Of a stretch of DNA of 64,000 bases, positions 1 through 64,000 are shown piece after piece. The DNA is from Flavobacteriaceae bacterium CG2_30_34_30 (GTDB lineage: Bacteria; Bacteroidota; Bacteroidia; Flavobacteriales; Flavobacteriaceae). Under the pieces are notes generated by a model. The model was not told where the DNA came from. It was given only the letters and a program-made list of their open reading frames with translations, and ran no database searches. The stretch spans positions 1 to 64,000 of the forward strand of contig MNYN01000048.1 in the NCBI GenBank assembly GCA_001873105.1, given 5' to 3'. The position numbers and the translations under genes were made by a program. Numbering within the stretch: position 1 is the first letter of the stretch; each line of letters begins with the position of its first letter.

Positions 1-2
1 AA

Positions 3-51
3 TACTGATTACTGATTACTTATTACTGATTACTGATTACTGATTACTGAA
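3..51. repeat. Seven tandem copies of a 7-bp unit
   Basis: Seven head-to-tail copies of TACTGAT occupy these bases. The third reads TACTTAT and the last TACTGAA. The array sits in AT-rich non-coding DNA just upstream of the tRNA-Met gene and may continue before the window start. It is too short-period for CRISPR. No function is evident; slippage-generated spacer DNA is the simplest reading. Confidence 0.8.
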
Positions 52-113
52 TATTGAATACTAAGGTGTTAGTATGTGATTTTTGAGATAAAAAAGTAAA
101 TTAAATATTTTTT

Positions 114-187
114 GGCGAGGTAGCTCAGTTGGTTAGAGCGTCGGATTCATAACCCGGAGGCCGCGGGATCGTGCCCCGCTCTCGCTA
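114..187 (+). tRNA. tRNA-Met (CAT), unusual T-loop
   Basis: The cloverleaf folds as acceptor GGCGAGG/TCTCGCT (two G-U pairs), D-stem GCTC/GAGC, anticodon loop TTCATAA (CAT) and T-stem GCGGG/CCCGC. The CCA end is not encoded; the discriminator is A187. The T-loop reads ATCGTGC instead of the usual TTCGANN, so T54 and A58 are swapped to A54 and T58. There is an A-C mismatch at the top of the anticodon stem. A strong terminator follows, so the gene is probably an independent unit. Elongator versus initiator identity is not resolved, although the non-C-tract acceptor favours elongator. Confidence 0.88.
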
Positions 188-193
188 CTTAAT

Positions 194-224
194 AACTCCT
201 TTCCAATCGAAAGGAGTTTTTTTT
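194..224 (+). terminator. Rho-independent terminator after tRNA-Met
   Basis: A perfect 10-bp stem AACTCCTTTC / GAAAGGAGTT (194-203 with 209-218) encloses a 5-nt loop and is followed by an uninterrupted T run. It begins seven bases after the tRNA. Confidence 0.9.
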
Positions 225-289
225 ACGTATAATTTCTTAAAAGTTTTTTGTAAAAGGTATTTATTTCTTACTCCCTAGCCTTTCATTTT

Positions 290-490
290 TTTCAATGACC
301 CCTCCATTTTGACCACCTCTTGCTCCCCTTTCTTTATGTTTTTTTAGGGTAAATGTTTTGCTTTCTATCTCGTTACCTCCTGCAATAACTACTTAAGGAA
401 TAGTACGTTTGTCGGCATACGTCAATTGTTTTCTAATTTTCACAACATCCATATCAATTAGATTTTTAGGAACTTTATATCTTTTCTTCT
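290..490 (-). pseudogene. Decayed 3' fragment of hisS
   Basis: Translated on the minus strand, this stretch contains RKQLTYADKRTIP, a stop, then VVIAGGNEIESKTFTLK. This matches the C-terminal anticodon-binding region of the intact HisS at 10136-11506 (KQLTYADKRTIPYVIVAGG). The conserved Tyr codon after TIP has become TAA at 393-395. Frame is lost after FTLK. Nucleotide similarity to intact hisS runs over about 319-428 and includes 35 identical bases. No start codon and no catalytic core are present, so the fragment cannot encode a synthetase. It lies in the same orientation as intact hisS, about 9.8 kb away. The ends given are approximate. Confidence 0.85.
394..428. repeat. 35-bp direct repeat, distal copy (possible att scar)
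   Basis: These 35 bases are identical, in the same orientation, to 10251-10285 within intact hisS. Similarity outside the core is much weaker, down to about two thirds by eye. A gene-end duplication with a perfect core is the pattern left by site-specific integration into the 3' end of a conserved gene. No recombinase gene lies between the copies, so the att role is inferred. Confidence 0.7.
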
Positions 491-510
491 ATACATTAAA
501 TATTGCTAGA

Positions 511-1998
511 TTATTTTTTTAAAAACTTAGTTTCAAGCTCTCTCTGGTCTGTGCTTACCTTTAATAAATATAAACCGGATGCAAGACCCGAAACATTTAC
601 AGAGGTTATGTTATCGCTATCTTTTGAGATGCTTTTTATCAGGCTGCCGTTTGCATCAAATATAGAAAGTTTATGAATAATCTGCCCTTTTAGGTTAATA
701 TGCAATACCTCAGCAACAGGGTTTGGATAGAGTTTTATATTTATTTTATTTAAGGTAAAATCCTCTGTGGATAAGGTTAGGTCTTCATAAATACGTACAT
801 GTCCTGCATCAATACCTCCGCTGTCATTAAGAGGTGCTCCAATAGCAACCGTGTTGGGATCAGGCATACTTACCGAAGCACCTGATTGATCACCAGCAGC
901 TTCACTATCTATATCAGGATTTTGTTGTACCCACGCACTACCGTTCCATGTGTATATACGTACATGACCGGAAGAAGATCCATTGCCGTTATTTGAAGGT
1001 GCTCCTATTGCTACTGTATTAGCATCTGGCATACTAACAGCAGAGCCTGATCTGTCATCGGCTCCTTCGCCATCCATGTCAGCACCTTTTTGCATCCATG
1101 TACTACCATTCCATGTATAAACACGCACATGTCCGGCATCAGTACCATTACCGTCATTTCTAATAGCCCCAATAGCCACGGTATTGGCATCAGGCATACT
1201 TACAGACCAGCCTGACTGGTCATTAGCAGCTTCCCCATCGATATCCATACCTTTTTGAATCCAAATCCCTATTGTTTCATTATAGCTGAAAACACTTACA
1301 GTACCGGAATCATTACCATTGTTATTATTCAAATTAGCCCCAACCGCCACCGTGAAGTTATTAGGCATACTGACTGAACGGCCAAAAAAATCACTAGCTG
1401 CTTCGCCATTTATATCAGCACCTTTTTGCATCCATGTACTACCACTCCATGTATAAACACGCACATGTCCGGAATCATTACCATTACCGTCATTTCTAAT
1501 AGCCCCAATAGCCACGGTATTGGCATCAGGCATACTTACAGACCTGCCTGACTGGTCATTAGCAGCTTCCCCATTTATATCAATACCTTTTTGAATCCAT
1601 GTACTGCCGTTCCATGTGTATATACGTACATGACCGGAATCATTACCATTACCGTCATTAAAAGGTGCTCCTATTGCTACTGTATTAGCATCTGACATGC
1701 TTATCGAACTGCCTGACAAATCACCGGCTGCTTCGCCATCCATGTCAGCACCTTTTTGCGTCCATGTACTACCATTCCATGTATAAACACGCACGTGTCC
1801 GGCATCAGTACCATTACCGTCATTTTGAGTAGATCCAATTGCTACTGTGTTGCTATCAGGCATACTTATCGACACACCTGATTCGTCATTAGCTGCTTCG
1901 CCATTGATATCTTGTCCTTTTTGGGTTTGGGCTGCACTGTTAAAAGATAAAAAGTTGAAAATAAGCATTAATACTAAAAACGTATATTTTGTTTTCAT
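511..1998 (-). CDS. Seven-repeat FG-GAP-like secreted protein, T9SS substrate
   Basis: A 495-residue exported protein. Residues 1-23 form a signal peptide. Seven repeats of about 55 residues start near residues 26, 81, 136, 191, 248, 303 and 358. Each carries a core like SVSMPDANTVAIGA followed by an Asn/Asp/Gly-rich turn and GHVRVYTWNGSTW. This resembles FG-GAP/integrin-type repeats, and seven copies would suit a seven-bladed beta-propeller. From about residue 417 a type A T9SS sorting domain follows (LYPNPVAEVLHIN ... GLYLLKV ... KFLKK), which should direct export across the outer membrane and anchoring or release. No enzymatic motif is seen. Adhesion or ligand binding is a guess. Repeats 3 and 5 are nearly identical at DNA level. 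Confidence 0.9.
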   Translation of the reverse strand: MKTKYTFLVLMLIFNFLSFNSAAQTQKGQDINGEAANDESGVSISMPDSNTVAIGSTQNDGNGTDAGHVRVYTWNGSTWTQKGADMDGEAAGDLSGSSISMSDANTVAIGAPFNDGNGNDSGHVRIYTWNGSTWIQKGIDINGEAANDQSGRSVSMPDANTVAIGAIRNDGNGNDSGHVRVYTWSGSTWMQKGADINGEAASDFFGRSVSMPNNFTVAVGANLNNNNGNDSGTVSVFSYNETIGIWIQKGMDIDGEAANDQSGWSVSMPDANTVAIGAIRNDGNGTDAGHVRVYTWNGSTWMQKGADMDGEGADDRSGSAVSMPDANTVAIGAPSNNGNGSSSGHVRIYTWNGSAWVQQNPDIDSEAAGDQSGASVSMPDPNTVAIGAPLNDSGGIDAGHVRIYEDLTLSTEDFTLNKINIKLYPNPVAEVLHINLKGQIIHKLSIFDANGSLIKSISKDSDNITSVNVSGLASGLYLLKVSTDQRELETKFLKK

Positions 1999-2112
1999 AA
2001 TTTGTTGATTTTATATTTAAAATGTTGACTTTCTCTCATTTGTATGTTACCTGACTAAAAATTGAATGGTTTTAATAAAAATCATAACTGCGATAATTGG
2101 TGCGATATCTAA

Positions 2113-2306
2113 CTATATTAATCCTATGTATCCTATTTTTTTTTGCTTGATTACAAAGTCATATATACTTAAAAAGATAGTAAAATGCAGAAGTAACGGT
2201 ATAGATAAAAAGACTTCTTTGCCTCGGCTGTAACTACTGAAATTTAGTAAAAGAAAGAACAAAGCAATGGCAAGCCCAAATAATATACCGTTTTACAAAG
2301 TTTCAT
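2113..2306 (-). pseudogene. Small membrane protein ORF broken by one frameshift
   Basis: On the minus strand an ATG at 2304-2306 opens MKLCK. The continuation in that frame stops after about 20 codons. The frame two bases along reads NGILFGLAIALFFLLLNF and then a second hydrophobic stretch FLSIPLLLHFTIFLSIYDF, ending at a TAG at 2113-2115. Adding one A to the A-run in GTAAAACGG joins both parts into a 63-residue protein with two probable membrane helices. It is therefore either a real frameshift mutation or a sequencing deletion. No homologue is recognised. The rest of the 330-base gap between flanking genes shows nothing clear. Confidence 0.4.
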
Positions 2307-2328
2307 CGCAGGGTTTTATTTTTAATTT

Positions 2329-3378
2329 TTATTGTTTTTTTATCATATCTTCCACTCCCATAGATTTCATAATTTGCTTCTCTAATTCATCTCCTTGTTT
2401 CTTTTTCTCATCAATTAACTTTTGATAGTGCTTCTGGCAGATTTTATCACCCTCCCCACATTCTTGTTGTTTTTTCTTCAAAGTCTCCATTTGTTGCGCT
2501 ATTGCCATCATTTTTTGCTGAAACTCCATCATTTTTTGATTCATGTTACTAACACCGTTGCCGCTAGTACCCATGATTTCTTTTAATAACCCAAAGGGTT
2601 TATATCTAGTAGCATCAAACTGCTTTTTTTCCTTAGAGATACTCACTAGTTCTTCTTGCATATAATTGTTTTTTGCACTTTCAATTTTTGCAAATACGGC
2701 TAATCGGTTACATTTTTCAAAGACTTCATCTTTTATAATCCCCACTAAAAAACCAACTTTTGGGAAAGAGGTTTTAATGGGAGTAGGGTTTTTATCAAAA
2801 TAAATATTCAAGTAAGACTCTGTATTTGCTCCATATATTTTCCCTGCGTAACCCTGTAAGATTCCATCCCATTGAAAAGAGGATGGAAGGTGCATCGGTT
2901 CATCAGGAATTATACCAGGATATGCTTGGTCATTAAAAAATGACAACATACCGAGATGTTGCATTATAAATGAATCACTCGAAGATTTATGAGTAGCAAC
3001 TGTGAATGCTCTTTTTTGATTATTTTTAATGTCAAGACCATAAAAAACGATTTGGCGGTTGGACAACCATACCGCTCCATCAAATCTCATGTGTTCATTA
3101 TCCATGCTAGCAAATAATGTTTCTGTCTCTTTCGGAAAAAACATAGATCCGTCTGTTGTATTGACATAATACGTGATATTATTTAGTCTCCTAATTTTAC
3201 CCTTATCTTTAAATTCTATGTTTGAAATTATCTTGTAGTCGAAATAAAAAGTGGATGAAATATTGTCTTCGGAGTTAGGAATCTGACCACTTTCCTCGGT
3301 TAATTCAGCAAGGCATTGTGCCGAAACAACAGAAGTAGATATCAAAGAGATGAGCAGTATAAATAATTTTTTTTTCAT
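2329..3378 (-). CDS. Exported hypothetical protein with C-terminal coiled coil
   Basis: The ATG at 3376-3378 is chosen because it opens directly on a signal peptide (MKKKLFILLISL ... VVSAQ). An upstream in-frame ATG at 3423 would add 15 polar residues. The mature protein is about 330 residues with no family I recognise. The last 80 residues are Met/Gln/Lys-rich and probably form a coiled coil (MMEFQQKMMAIAQQMETLKK, then a C-x6-C pair near KKQQECGEGDKICQK). It belongs to a run of four minus-strand exported-protein genes (6559 down to 2329), the next one upstream ending at 3503. Likely periplasmic or outer-membrane associated; function unknown. Confidence 0.75.
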   Translation of the reverse strand: MKKKLFILLISLISTSVVSAQCLAELTEESGQIPNSEDNISSTFYFDYKIISNIEFKDKGKIRRLNNITYYVNTTDGSMFFPKETETLFASMDNEHMRFDGAVWLSNRQIVFYGLDIKNNQKRAFTVATHKSSSDSFIMQHLGMLSFFNDQAYPGIIPDEPMHLPSSFQWDGILQGYAGKIYGANTESYLNIYFDKNPTPIKTSFPKVGFLVGIIKDEVFEKCNRLAVFAKIESAKNNYMQEELVSISKEKKQFDATRYKPFGLLKEIMGTSGNGVSNMNQKMMEFQQKMMAIAQQMETLKKKQQECGEGDKICQKHYQKLIDEKKKQGDELEKQIMKSMGVEDMIKKQ

Positions 3379-3502
3379 GAGAACAGCATTTGAAAAAGGT
3401 TGTTTTGTTTGTTTTTTTTGCAAACTAAAGGCTAATCGGGTTATGCTGTGTTAGCCTTTAGCTTATGATTCCTGCAAGTTTATTTAATTTGACCCTTGTA
3501 CA

Positions 3503-4096
3503 TTAAATTAAACAGGTTGTTTTATAAATGCCTATGGTATAATAAACCGTTCTGTTTCCGTCGGTAATTTTTCCGGTTATAAAATAGCCATAACTTTCTT
3601 TGGTAATATTTACGTTGGTAAGCCTTAAAGTTCGGTTGCCCCAGGTAATCATTTTTACGTTTACGCCGATTGCATTGCTTCCGGTATTGATAATTGCAAT
3701 TTCTTCTTTTGTTTTGGCTCCTTGGAAATTGTTCCTGTCGTCAAACTCTGTCTGATAAAGTATCGTTTTTAGATTATACCCATCTTTCTCAATAAATCCA
3801 TACGCAAAAGAAACGAATGCATAATTATTGTTTTTTGTGCTTACCGAACTCACTTTCGCATCAAAACATTCCCCGCCATTTTTAATCCTGTTATAAAGCT
3901 CGGCAAATACAGGGTTGGTACCTATGGGAAGTGTGATTTGCGGCGTTTGAGCCGCAACTCCGCCAGAATTTAAGTTAACTTGAGCGTTCATACTGCTTAC
4001 TTGCATAAAAATGTAGGTAAGTGTGATAAAAAGGATTTTGTTTAAGGAAGTAAAAAACCGGTTTTTTTGTCCGAATGATTTTTTTGAATTTTTCAT
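3503..4096 (-). CDS. Exported hypothetical protein, about 200 aa
   Basis: A 197-residue protein with a long basic N-terminus (MKNSKKSFGQKNRFF), a hydrophobic segment at about 20-37 and a likely signal cleavage after MNAQ. The rest looks beta-rich: alternating hydrophobic strands with many Asn, Thr and Tyr, and paired motifs such as NRTLRLTNVNITKESYGYFITG. I do not recognise the family. It lies 58 bp downstream of the OmpA-like gene on the same strand, so co-transcription is plausible. A cell-envelope role is inferred from the signal and the neighbours only. Confidence 0.7.
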   Translation of the reverse strand: MKNSKKSFGQKNRFFTSLNKILFITLTYIFMQVSSMNAQVNLNSGGVAAQTPQITLPIGTNPVFAELYNRIKNGGECFDAKVSSVSTKNNNYAFVSFAYGFIEKDGYNLKTILYQTEFDDRNNFQGAKTKEEIAIINTGSNAIGVNVKMITWGNRTLRLTNVNITKESYGYFITGKITDGNRTVYYTIGIYKTTCLI

Positions 4097-4154
4097 GATT
4101 CGTGTTTCTAATGATTAGAATTATTAATTGGTTACGTATTTACTATTTTAGCAT

Positions 4155-5432
4155 TTAAAGTTTTACAAATTCCACTCGCCTGTTTTTTGCTTTGCCATCC
4201 GGTGTTGCATTACTTGCAACAGGCTCGGTTTCTCCTTTGCCCATTACCTGCATGCGATTGCCCGTAATAGGAAAATGATTACTTAAATAGACTTTTATTG
4301 CAGCGGCTCTTTTTTCTGAAAGCTTTAAATTTGCATCGGCACTGCCATCGCTGTCTGTATGACCAATAATTTTTATGGTCACCTCAGGATTATCGGCTAA
4401 TGCTTGTCCTAATTCATCTAAAATTTTAAAACTGCTTGGTTTTATGATGGCCTTATTCACATCGAAAAGGATTTCGTTGGTTTCAAACTTTCCGGTTTCT
4501 AGCAATGCGTGCCTTGTGTCTTCGCCGGCAATAGCCAACCTGAGATTGCTAATATAAAAGTGTTCTTCTTCGCCGCCTGCCGTATTAAAACTTATCGAAT
4601 TGTAATTTGCCGGTCCGAAAGCACGCGGAATATCCCATGCTTTTTCCTCATTCAAATAAACCCTCAGCCTGTTTTTTTGCCTCCATAAGGCCACATGAAC
4701 TGTTTTATTTTTTAAGGTAAACTGTTTGGTGTTTTTGCCGTTTTGTATAATTTTATCACGATTTAAATAGGTTAGGATTTCTGTTTCACCGGTATATTCA
4801 AAATTTTTGGGTTTCAAACGCAATCGCACGCCATCGGTTCCTGTGCCAAAACGACTCCATTGTGTAAAGTCTTTTTGCCTGTTTTTTACGGCAATTATAT
4901 TTACCCATATTCCATCGGAATACCAATCGAAATTATTACTGACTGTCAGATCAAATTCAAAGGTGCAATTGTCTGGAATTTGAGTAATCCCGTCCGGGGT
5001 AAATTCACCAAGTCCCAATTGCAACCAACGTTCTTCTTGATTATCAAGTGTAATGACCTCCCCCGAGGAGTTGGTGTTCCAGGTTACTGGAAAATCTCCT
5101 ACAGCATCATTTTTAAAGGTGTCAGAATAGATGACTTTACTACCCGAAACAAAGTCTTTACTAGATGTAACTATCGTGCTATTCTCTTGATTAGCACTTC
5201 CTATAATAGGTTCACCTTTTTTTCTTTTATTGTTCTTTTTTTTAGGGGCATCTAGAATGCTGTCTAAAACACGTTCTGAGCTTTTTTCTACTTCCCTATC
5301 GGTTCTTTTTTCTACTGTACGTTCTACGGAACGTTCGGCTGCCTTTTCGACCTTATCTCCTAGTTTTTTCCAAAACTGTGCTTGTGTAGGATAAGCAAAA
5401 AGAAAGCAACAAATAAAAATTATTAATTTCAT
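4155..5432 (-). CDS. OmpA-family peptidoglycan-binding protein
   Basis: A 425-residue exported protein. Signal peptide 1-18 is followed by a highly charged Lys/Glu/Arg helix at about 21-60 (EKAAERSVERTVEKRTDREVE), probably a coiled coil. A central beta-sandwich-like region at about 95-300 (YSDTFKNDAVGDFPVTWN ...) resembles a concanavalin-type fold. The C-terminal OmpA domain (about 315-425) has IKIIGHTDSDGSADANLKLS and a closing NRRVEFVKL, the usual diaminopimelate-binding signature region. It should tether an envelope structure to peptidoglycan. It sits directly upstream of the exported protein at 3503-4096. Confidence 0.88.
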   Translation of the reverse strand: MKLIIFICCFLFAYPTQAQFWKKLGDKVEKAAERSVERTVEKRTDREVEKSSERVLDSILDAPKKKNNKRKKGEPIIGSANQENSTIVTSSKDFVSGSKVIYSDTFKNDAVGDFPVTWNTNSSGEVITLDNQEERWLQLGLGEFTPDGITQIPDNCTFEFDLTVSNNFDWYSDGIWVNIIAVKNRQKDFTQWSRFGTGTDGVRLRLKPKNFEYTGETEILTYLNRDKIIQNGKNTKQFTLKNKTVHVALWRQKNRLRVYLNEEKAWDIPRAFGPANYNSISFNTAGGEEEHFYISNLRLAIAGEDTRHALLETGKFETNEILFDVNKAIIKPSSFKILDELGQALADNPEVTIKIIGHTDSDGSADANLKLSEKRAAAIKVYLSNHFPITGNRMQVMGKGETEPVASNATPDGKAKNRRVEFVKL

Positions 5433-5485
5433 AGCTAAAGTTTTTAGTACAATTATTCGAAACAGTATTACTCCTATTTATGCAT

Positions 5486-6559
5486 TTATTTTTTTATAAT
5501 ATTTTTATATATCACACCTTCTTCCGATGTAATTTTTGTAATATATTGCCCAGAAACAAGCGTTGAAACATCGATACTTTCTGTTACATTAGAGAGGGAT
5601 TTTTCAAATACCAACTGCCCTAAAAGGTTGTGAATTTCTATACTTTTTAACGTGGAAGATGCATTGATATGTAAAATGTCTTGAACAGGGTTTGGGTATA
5701 GCGTGATTTCTACAGAATTAAACTCTGGAGTACTTAACACATCTTGATTAGCAATAATAACATCAATTGCTACATTTTCTGGAAAAGGAGTCAAATCCTG
5801 ATTAAAAATACCCCACATATTAGTTGTGGTGTTATAAAAAATACCAGTATTGTGGGGTAAACTAACTTGAAATGGTACCCCCCCAATACCCCAATAATGA
5901 GCATACACAAAAGTTGCATTTGGATTACCGTTAAGAATAGGATCGTCAAGCATCATAGCAGCTCCATCTATATTTCCTGGTCCGGAAGTGAAAGTAGCTG
6001 GCAGAGCTGATACGGCACTTCCAACCATAACTTTGAAAGCTGCTCCCATTGGAATACCTACTCCGTCTTCTACATATAAGGCTCTTACAGTTCCATTGAA
6101 ATAGTTTCCATAAACAAGGGGATTGTACACCTGATTAGGATTCCAGTAGTTGCTATAAAACAAATAGGTGCCAGAATTAACCCCCGGGATATCCAGATTG
6201 GTAATATTTCCACTGGTATTTGCAGCCGTAGCTATATGTGTATAGACCTGACTATCATCAGCGATATAGATATTAAACTTAGCTCCTGCCGGCATAGCTG
6301 CAAGATTTTCATTAAATATTGTCCAAGAATTAGTGGGTACATCATAATATAAACCCGTAGGGTTGTCATTAAATACCCCATCCCAGTGTTGACTAAACAC
6401 TACGTTTGCACTGGGGTTGCCATTAAGATCTGGATGGTTGATAAAAGTTATTTGGCCTGAAGTATTTTCAAGTGTGGCGGTGTGCACATAAATTTTATCT
6501 TGTGCGGTCAATGTTAATGTTAGTAACACTAAGCATAACGTTGTGTAAATTGTTTTCAT
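5486..6559 (-). CDS. Secreted repeat protein with T9SS sorting domain
   Basis: A 357-residue protein with signal peptide 1-19 and three related segments built on HTATxxNTSGxIT ... NGNPxA.. ... W ... GxYYxxxxNxWxIFNxD ... GAxFNV. This short beta-rich unit recurs in extracellular proteins of Bacteroidota; its function is not known to me. The last 75 residues form a T9SS type A domain (ITLYPNPVQDILHIN, LVSGQYITKI, NIIKK). The product should be secreted through the outer membrane. It is the first long gene of the minus-strand run 6559 to 511. The promoter region lies in the long gap above it. Confidence 0.87.
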   Translation of the reverse strand: MKTIYTTLCLVLLTLTLTAQDKIYVHTATLENTSGQITFINHPDLNGNPSANVVFSQHWDGVFNDNPTGLYYDVPTNSWTIFNENLAAMPAGAKFNIYIADDSQVYTHIATAANTSGNITNLDIPGVNSGTYLFYSNYWNPNQVYNPLVYGNYFNGTVRALYVEDGVGIPMGAAFKVMVGSAVSALPATFTSGPGNIDGAAMMLDDPILNGNPNATFVYAHYWGIGGVPFQVSLPHNTGIFYNTTTNMWGIFNQDLTPFPENVAIDVIIANQDVLSTPEFNSVEITLYPNPVQDILHINASSTLKSIEIHNLLGQLVFEKSLSNVTESIDVSTLVSGQYITKITSEEGVIYKNIIKK

Positions 6560-6683
6560 TTGTTTATAAATTTTATGGTTAATTGTTTATTAAAAAAGTT
6601 GTTAAACCTTTTATATCGGGGCTTTTCCCCATTTTTCATTTATTAATGTTTTATTTTTTTATAATGGTTTCATTCATAGTTGT

Positions 6684-6833
6684 TTATTTTTTAAAGTGTG
6701 TTTCTTTAATGAGTTTGTTTTTATGCATTATTTTTAAAATGTATGCCCCGTTTTTTAAGTGATTGATGTTTAAATAAATTTTGTTCTTCGGTATTTCGTC
6801 TAAACTGCCTTCATATATGTTTTTTCGTTTCAT
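6684..6833 (-). CDS. Small 49-aa protein resembling a detached T9SS C-terminal domain
   Basis: ATG at 6831-6833 opens a 49-codon ORF ending TAA at 6684-6686. It has no signal peptide and reads MKRKNIYEGSLDEIP ... IYLNINHLKNGAYILKI ... LIKETHFKK. The second half has the pattern of the last strands of T9SS sorting domains (L..G.Y.LK ... KF.K; compare GLASGLYLLKV ... KFLKK at 511). Short proteins of this type recur in Flavobacteriia as I remember them, but I know no function. It lies 124 bp upstream of the T9SS substrate at 5486-6559, on the same strand, so it may be the first gene of that transcript. Confidence 0.6.
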   Translation of the reverse strand: MKRKNIYEGSLDEIPKNKIYLNINHLKNGAYILKIMHKNKLIKETHFKK

Positions 6834-6876
6834 AGCATACATAAATGTTACCCTATCTATCAGAATATCGACTTAT

Positions 6877-6990
6877 TATAACAGCCAAACAATGAGCCGC
6901 TCTCCAATTCATTAACAATATTATAACGTTATATTCTTACCCGCTATAAATATTGTAACCAATGCTATAACAAATATAACATTGCTATAA
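6877..6990. promoter_or_regulatory. Cluster of TATAAC/GCTATAA repeats, candidate regulator-binding region
   Basis: Within the 654-bp gap between the T9SS substrate and the hybrid regulator lie three direct copies of GCTATAA at 6943-6949, 6964-6970 and 6984-6990. Their 20-21 bp phasing is close to two helical turns. TATAAC boxes occur at 6877, 6922, 6966 and 6975, and a perfect 12-bp palindrome TATAACGTTATA lies at 6922-6933. Spacing and repetition suggest protein binding upstream of the minus-strand genes below 6833. The rest of the gap (6834-6876 and 6991-7213) shows only AT-rich DNA. Confidence 0.45.
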
Positions 6991-7213
6991 AGTACTGATT
7001 TTCAGTATAATTATTTTAAAAAAAATGAAAATGAAATTTATTTAAAGACAATTTTCCCTTATTAACAGTAGGGAAATCAACAATGAGGCAATTTCTGAAA
7101 TGAAGAAAAACACAAAAATACATCGCAAATTCTGCTCCATTTATTTTTTATTGAGCCTTATTAAAAATGGAAAATATTATAAAATAATTAAGTAAAAGCC
7201 ACAGCTAATAGCA

Positions 7214-9982
7214 TTAGGTTTCTTTGTGTTTGCTGGTGTACTCCGAAGGTGAGCAACCATACATGTTTTTAAAGCATTTGCTAAAGTAAGCGTGGTCGTT
7301 AAAACCGACACTATAGCCAATTTGGGAGATATTGACATCGGAGCTTTTCAATAGTTGAGTGGCTAATTTAAGACGTTGAGAGCGAATAAATTCTGAAGCC
7401 GACAAACCTATCAAAGCTTTTAACTTTCTGTGTAACTGCATTCTGCTCATGCCTACAGCTTCGCAAAATTCATCAATGTGAAAGGAAGATTCTATTAATT
7501 TTGTATCTAATACAGCTTGGACTCTTTCTAAAAAAAGTTCATCGGCCGCGTTAATGGCAACATCTTTTGGCCTTAATATCACTTCTTGGCTATAACGATT
7601 TTGAAGTATTTTTCGGCTTTCAATCAGTTTTTCAACTTTTAACTGCAAAAGGTCTTCGTTAAAAGGCTTGGCAACATAGGCATCTGCACCCGTTTTAATT
7701 CCTTCTATTTCATTCTCTTCACCCGCTTTCGCAGTCAACAAAATAATGGGTATATGACAGGTGCGTTCATCAACTTTAAGGGTGTTACACAATGCTATCC
7801 CATCAACCAAAGGCATCATAACATCGCTGATGATGATATCTGGAATATGCATGATTGCCAATTCAATGCCCTCTTTGCCCTCTTTAGCGAGCAAGATTTG
7901 ATAACTGTCTTCAAACAAGCTGCTCACGTAGTTCCTTACATCTTCATTATCATCTACCACTAACAGAATGGGCTGATCACCCTCTTGACAGCCATTGGTA
8001 TGCTCTGGCAAATCCTGATTAAAATCTGTTGTTGTGCCTGTAGGGTGTGTTTGAGGTTGAATGGCAATAGCTGTATCTGCAAACTCAGTATCTCTAAAGA
8101 ATTTTTTTCCTACAGCTAAGGTCACACTAAAATCTGTCCATTCGTTTGGCGTACTTTTCACGGTAATTGTTCCTTTATGCAAAGCAACCAAATCTTTAAC
8201 CAAAGCCAAGCCGATACCAACACCTGGGTTGTTGTGGTTTACTTGGTAGAATCGTTTAAATATATTCTCTATTTCTTCGGAGGAAAGTCCTAATCCGGTA
8301 TTTTTTACCTGCAAGTGCAATACATCATTTTTTACAAAGGAGTTACAAATTACGGTTCCTTTAGCTGGTGTGTATTTCAGGGCATTGGAAAGCAAGTTCA
8401 TCACTATCTTTTCCAGAATATTTTTGTCAAACCAGCTTAGATGTTCAACAGGCTCGATATTAATTTTATAATCGATTTCTTTCTGTATGGCTAAAAACGT
8501 GAAACTGTCGGCTATCTGGCCTATAAAAGAGGGTAAATTTCCTTCGCGAACGCCTAATTTTAAATACCCCGCCTCAATCTTTGAGATATCCAGCAACTGA
8601 TTAACCAAAGAAAGTAAACGGTCAGAATTTCGTTGTATCATTTCAAACGTATGCTGAACCTCAGACGTTAGGTTTTCTTGTTTTAATTGTTTCTGTATGG
8701 GTCCGGAAATGAGCGTGAGCGGTGTGCGAAATTCATGGGAAATATTGGCAAAAAAATTAGATTTTGCTTTGTCTAATGCAAGTAGCTTTTTGTTTGTTTT
8801 TTGGCGGTTTCGATACAAAATCATAAAAAGCGTGCCTCCGAGTATTATCAAACCTACACTTGACAGAAATAGGTTTTGTTGATTTTTTTTCTGATGGGCT
8901 ACCAAATCGTTTTGTGTTTTTAGCAAAACGATTTCCTGATCTTTTAGCTGAGCCTGATATTTCTTTTCGAGCTCCATAGCCAGCTTAGTATTTTCATTTT
9001 CGTAGATTGTATCTTTTAATAAAAGTGCCTGGTACATATAATTAAATGCATTTTTATAATCTTTTTTAGCCTCATACAGATAGGCATAATCTTTAAATAA
9101 ATCTTTTTTTCGTTTGTCAGTGCTAAACCCGGTTTTTTTCAACACAGCCATGGCAGAATCCAGATAAGACAACCCTTTGTCGAGTTGGTTCATCTTACGG
9201 TATAATGCGCCAAAACTCTGATACGCTTCACCTATACTTATGGAATCTTTTGTTTTTTTTAGGGTTTGCAAACGCTTTTGGTAATAATACGCAGCAGACG
9301 GAAAATTTTCTGTGACTGACTCAATCGATGCTAACGTATGATACGATTTGGCCAAAAAAGTGAAGTCCTGCATCCTGTTGTAGTAAGGCAACACAGATTT
9401 TATATAAGCCCTAGCTGAATCTAAGTGTTCTTCGGTAAACTCCTCCTGTGACATGAATCCGTGCCACTCTGCCAACCTGTATTTGGCTCGGTTAATCAGC
9501 TTTTCGTTCCCGGCATCATTTGCCAAAGCCAATGCCTGCAAAATATACGATTTGGCTTGCATCACGCCTTCCTTAGTAAACGTAAATTTGGAAATTTCTG
9601 AGCGGTAAACTTTCGACATAAAATAGGACTCCAAAACCGTTTTATCTAAGGCGTACAAAGAATCTATCCGATCAAAATAATTGAGTGCTCTATCATCTTT
9701 TCGTTGTTTGTAATATATAATTCCTAATTGTAAAAGTGCATTACTTAACAATAGACGGTCATTAATTTTGGAAGCAATCTGTGCAGCTGTTTTAGCATAC
9801 GTCTCACTTGAGTCTCTGACGCTATTTTCGATTAGTTTTGAAAGATTAAGGTTGAGTTGTGCCTGGTATTCATCGGTATGGTTTAAGTTTAAAAGGGCTT
9901 TAAGAGAATCTATTTCCTCTTTTTGTTGCCCGAATAATGCAAGACCAAACAAAACCAAAAGAAAAGTGAGATAAGTCTTCAC
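7214..9982 (-). CDS. Hybrid two-component sensor kinase/response regulator with AraC output
   Basis: A 922-residue one-protein phosphorelay. Order: signal peptide 1-19; TPR-rich periplasmic or sensor region about 30-365; one membrane helix 371-390; HisKA with phospho-accepting H416 in NISHEFRTPL; HATPase with N-box near 529-539 and G-boxes GLGLS and GVGIGLALV; receiver about 672-790 with phosphorylatable D720 (IIISDVMMP) and Lys in AKPF; AraC helix-turn-helix about 815-915. Sensing is thus coupled directly to DNA binding at the inner membrane. Unlike the sugar-sensing hybrids of Bacteroides, the sensor is TPR-type, not a Reg_prop propeller. It is the gene nearest the repeat cluster at 6877-6990, so local control of the exported-protein genes is plausible. 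Confidence 0.93.
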   Translation of the reverse strand: MKTYLTFLLVLFGLALFGQQKEEIDSLKALLNLNHTDEYQAQLNLNLSKLIENSVRDSSETYAKTAAQIASKINDRLLLSNALLQLGIIYYKQRKDDRALNYFDRIDSLYALDKTVLESYFMSKVYRSEISKFTFTKEGVMQAKSYILQALALANDAGNEKLINRAKYRLAEWHGFMSQEEFTEEHLDSARAYIKSVLPYYNRMQDFTFLAKSYHTLASIESVTENFPSAAYYYQKRLQTLKKTKDSISIGEAYQSFGALYRKMNQLDKGLSYLDSAMAVLKKTGFSTDKRKKDLFKDYAYLYEAKKDYKNAFNYMYQALLLKDTIYENENTKLAMELEKKYQAQLKDQEIVLLKTQNDLVAHQKKNQQNLFLSSVGLIILGGTLFMILYRNRQKTNKKLLALDKAKSNFFANISHEFRTPLTLISGPIQKQLKQENLTSEVQHTFEMIQRNSDRLLSLVNQLLDISKIEAGYLKLGVREGNLPSFIGQIADSFTFLAIQKEIDYKINIEPVEHLSWFDKNILEKIVMNLLSNALKYTPAKGTVICNSFVKNDVLHLQVKNTGLGLSSEEIENIFKRFYQVNHNNPGVGIGLALVKDLVALHKGTITVKSTPNEWTDFSVTLAVGKKFFRDTEFADTAIAIQPQTHPTGTTTDFNQDLPEHTNGCQEGDQPILLVVDDNEDVRNYVSSLFEDSYQILLAKEGKEGIELAIMHIPDIIISDVMMPLVDGIALCNTLKVDERTCHIPIILLTAKAGEENEIEGIKTGADAYVAKPFNEDLLQLKVEKLIESRKILQNRYSQEVILRPKDVAINAADELFLERVQAVLDTKLIESSFHIDEFCEAVGMSRMQLHRKLKALIGLSASEFIRSQRLKLATQLLKSSDVNISQIGYSVGFNDHAYFSKCFKNMYGCSPSEYTSKHKET

Positions 9983-10135
9983 AACAGAAGTAAATTATGT
10001 TCTAGATTATAAAATTAGGATTTTTTAAATAAAAACAGGTAAAACACTTAAATTATAATGCTAATATTTTAAACAAAGGGATGATTAATTACATTTTTTT
10101 AAGAAATTAAAGGATAATTACAGCTAAATGGATTT

Positions 10136-11506
10136 CTATTTTAGCTTTTGAAGTAACGCCTCTAAAGAAATAATTTCTTGCTCCCCACTTTTCATGTTCT
10201 TTAAAGTAAAAGTCTTTGTTTGTAATTCATTGCCGCCAGCTACTATTACGTAAGGAATAGTACGTTTGTCGGCATACGTCAATTGCTTGCCCATTTTAAC
10301 TGCCTCCGGGTAGAGTTCTGAGGCAATGTTATTTTTCCGTAAGGCGGTAATTGCCTGCATGGCGTATAATGCTTCTGCTTCTCCAAAATTAATAAACAAA
10401 ACTTTGGTGTTTTCCTCTACGGTTTTTGGAAAAAGCCCAAGTTCTTCTAAAACAAGATACATACGATCTAAACCAAAGGAAATCCCAACGCCACTTACTC
10501 CTTTTAATCCAAATATTCCAGTAAGATCATCATAACGACCGCCGCCGCCTATGCTTCCCATTTGTACCTTTTTGGGAGCACTCACTTCAAAAATAGCTCC
10601 GGTATAGTAATTTAAACCTCTTGCTAAGGTGACATCCAGTTCTAACTTTGACGATTTTAAGCCCAGACTTTGTATGGTTTTTATCACAAATCGTACTTCT
10701 TCAATTCCTTTTCTTCCTGTTTCTGAAGTGGCTAAAAGTTGCGAAAGACTATTTAATTTATCTTCATTGCTTCCGGTAAAGCTAAATAAGGGTTGTAAGT
10801 TTTCAATGGCACGTTTAGAAATTCCTTTTTCCAACAATTCCTTTTTCACTCCCTCCTCGCCTATTTTATCGAGTTTGTCTATGGCTACCGTAAAATCAAT
10901 AAGTTTGTCTTCGGCACCAATCACTTCTGCAATTCCGGAAAGGATTTTGCGATTGTTGATTTTTATACTACTTCCATTGAGTTTTAGTTTTTCAAAAACA
11001 TCATCATAGAGTTGCACAAGCTCTACTTCTTGCCATAAGGAATCACTTCCAACGACATCGGCATCGCATTGCCAGAATTCTCTGAATCGGCCTTTTTGCG
11101 GTCTGTCTGCGCGCCAAACAGGTTGCATTTGGTAGCGTTTAAATGGAAAAGTAATTTCATTTTGATGTTGTACCACATATCTGGCAAATGGCACGGTAAG
11201 GTCGTAGCGTAGGGCTTTTTCAGAGATTTTGGGGGTTAACCAAGCGCTATTTTTAATGGAAAAAAAATCTTCCTCTACTTTATTCAAATACTCTCCACTA
11301 TTCAAAATCTTAAAAATAAGTCGATCGCCTTCTTCTCCATATTTTCCCATTAGGGTTTCTGAATTTTCAAAAGAGGGAGTTTCTATGGGTTGAAAACCAT
11401 AAAGTTGAAAACATTTTTTTATTGTTTCCATGATGTAGCTTCGCTTTGCTACTTCTTGAGGTGAAAAATCTCTTGTGCCTTTGGGAACGGATGGTTTTTT
11501 TGCCAT
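10136..11506 (-). CDS. hisS: Histidyl-tRNA synthetase
   Basis: Charges tRNA-His with histidine in the cytoplasm. The start at 11504-11506 gives MAKKPSVPKGTRDFSP, the usual N-terminus, at 456 residues; an ATG seven codons earlier is less likely. Class II motifs are present: GTRDFSP, RYDLTVPFARYV (about 100-111), the motif 2 region QPVWRADRPQKGRFREFWQCD, the histidine A motif LARGLNYYTGAIFEV, and motif 3 GGGGRYDDLTGIFG. The C-terminal anticodon-binding domain is complete and contains the bases duplicated at 394-428. It is the intact partner of the hisS fragment at 290-490. Its cognate tRNA-His gene is at 49150. Confidence 0.97.
   Translation of the reverse strand: MAKKPSVPKGTRDFSPQEVAKRSYIMETIKKCFQLYGFQPIETPSFENSETLMGKYGEEGDRLIFKILNSGEYLNKVEEDFFSIKNSAWLTPKISEKALRYDLTVPFARYVVQHQNEITFPFKRYQMQPVWRADRPQKGRFREFWQCDADVVGSDSLWQEVELVQLYDDVFEKLKLNGSSIKINNRKILSGIAEVIGAEDKLIDFTVAIDKLDKIGEEGVKKELLEKGISKRAIENLQPLFSFTGSNEDKLNSLSQLLATSETGRKGIEEVRFVIKTIQSLGLKSSKLELDVTLARGLNYYTGAIFEVSAPKKVQMGSIGGGGRYDDLTGIFGLKGVSGVGISFGLDRMYLVLEELGLFPKTVEENTKVLFINFGEAEALYAMQAITALRKNNIASELYPEAVKMGKQLTYADKRTIPYVIVAGGNELQTKTFTLKNMKSGEQEIISLEALLQKLK
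10251..10285. repeat. 35-bp direct repeat, copy inside intact hisS
   Basis: Identical to 394-428. It encodes part of the C-terminal domain of HisS (around QLTYADKRTIPY). The two copies bracket about 9.8 kb of accessory genes. Confidence 0.75.
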
Positions 11507-11586
11507 AGTAATTTCTTTAAAGCACAAATATCTTTAATTCTAACGAAAAAATATTGTTAAAAGTAAATAACTATTTTTTTTTACCA

Positions 11587-12300
11587 TTAATAGTAAGCTA
11601 TTACTTGAAGTTGATCCTTATCTGCACCAAAGTAAACAAAAACATTATCATTTCCCTGAGCACCTAATAATCCGCCAAATATTATGGTATAAGTTCCCGG
11701 TGGTAAGGATACATAATCAGAACCTGTGCTATAAAAAAAGCGGTCCGCTCCTTTGGTTGTACTTCCATTGGAATAAAATTGGGCAGTAAGCGCGTAGGTT
11801 GTTGGCAAATAAGTGGACGTAGCGTGTTTATAAATAAAAACAGTAGATTTTACTGTTCTAGCACCATTATCACTTATTTTTTGAGAAGTATTTCTTTCTA
11901 TTCTCCAACTTAAAGAATAATTTATTTCAATTATTGCATTTACAGGTAATGAAAAAGAAGGAAAAATGTAATCACTTGGGGCTAAATAGGTGAAATTATC
12001 TCCAGTTCCTGTTTGTACAACTTTTTGCTCTCTATTGTTTGGAATATAATCTTCACTATCCATTATAAATCGAATATTATCTGTTCTTTCTCCTAATACC
12101 AAATCACCTTCCTTGTTTGCAAAAACTCTGGTTGTGGATTTCGCTCCTAGATTATTAGGATTATAGGCTGCACTTAGTCCTTCTAATTTAATTGTAGAAG
12201 TTGCTCCAGCTACGTGAAGTGTAGCCTTTGGGGTAGTAGTATTAATTCCTACTTGAGCAAGAGTAAATAAAGGAAATAAAAAAATTAATAGCTGTTTCAT
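11587..12300 (-). CDS. Exported protein, paralogue A of a three-gene tandem array
   Basis: A 237-residue protein with signal peptide 1-15 followed by QVGINTTTPKATLHVAGAT. That motif also opens many Bacteroidota surface and tail-fibre-like proteins. The remainder is beta-rich and ends in a domain with LPPGTYTIIFGGLLGAQGN and FGADKDQLQVIAYY. It shares overall plan, length and both end motifs with the next two genes upstream. Function is unknown; an extracellular or surface role is inferred. It is last in the array, 11 bp after the second paralogue, so the three are almost certainly one transcript. Confidence 0.8.
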   Translation of the reverse strand: MKQLLIFLFPLFTLAQVGINTTTPKATLHVAGATSTIKLEGLSAAYNPNNLGAKSTTRVFANKEGDLVLGERTDNIRFIMDSEDYIPNNREQKVVQTGTGDNFTYLAPSDYIFPSFSLPVNAIIEINYSLSWRIERNTSQKISDNGARTVKSTVFIYKHATSTYLPTTYALTAQFYSNGSTTKGADRFFYSTGSDYVSLPPGTYTIIFGGLLGAQGNDNVFVYFGADKDQLQVIAYY

Positions 12301-12311
12301 CTTTTATTTTT

Positions 12312-13013
12312 TTATTGATAAAATCGTAATCTTAATAAGGATTCTGCTCCTCCAAATAAAACTTCTGTGGTATTGTTAACATGTCCTGCAATATTTGCAT
12401 AAAAATTAATGGTATAAGTACCTGCAGGTAACGTTATATAGGCAAAACCATTATTATAAAAAGTTCCCGAGCCTCCATTTGTGGATATGTTATAATAGTT
12501 TTGGCTTATCTGTCCAAATTCATTAGCAATGCCGGTAATGGTAAAAAAGGTTTTAATTTGTCTGGACTCTCCATCAAAAATTCTAATTCCTGTTTGGTTT
12601 CCCATATTATAGGAAGCAAATATATTATAAGACAAACTATACTTCACTTCAATAAAAGATTCTGCTTGCGTGATTATTTGATAGCTATAAATATTGGTTG
12701 TTGTGTTGGATGCTCCAATATTACTTGCTAATACTTTTGAAGAAAATGTAGAAGAAGCATCAATTATGCTTATAGAAGTTGTTCCAGTTTGTGAAGAGGA
12801 TAGTGTAATATTACCATTTTTTTCTACATAGGATGGTGCTAACTTTGTCCCATCATTTAACACATTATTTGCCTGACTTAACGACTCTAATCTAACAGTT
12901 GCACTTTCACCGGCAACATGTAAAGCTGCTTCCGGTATTGTTGTACCGATTCCTACTTGGGCAAAACCAAAGGTTGAAAAAATAAGTAAACAAAAATTGT
13001 AGAATATCTTCAT
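12312..13013 (-). CDS. Exported protein, paralogue B of the tandem array
   Basis: A 233-residue protein: signal peptide 1-18, then QVGIGTTIPEAALHVAGESATVRLESL, of which GIGTTIPEAALHVAG is the shared motif. A SILSYNIFAS-like beta core and a C-terminal LPAGTYTINFYANIAGHVN with FGGAESLLRLRFYQ match the other two paralogues. Sequence identity between copies is moderate, so the duplication is old. Spacing is 11 bp downstream to copy A and 10 bp upstream to copy C. No T9SS domain is seen, so it may stay periplasmic or at the outer membrane. Function unknown. Confidence 0.8.
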   Translation of the reverse strand: MKIFYNFCLLIFSTFGFAQVGIGTTIPEAALHVAGESATVRLESLSQANNVLNDGTKLAPSYVEKNGNITLSSSQTGTTSISIIDASSTFSSKVLASNIGASNTTTNIYSYQIITQAESFIEVKYSLSYNIFASYNMGNQTGIRIFDGESRQIKTFFTITGIANEFGQISQNYYNISTNGGSGTFYNNGFAYITLPAGTYTINFYANIAGHVNNTTEVLFGGAESLLRLRFYQ

Positions 13014-13023
13014 ATAAAGGCTT

Positions 13024-13719
13024 TTAATAAATGCGCATTAATAACATATCCTGGTCTAAACCAAAATTTACAAAGGTAGAATCTGTTGTAGATCCACTAC
13101 CTACACTTCCATAAAAACTTATTATGTGTGTTCCTATATCCAAAAAAATATAAGTAGATGCATTATTATAATATGTAGTATTAACACCATTTAAACTAGA
13201 GTTTATATAGCACTTTGAGGTCATACCAAATTTTCTGTCTGTATTTCCATTAAGTAAAATATAGTTTCGAATAACCCTTGCCAATTGGTCTGTAATCTTC
13301 TCATTGATATCATTTAAGGAAACCTTGAAACTAATACTATATTTAATTTCAAGGTATGAGGGTCTTGTAACTGTAACTTCTTTTGTAATAAGCTCTTGCT
13401 CCACATTATCTACATTAATTTGATAAACATTTGTAGAAGGCAGGGTTCCGTCAATTTCATCGTTTTCCTCTGTGTTGTATAGCAAATCAAACTCTAAGGT
13501 TAGTACACCATTTTCATCTACATACAACGGAGCATTTACCGTGTTTCTATTAGACAAATTATTAAGACTGTCAAGCATTTCTATACGAAAGGTTGATTCT
13601 GAACCCGCAATATGAAGTTTTTGTGCGGGTTCACACGTGTTTATCCCTACATTGTTCGTCTGTGAAAAGCCCATAGAAACAATAAAAGAGAAAAATATAA
13701 GTAGGTATATATTTCTCAT
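13024..13719 (-). CDS. Exported protein, paralogue C of the tandem array
   Basis: A 231-residue protein with signal peptide 1-19, then NVGINTCEPAQKLHIAGSESTFRIEML in the same place as the VGI..T.P...LHVAG motif of copies A and B. The C-terminal half keeps the shared pattern (YIFLDIGTHIISFYGSV ... FGLDQDMLLMRIY). It is the first and most divergent gene of the array. The 277-bp gap upstream to the divergent permease gene is AT-rich and should hold both promoters; TAACTTTA (near 13950) is the only weak box seen for the plus strand. Function unknown. Confidence 0.8.
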   Translation of the reverse strand: MRNIYLLIFFSFIVSMGFSQTNNVGINTCEPAQKLHIAGSESTFRIEMLDSLNNLSNRNTVNAPLYVDENGVLTLEFDLLYNTEENDEIDGTLPSTNVYQINVDNVEQELITKEVTVTRPSYLEIKYSISFKVSLNDINEKITDQLARVIRNYILLNGNTDRKFGMTSKCYINSSLNGVNTTYYNNASTYIFLDIGTHIISFYGSVGSGSTTDSTFVNFGLDQDMLLMRIY

Positions 13720-13996
13720 AGTAAAAAATGTTTGATAGGGGATTGCAATTTAATAAAAAAATATAAATATCCGCTTAAATACAATTATTTTCGATTAAGT
13801 GTAAATATTTTGTCTTATTTTTCCTCGTTTAAGATTAAAAAATATTGTTTTTATCAAAAAAACGCTTTTATATCTACTATTAAGTTATATGAGATAACCA
13901 AAAAGGATAATCTTAAATTTTAAATGAAAATAAAATTGGCGTATGAATTGTAACTTTATCAATTAAAAGTAGTCTTATAGTCCAAAATAATAATTA

Positions 13997-15238
13997 ATGT
14001 TTTCACTGCTTAGAGAAAATATCCGTATTGCTTTAGATTCCATTCGGACACAACTATTGCGCACAATTCTTACCATCTTAATAATAGCCATTGGAGTCTT
14101 TGCCTTAGTTATAATATTAAGTGCAGTAAAATCGCTCGAAAACACTATAGCGGGAGATTTTTCATCTATGGGTGCAAATACATTTAACATCCAACGTTAT
14201 GATTTGCTTATACAAGTAGGAGGAAATGTGGAGCGTCAAAAAATAAATCCCATTATAAGTTATAACAACATTAGAGAATTTGAAGTAAAATACAGCCATC
14301 CATTGACTCAAACGTCGGTTTCTTTTACGGGAACCACAGGTGCAGAAGTGAAATACGACAATAAAAAAACAGATCCAGAAGTACAGGTTTTGGGAGTAAA
14401 CCAAAACTTTTTATCTAATTCCGGATTGGAATTACAAGAAGGCAGAGGCTTTACTATTTTTGATATTGAAAATAACAACAACGTTTGTATCCTCGGAGCT
14501 GATTTTATGAAAGGCCTCTTTAAGGACGAAAACCCTATGGATAAAACCATTAGCATACGGGGAGCAAAGTTTAAAGTTATTGGTGTTTTAGAAGAAAAGG
14601 GATCCACTTTTGGAAACAATCAAGATTTACGTGTTTTGGTGCCTATACAAATAGCAAGGGGAATTTTTACAGAACCAAATATCAACTACAACATAAGTGT
14701 AAAAATTGACAATACAGACCTTATGGACAGTGCCCAAGAAGAAGCTATTATTACCTTTAGAAACATACGAGGTCTAAGTCCATTAGAAGAAAATAATTTT
14801 GGCATAGTACGAAGTGATGATTTAATTAATCGCATTACCAGTATTACAGGATATTTGGAGGCTGCTGCTTGGATTATTAGTATCATTACCATCTTTGGAT
14901 CCTCTATAGCATTAATGAATATTATGCTTGTCTCTGTTACCGAAAGAACCAGAGAAATTGGGGTAAGAAAATCTTTAGGAGCTAAAAGAAATACCATTGC
15001 CACACAGTTTTTAATTGAAACTATTTTAATTGGTCAAATGGGCGGGGTTTTAGGTATTATTCTAGGGCTTCTTGGCGGCTTTGGTTTTGCTGCAGTTGTA
15101 GGATTTACATTTACGGTGCCTTGGTTTGCAATGCTGGCAGCAACCATAATTTCCTTTGTTGTAGCAGTTATTGCTGGTTCCTATCCTGCAGCTAAAGCAG
15201 CACGTTTAGACCCTATTGAGTCTTTGCGGTATGAATAA
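13997..15238 (+). CDS. MacB/FtsX-type ABC transporter permease
   Basis: A 413-residue inner-membrane protein. Residues 20-42 form the first helix (TILTILIIAIGVFALVIIL), followed by a MacB-type periplasmic core domain (about 45-260). Three more helices lie at about 290-310, 337-365 and 372-400 in the FtsX domain, with the usual MNIMLVSVTERTREIGVRKSLGA and the closing GSYPAAKAARLDPIESLRYE. Such permeases work by mechanotransmission with a separate ATPase and often an adaptor to move lipoproteins, peptides or drugs. No ATPase or adaptor gene is adjacent, so the partner must be elsewhere and the substrate is unknown. The stop lies 3 bp from that of the converging gene. Confidence 0.92.
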   Translation: MFSLLRENIRIALDSIRTQLLRTILTILIIAIGVFALVIILSAVKSLENTIAGDFSSMGANTFNIQRYDLLIQVGGNVERQKINPIISYNNIREFEVKYSHPLTQTSVSFTGTTGAEVKYDNKKTDPEVQVLGVNQNFLSNSGLELQEGRGFTIFDIENNNNVCILGADFMKGLFKDENPMDKTISIRGAKFKVIGVLEEKGSTFGNNQDLRVLVPIQIARGIFTEPNINYNISVKIDNTDLMDSAQEEAIITFRNIRGLSPLEENNFGIVRSDDLINRITSITGYLEAAAWIISIITIFGSSIALMNIMLVSVTERTREIGVRKSLGAKRNTIATQFLIETILIGQMGGVLGIILGLLGGFGFAAVVGFTFTVPWFAMLAATIISFVVAVIAGSYPAAKAARLDPIESLRYE

Positions 15239-15241
15239 TTT

Positions 15242-15715
15242 TTACGAAAACAGACTTTTAATACTTTTATATTTTTCTCCATTCGAAATAAAAGCGCCTT
15301 GTTGTATTAATTGAAATTTATCTAAATTTTTATCTTCTGAATATTCTTTTGATGCCCTTAAAATATCAACTTTGTCATCTTCTACAATATTTTTCTCAAG
15401 CCAAAGAACACCTTCTTTGGTGAGTAAATCCACATCTGCATTTTTTATCTTAATTAAAAATAAGTGCATTGCCATTGTATCAAAGTGAAAAAGAAAGAGT
15501 TGGCTTTTACTTAAGTTTTCTAAATAAAATGCTTTAGATAATACTCCCTCCCAAATCAAATCACTAAAGATATCGATTTCGTCTTCCGCTACTTCTGGTT
15601 TCTCTTCTTTGATTTTTTTCCATTCGTCTGCTGTTATAGTCTGCGTAGCTAAAAAAGTGATGAACTCAGGGTGTAACTCTTTTAATTGTTCCTTAGTTAA
15701 TCTGGTATATTTCAT
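15242..15715 (-). CDS. Conserved DUF6495-like protein
   Basis: A 157-residue soluble, acidic protein beginning MKYTRLTKEQLKELHPEFI and containing TADEWKKIKEEKPEVAEDEI and SKSQLFLFHFDTMAMHLFLI. I associate it with the Flavobacteriia-restricted family DUF6495, from memory. No catalytic motif, signal peptide or membrane helix is seen. It lies downstream of the rpsF-rpsR-rplI operon but beyond that operon's terminator, and converges on the permease gene. Function unknown. Confidence 0.75.
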   Translation of the reverse strand: MKYTRLTKEQLKELHPEFITFLATQTITADEWKKIKEEKPEVAEDEIDIFSDLIWEGVLSKAFYLENLSKSQLFLFHFDTMAMHLFLIKIKNADVDLLTKEGVLWLEKNIVEDDKVDILRASKEYSEDKNLDKFQLIQQGAFISNGEKYKSIKSLFS

Positions 15716-15743
15716 TATATAGATTTGAGACTTGAGATATGAG

Positions 15744-15775
15744 AAAAGCCTTTGGAATTTCTTCTAAAGGCTTTT
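15744..15775 (-). terminator. Terminator of the rpsF-rpsR-rplI operon
   Basis: AAAAGCCTTT (15744-15753) pairs perfectly with AAAGGCTTTT (15766-15775) around a 12-nt loop. It lies 22 bp past the rplI stop and is flanked by A and T tracts, so it could work on either strand. The low-complexity bases 15722-15743 (TTGAGACTTGAGATATGAG) follow. Confidence 0.75.
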
Positions 15776-15796
15776 ACATTATGTATGTTGCAATTT

Positions 15797-16249
15797 TTAT
15801 TTTACTTCTCCTACTACAGAAAAAGAAAAATTAGATACTACCGCTCTGTGAAAACGAATAGTTGCTTCATATTGTCCGGTACGTTTAATTAAACCACCGG
15901 GAATAGTAATAAATTTTCTTTCAATAGTAACGCCTTCTTTTTGAAGAGCTTCCGCTAAATCTGCGTTAGAAATAGAACCAAAAAGTTTATCCCCTTCACC
16001 TGTTTTAGCAGTAAGTTTTATTTCTAGACTAACAAGTTTGTTTGCTTCTGCTTTTGCATCATCAATAGCTTTTTGCTCTTTATAGGCTCGTTGCTTTAAC
16101 GTTTCTGCTAATACTTTTTTTGCAGAGGATGTCGCTAAAATAGCTTTCCCTTGAGGAATTAAAAAGTTTCTTCCGTATCCGTTTTTCACGGCTACTAAAT
16201 CGTCAGCAAATCCTAGATTTTCAACGTCTTTTTTTAATATAACTTCCAT
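15797..16249 (-). CDS. rplI: 50S ribosomal protein L9
   Basis: A 150-residue protein of normal L9 length. The N-terminal rRNA-binding domain has MEVILKKDVENLGFADDLVAV and NGYGRNFLIPQGKA. A long connecting helix (about 40-75) and a C-terminal domain with GKLFGSIS-like GDKLFGSISNADLAEAL follow. L9 binds 23S rRNA near the L1 stalk and helps keep reading frame. It is third in the conserved order rpsF-rpsR-rplI, 13 bp after rpsR. Confidence 0.98.
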   Translation of the reverse strand: MEVILKKDVENLGFADDLVAVKNGYGRNFLIPQGKAILATSSAKKVLAETLKQRAYKEQKAIDDAKAEANKLVSLEIKLTAKTGEGDKLFGSISNADLAEALQKEGVTIERKFITIPGGLIKRTGQYEATIRFHRAVVSNFSFSVVGEVK

Positions 16250-16262
16250 GTCTTGCTATTTT

Positions 16263-16559
16263 TTATTTTAATAAATCTGCTACGTAAGGCATTAAAGCCA
16301 AATGGCGTGCTCTTTTTACGGCAACGGCAACTTTACGTTGGTACTTTAAAGAGGTTCCTGTTAATCTCCTTGGCAACAGTTTTCCTTGTTCGTTTACAAG
16401 TTTTAATAAAAAATCTGCATCTTTATAGTCGATATACTTAATACCTGACTTTTTAAAACGGCAGTATTTTTTGTTTTTACTTGTATCTATATTAAGAGGT
16501 GTAAGATATCTTATCTCGCCGTCTTTTTTTCCTTTAGATTGTTGTTCTAATGTTGACAT
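16263..16559 (-). CDS. rpsR: 30S ribosomal protein S18
   Basis: A 98-residue protein containing the S18 core [18 protein letters not shown] and the conserved [25 protein letters not shown]18 pairs with S6 on the platform of the small subunit. It lies between rpsF (2-bp gap) and rplI, so the operon is compact. The length is slightly above the E. coli protein because of an N-terminal extension, common in this phylum. Confidence 0.98.
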
Positions 16560-16561
16560 AA

Positions 16562-16903
16562 TTAAGCAGCAGTTTCTTTGTTTCTATTTCTTCTTTTTTC
16601 AGCCCAAGCAATGGCGTGTTTGTCTAATTTAACAGTAAGATAACGCATAACTCGTTCATCTCTGCGAAAGGTAAGTTCATACGGATTAATAACCTCTCCT
16701 GGTGCTGTAAATTCAAATAAGTGATAAAAACCACTTTTTTTGTGTTGAATTGGGTATGCTAATTTTTTAAGCCCCCAATTTTCCTTGGATATCATCTTTG
16801 CATTGTTAGAAACAAGAAAATCTTCAAATTTCTTAACTGTTTCCTTTATCTGTTCTTCAGATAAAACGGGATTCAAGATGAAAACAGTTTCGTAATGATT
16901 CAT
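16562..16903 (-). CDS. rpsF: 30S ribosomal protein S6
   Basis: The ATG at 16901-16903 gives [19 protein letters not shown], the typical S6 start, at 113 residues; the longer in-frame ORF to 16984 would run through the promoter. Conserved features include [24 protein letters not shown] and [19 protein letters not shown]6 binds S18 and 16S rRNA. First gene of the rpsF-rpsR-rplI operon, with a promoter and short leader directly upstream. Confidence 0.97.
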
Positions 16904-16933
16904 AAATTTGTGTTTATTTGTATTAATAGTATT

Positions 16934-16985
16934 CCTTTGTAATAAAGGCGGGTGCAAAAATAGTTTATTATTTACAATTATCAAA
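16934..16985 (-). promoter_or_regulatory. Promoter and leader hairpin of the rpsF operon
   Basis: On the minus strand, TTTG (16982-16985) and TATTTTTG (16955-16962) are separated by 19 nt, an excellent match to the Bacteroidota housekeeping promoter. The leader then carries CCCGCC and a small hairpin CCTTT-ATTAC-AAAGG (16934-16948). S6/S18 autoregulatory leaders in other bacteria use a hairpin with a CCG bulge; whether this is one cannot be told by eye. Confidence 0.75.
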
Positions 16986-17114
16986 GGGTTTATTTGCTGA
17001 TTTTATTCCTACAAAATCAATACTTTAACATATTTTATTACGATAAAAGTTAAATTAAGTTGCACTTTATCGATAAATTGCCTATTATTGTGGTATTAAA
17101 CTAAGATTAAAACT

Positions 17115-17828
17115 GTGGATAAAGTTATTCTTAACTGTGCGATTGTAGATGATTCGAGCCTGCAAAGGTTGTCTATTGTACGATTGGTTCAAAACCACCC
17201 CTCATTAAATTTGGTTGCAGAGTACAATAATGCTATTGAAGCAAAAATGGGTTTGATGAATAATGCTATTGACCTAATTTTTCTGGATATTGAAATGCCT
17301 ATTCTTTCCGGATTTGATTTATTAGATGATTTAAAACAGAAACCACAAATTATTTTTGTAACAGGAAAAACAAAATATGCTTTTAAAGCCTTTGATTATG
17401 ATGCGGTAGATTATTTGAGAAAACCTATTACTAAAGAGCGCTTTTTGAGTTCTGTACATAAAGCAATTACAAACTATAAACTTAAAAACGAAGAGGGCTT
17501 TGACGATGAAGATTTTATTTTTGTAAAAAGTAATTTAAAAAAACGAAAAGTTTTTCTTAACGAGCTTAAATATATTGAAGCACTTGGCGATTATGTTAAA
17601 TTAGTTACCGATCACGAATCTTTAGTGGTGTTATCTACGATGAAATCATTTGCCGCTTTACTCCCACAAGAACGTTTTATGCGTGTTCATAAATCCTACA
17701 TTGTAAACCTAGACAAAGTAGAACGTTACAATAGTAAAACAGTGGAAATTGAAAAAGAGTTATTACCCCTAAGTAGAAACAGAAAAGCACAGTTAGTAGA
17801 AGCACTTAGTTCTTCTTTTGACGCCTAA
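17115..17828 (+). CDS. LytTR-type response regulator (GTG start)
   Basis: A 237-residue regulator. Receiver domain about 5-122 with the acidic pair VDD, phosphorylatable D58 in LIFLDIEMP, T83 and K103 (YLRKPI). LytTR DNA-binding domain about 132-232 with FVKSNLKKRKVF, YIEALGDYVKL and RVHKSYIVNLDKV. The start codon is GTG at 17115; no in-frame ATG lies near enough to keep the receiver whole. A kinase partner would normally be a LytS/YehU-type histidine kinase, but none is adjacent. It converges with priA and the stops overlap by 4 bp. Targets unknown. Confidence 0.93.
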   Translation: MDKVILNCAIVDDSSLQRLSIVRLVQNHPSLNLVAEYNNAIEAKMGLMNNAIDLIFLDIEMPILSGFDLLDDLKQKPQIIFVTGKTKYAFKAFDYDAVDYLRKPITKERFLSSVHKAITNYKLKNEEGFDDEDFIFVKSNLKKRKVFLNELKYIEALGDYVKLVTDHESLVVLSTMKSFAALLPQERFMRVHKSYIVNLDKVERYNSKTVEIEKELLPLSRNRKAQLVEALSSSFDA

Positions 17829-20278
17829 TAATTATCTACATCTATTTGAAACTTGACACTTCTGAATTCTTTAATAGACAAAAACTTTCTTTCCACTTTT
17901 CTAATGCTCTCTTTCGTTTTTTGAAGCGATTGTTCTTTCGGAATTTTCACTAAAATATTTGTAATATATTCATTTCTTATTCTACCTACAGGTGGTTGCT
18001 CTGGACCCAATATATTAACAGGAAACATACTTCTCAATGCCTGACCAAGCCAAGTGGCGGCTAATTGCATGGTATTAAATTTTCTGTCTTTAATTGTTAT
18101 TTTAAGCAATCTAAAATATGGAGGATAGTTAAAATTAAAACGTTCTTCAAGTTGTTTTTCATACATCGCATCATAATTATAGGTAACAACTTGTTGCAAT
18201 ATTGGATGCTGTGGATTGTACGTTTGTATAATCACCTTTCCTTGTTTTTCTGTCCGTCCTGCCCTGCCAGCTACTTGTAATAACAATTGAAAACTGCGCT
18301 CATGGGCTCTAAAATCGGGAAAATTAAGTAAATTATCTGCATTCATCACACCCACCAAACTTACGTTTCTGAAGTCTAAACCCTTTGCAAGCATTTGTGT
18401 GCCAACAAGTATATCAATTTCACCAAGTTCTAATGCATCTATCAATTTAGCATAAGCGTTTTTACCTTTGGTAGTATCTTGATCCATTCTAGCAATTTTC
18501 TTATCTGGAAATAATGCTTTTAACTCTGTTTCTATTTGCTCTGTACCTAATCCTTTTGCGTCTAGGTCTGCGCTTCCGCAAGCCATACAATCCTGTTGCA
18601 TGGCAATATGATACCCACAGTAATGGCAACGTAACTGTTTTCGGTTATGATGATACGTCAAGGAAACATCGCAATTAGGGCATTGGGGAGAGTGACCGCA
18701 GGTTTTACATTCAATTATGGGAGAATACCCTCTTCTATTTTGAAATAAAATGACTTGTTCACCGGCATTTAGTGAAACCTTAATCGCATCTAATAATGTT
18801 TCTGAAAAATGGCCATTCATTTTCTTTTTATGGTAGTTTTCTTTTAGATTTACCAATTCCATGAAAGGCAGTTGTACATTTCCAAAACGCTCCGTTAAAG
18901 TAACCAAGCCGTATTTATTCTCTTTTGCATTAAAATAACTCTCTAAAGAAGGAGTTGCTGAGCCAAGCAAGGTTTTTGCTTTGTGCAAACTGGCTAAAAC
19001 AATGGCACTATCTCTGGCATGATATCTAGGTGCCGGAGCATATTGCTTAAAAGATGGTTCATGTTCTTCATCCACAATTACTAATCCTAAATTTTGAAAC
19101 GGAAGAAATAAAGTAGAACGAGCACCTACAATAATTTGTGCTTTGGGCTTGTTGTGCAGAACATTCTGCCATACTTCTACCCTTTCATTTGTGGAATATT
19201 TTGAATGATAGACAGATATTTTTTCGCCGAAATAGTATTGCAATCTTGTTACTAATTGCGTGGTTAAAGCAATTTCAGGTAGCATATACACTACTTGTTT
19301 TCCGCTTTTTATGAACTCTTCTATAAGTTTAACATAAATTTCTGTCTTGCCGCTGGAAGTAACTCCATGCAGAAGTGTAACAGGATATTTTTTAAAGCTT
19401 TCTTTTATATTTTTAAAAGCTATTTCTTGATGTTCACTTAGTTTTTTAATAGCATTTGGTGCTTCCCCATCATAATTTATGCGATCTTTTTGTAATATAA
19501 ATTCTTCTAAAACTTCTTTGTTTATCAACGATTTTATGATTGCTGCAGAGGCCTCACTTCGCTTTTGAAGGTCTTCTACCTTAACTGGTTTTTTGGTTTG
19601 CGAAGAAATGGAAAAAAGGGTAATGACAACGTCTCGCTGCTTTGGAGCTCTTACCAAATCTTCTAAAAGTGATTTTAAGGCTATTTCTGAAGCATAATTA
19701 GGATGTAATTTTACAAACCTAACTATTTTTGGCTTGTATTGTTCTACAACTTCTTCTTGAACAATCAATATTTTTCGCTCAACAAGTCTTCGCACTAGTG
19801 GCAATACTGCTTTTCGATCAATAATGGCCTGGATTTCCTGAATGCGGAGTGAACTTTGCATTTGCAATGCTTCACACACTAAAAGTTCGTCTTCTCTTAA
19901 ACTTGAGGCATCTATTTCAATTTCTTTATTTAATGTAATCATGGTTTCACTTTCTAACAAAAATGCCCTAGATACTCCTGCACGTAATACCTCTCCTAAA
20001 GTGCACATATAATAAGAAGCCATCCATTGCCAGTGTTCTAATTGAATTTTGGTGAGAATAGGTTGTTCATCCAAAATTTGGTCAATTTCTTTAGTATCAT
20101 ACCCATTTGGCGCGTGATTATGTACCTGAAAAACGATAGAAGTATATATTTTTGATTTTCCAAAAGGAACCGCAACACGCATTCCGGGTTGAAGAAATGC
20201 TGCTTCCTCTTTATTTATAGAATAGGTAAATACATGTTGAATAGGGATAGGTAATATAACGTCTATGTAATAATTCAT
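17825..20278 (-). CDS. priA: Primosomal protein N' (PriA helicase)
   Basis: An 817-residue 3'-5' helicase that reloads the replisome at stalled forks. The N-terminal DNA-binding domain (about 1-105) is followed by a winged-helix part, Walker A GVTSSGKT at 305-312, DEEH at 403-406 and helicase motif LLGSATPS. The inserted zinc-binding cysteines 524, 527, 533, 536, 551, 554, 564 and 567 are all present. Motifs V and VI (GTQMLAKGLDFRNV and QVAGRAGR) complete it. It is last in the minus-strand run nadC, YihY-type gene, priA; the gap to the preceding gene is 3 bp. Confidence 0.98.
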   Translation of the reverse strand: MNYYIDVILPIPIQHVFTYSINKEEAAFLQPGMRVAVPFGKSKIYTSIVFQVHNHAPNGYDTKEIDQILDEQPILTKIQLEHWQWMASYYMCTLGEVLRAGVSRAFLLESETMITLNKEIEIDASSLREDELLVCEALQMQSSLRIQEIQAIIDRKAVLPLVRRLVERKILIVQEEVVEQYKPKIVRFVKLHPNYASEIALKSLLEDLVRAPKQRDVVITLFSISSQTKKPVKVEDLQKRSEASAAIIKSLINKEVLEEFILQKDRINYDGEAPNAIKKLSEHQEIAFKNIKESFKKYPVTLLHGVTSSGKTEIYVKLIEEFIKSGKQVVYMLPEIALTTQLVTRLQYYFGEKISVYHSKYSTNERVEVWQNVLHNKPKAQIIVGARSTLFLPFQNLGLVIVDEEHEPSFKQYAPAPRYHARDSAIVLASLHKAKTLLGSATPSLESYFNAKENKYGLVTLTERFGNVQLPFMELVNLKENYHKKKMNGHFSETLLDAIKVSLNAGEQVILFQNRRGYSPIIECKTCGHSPQCPNCDVSLTYHHNRKQLRCHYCGYHIAMQQDCMACGSADLDAKGLGTEQIETELKALFPDKKIARMDQDTTKGKNAYAKLIDALELGEIDILVGTQMLAKGLDFRNVSLVGVMNADNLLNFPDFRAHERSFQLLLQVAGRAGRTEKQGKVIIQTYNPQHPILQQVVTYNYDAMYEKQLEERFNFNYPPYFRLLKITIKDRKFNTMQLAATWLGQALRSMFPVNILGPEQPPVGRIRNEYITNILVKIPKEQSLQKTKESIRKVERKFLSIKEFRSVKFQIDVDNY

Positions 20279-20281
20279 TTT

Positions 20282-21208
20282 TTAGGATGTCTTAAAATTA
20301 CATTTTAGTTTATAAATAGTAGCATTTAATTCAAACCCCAATAAAAGTAAATTTGAATTTATCCATATATAAAGCATCATAATCAATAATGCTCCAATAG
20401 AACCATATAGCTCATTATAATTTGAAAAATTATTGATGTAAACGGTGAAAAAATAGGTGGTTAACATAAATAACAAGGTGGTAAGAAAAGCACCTATGGA
20501 AAAAAACCGAGATTTTTTACTCTCCTTAGTGCCAAAATAATATAAGGTAGCTATTATAATATAAATAAGCACTAAAAATAATAAGTACCTTAAAATCGCA
20601 ATCCAAACAATATCATCAAGATTCATTCCCTCACGGTTAAGTTGAAAAATAACATACTGACCTATTATAAGCATTATTACAAAAACAAAAAGCATAAAGG
20701 CAAGAAACATAGAAACACCTAAAGCAATTAAATATTGACGAACAATAGAGCGTTTTTTTTGCACATGATAAGAAAATTCAAATCCGCTGAAAATTGCATT
20801 TACGCCATTTGTCATCAAAAAAATGGCTAATATTAAAGTAAACGATAATAAACTTCCTCTAGGATTTGCGGCTATATCCAATAATATTGGATAAAAAAAT
20901 GCTGCTGTTTGCGCTGGGAGTAATTCTTCTATTAAAAGTAAAAATTCTTGTTGAAAATTATCAATTTTCACATATGGAATCAAATTAAGTACAAACAATA
21001 CAAAAGGAAATAATGCCATAAAAAAACTAAAAGCAATACCACTTGCTCTTGAGGAGAATGTGCCTTTGGCTATTCCTGAAACATAGGTATCCAATAAATC
21101 GTAAAGGGATAGACCTTCAAAACCAGGAAGAATTATGCGTTTCGAAAAACGAATTAAGGCGCCTAAAAAAGGTATTTTTAAAAGTTTTTCTTCGACAGAA
21201 TCGGGCAT
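20282..21208 (-). CDS. YihY/BrkB-type inner-membrane protein
   Basis: A 308-residue protein with about six membrane helices and the family hallmark ASGIAFSFFMALFPFVLFVLN preceded by SSR. Further conserved features are the GVNAIFSGFEFSY loop and a C-terminal SIGALLIMMLYIWINSNLLLLGFELN. The family was once called ribonuclease BN, but that activity belongs to another protein; the real role is not settled. Located 3 bp upstream of priA and 28 bp after nadC, so co-transcribed. Confidence 0.92.
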   Translation of the reverse strand: MPDSVEEKLLKIPFLGALIRFSKRIILPGFEGLSLYDLLDTYVSGIAKGTFSSRASGIAFSFFMALFPFVLFVLNLIPYVKIDNFQQEFLLLIEELLPAQTAAFFYPILLDIAANPRGSLLSFTLILAIFLMTNGVNAIFSGFEFSYHVQKKRSIVRQYLIALGVSMFLAFMLFVFVIMLIIGQYVIFQLNREGMNLDDIVWIAILRYLLFLVLIYIIIATLYYFGTKESKKSRFFSIGAFLTTLLFMLTTYFFTVYINNFSNYNELYGSIGALLIMMLYIWINSNLLLLGFELNATIYKLKCNFKTS

Positions 21209-21236
21209 GTAGGTAGTTTCTTTTCAGTTATTACTA

Positions 21237-22100
21237 TTAATATTTTATCGCTTTTAGGCTTAAATCCATATTAGATACAGAATGTGTTAACGCTCCGGAA
21301 GAAACAAAATCTACCCCACATTTAGCATATTTTATTGCTGTTTCTAATGTTATTCCCCCGGAAGATTCTGTTTGGCATTTTCCATTAATTAATGCTACTG
21401 CTTTTTTAGTGTCTTCAAAATTAAAATTATCAATCAAAATACGATGTACACCATCATTTTTAATAATTTCTTTAATTTCTGTCAAGTTTCTTGCTTCTAC
21501 AATAATTTTAAGTTGCAATCTGTGGTCTTCTAAATACATTTTTGTAGCATCAATTGCTTTGGTAATTCCTCCGGCAAAATCAATATGGTTGTCTTTAAGC
21601 ATAATCATATCATACAATGCAAAGCGATGGTTTTCACCACCACCAATTTTTACTGCCCATTTTTCAAGAGCACGAATTCCCGGAGTAGTTTTTCTTGTGT
21701 CTAATACTTTAGTATTTGTTCCTTCTAATGCTTTTACAAATGCATTGGTTTTTGTCGCTATTGCACTCATACGTTGCATAGCATTTAAAACCAAACGCTC
21801 TGCTTTTAAAATAGATTGTGAAAGCCCGGAGACAAAAAAACACACATCCCCATATTTTACTGCTTCACCATCGTTTATAAGGATTTCTACTTCAAGAGTA
21901 GGATTAACATAATCAAATACTTGCTTAGCAAATTCAACACCGGCTATAATTCCTTTTTCTTTAACCAATAGTTTTGCTTCACCAATAGCATCATAAGGAA
22001 TGCAAGCCAAGGAACTATGGTCGCCGTCACCAACATCTTCACGAATAGCATTTGCTATAATAATGTTTAATTCTCTATCAAATAAATCTTTTGAAATCAT
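21237..22100 (-). CDS. nadC: Nicotinate-nucleotide pyrophosphorylase (carboxylating)
   Basis: Converts quinolinate and PRPP to nicotinate mononucleotide in de novo NAD synthesis. The ATG at 22098-22100 (MISKDLFDRELNIIIANAI) is preferred over the upstream ATG at 22139, giving 287 residues, the usual size. Conserved parts are REDVGDGDHSS, the substrate-binding RMSAIATKT, DTRKTTPGIRALEKWAVKIGGGENHR, the KDNH loop and the end SSGGITLETAIKYA with GVDFVSSGALTHS. First gene of the nadC-YihY-priA run. Confidence 0.97.
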   Translation of the reverse strand: MISKDLFDRELNIIIANAIREDVGDGDHSSLACIPYDAIGEAKLLVKEKGIIAGVEFAKQVFDYVNPTLEVEILINDGEAVKYGDVCFFVSGLSQSILKAERLVLNAMQRMSAIATKTNAFVKALEGTNTKVLDTRKTTPGIRALEKWAVKIGGGENHRFALYDMIMLKDNHIDFAGGITKAIDATKMYLEDHRLQLKIIVEARNLTEIKEIIKNDGVHRILIDNFNFEDTKKAVALINGKCQTESSGGITLETAIKYAKCGVDFVSSGALTHSVSNMDLSLKAIKY

Positions 22101-22263
22101 GACTTTAAATTTATAGCTAAAATAAACAATTAATACCAAAATGATTTACGATTTTGGTTTTCAAATTTAATTTAAAAATCTTTTACCCCCTATTAATAGT
22201 CTATTTCAAATCTTTCAAAAAATAGAAGATCTATAATGCTTAAAAAATTAAATTTTTATTACA

Positions 22264-22271
22264 TATTTTTG
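22264..22271 (+). promoter_or_regulatory. TATTTTTG -7 box of rlmH
   Basis: A perfect TAnnTTTG box ends only 4 nt before the rlmH ATG at 22276. Transcription would then begin at or just after the start codon, which suggests a leaderless mRNA or use of another promoter. No clear -33 TTG is seen. Confidence 0.5.
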
Positions 22272-22275
22272 CCAA

Positions 22276-22749
22276 ATGAAAATAAAGCTAGTAGCAGTTG
22301 GTAAAACGGATGACAAAAATTTTAGAACTTTAATTGACGTCTACAAAAAACGATTAGGTTTTTACGTTTCCTTTGAAATGCAAATAATACCAGATATTAA
22401 AAATGCCAAAACATTATCAGAAACTCAGCAAAAACAAAAAGAAGGAGAAATTATTTTAAAATTTTTAGAAACCTCCGATGTAGTGTATTTGTTAGATGAA
22501 CATGGAAAAAACTATACTTCCTTATCCTTTTCAGGTTTAATACAAAAAAAAATGAATAGTGGTATCAAAAATTTGATTTTCATTATAGGAGGACCCTATG
22601 GCTTTAGTGAAGAAATGTACGCTAGAGCTAACGGGAAAATAGCGCTTTCTGATATGACTTTTTCGCATCAAATGGTACGCCTTTTTTTTATTGAACAACT
22701 GTATCGAGCTTTTACAATATTAAGAAATGAACCTTATCATCATCAGTAG
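22276..22749 (+). CDS. rlmH: 23S rRNA (pseudouridine1915-N3)-methyltransferase
   Basis: A 157-residue SPOUT methyltransferase of standard length. It begins MKIKLVAVGKTDDKNF and contains the knot residues FIIGGPYGFSEEM and the C-terminal ALSDMTFSHQMVRLFFIEQLYRAFTILRNEPYHHQ, of which the YHHQ end is diagnostic. It methylates helix 69 of 23S rRNA in assembled 70S ribosomes. It is followed after 72 bp by the ITPase gene on the same strand. The gap contains a G-rich simple stretch (near 22748-22766). Confidence 0.97.
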   Translation: MKIKLVAVGKTDDKNFRTLIDVYKKRLGFYVSFEMQIIPDIKNAKTLSETQQKQKEGEIILKFLETSDVVYLLDEHGKNYTSLSFSGLIQKKMNSGIKNLIFIIGGPYGFSEEMYARANGKIALSDMTFSHQMVRLFFIEQLYRAFTILRNEPYHHQ

Positions 22750-22821
22750 TGGTAAGTGGTGAGTTGAAGTAATTAATAAATTTGCACAAATAATTTAAAA
22801 CAACACCCCAACAACTTATTT

Positions 22822-23391
22822 ATGAAAATTGTATTTGCCACAAACAACCAAAACAAAATTAAGGAAGTACAAGCACAACTCCCTAAGCAGATTACTTTAC
22901 TAAGTTTAGAGTCTATTGGTTGTTTTGAAGATATTCCGGAAACCGCAAAAACCATAGAGGGCAATGCATTACAAAAAGCACTTTATGTAAAAGAAAAATA
23001 CGGGTTTGATTGCTTTGCCGATGATACCGGATTAGAAGTTGAAAGCCTTGACGCTGCTCCGGGAGTACATAGTGCTCGGTATGCCGGCGACCAACGAAAT
23101 AGTGAAGATAATATCGATAAATTATTAGTGAAATTAATAAACAAAAAAAACAGAAACGCACAATTTAAAACGGTAATAGCTCTTGTTTTTGAAAGAAAAG
23201 AAGTGCTCTTTACAGGAATTTGCTCTGGAGAAATTACAACAGAAAGAAAAGGAAATAATGGATTTGGTTATGATGCTGTATTTCTTCCAAAAGGATTTTC
23301 TAACACCTTTGCAGAGATGAATTTGGAGCAAAAAAATGCAATCGGGCATCGCGGAAAGGCAGTGCGCAAGCTAATAGAGTTTTTTCAATAG
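22822..23391 (+). CDS. rdgB: XTP/dITP diphosphatase (HAM1/RdgB family)
   Basis: A 189-residue house-cleaning enzyme that hydrolyses dITP, XTP and ITP to monophosphates and keeps deaminated bases out of nucleic acids. Family motifs are all present: IVFATNNQNKIKEV at the start, CFADDTGLEVESL with APGVHSARYAG, ERKGNNGFGYDAVFLP, and the end NAIGHRGKAVRKL. Length is typical. It lies between rlmH and the DEAD-box helicase on the same strand but the latter has its own promoter. Confidence 0.96.
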   Translation: MKIVFATNNQNKIKEVQAQLPKQITLLSLESIGCFEDIPETAKTIEGNALQKALYVKEKYGFDCFADDTGLEVESLDAAPGVHSARYAGDQRNSEDNIDKLLVKLINKKNRNAQFKTVIALVFERKEVLFTGICSGEITTERKGNNGFGYDAVFLPKGFSNTFAEMNLEQKNAIGHRGKAVRKLIEFFQ

Positions 23392-23478
23392 CTTAACGAT
23401 TTATTAACTAACTGATTTTTAAATCATTCGGTTAAAATAATTATTAAAATATTCACAATTCAAATCAATTATTAAGCA

Positions 23479-23486
23479 TACCTTTG
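23479..23486 (+). promoter_or_regulatory. TACCTTTG -7 box of the DEAD-box helicase gene
   Basis: A perfect TAnnTTTG match lies 17 nt upstream of the ATG at 23504. The -33 element is not convincing. The spacing leaves room for only a very short leader. Confidence 0.6.
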
Positions 23487-23503
23487 CACCTTATTAAAAA
23501 TAT

Positions 23504-25396
23504 ATGACAAAGTTTACAGATTTAGGCCTCAACGAGGCAATTTTACGGGCAGTGGCCGATATGGGATTTGAAACCCCATCAGAAATTCAAGCAAAAGCAA
23601 TTCCAATTTTATTGGAATCTGACACCGATATGGTATCCCTTGCACAAACAGGAACAGGTAAAACAGCCGCTTTTGGTTTTCCTCTTATTCAAAAAATTGA
23701 CGCAAATAGCAAAACAACACAAGGGTTAATCCTATCTCCTACTAGAGAGCTTTGTATGCAAATTACCAATGAATTAAAAAATTACAGTAAATTTATTCCG
23801 AGTCTTAATATTGTAGCCATATATGGTGGCGCAAGTATTAACGATCAGGCTAGAGATATAAAAAGAGGTGCACAAATTATCGTAGCTACTCCAGGCAGAA
23901 TGAAAGACATGATAAGCCGCAGAATGATTGATATTTCAAAAATCGAATATTGCGTGCTGGATGAGGCCGATGAAATGCTAAATATGGGATTCTATGAAGA
24001 TATAACAGAAATTCTTTCCCATTCACCCAAAGAAAAAAGTACATGGCTATTTTCAGCAACCATGCCAAAAGAGGTTTCTACTATTGCAAAAAAATTCATG
24101 AAAACTCCGGTTGAAATTACCGTTGGAACAAGAAATACTGGAACAAAAAACGTTAGCCACGAATATTATTTGGTTAATGCCAGAGACCGCTATCAAGCTT
24201 TAAGAAGACTTGCCGATGCGCATCCGGATATCTTTTCTGTAGTGTTTTGTAGAACCAAAAGAGATACTCAAAAAGTAGCCGAAAACCTTATTGAAGACGG
24301 ATATAATGCCGCTGCTTTGCACGGCGATTTAAGCCAAAGCCAACGAGATATGGTAATGAAATCGTTTAGAAACCGTCAAATTCAAATGCTTGTTGCTACC
24401 GATGTAGCCGCAAGAGGAATTGATGTAGATGATATAACACACGTTATCAACTACCAACTGCCAGACGAAATAGAAATCTATACCCACAGAAGCGGGCGTA
24501 CTGGACGTGCAGGTAAAAATGGTGTATCTATTACGATTGTATCTAAAAGTGAAGTTCGTAAAATCCGTTCCATAGAAAAAATTATTCAACAAAAATTTGT
24601 AGCAAAAGAAATTCCAAACGGAATGGAAATTTGTAAAATTCAACTTTTTCACTTAGCAAACAATATTAAAAATACCGAAATAAATAAAGATTTAGAAGCC
24701 TATTTACCAAGTATCAATGAGGTGTTAGGCGGACTTACCAAAGAAGACCTTATCAATAAAGTGTTTTCTGTGGAGTTTTCTAGATTTTATGACCACTACA
24801 AAAAAACAAAAGATCTTAATGTTATTGAAGCAGGAAATGACCGAGGTGAACGAGAAACTACAAATGAAGACACCGTTAGATATTTCATTAACATAGGCTC
24901 AAAAGACGGTTTTGACTGGATGAGCTTAAAAGATTTCTTGCGCGACTTAATTAATTTAGGCAAAGACGATGTATATCGTGTGGATGTTAAAGACAGCTTT
25001 TCTTTCTTTAATACTGATTCTAGTCACCAAGAACTTGTTTTAAGCATATTTGAAGATTTCAAATTGGAAGGCAGACACGTAAATGTTGAGATTTCTAAAG
25101 ACGGCGGCGGAAGCGGCGGCGGTAAAAATCGTGGTAACCGAAGAAGACGTGATGATGGTGGAGGAGAAAGAAGAGAACGAGGTGGAAGCGATAGAGGCAC
25201 AAGAAACGATAGAGGCGGTAGTGAAAGACCGCAAAGAAATGAAAGAGGAGGCAGCCGTTTTGAAAAGAAAGACAAAAAAAGTAGAGACTTTAAACCAAGA
25301 GAAAATTCTAAATTTTCAGGAGGAAGTAATAGAAGAAGTACCGGTGGCAGCGACAACAAACCAACCGGAACCGGAGGGCGAAGACGACGCATGTAA
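23504..25396 (+). CDS. DEAD-box ATP-dependent RNA helicase with RGG-rich tail
   Basis: A 630-residue helicase of the DeaD/CsdA type. The Q motif FETPSEIQAKAIP is followed by Walker A AQTGTGKT (47-54), PTRELCMQ, TPGR, VLDEADEM, FSATMP, and the second RecA domain with VFCRTKRD, TDVAARGIDVD and HRSGRTGRAG. A DbpA-like RNA-binding region (about 460-540) precedes a tail of about 80 residues very rich in Gly, Arg and Asp, with GGGxR, RGG and RRR runs. It should remodel structured RNA, for example in ribosome assembly, translation in the cold and mRNA decay. The repetitive tail DNA creates long false ORFs on the other frames. Confidence 0.96.
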   Translation: MTKFTDLGLNEAILRAVADMGFETPSEIQAKAIPILLESDTDMVSLAQTGTGKTAAFGFPLIQKIDANSKTTQGLILSPTRELCMQITNELKNYSKFIPSLNIVAIYGGASINDQARDIKRGAQIIVATPGRMKDMISRRMIDISKIEYCVLDEADEMLNMGFYEDITEILSHSPKEKSTWLFSATMPKEVSTIAKKFMKTPVEITVGTRNTGTKNVSHEYYLVNARDRYQALRRLADAHPDIFSVVFCRTKRDTQKVAENLIEDGYNAAALHGDLSQSQRDMVMKSFRNRQIQMLVATDVAARGIDVDDITHVINYQLPDEIEIYTHRSGRTGRAGKNGVSITIVSKSEVRKIRSIEKIIQQKFVAKEIPNGMEICKIQLFHLANNIKNTEINKDLEAYLPSINEVLGGLTKEDLINKVFSVEFSRFYDHYKKTKDLNVIEAGNDRGERETTNEDTVRYFINIGSKDGFDWMSLKDFLRDLINLGKDDVYRVDVKDSFSFFNTDSSHQELVLSIFEDFKLEGRHVNVEISKDGGGSGGGKNRGNRRRRDDGGGERRERGGSDRGTRNDRGGSERPQRNERGGSRFEKKDKKSRDFKPRENSKFSGGSNRRSTGGSDNKPTGTGGRRRRM

Positions 25397-25481
25397 TTTG
25401 CTTGTTAATTTTTCGATAATGTTTTCTGTTTCATTCCCTTTTCAATGCTATAATTTTATATTTTAGCATCAGATTATTGCT

Positions 25482-26252
25482 ATGAAAAAAATACTTATAA
25501 CCTTTATTGCACTTGTTTATTTTCTTCCCCTTTTTAGTCAGGAAGAAAATCATACCATTTCCGGAAAAGTTCTAAACGACGCTAATGATGTGCCAATTGA
25601 AAATGTTCATGTGGTGAATTTAAATCAGGTTATTGGAACAGTTACATCGGAAACCGGTGATTTTACAATTAGCGTAAAAGTTAATGACACCCTTTATTTT
25701 TCCTATCTAGGTTTTAAATCCATACGTGTTAGAGTTACAAACGATTGGTTTACGTATGGTGATATTAAAATTAAAATGACTGAATTAGGCATTGCATTGG
25801 AGGAAATTGTATTACGCCCGGTGCAATTAACCGGCTATTTACAAGTTGATGCTAAAATTATACCCATTTATGATGATTACAGATACAGCATTTCCGGTTT
25901 AAACACTGGTTATGAAGGAGGTCAATCACAACCAAGCGCCTTAAATAAAGTGCTAAGCTCTGTTTTTAATCCCGCAGATTTTCTCTACAATGTGTTTGGT
26001 AAACGACCCAAGCAGATGCGTAAACTACGTCAAATGAAAAGCGATGACAACATCAGAAATCTGTTACATAGCAAGTTTGACAGAGAAACTTTAATGGCCG
26101 TCCTCCAACTAGAAAAGTTAGATATTGATGAAATATTAAACAATTGTAACTACTCTGAAACCTTTATACGTACCGCCAACGATCTTCAAATATTGGATGC
26201 TATAAGTGAATGTTATGAGGAATATAGAGTTTTAAATAGAGGCAGAAATTAA
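25482..26252 (+). CDS. Exported protein with carboxypeptidase-regulatory-like domain
   Basis: A 256-residue protein with signal peptide 1-19 and a beta-sandwich CarboxypepD_reg-like domain at about 24-105 (ISGKVLNDANDVPIENVHVVNLN ... ISVKVNDTLYFSYLGFKS split in two segments). This is the domain found at the N-terminus of SusC/TonB receptors. The C-terminal 140 residues are helical with PSALNKVLSSVFNPADFLY and show no plug or barrel, so it is a stand-alone protein of the periplasm or outer-membrane inner face. The function of these short forms is unknown. It converges on the SPOUT methylase gene. Confidence 0.85.
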   Translation: MKKILITFIALVYFLPLFSQEENHTISGKVLNDANDVPIENVHVVNLNQVIGTVTSETGDFTISVKVNDTLYFSYLGFKSIRVRVTNDWFTYGDIKIKMTELGIALEEIVLRPVQLTGYLQVDAKIIPIYDDYRYSISGLNTGYEGGQSQPSALNKVLSSVFNPADFLYNVFGKRPKQMRKLRQMKSDDNIRNLLHSKFDRETLMAVLQLEKLDIDEILNNCNYSETFIRTANDLQILDAISECYEEYRVLNRGRN

Positions 26253-26303
26253 GAGTCCTTTAAAAAAATACTCTCCTTTTTTTAGCCAGGTTTATTTCTA
26301 AAT

Positions 26304-26966
26304 TTATATGTTATTTGTTTCCTTATATTTTTTTAAAACTCCAGTAATACTCTTGATACTTTTCATTGTCCATTCCAGCCGTTTTTCTGATTGTTCTTCT
26401 TCTGTCAGTTGCCATGGAATTTCTGATCTTCTCAACTTAGAAACCACATCCTGCAAAATTATAGCTGCTGAAACCGAAATATTTAAACTTTCGGTAAAAC
26501 CGTACATTGGAATTTTTAAAAATTCATCGGCTTTGCTAATTACTTTATCAGAAAGCCCTGAAGATTCTTTACCAAAGAAAAAAGCAGCTTTCTGAGTAAT
26601 ATCAAAATCTTCCAGCTTAAGTGCTTCCTCATGAGGTGTTGTAGCAATAATTCGGTATCCCTTTTCTTTCAAAACATTCAAGCAGGAATCTATTTTGTCG
26701 TATCTATATAAATCAACCCACTTTTGTGCGCCTAGGGCAATTTCTTTATCAATTCGTTTTCCTTTAATTTCCTCCACCACATGCAAATCTTGTATACCAA
26801 AAATATCGCAGGTACGCATTACAGCACTTGTATTGTGTAATTGAAAAACATCTTCGGTTACAACAGTAAAATGCCTTGTTCTTTTTGAAACTACTTTTTT
26901 AAATAGAACATTTCTTCTTTCCGTTAAAAAAGTTTCAAGATATGCTAAAAGTTGATAATCAACCAT
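26304..26966 (-). CDS. TrmH-family SPOUT RNA 2'-O-methyltransferase
   Basis: A 220-residue protein with the trefoil-knot motifs of SpoU/TrmH enzymes: HNTSAVMRTCDIFGIQDLHVVEE, FGKESSGLSDKVISKADEFLKIPMYGFTESLNVS-like end (here SLNISVSAAIIL). TrmH proper makes Gm18 in tRNA, and the overall length and C-terminal part LTEEEQSEKRLEWTMKSIK fit TrmH best, but the target could be another tRNA or rRNA site. It is divergent from the sirtuin gene; the 71-bp gap holds TATTTTTG for the plus strand and TATCTTTA for the minus strand. Confidence 0.92.
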   Translation of the reverse strand: MVDYQLLAYLETFLTERRNVLFKKVVSKRTRHFTVVTEDVFQLHNTSAVMRTCDIFGIQDLHVVEEIKGKRIDKEIALGAQKWVDLYRYDKIDSCLNVLKEKGYRIIATTPHEEALKLEDFDITQKAAFFFGKESSGLSDKVISKADEFLKIPMYGFTESLNISVSAAIILQDVVSKLRRSEIPWQLTEEEQSEKRLEWTMKSIKSITGVLKKYKETNNI

Positions 26967-27037
26967 AGAAGTATTATTTTTGGTATAAAGATACGTTTTT
27001 GTTAATAGCGTATAAAAAAATAAGCTTAATGATAGCG

Positions 27038-27715
27038 ATGAAAAATGTGGTAGTATTAACGGGTGCCGGTATTAGTGCTGAAAGCGGCATCAGCACTTTT
27101 AGAGATGCCGGCGGACTCTGGGAGGGGTATGATTTTAAGGAAGTTGCTTCGCCTGAAGGTTGGAGAAAAAACCCTGCTTTAGTACTTGATTTTTACAACA
27201 AAAGAAGGGCGCAATTACTGGAAGTTAAACCCAACTACGCCCATGAAGCTTTGGTAGATTTAGAAAAAAAATACCACGTACAAATCATCACCCAAAACAT
27301 TGACGATTTACACGAAAGAGCCGGTAGCAGTAAGGTTTTGCATTTACACGGCGAGTTACTAAAAGTAAGGAGCAGCTTTGATGAAACCCTAATTTTAGAT
27401 TGGAAAACAGATTTAGTTCTTGGTGATTTTTGTGAACATAACCACCAATTACGACCTCATATTGTTTGGTTTGGTGAAGAAGTACCTATGCTAGATTATG
27501 CTATAAAAATTACACAAAACGCAGATATTTTTATAATAATCGGTACTTCTCTACAAGTATATCCTGCTGCTAGCCTTTTGCATTTTACAAAACCAGAAAT
27601 TCCTATTTATTATATTGATCCAAAACCGGTTTTTGTAAAAAATTTGCCAAATCCTTTAGAAATAATAAGCACTTCAGCTACGGAGGGAATGGTTATTTTA
27701 CTTAAAAAATTATAA
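27038..27715 (+). CDS. Sir2-family NAD-dependent deacylase lacking the zinc cysteines
   Basis: Start taken at ATG 27038 (MKNVVVLTGAGISAESG), 225 residues; a longer ORF uses a TTG and is unlikely. NAD-binding GAGISAESGISTFR, TQNIDDLHERAG and catalytic H104 (HLHGE) are present. Y53-x-x-R56 in DFYNKRR is the acyl-pocket pair of class III (SIRT5-like) desuccinylases. The stretch between HGE and RPHIVWFGE normally carries four zinc cysteines; only C132 is present here. It should remove acyl groups from protein lysines using NAD. Loss of the zinc site looks like a lineage trait and not a truncation, since length is normal. Confidence 0.92.
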   Translation: MKNVVVLTGAGISAESGISTFRDAGGLWEGYDFKEVASPEGWRKNPALVLDFYNKRRAQLLEVKPNYAHEALVDLEKKYHVQIITQNIDDLHERAGSSKVLHLHGELLKVRSSFDETLILDWKTDLVLGDFCEHNHQLRPHIVWFGEEVPMLDYAIKITQNADIFIIIGTSLQVYPAASLLHFTKPEIPIYYIDPKPVFVKNLPNPLEIISTSATEGMVILLKKL

Positions 27716-27768
27716 GTATTTTAAAACTATATTTTTATATATCCAATTAACAAATAACTAAATATGTT

Positions 27769-27776
27769 TACCTTTG
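27769..27776 (+). promoter_or_regulatory. TACCTTTG -7 box of purB
   Basis: A perfect TAnnTTTG box lies 19 nt before the purB ATG. No good TTG is visible at the -33 position. Confidence 0.6.
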
Positions 27777-27795
27777 CCTCTTTATTTAAAAAACT

Positions 27796-29139
27796 ATGAA
27801 AACCAACACATTACAAGCAATTTCACCAATAGACGGCAGATACCTATCAAAAACTTCCGCACTTATCCCCTATTTTTCAGAGGAAGCACTAATTAGATAT
27901 CGTGTTTTAGTGGAAATAGAGTATTTTATAGCTTTATGTGAAATTCCATTACCACAATTGAAAGATTTTGATGCAACCCTATTTTCCGCGTTACGTGAAA
28001 TTTACACTTCTTTTTCTACCGAAGATGCCCAACAAATAAAAAAAATAGAAAAAACAACAAACCACGATGTTAAAGCCGTTGAATATTTTATTAAAGAAAA
28101 ATTTGACGTATTACACCTTAATAAATTTAAAGAATTTATCCATTTTGGATTGACATCACAAGACATTAACAATACGGCCATTCCACTATCTATCAAAGAC
28201 GCAACTCTCAATGTATATATACCTCTTTTAGAACAATTGATAACTTCGCTTAAATCACGAGCAAAAGAATGGGCAAACATACCCATGTTAGCAAAAACAC
28301 ACGGACAACCAGCATCTCCTACCCGTTTAGGAAAAGAAATTGAAGTTTTTGTAGTTCGTTTAGAAGAACAACTAACTATTTTAAAAAACACCAAAAACGC
28401 AGCAAAATTTGGCGGAGCCACAGGAAATTTTAATGCGCACAAAGTTGCTTACCCAGCTATAGATTGGAAGATATTTGCTTCAAATTTTGTTGAAAAAAAA
28501 CTTAGATTACACCGCTCCTTTCCAACCACACAAATTGAGCATTACGACCATTTAGCTGCTCTTTTTGATGCCTTTAAACGAATTAATACTATCCTTTTGG
28601 ATTTAGATAGAGATTTTTGGACGTATATATCTATGGACTATTTCAAACAGAAGATTAAAGATGGTGAGGTCGGCTCCTCAGCAATGCCACATAAGGTAAA
28701 CCCAATTGATTTTGAAAATTCAGAAGGGAATTTAGGACTTGCCAATGCTATTTTTGAACATCTTTCGGCAAAATTACCTGTTAGTCGTTTGCAACGTGAC
28801 TTAACAGATAGCACGGTTCTGAGAAATGTAGGAGTCCCTATTGGTCATACCTTAATTGCACTGCATGCTACTTTAAAAGGTGTTGAAAAATTAGTGCTAA
28901 ATGAAAATAAAATTGCCGAAGATCTCGAAAACAATTGGGCGGTAGTAGCCGAAGCAATTCAAACAATTTTGCGAAGAGAAGGATATCCAAATCCGTATGA
29001 AGCTTTAAAAGAACTTACACGAACCAATCAAAAAATAAATCAAAAATCGATAGCAGATTTTATTGCGCAATTAGCTATTTCTGAAAACATTAAAAATGAA
29101 CTTTTCGCGATTACTCCATTCAATTATACCGGCATTTAG
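27796..29139 (+). CDS. purB: Adenylosuccinate lyase
   Basis: A 447-residue fumarase/aspartase-superfamily enzyme acting twice in purine synthesis (SAICAR to AICAR, adenylosuccinate to AMP). The start ISPIDGRYLSKTSALIPYFSE is characteristic of the longer PurB subgroup found in E. coli. Other markers are KTTNHDVKAVEYF, HFGLTSQDINNTA, LAKTHGQPASPTRLGKE, GATGNFNAHKVAYP and the signature loop SSAMPHKVNPIDFENSEG carrying the catalytic Ser. Monocistronic by position. Confidence 0.98.
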   Translation: MKTNTLQAISPIDGRYLSKTSALIPYFSEEALIRYRVLVEIEYFIALCEIPLPQLKDFDATLFSALREIYTSFSTEDAQQIKKIEKTTNHDVKAVEYFIKEKFDVLHLNKFKEFIHFGLTSQDINNTAIPLSIKDATLNVYIPLLEQLITSLKSRAKEWANIPMLAKTHGQPASPTRLGKEIEVFVVRLEEQLTILKNTKNAAKFGGATGNFNAHKVAYPAIDWKIFASNFVEKKLRLHRSFPTTQIEHYDHLAALFDAFKRINTILLDLDRDFWTYISMDYFKQKIKDGEVGSSAMPHKVNPIDFENSEGNLGLANAIFEHLSAKLPVSRLQRDLTDSTVLRNVGVPIGHTLIALHATLKGVEKLVLNENKIAEDLENNWAVVAEAIQTILRREGYPNPYEALKELTRTNQKINQKSIADFIAQLAISENIKNELFAITPFNYTGI

Positions 29140-29167
29140 TGGTATTAAATTACTAGCAACAGCATTG

Positions 29168-29200
29168 TTAGGTATTATTTTCAAATAAAATATTACCTAA
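29168..29200 (+). terminator. Hairpin downstream of purB
   Basis: TTAGGTATTATTTT pairs with AAAATATTACCTAA with one mismatch around a 5-nt loop. There is no T run after it, so it may act as a 3'-end stabiliser and not as a classic terminator. The remaining bases up to 29429 show no further feature beyond a weak TTTG-like box near 29398. Confidence 0.5.
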
Positions 29201-29429
29201 AAATTGCAAACAATTTACCTTAGAACTCACAAAATAGACTTGGGCAAACCATTTTAAATTGCTGGTTGAAAGCACTAATAAAATCTATTTATTTACCTTC
29301 AATACTTCCAAAAACAATTGGTATGTAAGATTTCAAGTAAAAATTGGATTTTAAAGTAAAACTACTTATTGCCCGTTTTGTAAACACTTTGAGAAAAATT
29401 TGGTATATTCACTTGTAATATATCATGAA

Positions 29430-30365
29430 ATGAAAGCCTTTCTCTATTGTGGCATTTTCTTTTCAATTATCTCTTCGGTATTTTCACAACCACCAATAAT
29501 TGAAGCCAAGCTATATAACTCTACTAGAGGTGAAGCCATTTATTTGCCTTTAGGAAGAATTTCCTTCGCAGATAAGGTAGTGTCTTTTTCAATTGGCATT
29601 CCACAAGCAAAAGAAGAATTTTCTAATCCGGAGGAAGCCCTTGGAGAGCCCAATTACACCCATTATAAAGTGCCTCGATATGTTTCTTTAGGATGTAAAG
29701 GAAAGTTAGTACTAGAGTTTACTGACAATGGGTTTATTGATATGGATGGACCGGATTTATATGTTTGGGAAGTTGGACCCTCAGAGGAAGATTTTCTTTT
29801 TGAAATATCTATAGATGGTAAAGAATGGCGAAGTTTAGGAGTTATAAATGGGGGAAAGTCATATATAGACATCGCACCGGTAGTAAAAAGGAAGAGAGAA
29901 GTTTTTTACTTTGTTAGAATAACCGATATTGAAAGAATTTGTACTGGAAACTCTCCGGGAGCAGATATCGATGCCGTGGGAACGATAAGTGGTGTTATAA
30001 AAATAGAATTACAAGCCGATGTACTATTTGATTCCGCTCAATATTTTTTGAAACCGGAAGCCAAAGTGATTATTGAAAACCTTGCCAACCAAATTTTGAA
30101 AGTAGGCATGGCGGAAATACAACTAGAAGGCCATACCGATAGTGACGGCAGCGAACCCTATAATATTAACCTTTCGCAACAAAGAGCTAACTCGGTTTTA
30201 AAAAAGCTGAAAGAACATTTAAAAGTGGGAAAATTTCTTTATATTACTATAGCTTCCGGAGAATCAAAACCTATTGCTACAAATAAAACCGAAGCAGGAA
30301 AACAACGAAACCGAAGAGTAGAAATTATTGTTTTACCTCATAAGGATTTTTATAAGAAAAAGTAG
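29430..30365 (+). CDS. Exported OmpA-family protein with N-terminal surface-type domain
   Basis: ATG at 29430 gives MKAFLYCGIFFSIISSVFS, a good signal peptide; the longer TTG-initiated ORF is rejected. Residues about 30-190 contain DGPDLYVWEVGPSEED, ISIDGKEWRSLG and PGADIDAVG, a beta-sandwich domain common in cell-surface proteins (pattern DLxVxEVG ... SxDGxxW ... PGADIDAVG). A C-terminal OmpA domain (about 200-311) has FDSAQYFLKPEAKVIIE, LEGHTDSDGSEPYN and NRRVEIIV. The protein therefore bridges peptidoglycan and some envelope or extracellular ligand. Monocistronic. The gene partner, if any, is not visible. Confidence 0.87.
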   Translation: MKAFLYCGIFFSIISSVFSQPPIIEAKLYNSTRGEAIYLPLGRISFADKVVSFSIGIPQAKEEFSNPEEALGEPNYTHYKVPRYVSLGCKGKLVLEFTDNGFIDMDGPDLYVWEVGPSEEDFLFEISIDGKEWRSLGVINGGKSYIDIAPVVKRKREVFYFVRITDIERICTGNSPGADIDAVGTISGVIKIELQADVLFDSAQYFLKPEAKVIIENLANQILKVGMAEIQLEGHTDSDGSEPYNINLSQQRANSVLKKLKEHLKVGKFLYITIASGESKPIATNKTEAGKQRNRRVEIIVLPHKDFYKKK

Positions 30366-30503
30366 CAATAAATAAAAAAACTTCCAACTTCTATCTTCAC
30401 TTTATTCTAATTTCTCGCAAAGCCGCAAAGAAAAATCATAATACTTTTTACCCAATACTTAATACTATTTCCTCACTCCCAAGTCCCAACTTCTAGCTCC
30501 CAA

Positions 30504-31763
30504 TTATGTTTTTTGTTTCTTCTTTTCAGCTGCCGGAAAAAGCACATTATTCAAAATCAACCGATAGCCTGGTGAATTTGGGTGTAAAGCAAGTTCTGTT
30601 GGAGCATCGCCAACTCGGTGTTCATAATCTTCGGGGTCGTGACCCCCGTAAAAAGTGAAAAATCCCTTTCCTTTTATACCGTGAATATATCTGGCTTCGT
30701 TATTTAATTTATTTTTCCCCATAACTAGGACATTAGTCTTAATTTCCTTAGGGTCAAAAGATGTTGACTGCCCCATAAATCCTTTAACAAGTGAGGTATG
30801 GTTTTGTACTAACATGGTAGGAATTGGATCCCATTTTGCTGAATAATCCATTAAAGAAAAATAATCATTGTCTCTAGGAATATTTCGTTTTGTGGTCATA
30901 TCAATGGAACTGAATTCATAAACCATAGGGTCTCGCTCCAGAATAAAATCAGTAAACGCAAAGGTTTTCTCAAAATCAATTTTATTTTGATAACCGGCAT
31001 CACTGGCATCGCCATCAAACATGGGTTCACAAATATCAACATCCTCTGCAGCTAGCGCAATATCAAAAGAATCAGTTGCGCTACACATAGCAAACATAAA
31101 ACCTCCACCTACTACATAATCTCTAATTTTTAGAGCCACTGCTAATTTAGCATCAGAAACTTTGTTAAAACCTAATTTTGTGGCAAGTGCTTCGGCTTCT
31201 TTTTTTTGTTCTATATACCACGGGGCATTTCTATAAACGCGATAAAACTTTCCATACTGTCCAGTAAAATCTTCGTGGTGAAGGTGAAGCCAGTCGTATA
31301 ATAACAAATTATCGGCTAAAACTTCTTCGTCGTAAAGAACATCATAAGGAATTTCGGCATAGGTTAAAACCATAGTCACTGCATCATCCCAAGGCACATT
31401 GGTTTTTGGAGAATACACTGCAATACGAGGTGCTTTTTCTAATAATATAGCATCCATATTTTTAGACGGACTGCTTATTTCCAGTAAAATTTGTTCTGCT
31501 TTGTTATCGGAAAGTATTTCAAAAGAAACGCCACGAATTTGGCATTCTCTTCTAATATCCTCAGTGTCTGGAAGTAAAAAAGAACCTCCTCGATAATTGA
31601 GTAACCATTTTACATTTTGCGATTTTTCAAGTGACCAGTAGGTAATTCCATAAGCTTTAAGATGTTCCTTTTGGCTTTCGGCATCCATTGGAATAAGAAT
31701 ATAGGACGCAAAAGTGGGCAAACATAAAAGAAGAAATACTAAAGTAACTATATATTTTTTCAT
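30504..31763 (-). CDS. Exported conserved protein of the family mislabelled asparagine synthetase B
   Basis: A 419-residue protein with signal peptide 1-19 (MKKYIVTLVFLLLCLPTFAS). It matches a Bacteroidota family that databases often call asparagine synthetase B, from memory. It has neither the N-terminal Cys nucleophile of a glutaminase domain nor the PP-loop SGGxDS of a synthetase. It does contain GGGFMFAMCSATDSFDIALAA, split here as GGGFMFAMCSATDSFD then IALAA, reminiscent of the nucleophile elbow of a class I amidotransferase-like fold. A C-terminal GKGFFTFYGGHDPEDYEHR is conserved-looking. A periplasmic enzyme or binding protein is likely; the true function is unknown. Confidence 0.8.
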   Translation of the reverse strand: MKKYIVTLVFLLLCLPTFASYILIPMDAESQKEHLKAYGITYWSLEKSQNVKWLLNYRGGSFLLPDTEDIRRECQIRGVSFEILSDNKAEQILLEISSPSKNMDAILLEKAPRIAVYSPKTNVPWDDAVTMVLTYAEIPYDVLYDEEVLADNLLLYDWLHLHHEDFTGQYGKFYRVYRNAPWYIEQKKEAEALATKLGFNKVSDAKLAVALKIRDYVVGGGFMFAMCSATDSFDIALAAEDVDICEPMFDGDASDAGYQNKIDFEKTFAFTDFILERDPMVYEFSSIDMTTKRNIPRDNDYFSLMDYSAKWDPIPTMLVQNHTSLVKGFMGQSTSFDPKEIKTNVLVMGKNKLNNEARYIHGIKGKGFFTFYGGHDPEDYEHRVGDAPTELALHPNSPGYRLILNNVLFPAAEKKKQKT

Positions 31764-31818
31764 CGCACTAATATAACGACAAAAACTGTTTTTTAGAATA
31801 GGTTTCCAATAAATTTAA

Positions 31819-33378
31819 CTAAAACGGAATACCGTCGTCAGTACCTTCTGGAGATAAATCATCATTCAAAGCACTGCCGAAAGCCTCGTTAGCTGATGGA
31901 AAGTTCTCTGTTTTAAACGTATTATCGTTAGCAGCATCGTTCATTCTAGAATGAAATTCATAAGGCGAATCAAAGGAATCTAGATTTTCAAATTTGCCGA
32001 GTTTTCCAATAAATTTCAATCGTATTTCATCCAAACCTCCATTACGATGCTTTGCAACAATAAACTCTGCTTGTCCTTCTGTTGGTGTTTTGTCGTCGTC
32101 ATCCCACTCGTCAATTTTGTAATATTCCGGACGGTAAATAAAGGAAACAATATCGGCATCTTGCTCAATAGCTCCTGATTCTCTAAGGTCAGAAAGCAAT
32201 GGACGTTTTGTGCCACCTCTGGTTTCTACAGCACGAGATAGCTGAGAAAGTGCCACTACCGGAATGTCTAATTCTTTAGCTAATGCTTTTAAATTTCTGG
32301 AAATAGTTGATATTTCCTGCTCTCTATTCCCTCCGCCTTTTTGTCCACCACCGGCAGTCATTAATTGTAAATAATCCACAAAAATAATTTTTATGCCGTG
32401 CTTAGAAGAAAGCCGTCTAGCTTTTGCTCGTAAGTCAAAAATAGACAAGGAGGGTGAGTCATCAATATAAAGAGGGGCTTTTTCAAGACCTTGTACTTTA
32501 ACATTTAATTGTTCCCATTCGTGTTTTTCTAGGTTTCCTGTTCTTAATTTTTCAGAGCTCAATCCGGTTTCTGAAGAAATTAAACGAGTAATAAGTTGTA
32601 CGGATGACATTTCTAAAGAGAAAAAAGCAACAGGAATATTGTGTTGTACTGCGATATTTCTAGCCATAGAAAGGGTTAAAGCGGTTTTACCCATACCGGG
32701 ACGAGCTGCTATAATAACTAAATCACTAGGTTGCCAGCCTGAGGTTAGTTTATCTAATTTATCAAAACCCGAAGGCACTCCGGAAAGACCTTCTTTGTTT
32801 GCCATTTCTTGAATCTTCTTTTTAGCCTGAATAACTAAATTTTGGGCTGTTTCAGAAGATCGTTTTATATTTCCTTGGGTAACTTCATATAGTTTAGATT
32901 CAGCACTGTCTAACAAATCAAAAACATCGGTTGATTCATTGTAAGAATCTTCGATAATTTCATTAGATATTTTTATTAAACTTCGTTGTATGAATTTTTG
33001 GAGAATAATGCGTGCATGAAACTCTATATGTGCTGAGGAAGATACTTTTTGCGTAAGTTGAATAAGATAATATTCGCCACCAATAGTCTCTAAATTTCCT
33101 TCTCGTTTTAGCTGAGCGGAAACGGTTAATAAGTCAATGGGCTGCCCACTTTTAAAGAGCTGATAAATTGCTGCAAAGATGTGTTGGTGCGCTTCTTTAT
33201 AAAAAACCTCCGGATTAAGAAGATCGATAATTTCATCGACACCCTTTTTATCAATCATCATGGCTCCAATCACAACTTCTTCTAAATCAATAGCTTGTGG
33301 CGGTATTTTTCCTTTTTCAAGTGAAATTACTTGTGATTTACGGGTTGGATATTCAATGTGAGGTTGTACTTTTTCCAT
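31819..33378 (-). CDS. dnaB: Replicative DNA helicase
   Basis: A 519-residue hexameric 5'-3' helicase that drives the replication fork. The N-terminal domain (about 27-130) begins PPQAIDLEEVVIGAMMID. RecA-type core: Walker A ARPGMGKTA at 225-233, Walker B IIFVDYLQLM at 331-340, LSQLSRAVETR and the arginine-containing LRESGAIEQDAD. No intein is present. The acidic C-tail LNDDLSPEGTDDGIPF is usual for the phylum. It is downstream of accA but separated by a terminator, so transcribed on its own. Confidence 0.98.
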   Translation of the reverse strand: MEKVQPHIEYPTRKSQVISLEKGKIPPQAIDLEEVVIGAMMIDKKGVDEIIDLLNPEVFYKEAHQHIFAAIYQLFKSGQPIDLLTVSAQLKREGNLETIGGEYYLIQLTQKVSSSAHIEFHARIILQKFIQRSLIKISNEIIEDSYNESTDVFDLLDSAESKLYEVTQGNIKRSSETAQNLVIQAKKKIQEMANKEGLSGVPSGFDKLDKLTSGWQPSDLVIIAARPGMGKTALTLSMARNIAVQHNIPVAFFSLEMSSVQLITRLISSETGLSSEKLRTGNLEKHEWEQLNVKVQGLEKAPLYIDDSPSLSIFDLRAKARRLSSKHGIKIIFVDYLQLMTAGGGQKGGGNREQEISTISRNLKALAKELDIPVVALSQLSRAVETRGGTKRPLLSDLRESGAIEQDADIVSFIYRPEYYKIDEWDDDDKTPTEGQAEFIVAKHRNGGLDEIRLKFIGKLGKFENLDSFDSPYEFHSRMNDAANDNTFKTENFPSANEAFGSALNDDLSPEGTDDGIPF

Positions 33379-33489
33379 TTGGTGAATGTAAAGAAAATGT
33401 TAATAAATTGGACACATTAAATATAGGGAACTCTTAACAGGTAATCAACATTTTAACTGTTAATAACTCGATAAAATTGTTAACAACCA

Positions 33490-33520
33490 TAAAAAAATCC
33501 AAAGTAAAAACTTCGGATTA
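33490..33520 (-). terminator. Rho-independent terminator after accA
   Basis: Read on the minus strand, AATCCGAAGT-TTTT-ACTTTGGATT forms a 10-bp stem with one mismatch (33496-33519), followed by a run of seven T. It lies 28 bp past the accA stop and ends the tgt-to-accA unit. Confidence 0.85.
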
Positions 33521-33546
33521 TTGTAAGTTGTTGATTTTAGAAACAG

Positions 33547-34500
33547 TTACCCTTTAAACTCTCCCATTTCAAAATATTTATTCATTCTTTTTTGTACTAA
33601 ATTTTCTGGGGATAAGTTTTTAAATTCAGAATACGCTTTTACAATTTCATCAGAAACTGTTTTAAAAGTAGTTTCTCTATCGCTATGTGCTCCACCCAAG
33701 GGTTCTTTAACGATGGTATCAATTAGTTTTTGTTTTTTCATATCAATAGCCGTTAACTTAAGGGCTTCTGCTGCTTGTTCTTTAAATTCCCAACTACGCC
33801 ATAAAATTGAAGAACAACTCTCTGGTGAAATAACTGAATACCAAGTATTTTCAAGCATTAATATTTTATCCCCAACACCGATTCCCAAAGCACCACCACT
33901 AGCGCCTTCCCCTACTATGACAACAATAATAGGTACTTTTAAGCGGCACATTTCAAAAATATTTCTGGCTATGGCTTCTCCTTGTCCTCTTTCTTCTGCT
34001 TCTAGGCCTGGATAGGCACCTGGAGTATCAATGATGGAGACAACAGGAATTCCAAATTTTTCAGCAGATTTCATTAAGCGAAGAGCCTTTCTATATCCTT
34101 CCGGATTTGCCATCCCAAAATTTCTAAACTGTCTGGTTTTGGTGTTATACCCTTTTTGTTGCCCTATAAACATAAAACTTTGGTCGCCTATTTTTCCTAA
34201 GCCACCTATCATAGCTTTATCATCTTTAAAATTTCTATCGCCATGAAGTTCTAAAAATGATTCCCCACAAATAGCCCTAATGTAATCTAGGGTATAAGGT
34301 CGGTTTGGGTGTCGAGAAAGCTGAACTCGTTGCCAAGGTGTGAGATTTTTGTATATCTCTTTTTTGGTGTCCTGAAGTTTTTTTTCAATTTGCTTACAGG
34401 TATTGGTCACATCTACATCACTCTCTTTACCTATCAAAGTACACTTATCCAGCTGTTCAGCAAGCTCTTTAATGGGTAATTCAAAATCAAGATATTCCAT
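33547..34500 (-). CDS. accA: Acetyl-CoA carboxylase carboxyltransferase subunit alpha
   Basis: A 317-residue subunit that, with AccD, transfers the carboxyl group from carboxybiotin to acetyl-CoA, the first step of fatty acid synthesis. Recognised by [17 protein letters not shown], the RPYTLDYI segment, [41 protein letters not shown] and the oxyanion region [15 protein letters not shown]. Length matches the family. A TATCTTTG box at 34531 suggests its own promoter in addition to readthrough from the genes above. Confidence 0.98.
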
Positions 34501-34530
34501 TAGTATTGGTTTTATTAAAACGTTAGCCTA

Positions 34531-34538
34531 CAAAGATA
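34531..34538 (-). promoter_or_regulatory. TATCTTTG -7 box upstream of accA
   Basis: On the minus strand TATCTTTG lies 30 nt upstream of the accA ATG, inside the gap to the EamA gene. No strong -33 element is seen. Confidence 0.45.
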
Positions 34539-34552
34539 AAAACTTTGCAGGA

Positions 34553-35488
34553 TTAGTTATTGAACTCCTTTAATCTTTTTCTTTTACCCCGTGTTTTTAT
34601 CATTCCATTTACGATAACGGTTGTTAAAATTAATAAAGCTCCATAGTAAAATTGCGGACTCATATTTTCTGAATCTCCTAGAATAAGTACTGCTAAAATA
34701 ATTCCATAAATAGGCTCCATATTAATGGTAAGCATTACGGTGTAAGGTTTTATCCATCGCATTACGTGTACAGAAGCAATAAAAGCGTAAGCTGTACAAG
34801 CTGATGCTAGAATAAAAAGATATAGCCAATCTGATTTAGAAACCGAAAAAAATTCCTTATCAAAATTTCCATTGATAAGAAAATATATGGTGATACACAG
34901 GGTTCCAAAAAGAAGTTCCCAAAAAGAAATGGCAGAAGCTTGATATTTTACTGCATATTTACTATTAATTACAGAAAATAAAGCGCTTAAAAATGCAGAG
35001 GTTAATGCTAATAAAATTCCTAATGCATAATTTGTAGCAGAACCTTCCGTTGTTGCTTCCATTTGTAAACTACTATTAAAAATTACATACAGTCCAAGAA
35101 TAACCAAAATTCCGAAAAGTACTTCATACCAAATTACCTTTCGATTATAAAAAATTGGTTCTAAAAGCGAAGTGAAAAATGCACCAGTTGATAATACTGC
35201 AAGTGTGACGGAAACATTGGAAACTTTTATTGCAGCAAAAAAAGTAATCCAATGCATTGCAATAATAAGCCCTGCTAAAGAAAAACCCATCAGGGTAAGT
35301 TTAGAAAAGCGAATGGGTATTTTTTTAATTTTTATATACAGAAAAATTAACCCCCAAGCAATCGCCATTCGGTACCAAACAAGAGGAATTGCATCTATAG
35401 AAATTAATGCCCCTAAAACAGCTGTAAACCCCCATATAAATACGATGAAGTGCAGGTGTAAATAGTTGGCAAGTTTAGCGTTTGGCAT
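34553..35488 (-). CDS. EamA/DMT-family transporter
   Basis: A 311-residue inner-membrane protein with about ten helices in two EamA repeats: AVLGALISIDAIPLVWYRMAI in the first (W-Y-R pattern) and SFWELLFGTLCITIYFL in the second, with a closing EPIYGIILAVLILGDSE. Members export or import small metabolites; the substrate cannot be told. Its start overlaps the end of the LptF/LptG gene by 14 bp, so the two are translationally linked. A basic C-tail (KTRGKRKRLKEF) marks the cytoplasmic end. Confidence 0.92.
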   Translation of the reverse strand: MPNAKLANYLHLHFIVFIWGFTAVLGALISIDAIPLVWYRMAIAWGLIFLYIKIKKIPIRFSKLTLMGFSLAGLIIAMHWITFFAAIKVSNVSVTLAVLSTGAFFTSLLEPIFYNRKVIWYEVLFGILVILGLYVIFNSSLQMEATTEGSATNYALGILLALTSAFLSALFSVINSKYAVKYQASAISFWELLFGTLCITIYFLINGNFDKEFFSVSKSDWLYLFILASACTAYAFIASVHVMRWIKPYTVMLTINMEPIYGIILAVLILGDSENMSPQFYYGALLILTTVIVNGMIKTRGKRKRLKEFNN

Positions 35489-36554
35489 CGTTGAGAAGAT
35501 AAATTGCTAGTGCTCCAAACAACATATTTGGAAACCAAGTAGCGATAAAAGGTGAAAAATCAGATTGTTCTGCCATAGTGCCAAACACTTTATCAAAGAA
35601 AATATATACCATCCCGATGGTTATTCCGATGGCCAAATTAGCTCCCATACCACCCCGACGTTTTTTAGAGGAAACTGCTACTGCAATAACGGTTAAAATG
35701 TATGCAGATACAGGTAAACTCCATCTTTTGTATTTTACAACCTCATAGCGATTTATATAAGAAGACCCCCTTAATTGTTCTTTTTCTATAAATCTGTTTA
35801 ATTCATTAAAATTAAGTGTTTCTGCTATATAGGCAACAGGAGTTAAATCCTCTAAGTCAAAGGAAAAAACGGTATCTAATTGCGTTTTTGATTCTAAAAT
35901 ATCATCCCGCTCTCCAATATTTCTTTTTGTATAATTAAAAAGGGAGTAGGTTGAATCTGCTTCATTATACTTAATTCTATTAGCTGATATTTTGTATTTT
36001 AATTTGTTACCCTCAAAATGCTCTAGGGTAAAAAAAGTGCCGGTTTGGTTGGTAATATTAAAATTATTTACATATATATAATTGTTTTCATCTATTTGCC
36101 GAAATACATTATTTTGGTCTCTGTCTGATTTTCCTTTTTTTAAGTATTTATAGGTAAATTCATTATAACCTTTACTCGCCATTGGAGCTAAATACATACC
36201 TAAAACTAGTGCCCCAAGACAAACAATAGTTGCTCCAATAATATATGGTCTTAAATATCGAAAATAAGAAACCCCACTACTTAAAATTGCGATGACTTCT
36301 GTATTATTCGCCATTTTTGAGGTAAACCAAATCACGGAAAGAAAGAGGAAAAGAGGAAAAAGTAAATTGGCAAAATACACGGTAAAATAAGCATAATACA
36401 GCAAAACTTCAATAAGTGGTACTTTATATTCTAAAATTTTTCCAATTTTTTCAGCCAAATTAACCGTAATTCCAATAGGTATAAATAAGGCAAGTAGCGT
36501 TATAAATGTACCTATGTATTTTTTTAATATATAGCGGTCAATTATTTGTAACAT
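35475..36554 (-). CDS. LptF/LptG-type lipopolysaccharide export permease
   Basis: A 359-residue inner-membrane protein of the YjgP/YjgQ family. Three N-terminal helices start with IIDRYILKKYIGTFITLLALF and contain the conserved FLSVIWFTSKMANNTEVIAIL and GVSYFRYLRPYI. A periplasmic jelly-roll-like domain covers about 120-260. Three C-terminal helices end with NMLFGALAIYLL. With LptB it extracts LPS from the inner membrane and passes it to LptC/A/D. Flavobacteriia carry two such genes apart; which of LptF or LptG this is, I cannot decide. Between tgt and the EamA gene in one unit. Confidence 0.93.
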   Translation of the reverse strand: MLQIIDRYILKKYIGTFITLLALFIPIGITVNLAEKIGKILEYKVPLIEVLLYYAYFTVYFANLLFPLFLFLSVIWFTSKMANNTEVIAILSSGVSYFRYLRPYIIGATIVCLGALVLGMYLAPMASKGYNEFTYKYLKKGKSDRDQNNVFRQIDENNYIYVNNFNITNQTGTFFTLEHFEGNKLKYKISANRIKYNEADSTYSLFNYTKRNIGERDDILESKTQLDTVFSFDLEDLTPVAYIAETLNFNELNRFIEKEQLRGSSYINRYEVVKYKRWSLPVSAYILTVIAVAVSSKKRRGGMGANLAIGITIGMVYIFFDKVFGTMAEQSDFSPFIATWFPNMLFGALAIYLLNDAKR

Positions 36555-36586
36555 TAAATAGGTATTGGGTTTCTTTGTTTTATGAT

Positions 36587-37717
36587 TTATAGACGTTTAT
36601 CCATTTGTTTTACCATCATGTTTTTCCAAGTAGTAAAATCTCCTGCTAAGATATGTTTTCTTGCTTCACGAACCAACCACAAATAAAAACCTAAATTGTG
36701 AATTGTTGCTATTTGTTTTCCAAGTAATTCATTTACGGTAAAAAGGTGTTTTAAATAGGCTTTGCTATATTCGGTATCTACAAAAGTAATTCCCATTTCA
36801 TCCAAAGGTGAAAAATCATTTTCCCATTTTTTATTTTTCATATTTATAGTACCATGTGCAGTGAACAAACTTCCATTTCTGGCATTTCTGGTTGGCATCA
36901 CACAATCAAACATATCTATACCTAAAGCAATGTTTTCTAAAATATTAATGGGAGTACCAACGCCCATAAGATATCTTGGTTTGTCTTCCGGAAGTATTCC
37001 TGTTACTAAATCGGTCATAGCATACATTTCTTCTGCTGGTTCGCCAACAGAAAGACCTCCAATAGCATTTCCTTCAGCGCCAACTGAAGCTATATATTCT
37101 GCAGATTGAATTCGTAAATCTTTATAGGTACTACCTTGTACTATTGGGAAAAATGCCTGACCAAAACCATATTTCGTAGGTGTTTTTTCTAAATGGCTAA
37201 TGCATCTATCTAACCAACGATGCGTCATATGCATGGAACGCTTGGCATATTTATAATCACAAGGATAAGGAGTGCATTCATCAAATGCCATGATAATATC
37301 TGCTCCTATGGTTCTTTGAATTTCCATCACATTTTCAGGAGTAAAGGTGTGATAGCTCCCATCAATATGTGATTTAAACTTCACTCCTTCTTCTTTTATC
37401 TTTCTATTTGCAGAAAGTGAATATACTTGATAACCACCACTATCGGTTAAAATATTTCTATCCCAATTCATAAATTTATGCAATCCTCCTGCTTGTTCTA
37501 AAATGGCGGTTTGTGGTCGTAAATACAAATGGTAGGTGTTTCCTAAAATAATATCCGGATTAATATCGTCTCTAAGCTCTCTTTGGTGAACGCCTTTTAC
37601 TGTACCAACAGTTCCAACGGGCATAAAAATTGGGGTTTCTATTGTTCCGTGATCTGTTTCTATTGTTCCTGCTCTTGCTTTGCTTTGGACATCGGTTGCT
37701 AATACATCAAACTTCAT
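36587..37717 (-). CDS. tgt: tRNA-guanine transglycosylase, zinc cysteines replaced
   Basis: Inserts preQ1 at the wobble position of GUN tRNAs on the way to queuosine. The ATG at 37715-37717 (MKFDVLATDVQSKARAG) gives 376 residues; an upstream ATG adds eight. Conserved parts: IFMPVGTVGTVKG, LTDSGGYQVYSL with catalytic Asp, AFDECTPYP, GGLSVGE and the nucleophile segment FDCVMPTRNARNG. The usual zinc ligands C-x-C-x2-C after DFSPLDE are absent: this protein reads DFSPLDEMGITFVDTEYSKAYLKHL, with Gly, Thr and Asp in place of Cys, split here into DFSPLDEMGITFVDTEYS then KAYLKHL. The downstream His in IATIHNLGFY remains. Confidence 0.96.
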   Translation of the reverse strand: MKFDVLATDVQSKARAGTIETDHGTIETPIFMPVGTVGTVKGVHQRELRDDINPDIILGNTYHLYLRPQTAILEQAGGLHKFMNWDRNILTDSGGYQVYSLSANRKIKEEGVKFKSHIDGSYHTFTPENVMEIQRTIGADIIMAFDECTPYPCDYKYAKRSMHMTHRWLDRCISHLEKTPTKYGFGQAFFPIVQGSTYKDLRIQSAEYIASVGAEGNAIGGLSVGEPAEEMYAMTDLVTGILPEDKPRYLMGVGTPINILENIALGIDMFDCVMPTRNARNGSLFTAHGTINMKNKKWENDFSPLDEMGITFVDTEYSKAYLKHLFTVNELLGKQIATIHNLGFYLWLVREARKHILAGDFTTWKNMMVKQMDKRL

Positions 37718-37738
37718 GCTTCTTTTTATAATAAGCGG

Positions 37739-37772
37739 CAAAGATAAATATATAGTTAAGAGTTATTGCCAA
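37739..37772 (-). promoter_or_regulatory. Promoter of tgt
   Basis: On the minus strand TATCTTTG (37739-37746) is preceded by TTG (37770-37772) with a 23-nt spacer, a little longer than ideal. Confidence 0.5.
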
Positions 37773-37876
37773 GGGATTAAAAATTGTTCCTTATAATTAT
37801 ATATTTTAATAGCATGTAAAAATTACCTACCTCTTTTTCATTAACAATTACTCGTTAATAACTCCAAATAATTTTC

Positions 37877-37907
37877 TTGCACTAGGGGTTTAAAAATCCT
37901 ACTTTTG
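37877..37907 (+). promoter_or_regulatory. Promoter of the split transketolase genes
   Basis: TTG at 37877-37879 and TACTTTTG at 37900-37907 are separated by 20 nt, fitting the Bacteroidota consensus. The ATG follows 24 nt downstream of the box. Confidence 0.7.
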
Positions 37908-37931
37908 ACACTTAAAATTTACATCTCAATT

Positions 37932-38777
37932 ATGGCAGATTTAAAACAGTTAGAAAATCTTGTTATTCAAGTTAGGCGTGATATTTTACGTCAAGTACAT
38001 AAAGTAAATTCTGGTCACCCTGGTGGTTCCTTAGGCTGTACAGAGTTTTTTGTAGCGATGTTTCAAGTTCTTTTAGAAAGAAAAAATACTTTTGAAATGA
38101 ACGGTATTGGTGAAGATATTTTCTTCTTGTCTAATGGGCACATCTCTCCTGTCTTTTATAGTGTTTTAGCTCGTAGTGGTTATTTTCCGGTAGAAGAATT
38201 AAACACCTTTAGATTATTAAATAGCAGATTACAAGGCCACCCAACAACGCACGAAGGACTTCCCGGAGTACGTATTGCTTCTGGATCTTTAGGGCAAGGT
38301 ATTTCTGTTTCTATAGGTGCTGCTCTAGCAAAAAAACTAAACAAGGATGCCAAATTAGTATATACACTTTGTGGCGATGGAGAATTGCAAGAAGGTCAAA
38401 ACTGGGAGGCTATTATGTATGCTGCAGGAAATAATGTGGATAATTTAATAGTAACGGTTGACTTAAATGGACAGCAAATTGATGGAGCTACAAACACTGT
38501 TCTTCCTATGGGAAATGTGAAAGCAAAATTTGAAGCTTTCGGTTGGGAAGTAATTTCTATTAAGGAAGGAAATAATTTAGAAGCCATTATTGAAGGAATG
38601 AACAAAGCCAAATCAAAAACTGGAAATCAAAAACCGATTTGTGTGTTACTTCATACTGTTATGGGTAACGGTGTTGACTTTATGATGCACACCCATGCAT
38701 GGCACGGAAAAGCACCAAATGATGCTCAGTTAGAAATTGCTTTAGCACAAAATGCAGAAACCTTAGGCGATTATTAA
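37932..38777 (+). CDS. Transketolase, N-terminal subunit
   Basis: The thiamin-diphosphate-binding half of a two-subunit transketolase of the pentose phosphate pathway. ATG at 37932 gives [19 protein letters not shown] and 281 residues; the ORF's upstream TTG lies inside the promoter. Features: [49 protein letters not shown], the ThDP motif [15 protein letters not shown] to DLNGQQ, and HAWHGKAPN at the end. It lacks the pyrimidine and C-terminal domains, which are encoded by the next gene 32 bp downstream. Confidence 0.96.
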
Positions 38778-38809
38778 TTAAAAGATACTCCATACAATTG
38801 AAGCATAAA

Positions 38810-39763
38810 ATGAAAAAATATACAAACACAGGTAGTAAAGACACCCGTTCCGGATTTGGAGCAGGGTTAACCGAACTTGGTCAAACAAATCCAAATGTAG
38901 TAGCACTTTGTGCAGATTTAATAGGTTCATTAAAAATGGATGACTTTAAGAAAAATCATCCAGAGCGGTTTTTTCAAATAGGTATTGCTGAAGCCAATAT
39001 GATGGGCATTGCTGCCGGGTTAACCATTGGCGGAAAAATTCCATTTACAGGAACTTTTGCAAACTTTTCTACGGGAAGAGTTTATGATCAAATTCGCCAA
39101 AGCATTGCCTACAGCGATAAAAACGTAAAAATATGTGCATCTCATGCCGGTTTAACTTTAGGCGAAGATGGTGCCACACATCAAATTTTAGAAGATATAG
39201 GACTAATGAAAATGCTTCCGGGTATGACCGTAATCAATACATGTGATTATAACCAAACCAAAGCAGCAACTTTAGCAATTGCTGAACATCAAGGCCCGGT
39301 TTATCTTCGTTTTGGCAGACCAAGTGTGCCAAACTTTACCCCAGAAAACGGAAAATTTGAAATTGGAAAAGCAGTTCTATTACATGAAGGGACCGATGTA
39401 ACCATTGTTGCTACAGGACATTTAGTGTGGGAAGCTTTAGAGGCTTGTGCTACGTTAGATGATGCTGGCATTAGTGCCGAAGTAATAAACATTCACACTA
39501 TAAAACCACTGGATAACGATGCCATTTTAAAAAGTGTAAAAAAGACAGGTTGTATTGTTACCGCTGAAGAACATAATTTTTTAGGAGGTTTAGGCGAAAG
39601 TGTTGCTCGGGTGCTTGCTGAAAACTTACCTACACCACAAGAGCTTGTGGCAACACAAGATACCTTTGGCGAATCTGGCACTCCGGCACAATTAATGGAA
39701 AAATATGGGCTGAACGCAGAGGCAATTGTTAAGGCTGTAAAAAAAGTAATAAGTAGAAAATAA
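38810..39763 (+). CDS. Transketolase, C-terminal subunit
   Basis: Second half of the split transketolase (317 residues from ATG 38810). The pyrimidine-binding domain begins [19 protein letters not shown] and holds the catalytic Glu in [17 protein letters not shown]. It continues with [37 protein letters not shown] and the C-terminal domain with [17 protein letters not shown] and [15 protein letters not shown]. Together with the upstream product it would form a heterotetramer. A bidirectional terminator follows. Confidence 0.96.
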
Positions 39764-39786
39764 AAGTATAAATTCTATTCTGTAAT

Positions 39787-39821
39787 AAAAAACTCCTTCA
39801 AATGCCTTGAAGGAGTTTTTT
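39787..39821. terminator. Bidirectional terminator between transketolase and PPIase genes
   Basis: CTCCTTCAA (39793-39801) pairs perfectly with TTGAAGGAG (39807-39815), flanked by an A run on the left and a T run on the right, so it serves both converging genes. Confidence 0.9.
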
Positions 39822-39842
39822 ACTTTCTAAATAATTCTTGTT

Positions 39843-40760
39843 TTATCCTGGAAAAGTAGCATCTAAATAATCGGGAGTGCCATTATTATTAGAATCTGGG
39901 AAAGTAATAGTTCCGTCTTCATTGACAATTATTTCATCTATTGTAAGTACCCCATCGCCATCATCATCGGTGTCTAAATAATTAGGAATTCCATCTGCAT
40001 CGGTATCATCATCATTTAGAATTGAATTGCCGTTTAGGTCTTCCATAAATGATGGAATTCCATCTAAATCGTGGTCAATATCTTTGGTAACATCATATAC
40101 CTGAAAGGTAAAAATAAGTTGAGAATAAACAGGAATAGGCGATCCTGGAGGTGGCGACAACCAATAACCTAAACCGGATGGAATGAATACGGCTCCAACA
40201 CCATAATTTTCAAAAGTTATGGTTCCATCTGGATTTTCAACAAAACCGGTAGAAGTATTAAATTCAACAATTGCTTCCTGAAAACCGGTGAGAACTTGAG
40301 TTAAATCCAAACGTATCGGTGCATCAGAAGCGTCAAAAGCGGTTTGGTTAAGTAATTGCCCTTTAAAAGAAAGCAGAGCCGCGTCTGCAAAAATAGGAGT
40401 ATCTCCTTCCCCTTGAATAACATTTAAAAAATAAAGGGTATAAGTTAAATCTGTTTTTACCCTATCTACTACAGTCTTAGAAGTAACTTGTTCTATTAAT
40501 GGAATTTTATTAGCATTAACTCCGGCAATGGTATCAAAAACAATTTTAAAATTAAAACCTGCAGGGGGATTTTGAAACTCTTCATAATTATAGAAATGAG
40601 TTTGTAAAAATGCTTCTATTTCTAATTTTGCAACCAAAGCCTCTTCCACTCTATCTCTTTCCGGAACAATAATAATTCCGTCATCTTCATTTTTTTTGCA
40701 AGAGGAAAAAGTAACCATTATAAGTAAGATGAAAAATAAAACTTTACTCGTTAATTTCAT
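39843..40760 (-). CDS. FKBP-like peptidyl-prolyl isomerase lipoprotein with Ca-binding-type repeats
   Basis: ATG at 40758-40760 gives MKLTSKVLFFILLIMVTFSS with lipobox cysteine C21, followed by KKNEDD, an acidic patch like those used as surface-export signals in Flavobacteriia. A domain at about 100-225 resembles FKBP-type isomerases of this phylum (LLSFKGQLLNQTAFDAS ... AIVEFNTSTGF ... AVFIPSGLGYW ... LIFTFQVYDV). The C-terminal 75 residues are Asp-rich with DHDLDGIP, DTDADGIPN, DTDDDGDGV and DSNNNGTPD, a thrombospondin type-3-like calcium-binding stalk. It probably folds or binds exported proteins at the outer membrane. The FKBP active-site residues were not checked one by one. Confidence 0.82.
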   Translation of the reverse strand: MKLTSKVLFFILLIMVTFSSCKKNEDDGIIIVPERDRVEEALVAKLEIEAFLQTHFYNYEEFQNPPAGFNFKIVFDTIAGVNANKIPLIEQVTSKTVVDRVKTDLTYTLYFLNVIQGEGDTPIFADAALLSFKGQLLNQTAFDASDAPIRLDLTQVLTGFQEAIVEFNTSTGFVENPDGTITFENYGVGAVFIPSGLGYWLSPPPGSPIPVYSQLIFTFQVYDVTKDIDHDLDGIPSFMEDLNGNSILNDDDTDADGIPNYLDTDDDGDGVLTIDEIIVNEDGTITFPDSNNNGTPDYLDATFPG

Positions 40761-40842
40761 TATTGTTTGTTTTAGTGGCGCAAGATACAATATTCTAGTA
40801 TTTTTGTCTAAAAGATTAACGAAATTTAAAAACTCTTATAGA

Positions 40843-41214
40843 ATGCGTGTAGATAAATTTTTATGGTGTATCCGGTATTATAAAACAAGGAGTATTGCCA
40901 CGAGCGCCTGCAAGTCTGGTAAGGTTCGTGTAAATCAAGATATTGTAAAACCATCGCGAGAAGTATATCCTGGTGACAATATTTCTTTAAGAAAAGAACA
41001 AATAGATTATAAACTGGTAGTCATTGCTTTACCAGAAGCAAGAGTAGGTGCTAAAATAGTAGATTTATATAGAAAAGATAGTACCCCAAAAGAATCTTTA
41101 GAAAAATTAGAACTTTTAAAATTTTCCAAGGACTATTATCGTGGAAAAGGTGTTGGAAGACCAACAAAAAAAGACCGAAGGGATTTAGATGATTTTGTAG
41201 AGGAAACAAATTAA
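40843..41214 (+). CDS. S4-domain RNA-binding protein (Hsp15-like)
   Basis: ATG at 40843 opens MRVDKFLWCIRYYKTRSIATSACKSG, where MRVDKFLWCIRYYKTRS is the S4 fold start typical of Hsp15/HslR proteins. The ORF's earlier start is in the neighbour's promoter. VRVNQDIVKPSREVYPGD completes the S4 domain (about 1-60). The C-terminal extension ends DYYRGKGVGRPTKKDRRDLDDF, highly charged. 123 residues. Hsp15 rescues stalled 50S subunits with nascent chains; a similar ribosome-linked role is likely. It is divergent from the PPIase gene. Confidence 0.93.
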   Translation: MRVDKFLWCIRYYKTRSIATSACKSGKVRVNQDIVKPSREVYPGDNISLRKEQIDYKLVVIALPEARVGAKIVDLYRKDSTPKESLEKLELLKFSKDYYRGKGVGRPTKKDRRDLDDFVEETN

Positions 41215-41255
41215 TAATCTATTTATAAAGTTTTTATTAAAGAACTCTTTTTATG

Positions 41256-41263
41256 TATTTTTG
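41256..41263 (+). promoter_or_regulatory. TATTTTTG -7 box of the phosphoribosyltransferase gene
   Basis: A perfect TAnnTTTG box lies 14 nt before the ATG at 41278, implying a very short leader. Confidence 0.5.
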
Positions 41264-41277
41264 AAAAAAAAGTAAAT

Positions 41278-41781
41278 ATGTTACTACCCGAAGATCAAAT
41301 ATTAGACAATACCCAAATTGAACATATTATCAGGAGAATTGCTTATCAAATTTATGAATCTAACCCAAATGAGTCTGAAATACTTTTAGCGGGAATTAAA
41401 GAAAACGGATATATCTTAGCTAAAAAACTAAAAAAGCAATTAGAAAAAATATCTCCACTTAAAGCCATACTTTGTGAAGTTGTTATGGATAAAAAAAATC
41501 CATTGAATATAATAAGCACATCGGTTTCTATCCACGATTATAAGCATTGTTCTATCGTTTTGGTAGATGATGTTTTGAGTTCAGGCTCCACTTTAATTCA
41601 TGCGGTCAAACATTTTCTTCAAATTCCATTAAAACAATTAAAAACGGTAGTATTAATTGATAGAAACCACAAGAAATATCCTATAAAAGCAGATTTTAAA
41701 GGCATTTCACTTTCTACTTCCTTAAATGAAAATGTTGCAGTAATTTTTGAAAAAAACAAAGACAGAGCTATTCTAGAATAA
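41278..41781 (+). CDS. Type I phosphoribosyltransferase (PyrR-like)
   Basis: A 167-residue protein with the PRPP-binding loop IVLVDDVLSSGSTLIHAV, preceded by the LAGIKENGYILAKKL loop. Overall arrangement and length (start LPEDQILDNTQIEHIIRRIA, end VAVIFEKN) resemble PyrR, the uracil phosphoribosyltransferase and pyrimidine regulator. It lacks the typical PyrR tRPxEE-like C-terminal motif that I can recognise, so the base specificity is open. The gene converges with aroK and overlaps it by 9 bp. Confidence 0.88.
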   Translation: MLLPEDQILDNTQIEHIIRRIAYQIYESNPNESEILLAGIKENGYILAKKLKKQLEKISPLKAILCEVVMDKKNPLNIISTSVSIHDYKHCSIVLVDDVLSSGSTLIHAVKHFLQIPLKQLKTVVLIDRNHKKYPIKADFKGISLSTSLNENVAVIFEKNKDRAILE

Positions 41782-42300
41782 TTTTTTTAAAATTTCCTGT
41801 GTAAGTTGATCTGGTGTTTTTAAATCCGTTTTAATAAGAATATCTGCTTGGTTGTAATAGAAACTCCGCTCAAAGAGATGTTTCCCAATAAAATCCACTA
41901 GCTCTTCTTTTGTCTTTATGTGTGAAATGATGGGTCTTGTAATTTTTTCTTTAAAAAGTCGTGTGCTTAATTCTTTAATAGTTGCGTGAAGATATATAGA
42001 AGTTGCGCTTTTTGCTTCTTTAATACTTTTTAAATTATCCCCAAAACAAGGTGTGCCGCCCCCAAGACTTATGACACAATTTTCATTAAAATTTAATATT
42101 TCTTTTAAAAGGGTAGATTCCATCTTTCTAAAATAAATTTCACCTTTTATTTTAAATATATATGAAATAGATTCTTTTTCCTTATTGGCAATGTAAGTAT
42201 CTAATTCTAGGAAAGAATAATTAAGTTTTTGAGCAATTTTTTGACCTAAAACGGACTTCCCGCTGCCCATATAGCCCATCAAAATAATTTTTTTATACAT
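41773..42300 (-). CDS. aroK: Shikimate kinase
   Basis: A 175-residue P-loop kinase for the fifth step of the shikimate pathway. Walker A GYMGSGKSVLGQKIA, LELDTYIANKEKESISYIF (substrate-binding Asp), VISLGGGTPCF (the GGG motif) and the lid region RLFKEKITRPII with the usual Arg residues are present. Length is standard. Overlaps the converging phosphoribosyltransferase gene by 9 bp at the 3' ends. Confidence 0.95.
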   Translation of the reverse strand: MYKKIILMGYMGSGKSVLGQKIAQKLNYSFLELDTYIANKEKESISYIFKIKGEIYFRKMESTLLKEILNFNENCVISLGGGTPCFGDNLKSIKEAKSATSIYLHATIKELSTRLFKEKITRPIISHIKTKEELVDFIGKHLFERSFYYNQADILIKTDLKTPDQLTQEILKKLF

Positions 42301-42369
42301 TTTAAAATACTATGAATTAACAAAGTAAATAGAATAGTTTATTATTTCCTAAATATAATTCAAAATAGG

Positions 42370-42401
42370 TTTGAAAAATAAATATAATGACACTATATTT
42401 G
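42370..42401 (+). promoter_or_regulatory. Promoter of tRNA-Lys
   Basis: TTTG (42370-42373) and TATATTTG (42394-42401) are spaced by 20 nt, a textbook Bacteroidota promoter. The tRNA begins 20 nt downstream. Confidence 0.8.
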
Positions 42402-42421
42402 CACCCGCATTCAAGAAAAAG

Positions 42422-42494
42422 GATTTGGTAGCTCAGCTGGTAGAGCATCTCACTTTTAATGAGAGGGTCCTGGGTTCGAGCCCCAGCCAGATCA
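42422..42494 (+). tRNA. tRNA-Lys (TTT)
   Basis: Acceptor GATTTGG/CCAGATC, D-stem GCTC/GAGC, anticodon stem TCTCA/TGAGA with loop CTTTTAA (TTT) and T-arm CTGGG-TTCGAGC-CCCAG are all regular. The discriminator is A42494 and no CCA is encoded. The gene has its own promoter. Confidence 0.97.
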
Positions 42495-42529
42495 CAAGTT
42501 AAACTAAAATGTTTTTTGGTGAAATGTCT

Positions 42530-42557
42530 ATCCCGATGTGCAAAGCGAAATTGGGAT
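42530..42557. repeat. Short imperfect inverted repeat
   Basis: ATCCCGAT (42530-42537) can pair with ATTGGGAT (42550-42557), using one G-U pair, around 12 nt. ATCCCGAT-type hairpins recur between flavobacterial genes. No function is proposed. Confidence 0.5.
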
Positions 42558-42561
42558 GCCA

Positions 42562-42642
42562 CAGCCAGATTACAAAAAAGTTAAGCCTACTCGCTTAACT
42601 TTTTTTGCTCGGATGTTCATCTAGATTACACTCCAGATTACA
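42562..42642 (+). repeat. Three decayed copies of the tRNA-Lys 3' end
   Basis: The tRNA-Lys terminus reads CAGCCAGATCACA. Closely similar strings follow at 42562-42574 (CAGCCAGATTACA), 42622-42630 (TAGATTACA) and 42633-42642 (CCAGATTACA). Partial copies of a tRNA 3' end next to the gene are the kind of scar left by integration and loss of mobile elements. No integrase is present. Confidence 0.5.
42574..42606 (+). terminator. Rho-independent terminator after tRNA-Lys
   Basis: AGTTAAGC (42579-42586) pairs with GCTTAACT (42593-42600) around a 6-nt loop, with A residues before and seven T residues at the 3' side. Confidence 0.88.
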
Positions 42643-42656
42643 TTCAAGCAGCATCT

Positions 42657-42740
42657 GCCCGGATGCTGGAATTGGTAGACAGGCATGGTTGAGGGCCATG
42701 TGTCCTTAAGGGCGTATGGGTTCAAGTCCCATTTCGGGTA
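42657..42740 (+). tRNA. tRNA-Leu (GAG)
   Basis: A class II tRNA with acceptor GCCCGGA/TTCGGGT, anticodon stem CATGG/CCATG with loop TTGAGGG (GAG), a long variable arm (TGTCCTTAAGGGCGT) and T-arm ATGGG-TTCAAGT-CCCAT. The discriminator is A42740. It lies beyond the terminator of tRNA-Lys, so it probably has its own promoter, not clearly visible. Confidence 0.95.
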
Positions 42741-42848
42741 CAATTTTTTACTTCTTCTTTTTATTTACAATCTCATTACTTTTAGTACATTTACCCTTTA
42801 AAATATTTTTTTAACAAAAAATTCTTTTGCTTTTTCAATTGTATATGT

Positions 42849-43745
42849 ATGAATGTAAAAACACAATTCAACATTAAAGATCTCGAAAATTTAAGTGGTA
42901 TTAAAGCACATACGATTCGTATTTGGGAAAAAAGATATTCCCTTTTGCATCCAAATCGGTCAAATACAAACATACGGTACTATAATTTACAAAGCTTGAT
43001 AAAGCTCCTTAATGTTACTTATCTTTACAATGAAGGTTTTAAAATATCAAAAATAGCAAAACTAGATACAGAAAAAATCAACCAACTTATCCAAAAAAGT
43101 GCTTTTGAAGAAAACAAAGAAAATTATGCTATAACAGAAATGAAAATGGCTATGTTGAATTTTGATCAGCATCTTTTCAACGACACCTATTTTAAACTCT
43201 TGGAAACCAAAACATTTAAAGAAGTGTTCTTTGAAATATTTCTTCCCCTTTTAAATGATATAGGATTATTATGGCAAACAGGTACTATAGACCCTTCCCA
43301 CGAACGATTTATATCGGAACTTATCAAACAAAAACTAATTGTAAATATCGAGAATGTCTATCCTAAAGAACCCACAAAAAACGACAAACTTTTTGTGCTT
43401 TATTTACCCTATGATGAAATTCATGAAATCGGATTGTTGTATTTAAACTATGAAATTATTAAGCACGGATACAAATCTGTATATCTTGGTAATAACATTC
43501 CCATAAATAGCTTACTTCATCTGCTCAATCACCATCCAAAAATAGTTTTTGTTTCTTATTTTACTGTGCAACCTGAAAAACACCTTTTAAATACTTATTT
43601 ACAAGAAGCTTACGAGCTACTTTGTAAAGATTCCGAAAATCAATTCTGGATTCTTGGTAATCAAATACAAGAGGAAGATAACACAACATTACCTCACGGA
43701 TTTCAGTTCATAAAAAAGATTTCTGATTTTATTGTCTTATTATAA
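42849..43745 (+). CDS. MerR-type regulator with B12-binding domain (CarH/LitR-like)
   Basis: A 298-residue regulator. The MerR helix-turn-helix is at about 6-75 (FNIKDLENLSGIKAHTIRIW, RYY). A four-helix B12-binding cap covers about 90-170 and a Rossmann-type cobalamin domain about 178-295, with the lower-ligand motif E190-x-H192-x-x-G195. In CarH the cap reads W-H ... E-H and its histidine completes the light-sensing cobalt bond. Here W142 is kept but is followed by Q143, and E152 is followed by R153, so both cap histidines are missing. The adjoining carotenoid genes make it the likely regulator of crtI onward, either with altered cobalamin chemistry or light-independent. Confidence 0.9.
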   Translation: MNVKTQFNIKDLENLSGIKAHTIRIWEKRYSLLHPNRSNTNIRYYNLQSLIKLLNVTYLYNEGFKISKIAKLDTEKINQLIQKSAFEENKENYAITEMKMAMLNFDQHLFNDTYFKLLETKTFKEVFFEIFLPLLNDIGLLWQTGTIDPSHERFISELIKQKLIVNIENVYPKEPTKNDKLFVLYLPYDEIHEIGLLYLNYEIIKHGYKSVYLGNNIPINSLLHLLNHHPKIVFVSYFTVQPEKHLLNTYLQEAYELLCKDSENQFWILGNQIQEEDNTTLPHGFQFIKKISDFIVLL

Positions 43746-43779
43746 TTTGATAAAGTATTCTTAATTTTTTTTATAAATT

Positions 43780-43820
43780 TTTATTTTGTTTAAAATAAAT
43801 GTATTTTTGTTAAACGTTTA
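43780..43820 (+). promoter_or_regulatory. crtI promoter with two palindromes, candidate MerR-B12 operator
   Basis: A perfect inverted repeat TTTATTTT-GTTT-AAAATAAA (43780-43799) ends two bases before the -7 box TATTTTTG (43802-43809). It fills the space where the promoter spacer should be, the usual seat of MerR-family operators. A second perfect palindrome TAAACGTTTA (43811-43820) covers the expected start of transcription and touches the crtI ATG. No clean -33 element is seen (TTTG at 43785-43788 is too close), as expected for a regulated promoter. Confidence 0.6.
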
Positions 43821-45304
43821 TGCAAAAAAAAATATCCATCATCGGTTCAGGATTTTCTGCTTTGGCGGCTTCTTGTTATTTAGCAAAAGCCGGAAATAAA
43901 GTTACCATCTATGAAAAAAATGAAACAATAGGAGGAAGAGCACGGCAGTTAAAAAAAGAAGGCTTTACCTTTGATATTGGACCAACTTGGTACTGGATGC
44001 CTGATGTTTTTGAACGTTTTTTTGGTGATTTTGAAAAACACCCTTCAGATTATTACCAATTAATTAAACTAAATCCTGCCTACCAAGTATATTTTGCTAA
44101 AAATGACTCAATCACCATTGAAGATACCCTTCAAAAAATTTGCATTGCTTTTGAAAAGGAAGAAAAAGGAAGTTCAAAAAAATTAAAAAAATTTATTGCT
44201 AAAGCACAAAGCAATTACAATATTGCCATTAAAGATTTGGTTTATAGACCGGGAGTTTCTCCATTAGAGCTAGTCACGCCTGCAACGATGAAAAAAATTG
44301 GGCAATTTTTCAGCACCATAAGCAAAGATGTTCGAAAAGAATTTTCCAATCCGCGATTAGTATCCATTCTTGAATTTCCTGTGCTATTTTTAGGAGCCAA
44401 AGCATCCAACACACCTTCCTTTTATAGTTTTATGAATTACGCCGATTTTGGGTTAGGAACCTTTCATCCAAAAAATGGCATGTACAGTGTCATTCTTGCC
44501 ATTAAAAATCTTGCAGAAGAATTAGGAGTTACTATTAAAACCAACCAAAATATTGAAAAAATAATTACAGAAAACAAAGTTGCAGTAGGTATTATCGCCA
44601 ACGGCGAAACCATACTTTCTGATATCGTTTTAAGCGGAGCCGATTACCACCACACCGAAACCTTATTAGAAAAACAAGACCGTCAATATTCTGAAACGTA
44701 TTGGAACAAAAAAATATTTGCACCATCTTCCCTCCTTTTTTATGTAGGTTTTAATAAAAAAATCAAAAATGTGGAACATCACACTTTATTTTTTGATGTA
44801 GATTTTGAAGCACATGCAAAATCCATTTACAATAATCCGGAATGGCCGGAAGACCCATTGTTTTATGCAAGTTTTCCATCAAAAACAGATACAAATGCTG
44901 CACCGGATGGAAAAGAAGCTGGTATATTTTTAATTCCATTAGCTCCGGGATTAATTGATATTCCGGAAATTAGAGAAGAATATTTTGAAAAAATAATGTC
45001 ACGTTTTGAAAAAATAACCAAGCAAAATGTAAAAGAATTTGTTATCTTTAAAGAAAGTTTTTGCGTAAATGATTTTATAGAACAATACAATTCCTATAAA
45101 GGAAATGCATACGGCCTTGCAAATACGTTATTTCAAACTGCTTTCTTAAGACCAAAATTGAAAAGTAGAAAAGTAAAAGGATTATATTTTACAGGACAGT
45201 TATCTGTGCCTGGACCGGGTGTGCCACCGTCCTTAATTTCAGGAAAATTAGTTGCCCAGCTCATTGAAAAAAATATTTTTAAAACCACTATAAACGATAA
45301 ATAA
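43820..45304 (+). CDS. crtI: Phytoene desaturase
   Basis: A 494-residue FAD enzyme that converts phytoene to lycopene. The N-terminal dinucleotide fold reads IIGSGFSALAASCYLAKAG and is followed by KNETIGGRARQLKKEGFTFD and GPTWYWMPDVF. The C-terminal signature is LYFTGQLSVPGPGVPPSLIS. Length fits bacterial CrtI. First of four carotenoid genes on the plus strand, preceded by the MerR/B12 regulator. The related CrtN/CrtP or CrtD-type enzymes are less likely, given the neighbours. Confidence 0.95.
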   Translation: MQKKISIIGSGFSALAASCYLAKAGNKVTIYEKNETIGGRARQLKKEGFTFDIGPTWYWMPDVFERFFGDFEKHPSDYYQLIKLNPAYQVYFAKNDSITIEDTLQKICIAFEKEEKGSSKKLKKFIAKAQSNYNIAIKDLVYRPGVSPLELVTPATMKKIGQFFSTISKDVRKEFSNPRLVSILEFPVLFLGAKASNTPSFYSFMNYADFGLGTFHPKNGMYSVILAIKNLAEELGVTIKTNQNIEKIITENKVAVGIIANGETILSDIVLSGADYHHTETLLEKQDRQYSETYWNKKIFAPSSLLFYVGFNKKIKNVEHHTLFFDVDFEAHAKSIYNNPEWPEDPLFYASFPSKTDTNAAPDGKEAGIFLIPLAPGLIDIPEIREEYFEKIMSRFEKITKQNVKEFVIFKESFCVNDFIEQYNSYKGNAYGLANTLFQTAFLRPKLKSRKVKGLYFTGQLSVPGPGVPPSLISGKLVAQLIEKNIFKTTINDK

Positions 45305-45354
45305 TTTATTTATATCATCCTTACTTTTATTGATAATGTACAGCAAAAATAATT

Positions 45355-46194
45355 ATGAAATCAATTTTTGACACCGTTTCAAACAAATGTAGTAAGACCG
45401 TCACGCAATCTTATAGTACTTCCTTTTCCCTAGCTACTAAAATGTTGGCTCCTTCTATTCGTCAAGATATTTACAACATTTATGGATTTGTTCGTTTTGC
45501 TGATGAAATTGTTGACTCTTTTCACGACTACGATAAAAAAACACTGTTCAACCGATTTTCACAAGAATTAGAAAACGCCTTAGAAGATAAAATAAGCTTA
45601 AATCCCATCCTAAATTCTTTTCAGCATACGGTTTTAAAATACGGTATTGAAAAACACTTAATTACATCCTTTATGCAAAGCATGCAAATGGACTTGACTA
45701 AGAAAAAATACTTAACTCAAGACGAATATAAAGCCTATATTTACGGCTCAGCTGATGTCGTGGGTCTAATGTGTTTGAAAGTGTTTGTTAATGGAAATCA
45801 AGAAAAGTATGAGGTTTTAAAAGAATCGGCAATGCACTTAGGTTCTGCGTTTCAAAAAGTAAATTTTTTACGCGATTTAAAAGCAGATTTCGAAGATTTA
45901 AGCCGGTCTTATTTTCCGAATACAGACCTAGAACAACTAGATGAGTATTCAAAAAACAATATTATAAAAGAAATAGAAGAAGATTTTAACAAAGGGTTTC
46001 AGGGCATACTTCACCTGCCTGTTGAAGCAAAACTAGGCGTTTATACCGCTTTTATTTATTACAGAAAACTATTAACCAAACTTAAAAAAACACCCTCAAC
46101 AGAAATACGAAAAACAAGAATTCGAGTTACTAATTATCAAAAAATGGGCTTACTGGCTAGAAGCTATGTAAATTTTAGACTAAATTTAATTTAA
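45355..46194 (+). CDS. crtB: Phytoene synthase
   Basis: A 279-residue enzyme that joins two geranylgeranyl diphosphates. The trans-isoprenyl motifs are YGFVRFADEIVDSFHDYD (first Asp-rich) and AFQKVNFLRDLKADFEDLSR (second). STSFSLATKML near residue 22 is also typical. 50 bp after crtI and directly abutting crtZ, so one operon. The GGPP synthase crtE is not in this window. Confidence 0.95.
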   Translation: MKSIFDTVSNKCSKTVTQSYSTSFSLATKMLAPSIRQDIYNIYGFVRFADEIVDSFHDYDKKTLFNRFSQELENALEDKISLNPILNSFQHTVLKYGIEKHLITSFMQSMQMDLTKKKYLTQDEYKAYIYGSADVVGLMCLKVFVNGNQEKYEVLKESAMHLGSAFQKVNFLRDLKADFEDLSRSYFPNTDLEQLDEYSKNNIIKEIEEDFNKGFQGILHLPVEAKLGVYTAFIYYRKLLTKLKKTPSTEIRKTRIRVTNYQKMGLLARSYVNFRLNLI

Positions 46195-46647
46195 ATGGCA
46201 ACAACACTAATTTGGATATTCGTTTTTTTAGGAACCTTTTTCCTAATGGAATTTCTAGCTTGGTTTACTCATAAATACGTAATGCACGGTTTTTTATGGA
46301 GTTTACATAAGGATCACCATCTTAAAGACCATAAAAGCTGGTGGGAACGAAACGATTTTTTCTTTATTTTTTACGCCATAGTTAGTATTGGTTTCTTTAT
46401 TAGTTGGGATTCTTTTGGTTTTTGGTTTGGTTTGCCTATTGGTTTGGGCATTTTTGCTTATGGATTTACATATTTTTTGGTGCATGACATATTCATTCAC
46501 CAACGATTTAAGCTTTTTAGAAACGCTAACAATTGGTATGCAAAAGGAATACGAAGAGCACATAAAATGCACCACAAACATCTAGGAAAAGAAAAAGGCG
46601 AATGCTTTGGAATGCTCATTCCACCTATAAAATATTTCAAGAAATAA
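46195..46647 (+). CDS. crtZ: Beta-carotene hydroxylase
   Basis: A 150-residue membrane diiron enzyme that adds the 3-hydroxyl groups of zeaxanthin. Histidine clusters HKYVMH, HKDHH, HDIFIHQR and HKMHHKH are all present, with hydrophobic helices between. The ATG follows the crtB stop with no gap, which implies translational coupling. Length is normal for bacterial CrtZ. Confidence 0.95.
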   Translation: MATTLIWIFVFLGTFFLMEFLAWFTHKYVMHGFLWSLHKDHHLKDHKSWWERNDFFFIFYAIVSIGFFISWDSFGFWFGLPIGLGIFAYGFTYFLVHDIFIHQRFKLFRNANNWYAKGIRRAHKMHHKHLGKEKGECFGMLIPPIKYFKK

Positions 46648-46651
46648 GTCT

Positions 46652-47347
46652 ATGGAAACCCTTTATATGTGGCTAAATATAGGTTCTATTTCTTTACCAT
46701 TACTTTTTAGTTTTCATCCAAAACTTCAATTTTACAAACGTTGGAAATATCTTTTCCCAAGTATCGCTATTATGATGCTTTTGTTTATTTCTTGGGATAT
46801 TTTGTTTACCAGATATGAAATTTGGGGATTTAATTCCTCCTATTTCTTAGGCATCACCATAGTAAATTTACCAATTGAAGAATGTCTCTTTTTTATCTGT
46901 ATCCCTTTTGCATGTGTTTTTACCCATTATTCCTTGCTTTATTTTTTTCCAAAAATGGAACTTTCAAAAAAAGCAACTTCTGTTATCTATGTTCTTTTTC
47001 TAACTCTATTAATACTGCTTTGCTTTTGGTTTTATGACCGTTGGTACACTATGGTAAACTTTGGGTACGCAATTATCCTTTTAGGGCTAACCTATAATTT
47101 TCAACCGGAAGTTCTTCGAAAGTTTTTTCTCACTTTTTTAGTTATGCTCCTCCCTTTTTTTTTAGTAAATGGCGTGCTTACTGGCAGCTTTATTGAGGAG
47201 CCTGTGGTATGGTATAACAATGCTGAAAATATGGGAATCCGTCTTTTCACCATACCCGCAGAGGATACTGTTTATGCTTTTTCGATGATACTTACCTGCA
47301 TTGTACTCTTGGAGTTTTTTGAGCGAAAATTCACAAAAGTTCCTTAA
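46652..47347 (+). CDS. Lycopene beta-cyclase, fused CrtYcd type
   Basis: A 231-residue membrane protein with about seven helices made of two related halves. The first has NLPIEECLFFICIPFACVF, with the P-x-E-E active-site motif, and the second has IRLFTIPAEDTVYAFSMIL with P-x-E-D. This is the heterodimeric-type cyclase fused into one chain, as in other Flavobacteriia, and it would turn lycopene into beta-carotene. Placed 4 bp after crtZ. Last gene of the carotenoid operon. Confidence 0.93.
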   Translation: METLYMWLNIGSISLPLLFSFHPKLQFYKRWKYLFPSIAIMMLLFISWDILFTRYEIWGFNSSYFLGITIVNLPIEECLFFICIPFACVFTHYSLLYFFPKMELSKKATSVIYVLFLTLLILLCFWFYDRWYTMVNFGYAIILLGLTYNFQPEVLRKFFLTFLVMLLPFFLVNGVLTGSFIEEPVVWYNNAENMGIRLFTIPAEDTVYAFSMILTCIVLLEFFERKFTKVP

Positions 47348-47442
47348 TACATCTTTTCATTCTAACTTATTTAAAGCTGGCATAGAATTCTTAAAATATA
47401 TTTCAATTTCTTATCTTAGCATTTTAAATTAAAAAAAATACT

Positions 47443-47832
47443 ATGACAATTCAAAAAGCCACGGAAAAAGTACTATTTATTCTAGCAATTGCAGTTATTC
47501 CTTTTATCTATTCCTGCAAAAACGAAAATAAAGAAGCAGAAAGTAACAACGCTATAGAAAATTCAGCGAACGACAAAGCAACAAACCCAGATGCTACAAC
47601 AAATGAAAATGTCGCTTTAAATCCAGCACACGGTCAACCTAACCACCGATGTGATATTCCAGTAGGAGCACCATTGAATTCTCCTAAAACAGTACCATCT
47701 ATTGAGTCTACTTCTTCCCCTGTTTTGAAGAATCCAAGCCCAACTAGCACAAATACTGCTGCTTTAAATCCGGCACACGGTCAACCAAATCACCGCTGTG
47801 ATATTCCTGTTGGGGCACCTTTAAATCAATAA
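47443..47832 (+). CDS. Small lipoprotein with duplicated HRCDIPVGAPL peptide
   Basis: A 129-residue lipoprotein: signal with lipobox cysteine C25 (FIYSCKNENKE), then an Asn/Thr/Ser/Glu-rich linker. Two copies of a 22-residue motif, ALNPAHGQPNHRCDIPVGAP plus LN, lie at residues 58-79 and 107-128, the second ending one residue before the C-terminus. The copies are identical in protein but differ at nine synonymous sites. His, Cys and Asp in the motif would suit metal or haem binding or a disulphide; this is inference. The motif recurs in flavobacterial proteins as I remember it, without known function. Confidence 0.88.
   Translation: MTIQKATEKVLFILAIAVIPFIYSCKNENKEAESNNAIENSANDKATNPDATTNENVALNPAHGQPNHRCDIPVGAPLNSPKTVPSIESTSSPVLKNPSPTSTNTAALNPAHGQPNHRCDIPVGAPLNQ
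47614..47826 (+). repeat. Two 66-bp coding repeats, protein-identical
   Basis: Copy 1 is 47614-47679 and copy 2 is 47761-47826. Over 22 codons there are nine synonymous and no amino-acid changes. That pattern points to selection on the peptide, not to a recent duplication. Confidence 0.9.
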
Positions 47833-47844
47833 AAACTTACTTTC

Positions 47845-47909
47845 AAAAAAAATGTGAAGTCTTCATATACTTCTAAAAATGGAGTTTTTGAAAATTTCAC
47901 ATTTTTTTT
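47845..47909 (+). terminator. Probable terminator after the repeat lipoprotein gene
   Basis: AATGTGAA near 47851-47858 pairs with TTCACATT near 47896-47903; the stem extends through an A run and an eight-base T run. The intervening loop is long (about 37 nt) and weakly structured, so strength is uncertain. Confidence 0.6.
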
Positions 47910-47965
47910 AGAAGAAGACATAAAGGGATTCTTATTTTTACCACAACTTATAAAATATATTTCCA

Positions 47966-48994
47966 ATGAATAAACTTTTCTTTTTTGCTTTTTTACTAAT
48001 AACTTTAAGTTGTAAAACCACTTCACAAAATTCCGATACCACGCCAACCACTATTCAAGTTAGTGCAGCAGATTATTTAAAATACATTCAGGCAGATGAA
48101 GCTGAAAAACAACTTTATGTTTTTGCTTCTAATGAAATGGAAGGAAGGAAAACCGGCGAACAAGGACAAAAAAAAGCTGCTGCATTTTTAAAAGACTTCT
48201 ATATTAAAAACAACATTGCATCGCCCTTAGGGGATTCTAATTATTTTCAAACCATCCCAGAAAGTTTCTTTAGAACCGGAAGTGGTATAAAAGCCTCTGA
48301 AAATGTTATTGCCTATATCAAAGGCTCTGAAAAACCGGAAGAGGTAATTATTATTTCAGCCCATTATGATCACGTAGGGATGGACAAAAAAGGAAATGTT
48401 TTTAACGGCGCCGATGATGACGGAAGTGGAACCATTGGCATTCTTCAAATTGCCAAAGCATTCAAAAAAGCACAAGAAGAAGGCAATGGGCCAAAACGAA
48501 CTATTGTTTTCTTACACGTAACAGGCGAAGAAATTGGGTTGTATGGCTCAAAATACTACACCGATAACCCCATATTTCCTTTAGCAAATACCGTTGCAAA
48601 TTTGAATATTGATATGATTGGGAGAATTGACCCGAACAAAATGGAAAATCCAAACTACATTTACTTGATAGGAAGTGACAAATTAAGTCAGGATTTACAC
48701 CAGGTTTCTGAGGATATGAATGCTGCGTATATCCGATTAGATTTAGACTATAAATTTAACGATGACAAAGACCCAAATCGTTTTTATTACCGAAGTGACC
48801 ATTATAATTTTGCCAAAAACAATATCCCTGTAATTTTTTACTTTAATGGTGTTCATGAAGATTACCACAAAATAACCGATACGCCAGATAAAATTGAATA
48901 TGACTTGCTGGCTAAACGCGCCAAATTGGTTTTTGTTACGGCTTGGGAAATAGCAAATAGAAAAGATAGGATTGCATTGGACATTGTGAAATAG
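47966..48994 (+). CDS. M28-family zinc aminopeptidase, lipoprotein
   Basis: A 342-residue exported peptidase. The lipobox cysteine C16 (LITLSCKTTS) indicates outer-membrane anchoring. The catalytic domain has the two-zinc motifs ISAHYDHVG, FNGADDDGSGTIGILQ, TGEEIGLYGSKYY, NIDMIGR and a final HEDYHKITDTPDKI. It probably trims peptides outside the cytoplasm. Flanked by terminators on both sides, so transcribed alone. Confidence 0.94.
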   Translation: MNKLFFFAFLLITLSCKTTSQNSDTTPTTIQVSAADYLKYIQADEAEKQLYVFASNEMEGRKTGEQGQKKAAAFLKDFYIKNNIASPLGDSNYFQTIPESFFRTGSGIKASENVIAYIKGSEKPEEVIIISAHYDHVGMDKKGNVFNGADDDGSGTIGILQIAKAFKKAQEEGNGPKRTIVFLHVTGEEIGLYGSKYYTDNPIFPLANTVANLNIDMIGRIDPNKMENPNYIYLIGSDKLSQDLHQVSEDMNAAYIRLDLDYKFNDDKDPNRFYYRSDHYNFAKNNIPVIFYFNGVHEDYHKITDTPDKIEYDLLAKRAKLVFVTAWEIANRKDRIALDIVK

Positions 48995-49024
48995 AAAAAT
49001 CAACCTACAATACAATTACAAAAT

Positions 49025-49052
49025 AATCGCAAGTACTAATTGCGATTTTTTT
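49025..49052 (+). terminator. Terminator after the M28 peptidase gene
   Basis: AATCGCAA (49025-49032) pairs with TTGCGATT (49040-49047), loop GTACTAA, followed by T residues. Confidence 0.88.
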
Positions 49053-49112
49053 ATTGAAAAAACAAAACTTTCTTGTTAGTTAATTTAAGACATTTTCCAT
49101 TTCTAATTCCAC

Positions 49113-49141
49113 AAAAAAAGCTTCATATTTCTATGAAGCTT
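49113..49141 (-). terminator. Terminator of tRNA-His
   Basis: Read on the minus strand, AAGCTTCATA-GAAA-TATGAAGCTT is a perfect 10-bp stem (49118-49141) followed by seven T residues. It lies 9 bp past the tRNA-His 3' end. Confidence 0.9.
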
Positions 49142-49149
49142 ATGTTTTG

Positions 49150-49223
49150 GGTGGAAGACCGGTTTCGAACCGGCGACCTCTAGAACCACAATCTAGCGCT
49201 CTAACCTGCTGAGCTACAACCAC
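49150..49223 (-). tRNA. tRNA-His (GTG)
   Basis: On the minus strand the D-stem GCTC/GAGC, anticodon loop TTGTGGT (GTG) and T-arm GCCGG-TTCGAAA-CCGGT fold well. The residue before position 1 is G and the discriminator is C, as needed for the His-specific G-1:C73 pair. In the acceptor stem, GTGGTTG faces CTTCCAC, leaving two U-U mismatches at pairs 5-68 and 6-67. Confidence 0.93.
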
Positions 49224-49350
49224 CATGTATTCTCAAAAAAGAGAGAATTTCTTTAAAAAACAATAAAGAACACAAATATGTCCTCTAAAGCGGATGCAAA
49301 TTTAATTGAATTCGCATTCATTTTCAAAGGAAAAGTGAAAAAATCTGCTT

Positions 49351-50067
49351 TTATTTCAAATCAAATAACGAATCGACTGCCACATAGCGCTCTACAGTAA
49401 AACCTTCAGCAAAATCTGCACTTATCAACCTTCCTAAATCTTGTGCGCGATATTGGATACTTTCTTTAAAATTTTGGTTAGCAATAGGGGTTTCCGGTTC
49501 GTCGGATTCAGGATTAAAAAACTGACTTTCATAAGCAAAAACAGCTTCCAATTTTTTATCCATAAATCCAGATACATCTACAACAAAATCTGGTGTAATA
49601 TTTTTCCATTGGATGTAGTGATATACTATTTTTGGCCGCCATTGTTTTTGCTTATTGCCTTCATAAATAGTTTCTATTTTTTGCAAACCACTTAAAAAAC
49701 AAGCGTCACTAACCAAGCGACTACCTTTTCCGTGGTCAATATGTCTATCATCGATGGCATTACACAAAACAATTTCCGGGCGATATTTTCTAATTACTTT
49801 AATAACTTCCAATTTAGAAGCGGTGTTGCTAATAAAAAACCCATCAGCAAATTCCAGGTTTTCACGAAATGAAACTCCCAATATTTTAGCAGCTCTTGCA
49901 GCTTCTTTTTCTCTAATTTCAGCGGTTCCGCGTGTTCCAAGTTCGCCTCGGGTTAAATCTAAAATACCTATTTTCTTCCCGCTTGCTATTTCTTTAGCAA
50001 TGGTAGCTCCACAACCTAATTCCACATCATCAGGATGCGCACCTATGGCAAGTATATCTATTTTCAT
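49351..50067 (-). CDS. bshB1: Bacillithiol biosynthesis deacetylase BshB1
   Basis: A 238-residue zinc deacetylase of the PIG-L/LmbE family that removes the acetyl group from GlcNAc-malate on the way to bacillithiol. The metal motif is AIGAHPDDVELGCGATI, followed by LDLTRGELGTRGT, and a later HIDHGKGSRL carries the third metal His. The start MKIDILAIGAHPDDVE is the classic BshB1 form seen throughout Flavobacteriia. It overlaps the upstream PLP-enzyme gene by 4 bp, which fits a shared thiol or sulphur role. Confidence 0.95.
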   Translation of the reverse strand: MKIDILAIGAHPDDVELGCGATIAKEIASGKKIGILDLTRGELGTRGTAEIREKEAARAAKILGVSFRENLEFADGFFISNTASKLEVIKVIRKYRPEIVLCNAIDDRHIDHGKGSRLVSDACFLSGLQKIETIYEGNKQKQWRPKIVYHYIQWKNITPDFVVDVSGFMDKKLEAVFAYESQFFNPESDEPETPIANQNFKESIQYRAQDLGRLISADFAEGFTVERYVAVDSLFDLK

Positions 50068-51221
50068 TTGTCTAGCTTTAAAAGTGCCTGTTCTAAATCG
50101 GCTATTAAATCCTTTTTCTCTTCTATCCCAACCGAAAACCGAAGTAATCCATCTTTTATTCCTTGTTTTTCTCTTTCTTCGGCTCCTAATAAAGCGTGAG
50201 ACGTTAAAAATGGAGATAAAATAGTAGACTCTAGTCCTGCAAGACTCATCGAGGATTTAATTAATTGCAGATGCTTTTGAAATAGTTGCGCATCCAGTCC
50301 TTCTCGTAATTCAAAGGAAAGCATGCCTCCAAAACCCTTCATTTGTGTTTTTGCCAACGCATAATCCGAATGCGATTTTAATCCCGGATAATATACTTTG
50401 GCAATGTCTTTATGATTTTCTAAATACTTCGCTAATCGTTTCGCGTTTCTGTTTTGTGCTTTTACACGAATGCCCATGGTTTTCATACTTCGTTCCAACA
50501 ACCAAACGGTATAATCGCTCAAGCTTCCTCCAAAATTTTTTGCTAACTGCCATATTTTTTCAATGTGTTCTGAAGATGCAGCTACAGCACCCGCAAGAAT
50601 ATCACTATGCCCTCCCATATATTTTGTAGCACTGTGAATAACTATATCGATACCTAAATCTATTGGATTTTGATTTACAGGAGAAGCAAAGGTATTGTCT
50701 ATCATCGTAACGATTCCTTTTTCTTTTGCTAAAGCTACCACCATTCTAATATCTGTAATGGTCATCAGCGGATTGGACGGCGTTTCAATATAAATAACTT
50801 TGGTATTTTTTTTAATTTTTTCTTCAAATGAGGCTTTCTTTAAATCTTTTGTAAATGAATATTCAATGCCAAATTTTTTAAATTCCTCAACCACCAGATT
50901 AAAAGTACCACCATATAAAGTTTGTTGCAAAACGATATGATCTCCTTTATGCAGAAATGCTAGAAGCGATGTACTAACAGCAGCCATGCCACTTCCAAAA
51001 ATCAATGCATCTTCCGCATGTTCTAAAGCTGCAATTTTAATGGCAAGCGCTTTTTGATTTGGCGTGTTAAAATAACGAGGATATCGTTTCATTTCCACAT
51101 CTGTAAAAGCATACGATGTTGACATATACAAAGGAGATATAGCGCCTTTAAATTGATTGTCCACAATTTTACCGGTGTGGGTGCAAATGGTATTTATACC
51201 CAATATTTCTGTAGGTTTCAT
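50064..51221 (-). CDS. Cys/Met metabolism PLP enzyme (cystathionine gamma-synthase/lyase type)
   Basis: A 385-residue fold-type I PLP enzyme of trans-sulfuration. Features: THTGKIVDNQFKGAISPLYMSTSYAF-like start (THTGKIVDNQFKGAI shown here), LIFGSGMAAVSTSLLAFL, YIETPSNPLMTITD, VTMIDNTFASPVNQNP and the PLP lysine in VIHSATKYMGGHSDILAG. Gamma-synthase, gamma-lyase and methionine lyase share these motifs, so the exact reaction is open. Upstream of and overlapping bshB1, suggesting that cysteine made here could feed bacillithiol. Confidence 0.93.
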   Translation of the reverse strand: MKPTEILGINTICTHTGKIVDNQFKGAISPLYMSTSYAFTDVEMKRYPRYFNTPNQKALAIKIAALEHAEDALIFGSGMAAVSTSLLAFLHKGDHIVLQQTLYGGTFNLVVEEFKKFGIEYSFTKDLKKASFEEKIKKNTKVIYIETPSNPLMTITDIRMVVALAKEKGIVTMIDNTFASPVNQNPIDLGIDIVIHSATKYMGGHSDILAGAVAASSEHIEKIWQLAKNFGGSLSDYTVWLLERSMKTMGIRVKAQNRNAKRLAKYLENHKDIAKVYYPGLKSHSDYALAKTQMKGFGGMLSFELREGLDAQLFQKHLQLIKSSMSLAGLESTILSPFLTSHALLGAEEREKQGIKDGLLRFSVGIEEKKDLIADLEQALLKLDK

Positions 51222-51340
51222 TTTGATTTAATTTGTGGCAGCAATTTACTAAAACTACGGCAGTTGTATTGCAGATTTACAAAAATATAATAGAGATAAA
51301 ACAGTTTAAAAATTTTATCTTTACATAGAAAAGAAATAAA

Positions 51341-52585
51341 ATGTCAAAACTATTTACTCATATTCAAGAACTCGTAGGCATAGAAACCATTTCACGCCAC
51401 AAAGTTAGCGGGTCTGAAATGAAGGAGTTACATACCATAAAAGATGCTTTTCTGCTTATTGAAAATGGCCTTATTGCTGATTTTGGCGCAATGGACACCA
51501 TGCCCATGATGGATATTGGCTCGGTAACAGATGCTTCAGAAACTATTATTCTACCAGCTTGGTGTGACTCACATACCCATATTGTTTATGCAGGAAATCG
51601 GGAACAAGAATTTGTGGATAGAATTCTTGGACTTTCCTATGAAGAAATAGCTAATCGTGGTGGTGGCATCTTAAATTCTGCTAAAAAACTCCAAGAAACC
51701 AATCAGGAAGATTTATATAACCAAAGCGCAAAAAGGCTAGAAGAAGTAATACGTTTAGGCACAGGTGCTATAGAAATTAAAAGTGGATATGGACTTACCA
51801 TAGAAGCAGAAATAAAAATGCTAAGAGTAATAAAAGAGCTTAAAGCAAACTATCCTATAGAAATTAAAGCAACTTTTTTAGGAGCTCATGCAATACCTTT
51901 AGCATATAAAAATAAACGAAAAGACTACATTACTTTACTTACTGAAGAAATGTTACCTCTTATTGCCGCAGAAAACTTAGCAGACTTCATTGACGTTTTT
52001 TGCGAAACAGGATATTTTACAGTAGCTGAAACTATCTCCATACTAAAAGCTGGAAAGAAATTTGGGCTTATCCCAAAAATTCATGTCAACCAATTTACGG
52101 CTATTGGAGGCATAAAAGCTGCTGTAGAAAACAATGCACTGAGTGTGGATCATCTTGAAGTAATGCGTCCCGAAGACATACAAGTATTGCAAGGAAGTAC
52201 TACCATGCCTGTTGCACTACCTTCCTGCTCTTATTTTTTGGGAATTCCCTATACTCCCGCAAGAGAAATGATAGATAGTGGGCTTCCATTAGCATTGGCA
52301 ACAGACTACAATCCAGGTTCTACACCTAGTGGCAACATGAATTTTGTGGTTTCTACAGCCTGTATAAAAATGAAAATGACTCCGGAAGAGGCCATCAACG
52401 CCGCTACCTTAAATGGTGCTTATGCTATGGGTATTTCTAAAACCCACGGAAGTATTTGCAAAGGGAAAAAAGCAAATTTAATATTTACCAAACCTATTCC
52501 ATCCTATGGTTATTTGCCCTATGCTTTTGGAAGTAATACTATTGATAAAGTAATGCTGAATGGCGATTTTTTTGAAAGCCTTTAG
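51341..52585 (+). CDS. hutI: Imidazolonepropionase
   Basis: A 414-residue amidohydrolase that opens imidazolone-propionate in histidine degradation. Motifs: the metal pair in CDSHTHIVYAGNREQEF, ANRGGGILNSAKKL, AIEIKSGYGLTIEAE, FLGAHAIP, KIHVNQFTAIGGI and ALATDYNPGSTPSGNM. Length fits. The next gene on the strand is the formimidoylglutamase, 68 bp on; hutU and hutH are not in the window. Confidence 0.96.
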   Translation: MSKLFTHIQELVGIETISRHKVSGSEMKELHTIKDAFLLIENGLIADFGAMDTMPMMDIGSVTDASETIILPAWCDSHTHIVYAGNREQEFVDRILGLSYEEIANRGGGILNSAKKLQETNQEDLYNQSAKRLEEVIRLGTGAIEIKSGYGLTIEAEIKMLRVIKELKANYPIEIKATFLGAHAIPLAYKNKRKDYITLLTEEMLPLIAAENLADFIDVFCETGYFTVAETISILKAGKKFGLIPKIHVNQFTAIGGIKAAVENNALSVDHLEVMRPEDIQVLQGSTTMPVALPSCSYFLGIPYTPAREMIDSGLPLALATDYNPGSTPSGNMNFVVSTACIKMKMTPEEAINAATLNGAYAMGISKTHGSICKGKKANLIFTKPIPSYGYLPYAFGSNTIDKVMLNGDFFESL

Positions 52586-52653
52586 ATCTTAAATAGAAAA
52601 AATAAAAATATATATTTATATTGTATTAAGCTTATATAAAGACACTTCAAATA

Positions 52654-53661
52654 ATGAACACAATTAGTATTTATTCCAGAGAAGACATTGCTAGATTCAT
52701 AAACAAGCGTACCGGCGAAACCAAGTATGGCGAAGTGGTAAAAATTATTAAAGAGTTAGATGATTTAAAAACCTCACCAGCTACTTTTGTGCTTTTGGGA
52801 ATACCGGAAGATATAGGTGTACGTGCAAACAAAGGCATTCCTGGTACGGAAAATGCCTGGCAAACTTGTTTAAAATCTTTACTAAACGTACAGGCCAATG
52901 CCTATACCCATCCGGAAGATGTTATTCTATTAGGTGAAATAGATTGTGCAAAACAGATAAAAGAAGCTGAAAAACTAAACAAAAAAGATGTAAATTATTT
53001 TTTAGAACTCGGCAAATTAGTTACTCGTATAGACCAAAACGTAACCGCAATCGTTGAATTGATTGTAAAAGCAGGTAAAATTCCTATACTTATTGGTGGT
53101 GGACACAATAATAGTTATGGCAATATCAAAGGCACTTCGCGAGCTTTACAACAATCCATAAACGTTATTAATTTTGATGTGCATTCCGATTTTAGACCTC
53201 TAGAACATCGGCACAGTGGAAATGGATTTTCCTATGCTTTTGAAGAAGGATATTTAAACAAATACTATATCTTCGGATTACAAAAAAATTACACCTCACA
53301 AGCAATTTTTGACCAATTGATGGAGAAAGAAAACCAAATTCAATTTGCTTTGTTTGAAAATATTATGGTTCGCAAAATTAATTCCTTTGTCCATACCTTA
53401 AACGAAGCCGAAACCTTTGTTTCAGGACAAAAATTTGGACTGGAAGTTGATTTAGATGCTATTCAAAACACACCAAGTAGTGCTATAACCCCTAGTGGAT
53501 TTTCTGTCAACCAAGCACGAAGATTTGTTTCGTTTTTTGGCAGAAATAAAAATGTAACTTATTTGCATCTTTGTGAAGGCTCGCCAGTATCAGATAAAGA
53601 CGGACAATTGGGAAAATTACTTGCTTTTCTTATCACTGATTTTACAGGTAAAATTTCCTAA
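52654..53661 (+). CDS. Formimidoylglutamase (ureohydrolase family)
   Basis: A 335-residue arginase-fold enzyme. Manganese-binding elements are visible as ILIGGGHNNSYGN, NFDVHSDFRPLE and GLEVDLDAIQNTPSS. The family normally has HD in the first motif and a third Asp in the last; here HN and Q stand at those places, a form usual in Bacteroidota. With hutI next door it should hydrolyse N-formimidoyl-glutamate to glutamate and formamide, though a related ureohydrolase reaction is possible. Confidence 0.88.
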   Translation: MNTISIYSREDIARFINKRTGETKYGEVVKIIKELDDLKTSPATFVLLGIPEDIGVRANKGIPGTENAWQTCLKSLLNVQANAYTHPEDVILLGEIDCAKQIKEAEKLNKKDVNYFLELGKLVTRIDQNVTAIVELIVKAGKIPILIGGGHNNSYGNIKGTSRALQQSINVINFDVHSDFRPLEHRHSGNGFSYAFEEGYLNKYYIFGLQKNYTSQAIFDQLMEKENQIQFALFENIMVRKINSFVHTLNEAETFVSGQKFGLEVDLDAIQNTPSSAITPSGFSVNQARRFVSFFGRNKNVTYLHLCEGSPVSDKDGQLGKLLAFLITDFTGKIS

Positions 53662-53726
53662 AAAGCAGAAAATTTTTATTCTTCTTATTCTTGATTTATA
53701 TTCAATTAAAAAAATAAAAAAATAAT

Positions 53727-54113
53727 ATGCGCTTTCACACCAGAAAATGGATTAAACCACAAGACCTCAACCCAAATGGAACTCTTTTTGGAGGCAGATT
53801 ATTAGAATGGATTGATGAGGAAGCTGCTCTGTACGCCATCATACAATTAGAAAACCCAAAAACGGTTACAAAATTTATGAGCGAAATAAATTTTAAAAGT
53901 GCCGCAAAACAAGGAGAAATAATTGAAATTGGATTAGATGTAACCAAGTTTGGAAACGCATCTCTAACCCTAAGATGTGAAGTTAGAAATATTATGACTC
54001 GTGAAACCATTGTTGCAATAGAAAGTATTGTGATGGTAGGACTAGATGAACACGGAAAACCAAAAGCACACGGAAAGACAAAAATTGAATTTATAAAAGA
54101 TAGACTCAAATAA
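53727..54113 (+). CDS. Hotdog-fold acyl-CoA thioesterase
   Basis: A 128-residue protein of the YciA/BFIT-type thioesterases. It has the conserved NPNGTLFGGRLLEWIDEEAAL, with catalytic Asp, then MSEINFKSAAKQGEIIEI and VAIESIVMVGLDEHGKPKAH. It cleaves acyl-CoA thioesters in the cytoplasm; chain-length preference is not visible. It follows the formimidoylglutamase gene by 65 bp but is not obviously part of histidine use. Confidence 0.93.
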   Translation: MRFHTRKWIKPQDLNPNGTLFGGRLLEWIDEEAALYAIIQLENPKTVTKFMSEINFKSAAKQGEIIEIGLDVTKFGNASLTLRCEVRNIMTRETIVAIESIVMVGLDEHGKPKAHGKTKIEFIKDRLK

Positions 54114-54584
54114 AATAACTTCTAGTATTAAATAATAAAAAAATCTGGAAAATAATTTCAAATTCTTCGGACAAAACTACTTCTCATTTTTTTAGTATAT
54201 ATCCTTCTGTTTTCTACACTCTTCAATAAAAATAGCAAGGGCGTTCCCTTAATCATATTGCGTAACTGACTTTTTCATTTGGTCTTAAATCACAAAAATG
54301 CTTTTATACGAAATACAAAAGCAGCCTATATACTCATAGGATTACTAAAAGCAACGGATGTACTTTTTGTTTAGTAATAAAAACCACAAAAAAACAAAAT
54401 AAATTATAAAAAAAAGACTTCACGGTGTTGATATGTCATTGGATTTTGACTGTTTTATTAACACAATAATAACAGGTGTGAATTATGCAACAATGAATTT
54501 TTATGTGTAACATATTTCCTACATAAGTACATCACCTTTGTTGCAAAGATTTTGCTTAATGCAAATTCGAAAAAATAAACTATA
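54114..54584. other. 471-bp intergenic region upstream of the ice-binding gene
   Basis: No ORF of note on either strand. TGCTTTT (54299-54305) and AAAAGCA (54317-54323) form a small hairpin. CACCTTTG close to 54532-54540, one base off TAnnTTTG, followed by TTGC is the likely -7 box of the gene at 54585. The rest is AT-rich with no further structure seen. The length suggests regulation of the downstream surface genes. Confidence 0.5.
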
Positions 54585-56990
54585 ATGAAAACAAAAAACT
54601 TTTTACAATTTTTTACCCTTGCAGCTGTCCTGCTTGTTTTCGCTTGTGCGAAAGACGAGTTTGTAGCCGTAGATGGCGTATGTCCACTAATACTTACAAC
54701 TACTCCTATAGATGGAGCTGTTGATGTTCCCTTAGATCAAGTAATATCTGTTACTTTTAATAAAGCGATGAACCAATCTACTATTAACGCAAATTCCTTT
54801 ACAGTTAGTGATGGTTCCCCTCTTACTGGAACAATGACTTTTGAAGATACCGAAGTTGGAACAACGGTATTTTTTACACCCACAGCAAATTTAAACTTAA
54901 ACACTACCTATACAGGTAAAGTTTTCACAACCGTAAAAGATACAAATGGTAATGCTTTGCAAGTAGCTTATGTGTGGAGTTTTTCAACAGGAAGCGTATT
55001 AGCTCCGGTTGTACTTTCTACAGATCCTGATAGTGGAGCAATTAATGTGGTTCTTAACAAAGTTATTAAAGTAACCTTCAGTCAAGTGATTGATCCGGTA
55101 ACAATCACATCAGAATCGTTTACCCTTAGAAATGGAACTTCTTCTATAGCAGGTGATTTCACTTTTGACGGAGCAATTGTTTATTTTACTCCCTTAGCAG
55201 ACCTAAGTTCTAACAACACCTATACAGCTACAATAACAACCGCTGTAACTAATATGGAAGGTGTTGCATTAGCAAATAACTATGTTTGGAGTTTTTCAAC
55301 AGGAAGTCTTTTAGCCCCCACAGTAATTTCAACAGATCCTATTAATGATGCTACCGATGTAGTGCTAAACAAAGTAATCTCTGCAACATTTAGTGAAGTA
55401 ATGGATCAAGCTACTATAACTTCTAATAGCTTTAAAGTTTTAGATGGAACCACTGCTATTTCAGGATCTTTCACCTTTGTAAATGCTATAGTACGTTTTA
55501 CACCTACTAATCCTTTAACTCCTAATACTACATATATCGCTACTATTACAACTGCTGTTAAAAACTTAGCAGGTGTGTCATTAGCAGGCGATTATATTTG
55601 GAAATTTTCAACAGGAAGCACCGTTGCACCAACAGTTATTGCAACAGAACCAGAAGATGAAGCTATAGATGTACCGCTAAACCAAATAATTACTGCTACT
55701 TTTAGTGAGGTAATGAATCCGGCTACAATAACTTCTACTTCATTTATAGTGAACAATGGAACCTCTAATATCAATGGAAGTTTCAGTTTTAATGGTGCTG
55801 TTGTGCTATTTACTCCAAACAATCCTCTTACTTTAAATACTATATATACCGCAACTATTACCACTGCTGTTAAAAACCCGGCAGGAGTTTCTATTGCAAA
55901 TGATTATATATGGAAATTTAGTACCGGGGTTTCATTAGCACCAACTGTTATTTCAACTGACCCACAAGACAATGACACCAACGTGCCATTAAACAAAGTA
56001 ATAATAGCAACGTTTAGCGAAATAATGAATCCGGCAACAATCAATGTTAGTACATTCAGTTTAATGAATGGTACTACTAATGTTCCCGTATCTTTTGATT
56101 TTAACGGCGTGGATGTAAGTTTCACTCCTGTGTCTCCATTACTCGCAGGTATCACTTATACCGCAACGATTACAACTGGAGCACAAAATATGGCTGGAAT
56201 AGGCTTGGAAGAAGATTATGTATGGGAATTCACCACCGCAAATGCAAGTACTTTACCAGATATTGGAACTATTTCAGAATTTGGTGGATTTGGAGGTAAC
56301 TCCGGATTAACTAACCAAGGATTAAATTCTGTTATAAACAATGGAGGTATTGGCACAACTGCAGCTTCAACACTAGTTACTGGTTTTCACGATGGGTTAA
56401 CCGGTGATATTTACACAGAAACCCCATTAAATGCCGGTTTAGTAACGGGAGGTATTTTTACCGCTCCACCAGCACCAGGAACAGCAACTTCTTTTGCTAT
56501 TGCACAACAAGCATTACTAGATGCAACCGATCTTTATAATGCATTATCCCCTGCTGCCATGCCAGGAGGAACTGATCCAGGAGCAGGAGAACTAGGTGGT
56601 TTAACCCTAGCACCGGGTGTTTATCAATCTGCTAGTGGAACTTTTAACATCTCAAATGGCGATCTAACCCTAGACGCACAAGGTGATCCTAATGCACTTT
56701 GGGTTTTTCAATCTGCATCAGGTCTTACCGTAGGTATTGCAGGTCCAACAGGAGCTAAAAGTGTTATTCTAATTAACGACGCAAACTCTGCTAATGTATT
56801 TTGGCAAGTAGGAAGTGCTGCGACGATTAATGCTGCTGGAGGTGGTATTATGGTAGGAACCATTGTTTCTATGGCAGGAGTAACGCTTTCCACAGCTGAC
56901 AATATGGTACAAACCGTTCTTAATGGAAGAGCTATTTCGTTAGTGGCATCCGTAACAATGGTAAACACTACGATTAACGTACCTAACTAA
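54585..56990 (+). CDS. Ice-binding (DUF3494) lipoprotein with five Ig-like domains
   Basis: An 801-residue lipoprotein with lipobox cysteine C21 (LLVFACAKDEF) and acidic residues just after it, favouring surface display. Five Ig-like (Big_5) domains follow at about 35-135, 140-240, 244-344, 348-448 and 452-551, each with VISTDP ... VPLNKVI ... ATFSEVM ... FTP ... TYTATITTA ... YVWSFSTG. The last 245 residues are a DUF3494 ice-binding domain: GNSGLTNQGLNSVINNGGIG, LAPGVYQSASGTFNIS, PNALWVFQSASGLTVG, and a closing MVGTIVSMAGVTL with NGRAISL. Such domains form a beta-solenoid that binds ice, though some members act as adhesins. The Ig units would hold it away from the cell. Confidence 0.93.
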   Translation: MKTKNFLQFFTLAAVLLVFACAKDEFVAVDGVCPLILTTTPIDGAVDVPLDQVISVTFNKAMNQSTINANSFTVSDGSPLTGTMTFEDTEVGTTVFFTPTANLNLNTTYTGKVFTTVKDTNGNALQVAYVWSFSTGSVLAPVVLSTDPDSGAINVVLNKVIKVTFSQVIDPVTITSESFTLRNGTSSIAGDFTFDGAIVYFTPLADLSSNNTYTATITTAVTNMEGVALANNYVWSFSTGSLLAPTVISTDPINDATDVVLNKVISATFSEVMDQATITSNSFKVLDGTTAISGSFTFVNAIVRFTPTNPLTPNTTYIATITTAVKNLAGVSLAGDYIWKFSTGSTVAPTVIATEPEDEAIDVPLNQIITATFSEVMNPATITSTSFIVNNGTSNINGSFSFNGAVVLFTPNNPLTLNTIYTATITTAVKNPAGVSIANDYIWKFSTGVSLAPTVISTDPQDNDTNVPLNKVIIATFSEIMNPATINVSTFSLMNGTTNVPVSFDFNGVDVSFTPVSPLLAGITYTATITTGAQNMAGIGLEEDYVWEFTTANASTLPDIGTISEFGGFGGNSGLTNQGLNSVINNGGIGTTAASTLVTGFHDGLTGDIYTETPLNAGLVTGGIFTAPPAPGTATSFAIAQQALLDATDLYNALSPAAMPGGTDPGAGELGGLTLAPGVYQSASGTFNISNGDLTLDAQGDPNALWVFQSASGLTVGIAGPTGAKSVILINDANSANVFWQVGSAATINAAGGGIMVGTIVSMAGVTLSTADNMVQTVLNGRAISLVASVTMVNTTINVPN

Positions 56991-57006
56991 ATAATAAATA
57001 AGAAAT

Positions 57007-57038
57007 ATAGAACCCGGGAAATAAGCCCGGTGTTCTAT
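57007..57038 (+). other. GC-rich hairpin between the ice-binding and OmpA genes
   Basis: ATAGAACCCGGG can pair with CCCGGTGTTCTAT over 12 bp with one bulged T and a 7-nt loop. It is GC-rich in an AT-rich context and is not followed by a T run. It could be an attenuator, an mRNA processing or stability element, or a weak terminator. Confidence 0.6.
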
Positions 57039-57071
57039 ACTCTTATAAGTAACAATCTTAATACAAATAAA

Positions 57072-59093
57072 ATGAAAAATTCAACGCATTTATCTACAAG
57101 ACTATGTACAGCAAAGTTGCCGGATAGTCTGCCTTTAAAAAGCATACTTGTTGCCCTTGCCTTTTTGCTTGGGCTACTAACCACTGTTTCTGCACAGGAG
57201 GCCGAATATGCAAAACCTTCTTGGTATTTTGGGGTTGCCGGTGGCGCAAATTTTAATTTCTACCGTGGAACAACACAAACTTTAAATTCAGATTTAACCG
57301 TACTTTCTCCATTTCACAATGGCGATGGTGTTGGCTTATTTGTTGCACCTATGCTAGAATATCATAAATACGGTACTATGTTAGGCTTTATGATTCAAGC
57401 AGGTTTAGATAGCCGTGAAGGATCCTTTAATAGAGTAACTACTTATTGTAATTGCCCTACTGATTTAGAAACTGATTTAAGCTACATTACTGTAGAGCCA
57501 AGCCTTCGTATTGCTCCTTTTAAAAACAGTTTCTACATATACGGTGGACCACGTCTGGCTTTTAATACTGACAAAACTTTTACATACAAAATGGGAGTAA
57601 ACCCAGATGTTCCAGAACAAGTAGCACAGGAATTAAAAGGAGATTTTAGCAATATTGAAAATACTATTTTTTCAATGCAAGTAGGTGCAGGTTATGATAT
57701 TGCCCTTTCTTCAAACAAAAACAAAACGCAATTTGTGCTATCTCCTTTCGTGGCATTTCACCCCTATTTCGGTCAAGAACCTCGTTCTATAGAATCCTGG
57801 ACAGTCACAACAGTACGTGCAGGTGTTGTATTAAAATTTGGACAAGGAAGATTAGTTACTCCTGCTAAAGAAGAAGTTATTGCTCCAAAACCTTTACCTT
57901 ATACCTTTATTGTAAATTCTCCTGAAAACTCAACTACCGATCCTGTGGTAAGAGAAACCTTCCCGATAAGAAATTATGTATTTTTTGATGAAGGTTCCAC
58001 TGAAATCCCAAATCGATATGCAACATTGAAAAAAAGTGAGGTTCAAAATTTCAAAGAAGATCAATTAGAAACCTACGTGCCTAAAAACATGTCTGGTCGT
58101 GCCGATAGAAATATGACGGTTTATTATAATATTTTAAACATATTAGGCGACCGTATGCAAAAACATCCTTCTTCTAAAGTTACTTTAATTGGAGCATCAG
58201 ACAAAGGACCGGCGGATGGAAAATTAATGGCAGAATCTGTTAAAACCTATCTAACTGGTGTTTTTGCTATTGCTCCCGCAAGAATTACTGTAGAGGGAAG
58301 AAGCAAACCAAAATTACCTTCAAAACAAGTTGGTGGTGTTCTTGAATTAGAATTACTAAGTCAAGACGACCGAAGAGTTTCTATTGAAACCAATTCTCCT
58401 GAATTGATTATGGAATTTAGTAGTGGCCCAAATGCTCCTTTAAAACCAGTAGAATATGTGATTGTGCAAGAAGCACCTTTGAGTAGTTACCTAACTTTAG
58501 AAGTTGACGGAGCAAACGAAGCTTTTTCAACTTGGTCGGTGGAAGTGAAAGATGAGAGCAATAAAACCCAATATTTTGGTCCATACACCGAAGAAAAAGT
58601 AAGCATTCCTGGTGAAGCCATTTTAGGAACACGTGCTGAGGGTGATTACTTTATTGCGCTAGTAGGCACCTCACCAGATGGAAGTCTTGTAAGAGAAGAG
58701 CAAAAAGTACATATGGTGCTTTGGCAACCTTCAGTAGTTAAAGAAAGCAAACGTTTTAGCATTATTCATGAATTTGATGATGCAAAAGCAATACAAATGT
58801 ATGATAAATACCTTACTGAAGTTGTAGCACCCAAAATACCTACAAACGGTCACGTAGTAATTAACGGACATACCGATGTTATTGGGGATGCTGAAAACAA
58901 CAACACCTTATCCCTAGCAAGAGCAAACGATACAAAAATGATTTTGCAAAAAAGCTTAACCGCTATGGGAAGAAGCGATGTAACTTTTGAAGTAATTGGC
59001 AATGGCGAAAACAATCCGTTATTTGGCAATAAACTTCCTGAAGAACGTTTTTATAATCGTTCAGTGGTTATTGATGTATTTCCTAAAAAGTAG
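57072..59093 (+). CDS. Outer-membrane protein with N-terminal barrel and two OmpA-like modules
   Basis: ATG at 57072 gives a 673-residue protein; a GTG-initiated longer frame begins inside the hairpin and is unlikely. The signal peptide is unusually long (about 55 residues, core ILVALAFLLGLLTTVSAQ). A beta-barrel domain (about 58-270, WYFGVAGGANFNFYRG ... VRAGVVLKFGQG) precedes an OmpA-like module with NYVFFDEGSTEIPNRY, and a C-terminal one with VVINGHTDVIGDAENNNTLS and a final YNRSVVIDVFP. It lies 81 bp after the ice-binding lipoprotein and may form a surface unit with it. A terminator follows. Confidence 0.88.
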   Translation: MKNSTHLSTRLCTAKLPDSLPLKSILVALAFLLGLLTTVSAQEAEYAKPSWYFGVAGGANFNFYRGTTQTLNSDLTVLSPFHNGDGVGLFVAPMLEYHKYGTMLGFMIQAGLDSREGSFNRVTTYCNCPTDLETDLSYITVEPSLRIAPFKNSFYIYGGPRLAFNTDKTFTYKMGVNPDVPEQVAQELKGDFSNIENTIFSMQVGAGYDIALSSNKNKTQFVLSPFVAFHPYFGQEPRSIESWTVTTVRAGVVLKFGQGRLVTPAKEEVIAPKPLPYTFIVNSPENSTTDPVVRETFPIRNYVFFDEGSTEIPNRYATLKKSEVQNFKEDQLETYVPKNMSGRADRNMTVYYNILNILGDRMQKHPSSKVTLIGASDKGPADGKLMAESVKTYLTGVFAIAPARITVEGRSKPKLPSKQVGGVLELELLSQDDRRVSIETNSPELIMEFSSGPNAPLKPVEYVIVQEAPLSSYLTLEVDGANEAFSTWSVEVKDESNKTQYFGPYTEEKVSIPGEAILGTRAEGDYFIALVGTSPDGSLVREEQKVHMVLWQPSVVKESKRFSIIHEFDDAKAIQMYDKYLTEVVAPKIPTNGHVVINGHTDVIGDAENNNTLSLARANDTKMILQKSLTAMGRSDVTFEVIGNGENNPLFGNKLPEERFYNRSVVIDVFPKK

Positions 59094-59128
59094 ATTACGC
59101 ATACCTTTTATAACACTTAATTAGCAAT

Positions 59129-59162
59129 AAAAAGGCAAGAATTAATTTTCTTGCCTTTTTTT
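59129..59162. terminator. Strong terminator after the OmpA-like gene
   Basis: AAAAAGGCAAGAA (59129-59141) pairs perfectly with TTCTTGCCTTTTT around a 6-nt loop, with T residues following. The A run on the left makes it usable from the converging gene as well. Confidence 0.92.
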
Positions 59163-59184
59163 ATTTATAAAACAGAAATAGAAG

Positions 59185-59814
59185 CTATTTAAAATAACCA
59201 CCAAAAAGAAGGTGGCAAAGTAAAAAAGCAACCACAGAAAGTATAATTCCTATTAAAAAGACATTGAATGATTTTCGTAAAAGATTAAATTTTCTATCCA
59301 TTACTTTTCCTAAATAAAAAGTATCCTTAGCTATCGTGTTATAAAGTTCATCGCCCTGATATATTAAAGCGGTAATTTCTTTTAAATAAACTTCTTCTTG
59401 CATGTCTTTAAAATTTCCGTAAAACATCAGGTTATTTATTTTTCTATCCCCGTGATTTTTTTCGGGACGTGTTGCAAAAACAGCATAAGCTATTGAAATT
59501 AAATTGGTAGCTAGCATTAAAATAATTGCATAAATAAGATGTGGATCTCTATCTAATTGGTTTAAAACTACGCTAATAATAATCGACATAATGATTGCAT
59601 TAATAGAAATTAGAATGTTGCTCTTACGGTCAATCATCGTGTTTAAGGTGTATTGATTTTTAGATAGTAATCTAAATAACGTCTCCACACCGCGCTCAGA
59701 TCGAGGCTCTATTTTAGATAGTTTCTTTTTTAATTCTTTTAATGTCTGTTTATCTATATCAAGTTCTTTGCTTAGATAATCATTTGTTTCTTTTTTAGAT
59801 GTTTTATCCGGCAT
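59185..59814 (-). CDS. Pycsar-effector-like membrane protein (DUF5706)
   Basis: A 209-residue protein: an N-terminal charged helix, TM1 about 66-86, TM2 about 92-115, a cytoplasmic part with TRPEK (115-119) and NLMFYGNFKDM, and TM3 about 183-203. This layout matches DUF5706, the transmembrane effector class of Pycsar defence, in which cyclic CMP or UMP triggers membrane damage. No nucleotide cyclase or HD-domain gene is adjacent, so a defence role is uncertain. Flavobacteriia commonly carry such genes outside defence loci, from memory. The upstream gene (beta-barrel protein) is 79 bp away on the same strand. Confidence 0.82.
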   Translation of the reverse strand: MPDKTSKKETNDYLSKELDIDKQTLKELKKKLSKIEPRSERGVETLFRLLSKNQYTLNTMIDRKSNILISINAIIMSIIISVVLNQLDRDPHLIYAIILMLATNLISIAYAVFATRPEKNHGDRKINNLMFYGNFKDMQEEVYLKEITALIYQGDELYNTIAKDTFYLGKVMDRKFNLLRKSFNVFLIGIILSVVAFLLCHLLFGGYFK

Positions 59815-59893
59815 TGCATTTCTATTTATTAATTAAAGAAAAAATCAAAAAGTGACATTTATTGGTTGAATTTACTAAATAAAAAACTACCCA

Positions 59894-60781
59894 CTAAATT
59901 TTTAATCGAAACCCGGTTCTAAAATAATAACTATTTGCATCGTCTAATGCTATAATATTGTTTCTGTTTTTATCTCTTAAATGTACTGTATTACTTATAA
60001 TATAAGAGCTTCTTGCATATAAAAGTATGTTTTTAGTGAAATGGTATTCATATTCTAACCCACCTAAAATTAAGGACATATTAATACTTTTGGAAACGTT
60101 GGTTCCATCTACTAAAATACCTTTTTGCAAATTTGAACTAAAACCATCTAATTCAGCATATAATTTAAATCTATTTTTTTCGGAAAGATGGTATTGGAAA
60201 TTTGTTTTGGGCACGCCCAAATTATAGGACCAATTTGGGTGAAATTTTCGATAATAACTAATATAAGGTAATGGAAAATTATACCCTCTATTTTCAGAAT
60301 AGGAGACTCCTAAAATCAATCGATAGGGTTTAGAAACATTCTCATCCTTGGTCTTGTCTTTTATGAAAACTAAATCGCCTGAAAACACAATATCATCCAG
60401 CTGTAAATCATTTGCAGTTAAGTTAGAACTAAATCCGGGGGTTATGCGCAACCCAATGCGCCAATCGTTTTTAAGAGATGTAATAAATCCAATATTCAAA
60501 TCTAAAATCTGAAAATCGTCTAATTCGTTTTTATCAAAGGAAAAATTTTTTTCCATTTTAAAATCTATATGGCTATAATCTAACCCTAAAAAGAGATAGG
60601 TTCTCTCTTTTTTTAGTTTAATAGGATAATTAAAAAGAGCACGAACCCGATTATAGGAAACATTGGAGTTTCCTTTAGGGATATAGGTAAAATCAACTCG
60701 AGCCAAATCAGATAATTGTGCAGTTGCTAGGGTAGAAAAAAACAAAAAAGCGGTTAGATACTTGATGGTGTATTTTATCAT
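59894..60781 (-). CDS. Exported beta-barrel-like protein (DUF6268-type)
   Basis: A 295-residue protein with signal peptide 1-21 (LTAFLFFSTLATAQ) and a chain of amphipathic strands ending in an aromatic-rich SYYFRTGFRLKI, which is the C-terminal strand type of outer-membrane barrels. Features such as RVRALFNYPIKLKKE, IGLRITPGFSSNLT and GGLEYEYHFTKNILLYAR fit DUF6268 as I remember it. No ligand can be named. It sits 22 bp downstream of the HtrA-like protease gene, so they share a transcript. Confidence 0.78.
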   Translation of the reverse strand: MIKYTIKYLTAFLFFSTLATAQLSDLARVDFTYIPKGNSNVSYNRVRALFNYPIKLKKERTYLFLGLDYSHIDFKMEKNFSFDKNELDDFQILDLNIGFITSLKNDWRIGLRITPGFSSNLTANDLQLDDIVFSGDLVFIKDKTKDENVSKPYRLILGVSYSENRGYNFPLPYISYYRKFHPNWSYNLGVPKTNFQYHLSEKNRFKLYAELDGFSSNLQKGILVDGTNVSKSINMSLILGGLEYEYHFTKNILLYARSSYIISNTVHLRDKNRNNIIALDDANSYYFRTGFRLKI

Positions 60782-60803
60782 ATATTAAATTGTGGGGTTT
60801 TTA

Positions 60804-61811
60804 TTATTTTGAAAAATTTGCTTCTAATACAACTATTACACCATTGCGAAATACTTCTATTAAAACATTATCCCCGGGTGCTAGATTGTTAATTTGGTCT
60901 TTTATTGTTCCCAAATCATGGGGTTCATTACAACTAATTCCTTGAATGCTTAATATGATGTCCCCACCTAGCCATAATTTTTCGCCAATAATTTCTGCTT
61001 GCAAGTAGCCAGCTTTTAATCCTATGGCATCCGCAAATGAATTAGGGGTTACGTGTTGAATTAGCACTCCAGATTGTTGTGGAATGTTTAAAATATTTGC
61101 AAATATTTCATTTAAAAAGATACCGTCAAAACCGGTCCAAAAGGAATTAGCATCAAATAAAGTTTTTTTTGCGGTATTGATATCCACTGCAAATCCTAAT
61201 CCTTCAAAACCTCCGCTTTTAGTTAAAATAAAACTTACAATACCTATTAACTCCCCTTTAAGGTTAAACATAGGACCGCCGGAGTTCCCATGATTGATAG
61301 AGGCATCAGTCTGAATAAACCCTGCCATTTCTCCATTGGTTAAAAGGTTTTTGTTCATTTTTCTGCTTATGTGTCCCACTGAAAGGGAATGTTCAAGACC
61401 TAAAGGTGCACCAATGATTAGTATTTGTTCTCCAATTTTTGCGGCATCAGAATTTCCAATACTTACCATTTTTAAATTGGATGGGGGATTTCTTAACTTT
61501 ATAAGAGCAACATCTCCAGCAGTAGAACTGGACAACACATCTGCCTTATACGTACTTTTATTTTGTAGTTTTACCATTACCTCATTTGCTGAAGCTACAA
61601 CGTGTGCTGCTGTTAAAATAAGCCCATCTGAACTAATTATAACACCAGAGCCAAGCCCTTCAGAGGCGGAAAGTTGTTGGTCTTTAATTTTATATTCCGT
61701 AACCTCTATGGTCACCACTGAAGGATCTAAGTATTCAAATAAACCAGATACATCTTGTGCGTTTACATTTAAAATGTAAAGAAAAAAAAATGATGAAAAT
61801 AGTGCCTTCAT
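60804..61811 (-). CDS. HtrA/DegP-like trypsin-fold protease with PDZ domain
   Basis: A 335-residue exported protease with signal peptide 1-18. The catalytic triad is H70 (LTAAHVV), D100 (GDVALIKL) and S177 (NHGNSGGP). A PDZ domain at about 235-335 follows (SGVLIQHVTPNSFADAIGLKAGY, GGDIILSIQG), shown here in parts. It should degrade or chaperone misfolded envelope proteins. It is short for DegP, with one PDZ as in DegS, but has no membrane anchor beyond the signal. It lies upstream of the barrel-protein gene. Confidence 0.93.
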   Translation of the reverse strand: MKALFSSFFFLYILNVNAQDVSGLFEYLDPSVVTIEVTEYKIKDQQLSASEGLGSGVIISSDGLILTAAHVVASANEVMVKLQNKSTYKADVLSSSTAGDVALIKLRNPPSNLKMVSIGNSDAAKIGEQILIIGAPLGLEHSLSVGHISRKMNKNLLTNGEMAGFIQTDASINHGNSGGPMFNLKGELIGIVSFILTKSGGFEGLGFAVDINTAKKTLFDANSFWTGFDGIFLNEIFANILNIPQQSGVLIQHVTPNSFADAIGLKAGYLQAEIIGEKLWLGGDIILSIQGISCNEPHDLGTIKDQINNLAPGDNVLIEVFRNGVIVVLEANFSK

Positions 61812-61940
61812 AAGGTTCTAAATAAAGGGTAGAACACTTTAGACGTTTTATTTTAAAAAAATAACATCTTCTTTCTCTATAAATTAAGAATACAGATTTT
61901 TACAGAACCTATCGTTCCCATTTAATACAAAAAATGCCAT

Positions 61941-63632
61941 TTACCTCACTAATTTTCTATATTTTATTCGTTTTGGCATTAAGTCGCCACCCAATCGTTT
62001 CTTTTTGTTTTCTTCATAGTCACTAAAGCTACCTTCAAAGAAATACACATCACTGTTTCCTTCAAAAGCGAGAATATGTGTACATATTCTATCTAAAAAC
62101 CAGCGGTCATGCGAAATGACAACCGCACAGCCGGCAAAGTTTTCTAGACCTTCTTCTAAAGCGCGTAGGGTATTTACATCTAAATCGTTGGTAGGTTCAT
62201 CGAGTAAAAGCACATTACCTTCTTCTTTAAGGGTCATTGCAAGGTGCAATCGGTTGCGCTCACCACCGGAAAGCGTGGCTACTTTTTTGTTTTGCTCGCT
62301 CCCTCCAAAGTTAAATCGACTCAAATAAGCTCTTGAATTTACTTGTCTTCCTCCCATCATAATGAGTTCTTGACTATCGCAAAAGTTTTGCCAAATGGTT
62401 TTGTTAGGATCAATTTTAGAATGGCTTTGATCTACATACGCTATTTTTACAGTCTCCCCAACTTTGAATTCTCCTTTATTGGGTTTTTCCTCTCCCATTA
62501 TCATTCGAAAAATTGTGGTTTTACCTGCTCCATTGGGTCCAATCACTCCTACTATTCCTGCTTGTGGTAAATTAAAGTTTAAATTGTCATATAATAATTT
62601 ATCCTCATAGCCCTTGCTTACACCAATGGCTTCAATTACATTCGTTCCCAAGCGTGGACCGTTGGGGATATAAATTTCAAGATTTTCATCCAACTGTTTT
62701 TGATCCTGACTTAAAAGTTTGTCGTAATTCTGCAAACGAGCTTTTTGTTTAGATTGCCGTCCTTTGGGAGCCATTCGCACCCATTCTAATTCGCGTTCTA
62801 AAGTTTTTTGACGTTTAGAAGCGGTTTTGCTTTCTTGTGCTAATCGTTTTGCTTTTTGATCTAACCAAGACGAATAATTACCTTTCCAAGGAATGCCTTC
62901 ACCTCTATCTAGCTCTAAAATCCATTCAGCAACATTGTCTAAGAAATATCTATCGTGAGTTACCGCAATAACGGTTCCTTTATACTGTGAAAGATGGTGC
63001 TCTAACCAATGAACGCTTTCAGCATCTAAGTGGTTTGTAGGTTCATCGAGAAGCAATACATCGGGCTCTTGTAATAGCAATCGGCAAAGTGCTACGCGTC
63101 GTTTTTCTCCACCTGAAAGAATACCTATTTTTTTATCACTATCAGGAGTGCGTAGCGCATCCATGGCTATTTCCAGTTTGGTGTCAAGTTCCCATGCGTT
63201 GCTGGCATCAATTTTATCCTGTAATTCCGCTTGACGGTTCATCAGTTTTTCCATTTTATCGGCATCAGAATACACTTCCTCCAAACCATACATATCGTTT
63301 ATTTTATTGTATTCATCCAAAATTGCAACGGTTTCTGCAGCACCTTCTCTCACAATTTCCATTACGGTTTTTTCCGGGTCTAATTGAGGGTCTTGCTCCA
63401 AATAACCAACAGTATAACCGGGTGCAAAAACCACATCACCTTGGTAATTTTTATCTACCCCTGCTATAATTTTCAATAAAGAAGATTTTCCCGAACCATT
63501 AAGTCCGAGAATTCCTATTTTCGCTCCATAGAAAAAACTTAAATATATTTTTTTTAGAATAGGAGATTGTACACCTGGATAGGTTTTTGAAACTCCGGAC
63601 ATGGAAAAGATTACTTTTTTATCGTCTGCCAT
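61941..63632 (-). CDS. ettA: ABC-F protein, energy-dependent translational throttle EttA
   Basis: A 563-residue soluble protein with two ABC cassettes and no membrane helices. First: Walker A GLNGSGKSS, signature LSGGEKRRVALCRLL, Walker B LLLDEPTNHLD. Second: GPNGAGKTT, LSGGERNRLHLAM, LLLDEPTNDLD. The start SMSGVSKTYPGVQSPILKKI, the arm region between cassette halves and the length fit EttA, which binds the ribosomal E site and gates the first elongation steps according to ATP/ADP. A missing C-terminal extension excludes Uup. Confidence 0.96.
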   Translation of the reverse strand: MADDKKVIFSMSGVSKTYPGVQSPILKKIYLSFFYGAKIGILGLNGSGKSSLLKIIAGVDKNYQGDVVFAPGYTVGYLEQDPQLDPEKTVMEIVREGAAETVAILDEYNKINDMYGLEEVYSDADKMEKLMNRQAELQDKIDASNAWELDTKLEIAMDALRTPDSDKKIGILSGGEKRRVALCRLLLQEPDVLLLDEPTNHLDAESVHWLEHHLSQYKGTVIAVTHDRYFLDNVAEWILELDRGEGIPWKGNYSSWLDQKAKRLAQESKTASKRQKTLERELEWVRMAPKGRQSKQKARLQNYDKLLSQDQKQLDENLEIYIPNGPRLGTNVIEAIGVSKGYEDKLLYDNLNFNLPQAGIVGVIGPNGAGKTTIFRMIMGEEKPNKGEFKVGETVKIAYVDQSHSKIDPNKTIWQNFCDSQELIMMGGRQVNSRAYLSRFNFGGSEQNKKVATLSGGERNRLHLAMTLKEEGNVLLLDEPTNDLDVNTLRALEEGLENFAGCAVVISHDRWFLDRICTHILAFEGNSDVYFFEGSFSDYEENKKKRLGGDLMPKRIKYRKLVR

Positions 63633-63710
63633 TATTAATAAAGATTTGAAAAACTTAATTTGAATTATAAAAAAATAGAGTCTTAGGAATAGGTACTTTT
63701 TAAGTGCACT

Positions 63711-63887
63711 TTAAACTCTACCTTTTAATGCATTAAACACCCAAGCAATAGCGAAAAACCCTATCCCTACGGAGGCAAAACCCCATCCGGCAACATCGTC
63801 ATAACGAAATGCACCGAGTGCAATTAATATAAAACCTACAACCATCATGATAAAAGTGGCCCAGGCTAAAACGGTATTTTTATTCAT
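63711..63887 (-). CDS. CAL67264-family membrane protein
   Basis: The ATG at 63885-63887 opens MNKNTVLAWATFIMMVVGF, 58 residues; an ATG two codons earlier is also possible, while the longer frame to 63989 has no conserved residues. Two hydrophobic helices are joined by GAFRYDDVAGWGFASVGIG and the end is AWVFNALKGRV. This strikingly conserved small inner-membrane protein is restricted to Flavobacteriia and near relatives, as I recall; its function is not known. The 113 bases to the window end are non-coding as far as visible. Confidence 0.88.
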   Translation of the reverse strand: MNKNTVLAWATFIMMVVGFILIALGAFRYDDVAGWGFASVGIGFFAIAWVFNALKGRV

Positions 63888-64000
63888 TCCCATACGATTA
63901 TTTTTTACTCGCAAGCAAAAGCGATTGCAATCACTTTGGGGAGGTTGCTTGTTAGTGCTATGCGAAATTTGGATTACAAATATCGTCAATTTATGTGAAT

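Follow-up and report, generated by a model that had tools for sequence, protein, structure and literature searches.

Surface lipoproteins of the Bacteroidota are marked by the lipoprotein export signal, LES, which takes the form K-(D/E)2, or a sequence like S-D-D, at positions +2 to +6 (PMC5080379). The repeat-protein family considered here resembles these LES lipoproteins (PMC5080379) in that most members have a lipobox, with acidic and Lys residues soon after the Cys; unlike them, it has no clear LES consensus. In the member encoded in the window (the whole stretch of 64,000 nucleotides analysed) the sequence after the lipobox reads CKNENK, and the family mean at +2 to +6 is 1.4 acidic and 1.4 basic residues.

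The window gene and its product

The motif gene is a 129-codon ORF whose translation is a predicted lipoprotein of 129 aa (Table 1). A hydrophobic signal peptide ending FIYS-C25 is followed by a low-complexity arm and by two occurrences of one 22-residue peptide, ALNPAHGQPNHRCDIPVGAPLN, 147 nt apart. The initial annotation had described the two copies as identical in protein with nine silent codon differences, and this is what the ORF contains: the copies differ at 9 of 66 nt, all of them third positions in nine different codons, with no amino-acid difference. Taking as expectation that about 29% of random single changes are silent, nine silent changes out of nine have a P of about 1.4e-5. A function for the repeat at the level of DNA was considered and rejected, because the copies encode one and the same peptide with 14% of their nucleotides different. 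The gene occupies a single locus, with no further copy of it in the window's genome, whose nearest relatives among those sampled are Planktosalinus and genomes akin to it. The inverted repeat beyond the stop codon is a probable terminator separating the motif gene from an M28 peptidase gene; the sequence of Planktosalinus lacus shows a similar hairpin 3' of the motif gene.

Table 1. Coordinates of features in the window and of a partner gene in Weeksellaceae loci
Feature	Position	Strand	Basis or remark
Gene, 129-aa predicted repeat lipoprotein	47443..47832	+	ORF; homologues across many Bacteroidota
Predicted lipoprotein signal peptide, lipobox-like IYS-C25 (C25 = 47515-47517)	47443..47517	+	Sequence; C25 conservation
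Low-complexity N/E/K/T-rich arm, anchor to copy 1	47518..47613	+	Translation; AF2 pLDDT about 45-68
Motif copy 1, ALNPAHGQPNHRCDIPVGAPLN	47614..47679	+	HMM match E 3.9e-15; AF2
Core of copy 1, N60-L78	47620-47676	+	Sequence
Linker with conserved SPVLKN at 47716-47733	47680..47760	+	Alignment; P93 >90% conserved
Motif copy 2, same protein sequence as copy 1	47761..47826	+	HMM match E 4.5e-15; 9 silent differences
AT-rich inverted repeat	47840..47914	.	32-nt arms, 81% complementary, 11-nt loop
Cys/His-rich secreted protein gene	L235:10222-10578	+	Adjoins HMA-domain TonB receptor; also L229, L234-L238
Cys/His-rich secreted protein gene	L231:13373-13744	-	Adjoins HMA-domain TonB receptor

Totalled over nine pairs of related species, 163 differences in the motif codons are silent and 6 replace an amino acid; for the remaining codons the totals are 279 and 239. 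By this codon comparison, constraint acts on the peptide, as had been proposed from the window alone; the conserved core is one of 19 residues rather than 22.

From its signal peptide and lipobox, the window protein is predicted to be a lipidated bacterial lipoprotein. C25 is more than 90% conserved in a 63-sequence alignment, and 104 of 123 proteins carry the strict lipobox pattern; the window protein falls outside that pattern by reason of a Tyr at -2. The idea of a lipid-anchored arm suits most relatives but not all of them: in L012, L019 and L115 a transmembrane segment stands at the N-terminus, and L031 has a plain signal peptide. Judged by such signals, the lipid anchor is common in the family, not obligatory.

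A family of repeat proteins in Bacteroidota

The unit belongs to a Bacteroidota-wide family with the consensus N-P-x-H-G-x-P-x-H-x-C-x3-V-G-x-P-L, found in Flavobacteriaceae, Weeksellaceae, Sphingobacteria- and Chitinophaga-type genomes, Hymenobacteraceae and Marinilabiliales. The family is defined by at least two units in a short exported protein, and the window protein belongs to it. With the 22-residue peptide as query, strong matches (E below 1e-4) were found in 19 of 199 Flavobacteriaceae genomes, every one a short ORF with two or three units. A profile of the unit found the family in 32 of 395 Bacteroidota genomes (two weak matches besides are probably due to chance), in all five genomes of the window's genus, in 111 of 197 Weeksellaceae genomes (11 of 33 genera) and in 48 of 201 genomes of a second order; elsewhere it is rare. 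At least 558 matches turned up in GTDB contigs, the best 80 of them from Flavobacterium, Pontibacter, Rufibacter, Marinilabilia, Chryseobacterium, Chitinophagales and others. One match, L126, lies in a MAG labelled Zixibacteria, a label that may be a binning error. Plasmids, phages and viral contigs yielded no match to the motif.

The initial annotation placed the peptide in other flavobacterial proteins that had no assigned role; the genome searches confirm the first part of this statement, and the family, structure and literature searches agree with the second. In Pfam the window protein is without a match at E up to 1, and nothing in Pfam, NCBIfam or PHROGs exceeds the curated cut-off; weak NCBIfam matches, far below cut-off, cover the signal peptide and arm. 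Searches of the open full-text literature with exact motif strings and with context terms returned no match. Foldseek found no PDB counterpart for the predicted model of the whole protein or of a single unit, and a PDB sequence profile search returned only a chance zinc-finger fragment (E 1.5). The family is new to the libraries searched, namely Pfam, NCBIfam, PHROGs, the PDB and, by motif string, a literature of 5.39 million openly available papers.

Anatomy of the unit

Units were counted by a leave-one-column-out scan of 166 collected proteins; these had been gathered by motif similarity, so that strongly diverged units could be missed. Two units are present in 80 proteins, three in 79, four in 6 and one full unit in 1, and hence 165 of the 166 have two to four copies. 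The sole protein with one full unit, L196, retains a degenerate first unit, NPPHGAPGHVHE, in which the Cys has become His. Over this wide collection, in which copy number and neighbours were both examined, the motif is near-constant, not variable. Among 172 distinct units N1, P2, G5, H9, C11 and G16 are invariant; H4 is kept in 171, the single exception being Q; V15 and L19 seldom vary. Of the three residues initially singled out as conserved, His, Cys and Asp, the first two stand, with a second His added; the Asp does not, as D occupies its position in only 114 of the 172. Positions 10 and 12, on either side of the invariant Cys, covary: R goes with D or E (120 of 121 cases), and D with A, S, T or K (29 of 29). 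Only one of 123 proteins has a Cys beyond those of the lipobox and motif.

Identical copies within a protein are found in 7 of the 80 two-copy proteins, and the mean difference between copies is 3.4 of 19 residues. Since first copies are closer to each other (3.0 differences in 19) than to the second copies of other proteins (4.0), duplication appears to be mostly old, and the window's identical pair atypical.

Linkers range from 14 to 69 residues across the family and are mostly of low complexity, as initially described; an exception is a proline (P93 in the window protein) more than 90% conserved among two-copy relatives. It belongs to a stretch SPV[L/I]xN in the linker of these proteins.

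AlphaFold2 has low overall confidence in the whole protein (63 sequences, pTM 0.32), with about 88 pLDDT over both units and bridge residues at the ends of each. An isolated unit with its flanks (32 residues, 76 sequences) is predicted with a mean pLDDT of 89.7, reaching 92-96 in the core; a bridge from residue 6 to residue 24 closes it, and helix is absent. From these models we read the unit as a compact, ordered closed loop that would form independently of the second copy.

Gene neighbourhoods

No neighbour is conserved across all 81 loci. Most Flavobacteriaceae, Sphingobacteria-type and Hymenobacter-type genomes place clade-specific housekeeping genes beside the motif gene. In the window a lycopene cyclase gene lies 95 bp upstream and the M28 peptidase gene on the other side; in the window's relatives L068 and L069 the motif gene likewise lies between a crt operon and an M28 peptidase gene. 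The region upstream in the window (43820-47347) holds a complete-looking carotenoid cluster, with phytoene desaturase-like, phytoene synthase-like, hydroxylase-like and lycopene cyclase genes, of which only the last was identified by profile; its synteny is retained in L068 and L069. A link to carotenoid synthesis was rejected, because among the loci examined the crt operon precedes the motif gene only in Planktosalinus and the near relative L068.

In Weeksellaceae the motif gene clusters with genes for a small Cys/His-rich secreted protein and for a TonB receptor bearing an HMA domain; in the loci opened, the cluster is on one strand and its gene order differs. The receptor has one or more HMA-like CxxC domains (Pfam HMA 1.9e-9, CopZ-like), and the cluster often lies directly downstream of genes for an RprY-like response regulator and a histidine kinase. 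The gene for the Cys-rich protein is found 0.1-3.3 kb from the motif gene (0.1-0.6 or about 3 kb) in seven of nine genera checked, and the two are unlinked in the genera g464 and g480; in g201 (L230) and g202 (L231) direct reading showed the HMA-TonB gene between the motif gene and the gene for the Cys-rich protein. The Cys-rich protein itself, recognizable by CC..CC..C...C..C..C and a C-terminal IWxPPK, is present in 161 of 197 Weeksellaceae genomes (27 of 33 genera) and has no match in Pfam or NCBIfam at 1e-4.

In Marinilabilia the motif gene lies within ars islands. The order in L105 is arsR, arsE, arsF, arsG, an ArsP_1/SaoE-like permease gene, the motif gene, arsR, arsC, an arsM-like gene and acr3; these assignments drew also on tests of the L077 members. 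In L253 the motif gene adjoins arsG and an ArsP_1 permease gene. In L126 the order is acr3, arsR-like, arsC-like, the motif gene, arsR-like and an ArsP_1 permease gene, with acr3 and the permease assigned by profile and the other genes by reading; the operon also includes genes for two small exported proteins carrying a CxTC motif. Elsewhere an HMA protein is encoded next to the motif gene (L194).

Within two genes of the motif gene (38 contexts, n = 149) there are matches to ArsR (4), HMA (3), ArsP_1 (2) and chromate transporter (2); at five to eight genes' distance (n = 145) these four are absent among families with at least two members. This contrast between near and far genes is a hint and no strong statistic, since only about four lineages supply the contexts; in absolute terms, too, the numbers differ little. 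The chromate-transporter family genes seem to lie next to the motif gene in Rufibacter (L124:10523-11884, minus strand) and in a second Hymenobacter-type genome (L256:8415-9758, plus strand).

A possible role in metal handling

The account that best joins these observations takes the motif protein to be a lipoprotein of the envelope whose loops bind soft metals or metalloids, in the service of copper or arsenic homeostasis; we consider that it could equally be right or wrong. The protein would be a membrane-anchored flexible display protein, and each of its 19-residue units would fold on its own into a small loop. Two invariant His and one Cys per loop (HGxxxHxC) would make up a putative ligand site for a soft metal or metalloid, held in place by the framework residues N-P, G, V-G and P-L. 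Cu(I) is the most plausible candidate, As(III) and comparable thiophilic ions being candidates in some lineages. Each chain would offer two to four sites, and the protein would serve, outside the inner membrane, to bind metal at low capacity or to hand it on. We infer coordination by H4, H9 and C11, as we do the choice of metal and the cellular face; the window copy, in its non-metal neighbourhood, would presumably do the same job as relatives in metal contexts.

A metal(loid) site is the simplest reading because HGxxxHxC is invariant and the loop appears autonomous, exported, repeated and, in places, set in copper- and arsenic-type operons. The change of Cys to His in the degenerate unit of L196 fits a ligand role, as a single case. 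Against it, loci of the window, Planktosalinus and most Flavobacteriaceae, Sphingobacteria-type and Hymenobacter-type genomes have housekeeping neighbours; no more than about four lineages provide metal contexts; g464 and g480 keep the motif gene apart from the Cys-rich partner; and the solved structures and metal-binding families searched contain no match. The more general proposal sees in the unit a mini-domain of a new kind, able to bind a metal or metalloid by itself through two His and one Cys in a closed, Omega-like loop, multiplied phylum-wide in Bacteroidota envelope proteins and recruited to copper and arsenic operons; we hold it tentatively, leaning slightly against it.

The main rival, unlikely in our judgement, makes the unit a recognition tag: a displayed linear epitope bound by a conserved partner (a receptor, an envelope enzyme or the export machinery), with the copies providing avidity. 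Short repeated units of fixed consensus on disordered linkers would suit such a tag, as would the constraint on the copies while the linkers drift, and the framework residues N-P, G, V-G and L are as invariant as the His and Cys. However, no partner gene is linked across clades at the loci examined, the invariant set contains two His and one Cys, and the unit is predicted by AlphaFold2 to fold alone.

Thiol redox chemistry, in which the motif Cys would form intra- or intermolecular disulphides or exchange with periplasmic thioredoxin-like proteins of, for example, the ArsE/ArsF type, is less probable again. It draws on the single Cys per unit, on the presence of at least two units in 165 of 166 proteins and on the thioredoxin-like ArsE and ArsF in the L105 cluster (Marinilabiliales); but it leaves two equally conserved His unexplained, gives the 79 three-copy proteins an odd number of motif Cys, and finds no redox partner near most loci.

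Two further ideas are very improbable. The initial annotation had offered haem beside metal as a ligand: the metal suggestion gains from the HMA/TonB and ars operon contexts of relatives, and haem, or binding of the c-type cytochrome kind, gains nothing from them, since His and Cys are present in the unit but the window protein has no CxxCH motif and the recurrent functional neighbours are metal and metalloid genes, not cytochrome-maturation genes. A pheromone- or RiPP-like precursor, cleaved to set free several identical peptides, would account for several copies of one peptide with linkers between, but the copies of a single protein are mostly not identical although the core is constant phylum-wide, the loci examined have no maturation or export cassette, and lipoprotein export argues against cytoplasmic RiPP processing.

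A peptide so short and so invariant, nearly always repeated and absent from the family and structure libraries searched, is unusual. If the soft-metal reading is true and the loops bind copper or arsenite, the Bacteroidota, abundant in gut, soil and marine communities, would possess a dedicated envelope protein for metal handling, and a very small portable metal site. Through the clusters of Weeksellaceae and Marinilabiliales the metal hypothesis is open to direct test.

Comparison with known metal-handling proteins

Likeness to known envelope metal binders is confined to the presumed function. With the ars operon proteins (ArsR, ArsC, ArsM, Acr3, ArsE/F/G and the ArsP_1/SaoE-like permease) the motif protein shares a place inside the operon, in Marinilabiliales and in L126; it belongs to none of the named Ars families. 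With the HMA metallochaperones (PF00403, CopZ) it shares a setting in Weeksellaceae, where an HMA-bearing TonB receptor is encoded in the motif gene's cluster. HMA proteins are built on CxxC in a ferredoxin-like domain (PF00403), whereas the window protein has neither a PF00403 match nor CxxC, and its unit is a 19-residue His2Cys loop. Like the metallothionein-like small Cys/His-rich secreted proteins, the motif protein is small and exported, with repeated thiol and imidazole groups as potential ligands, but the mark of its family is strict spacing and an invariant framework, not high Cys density.
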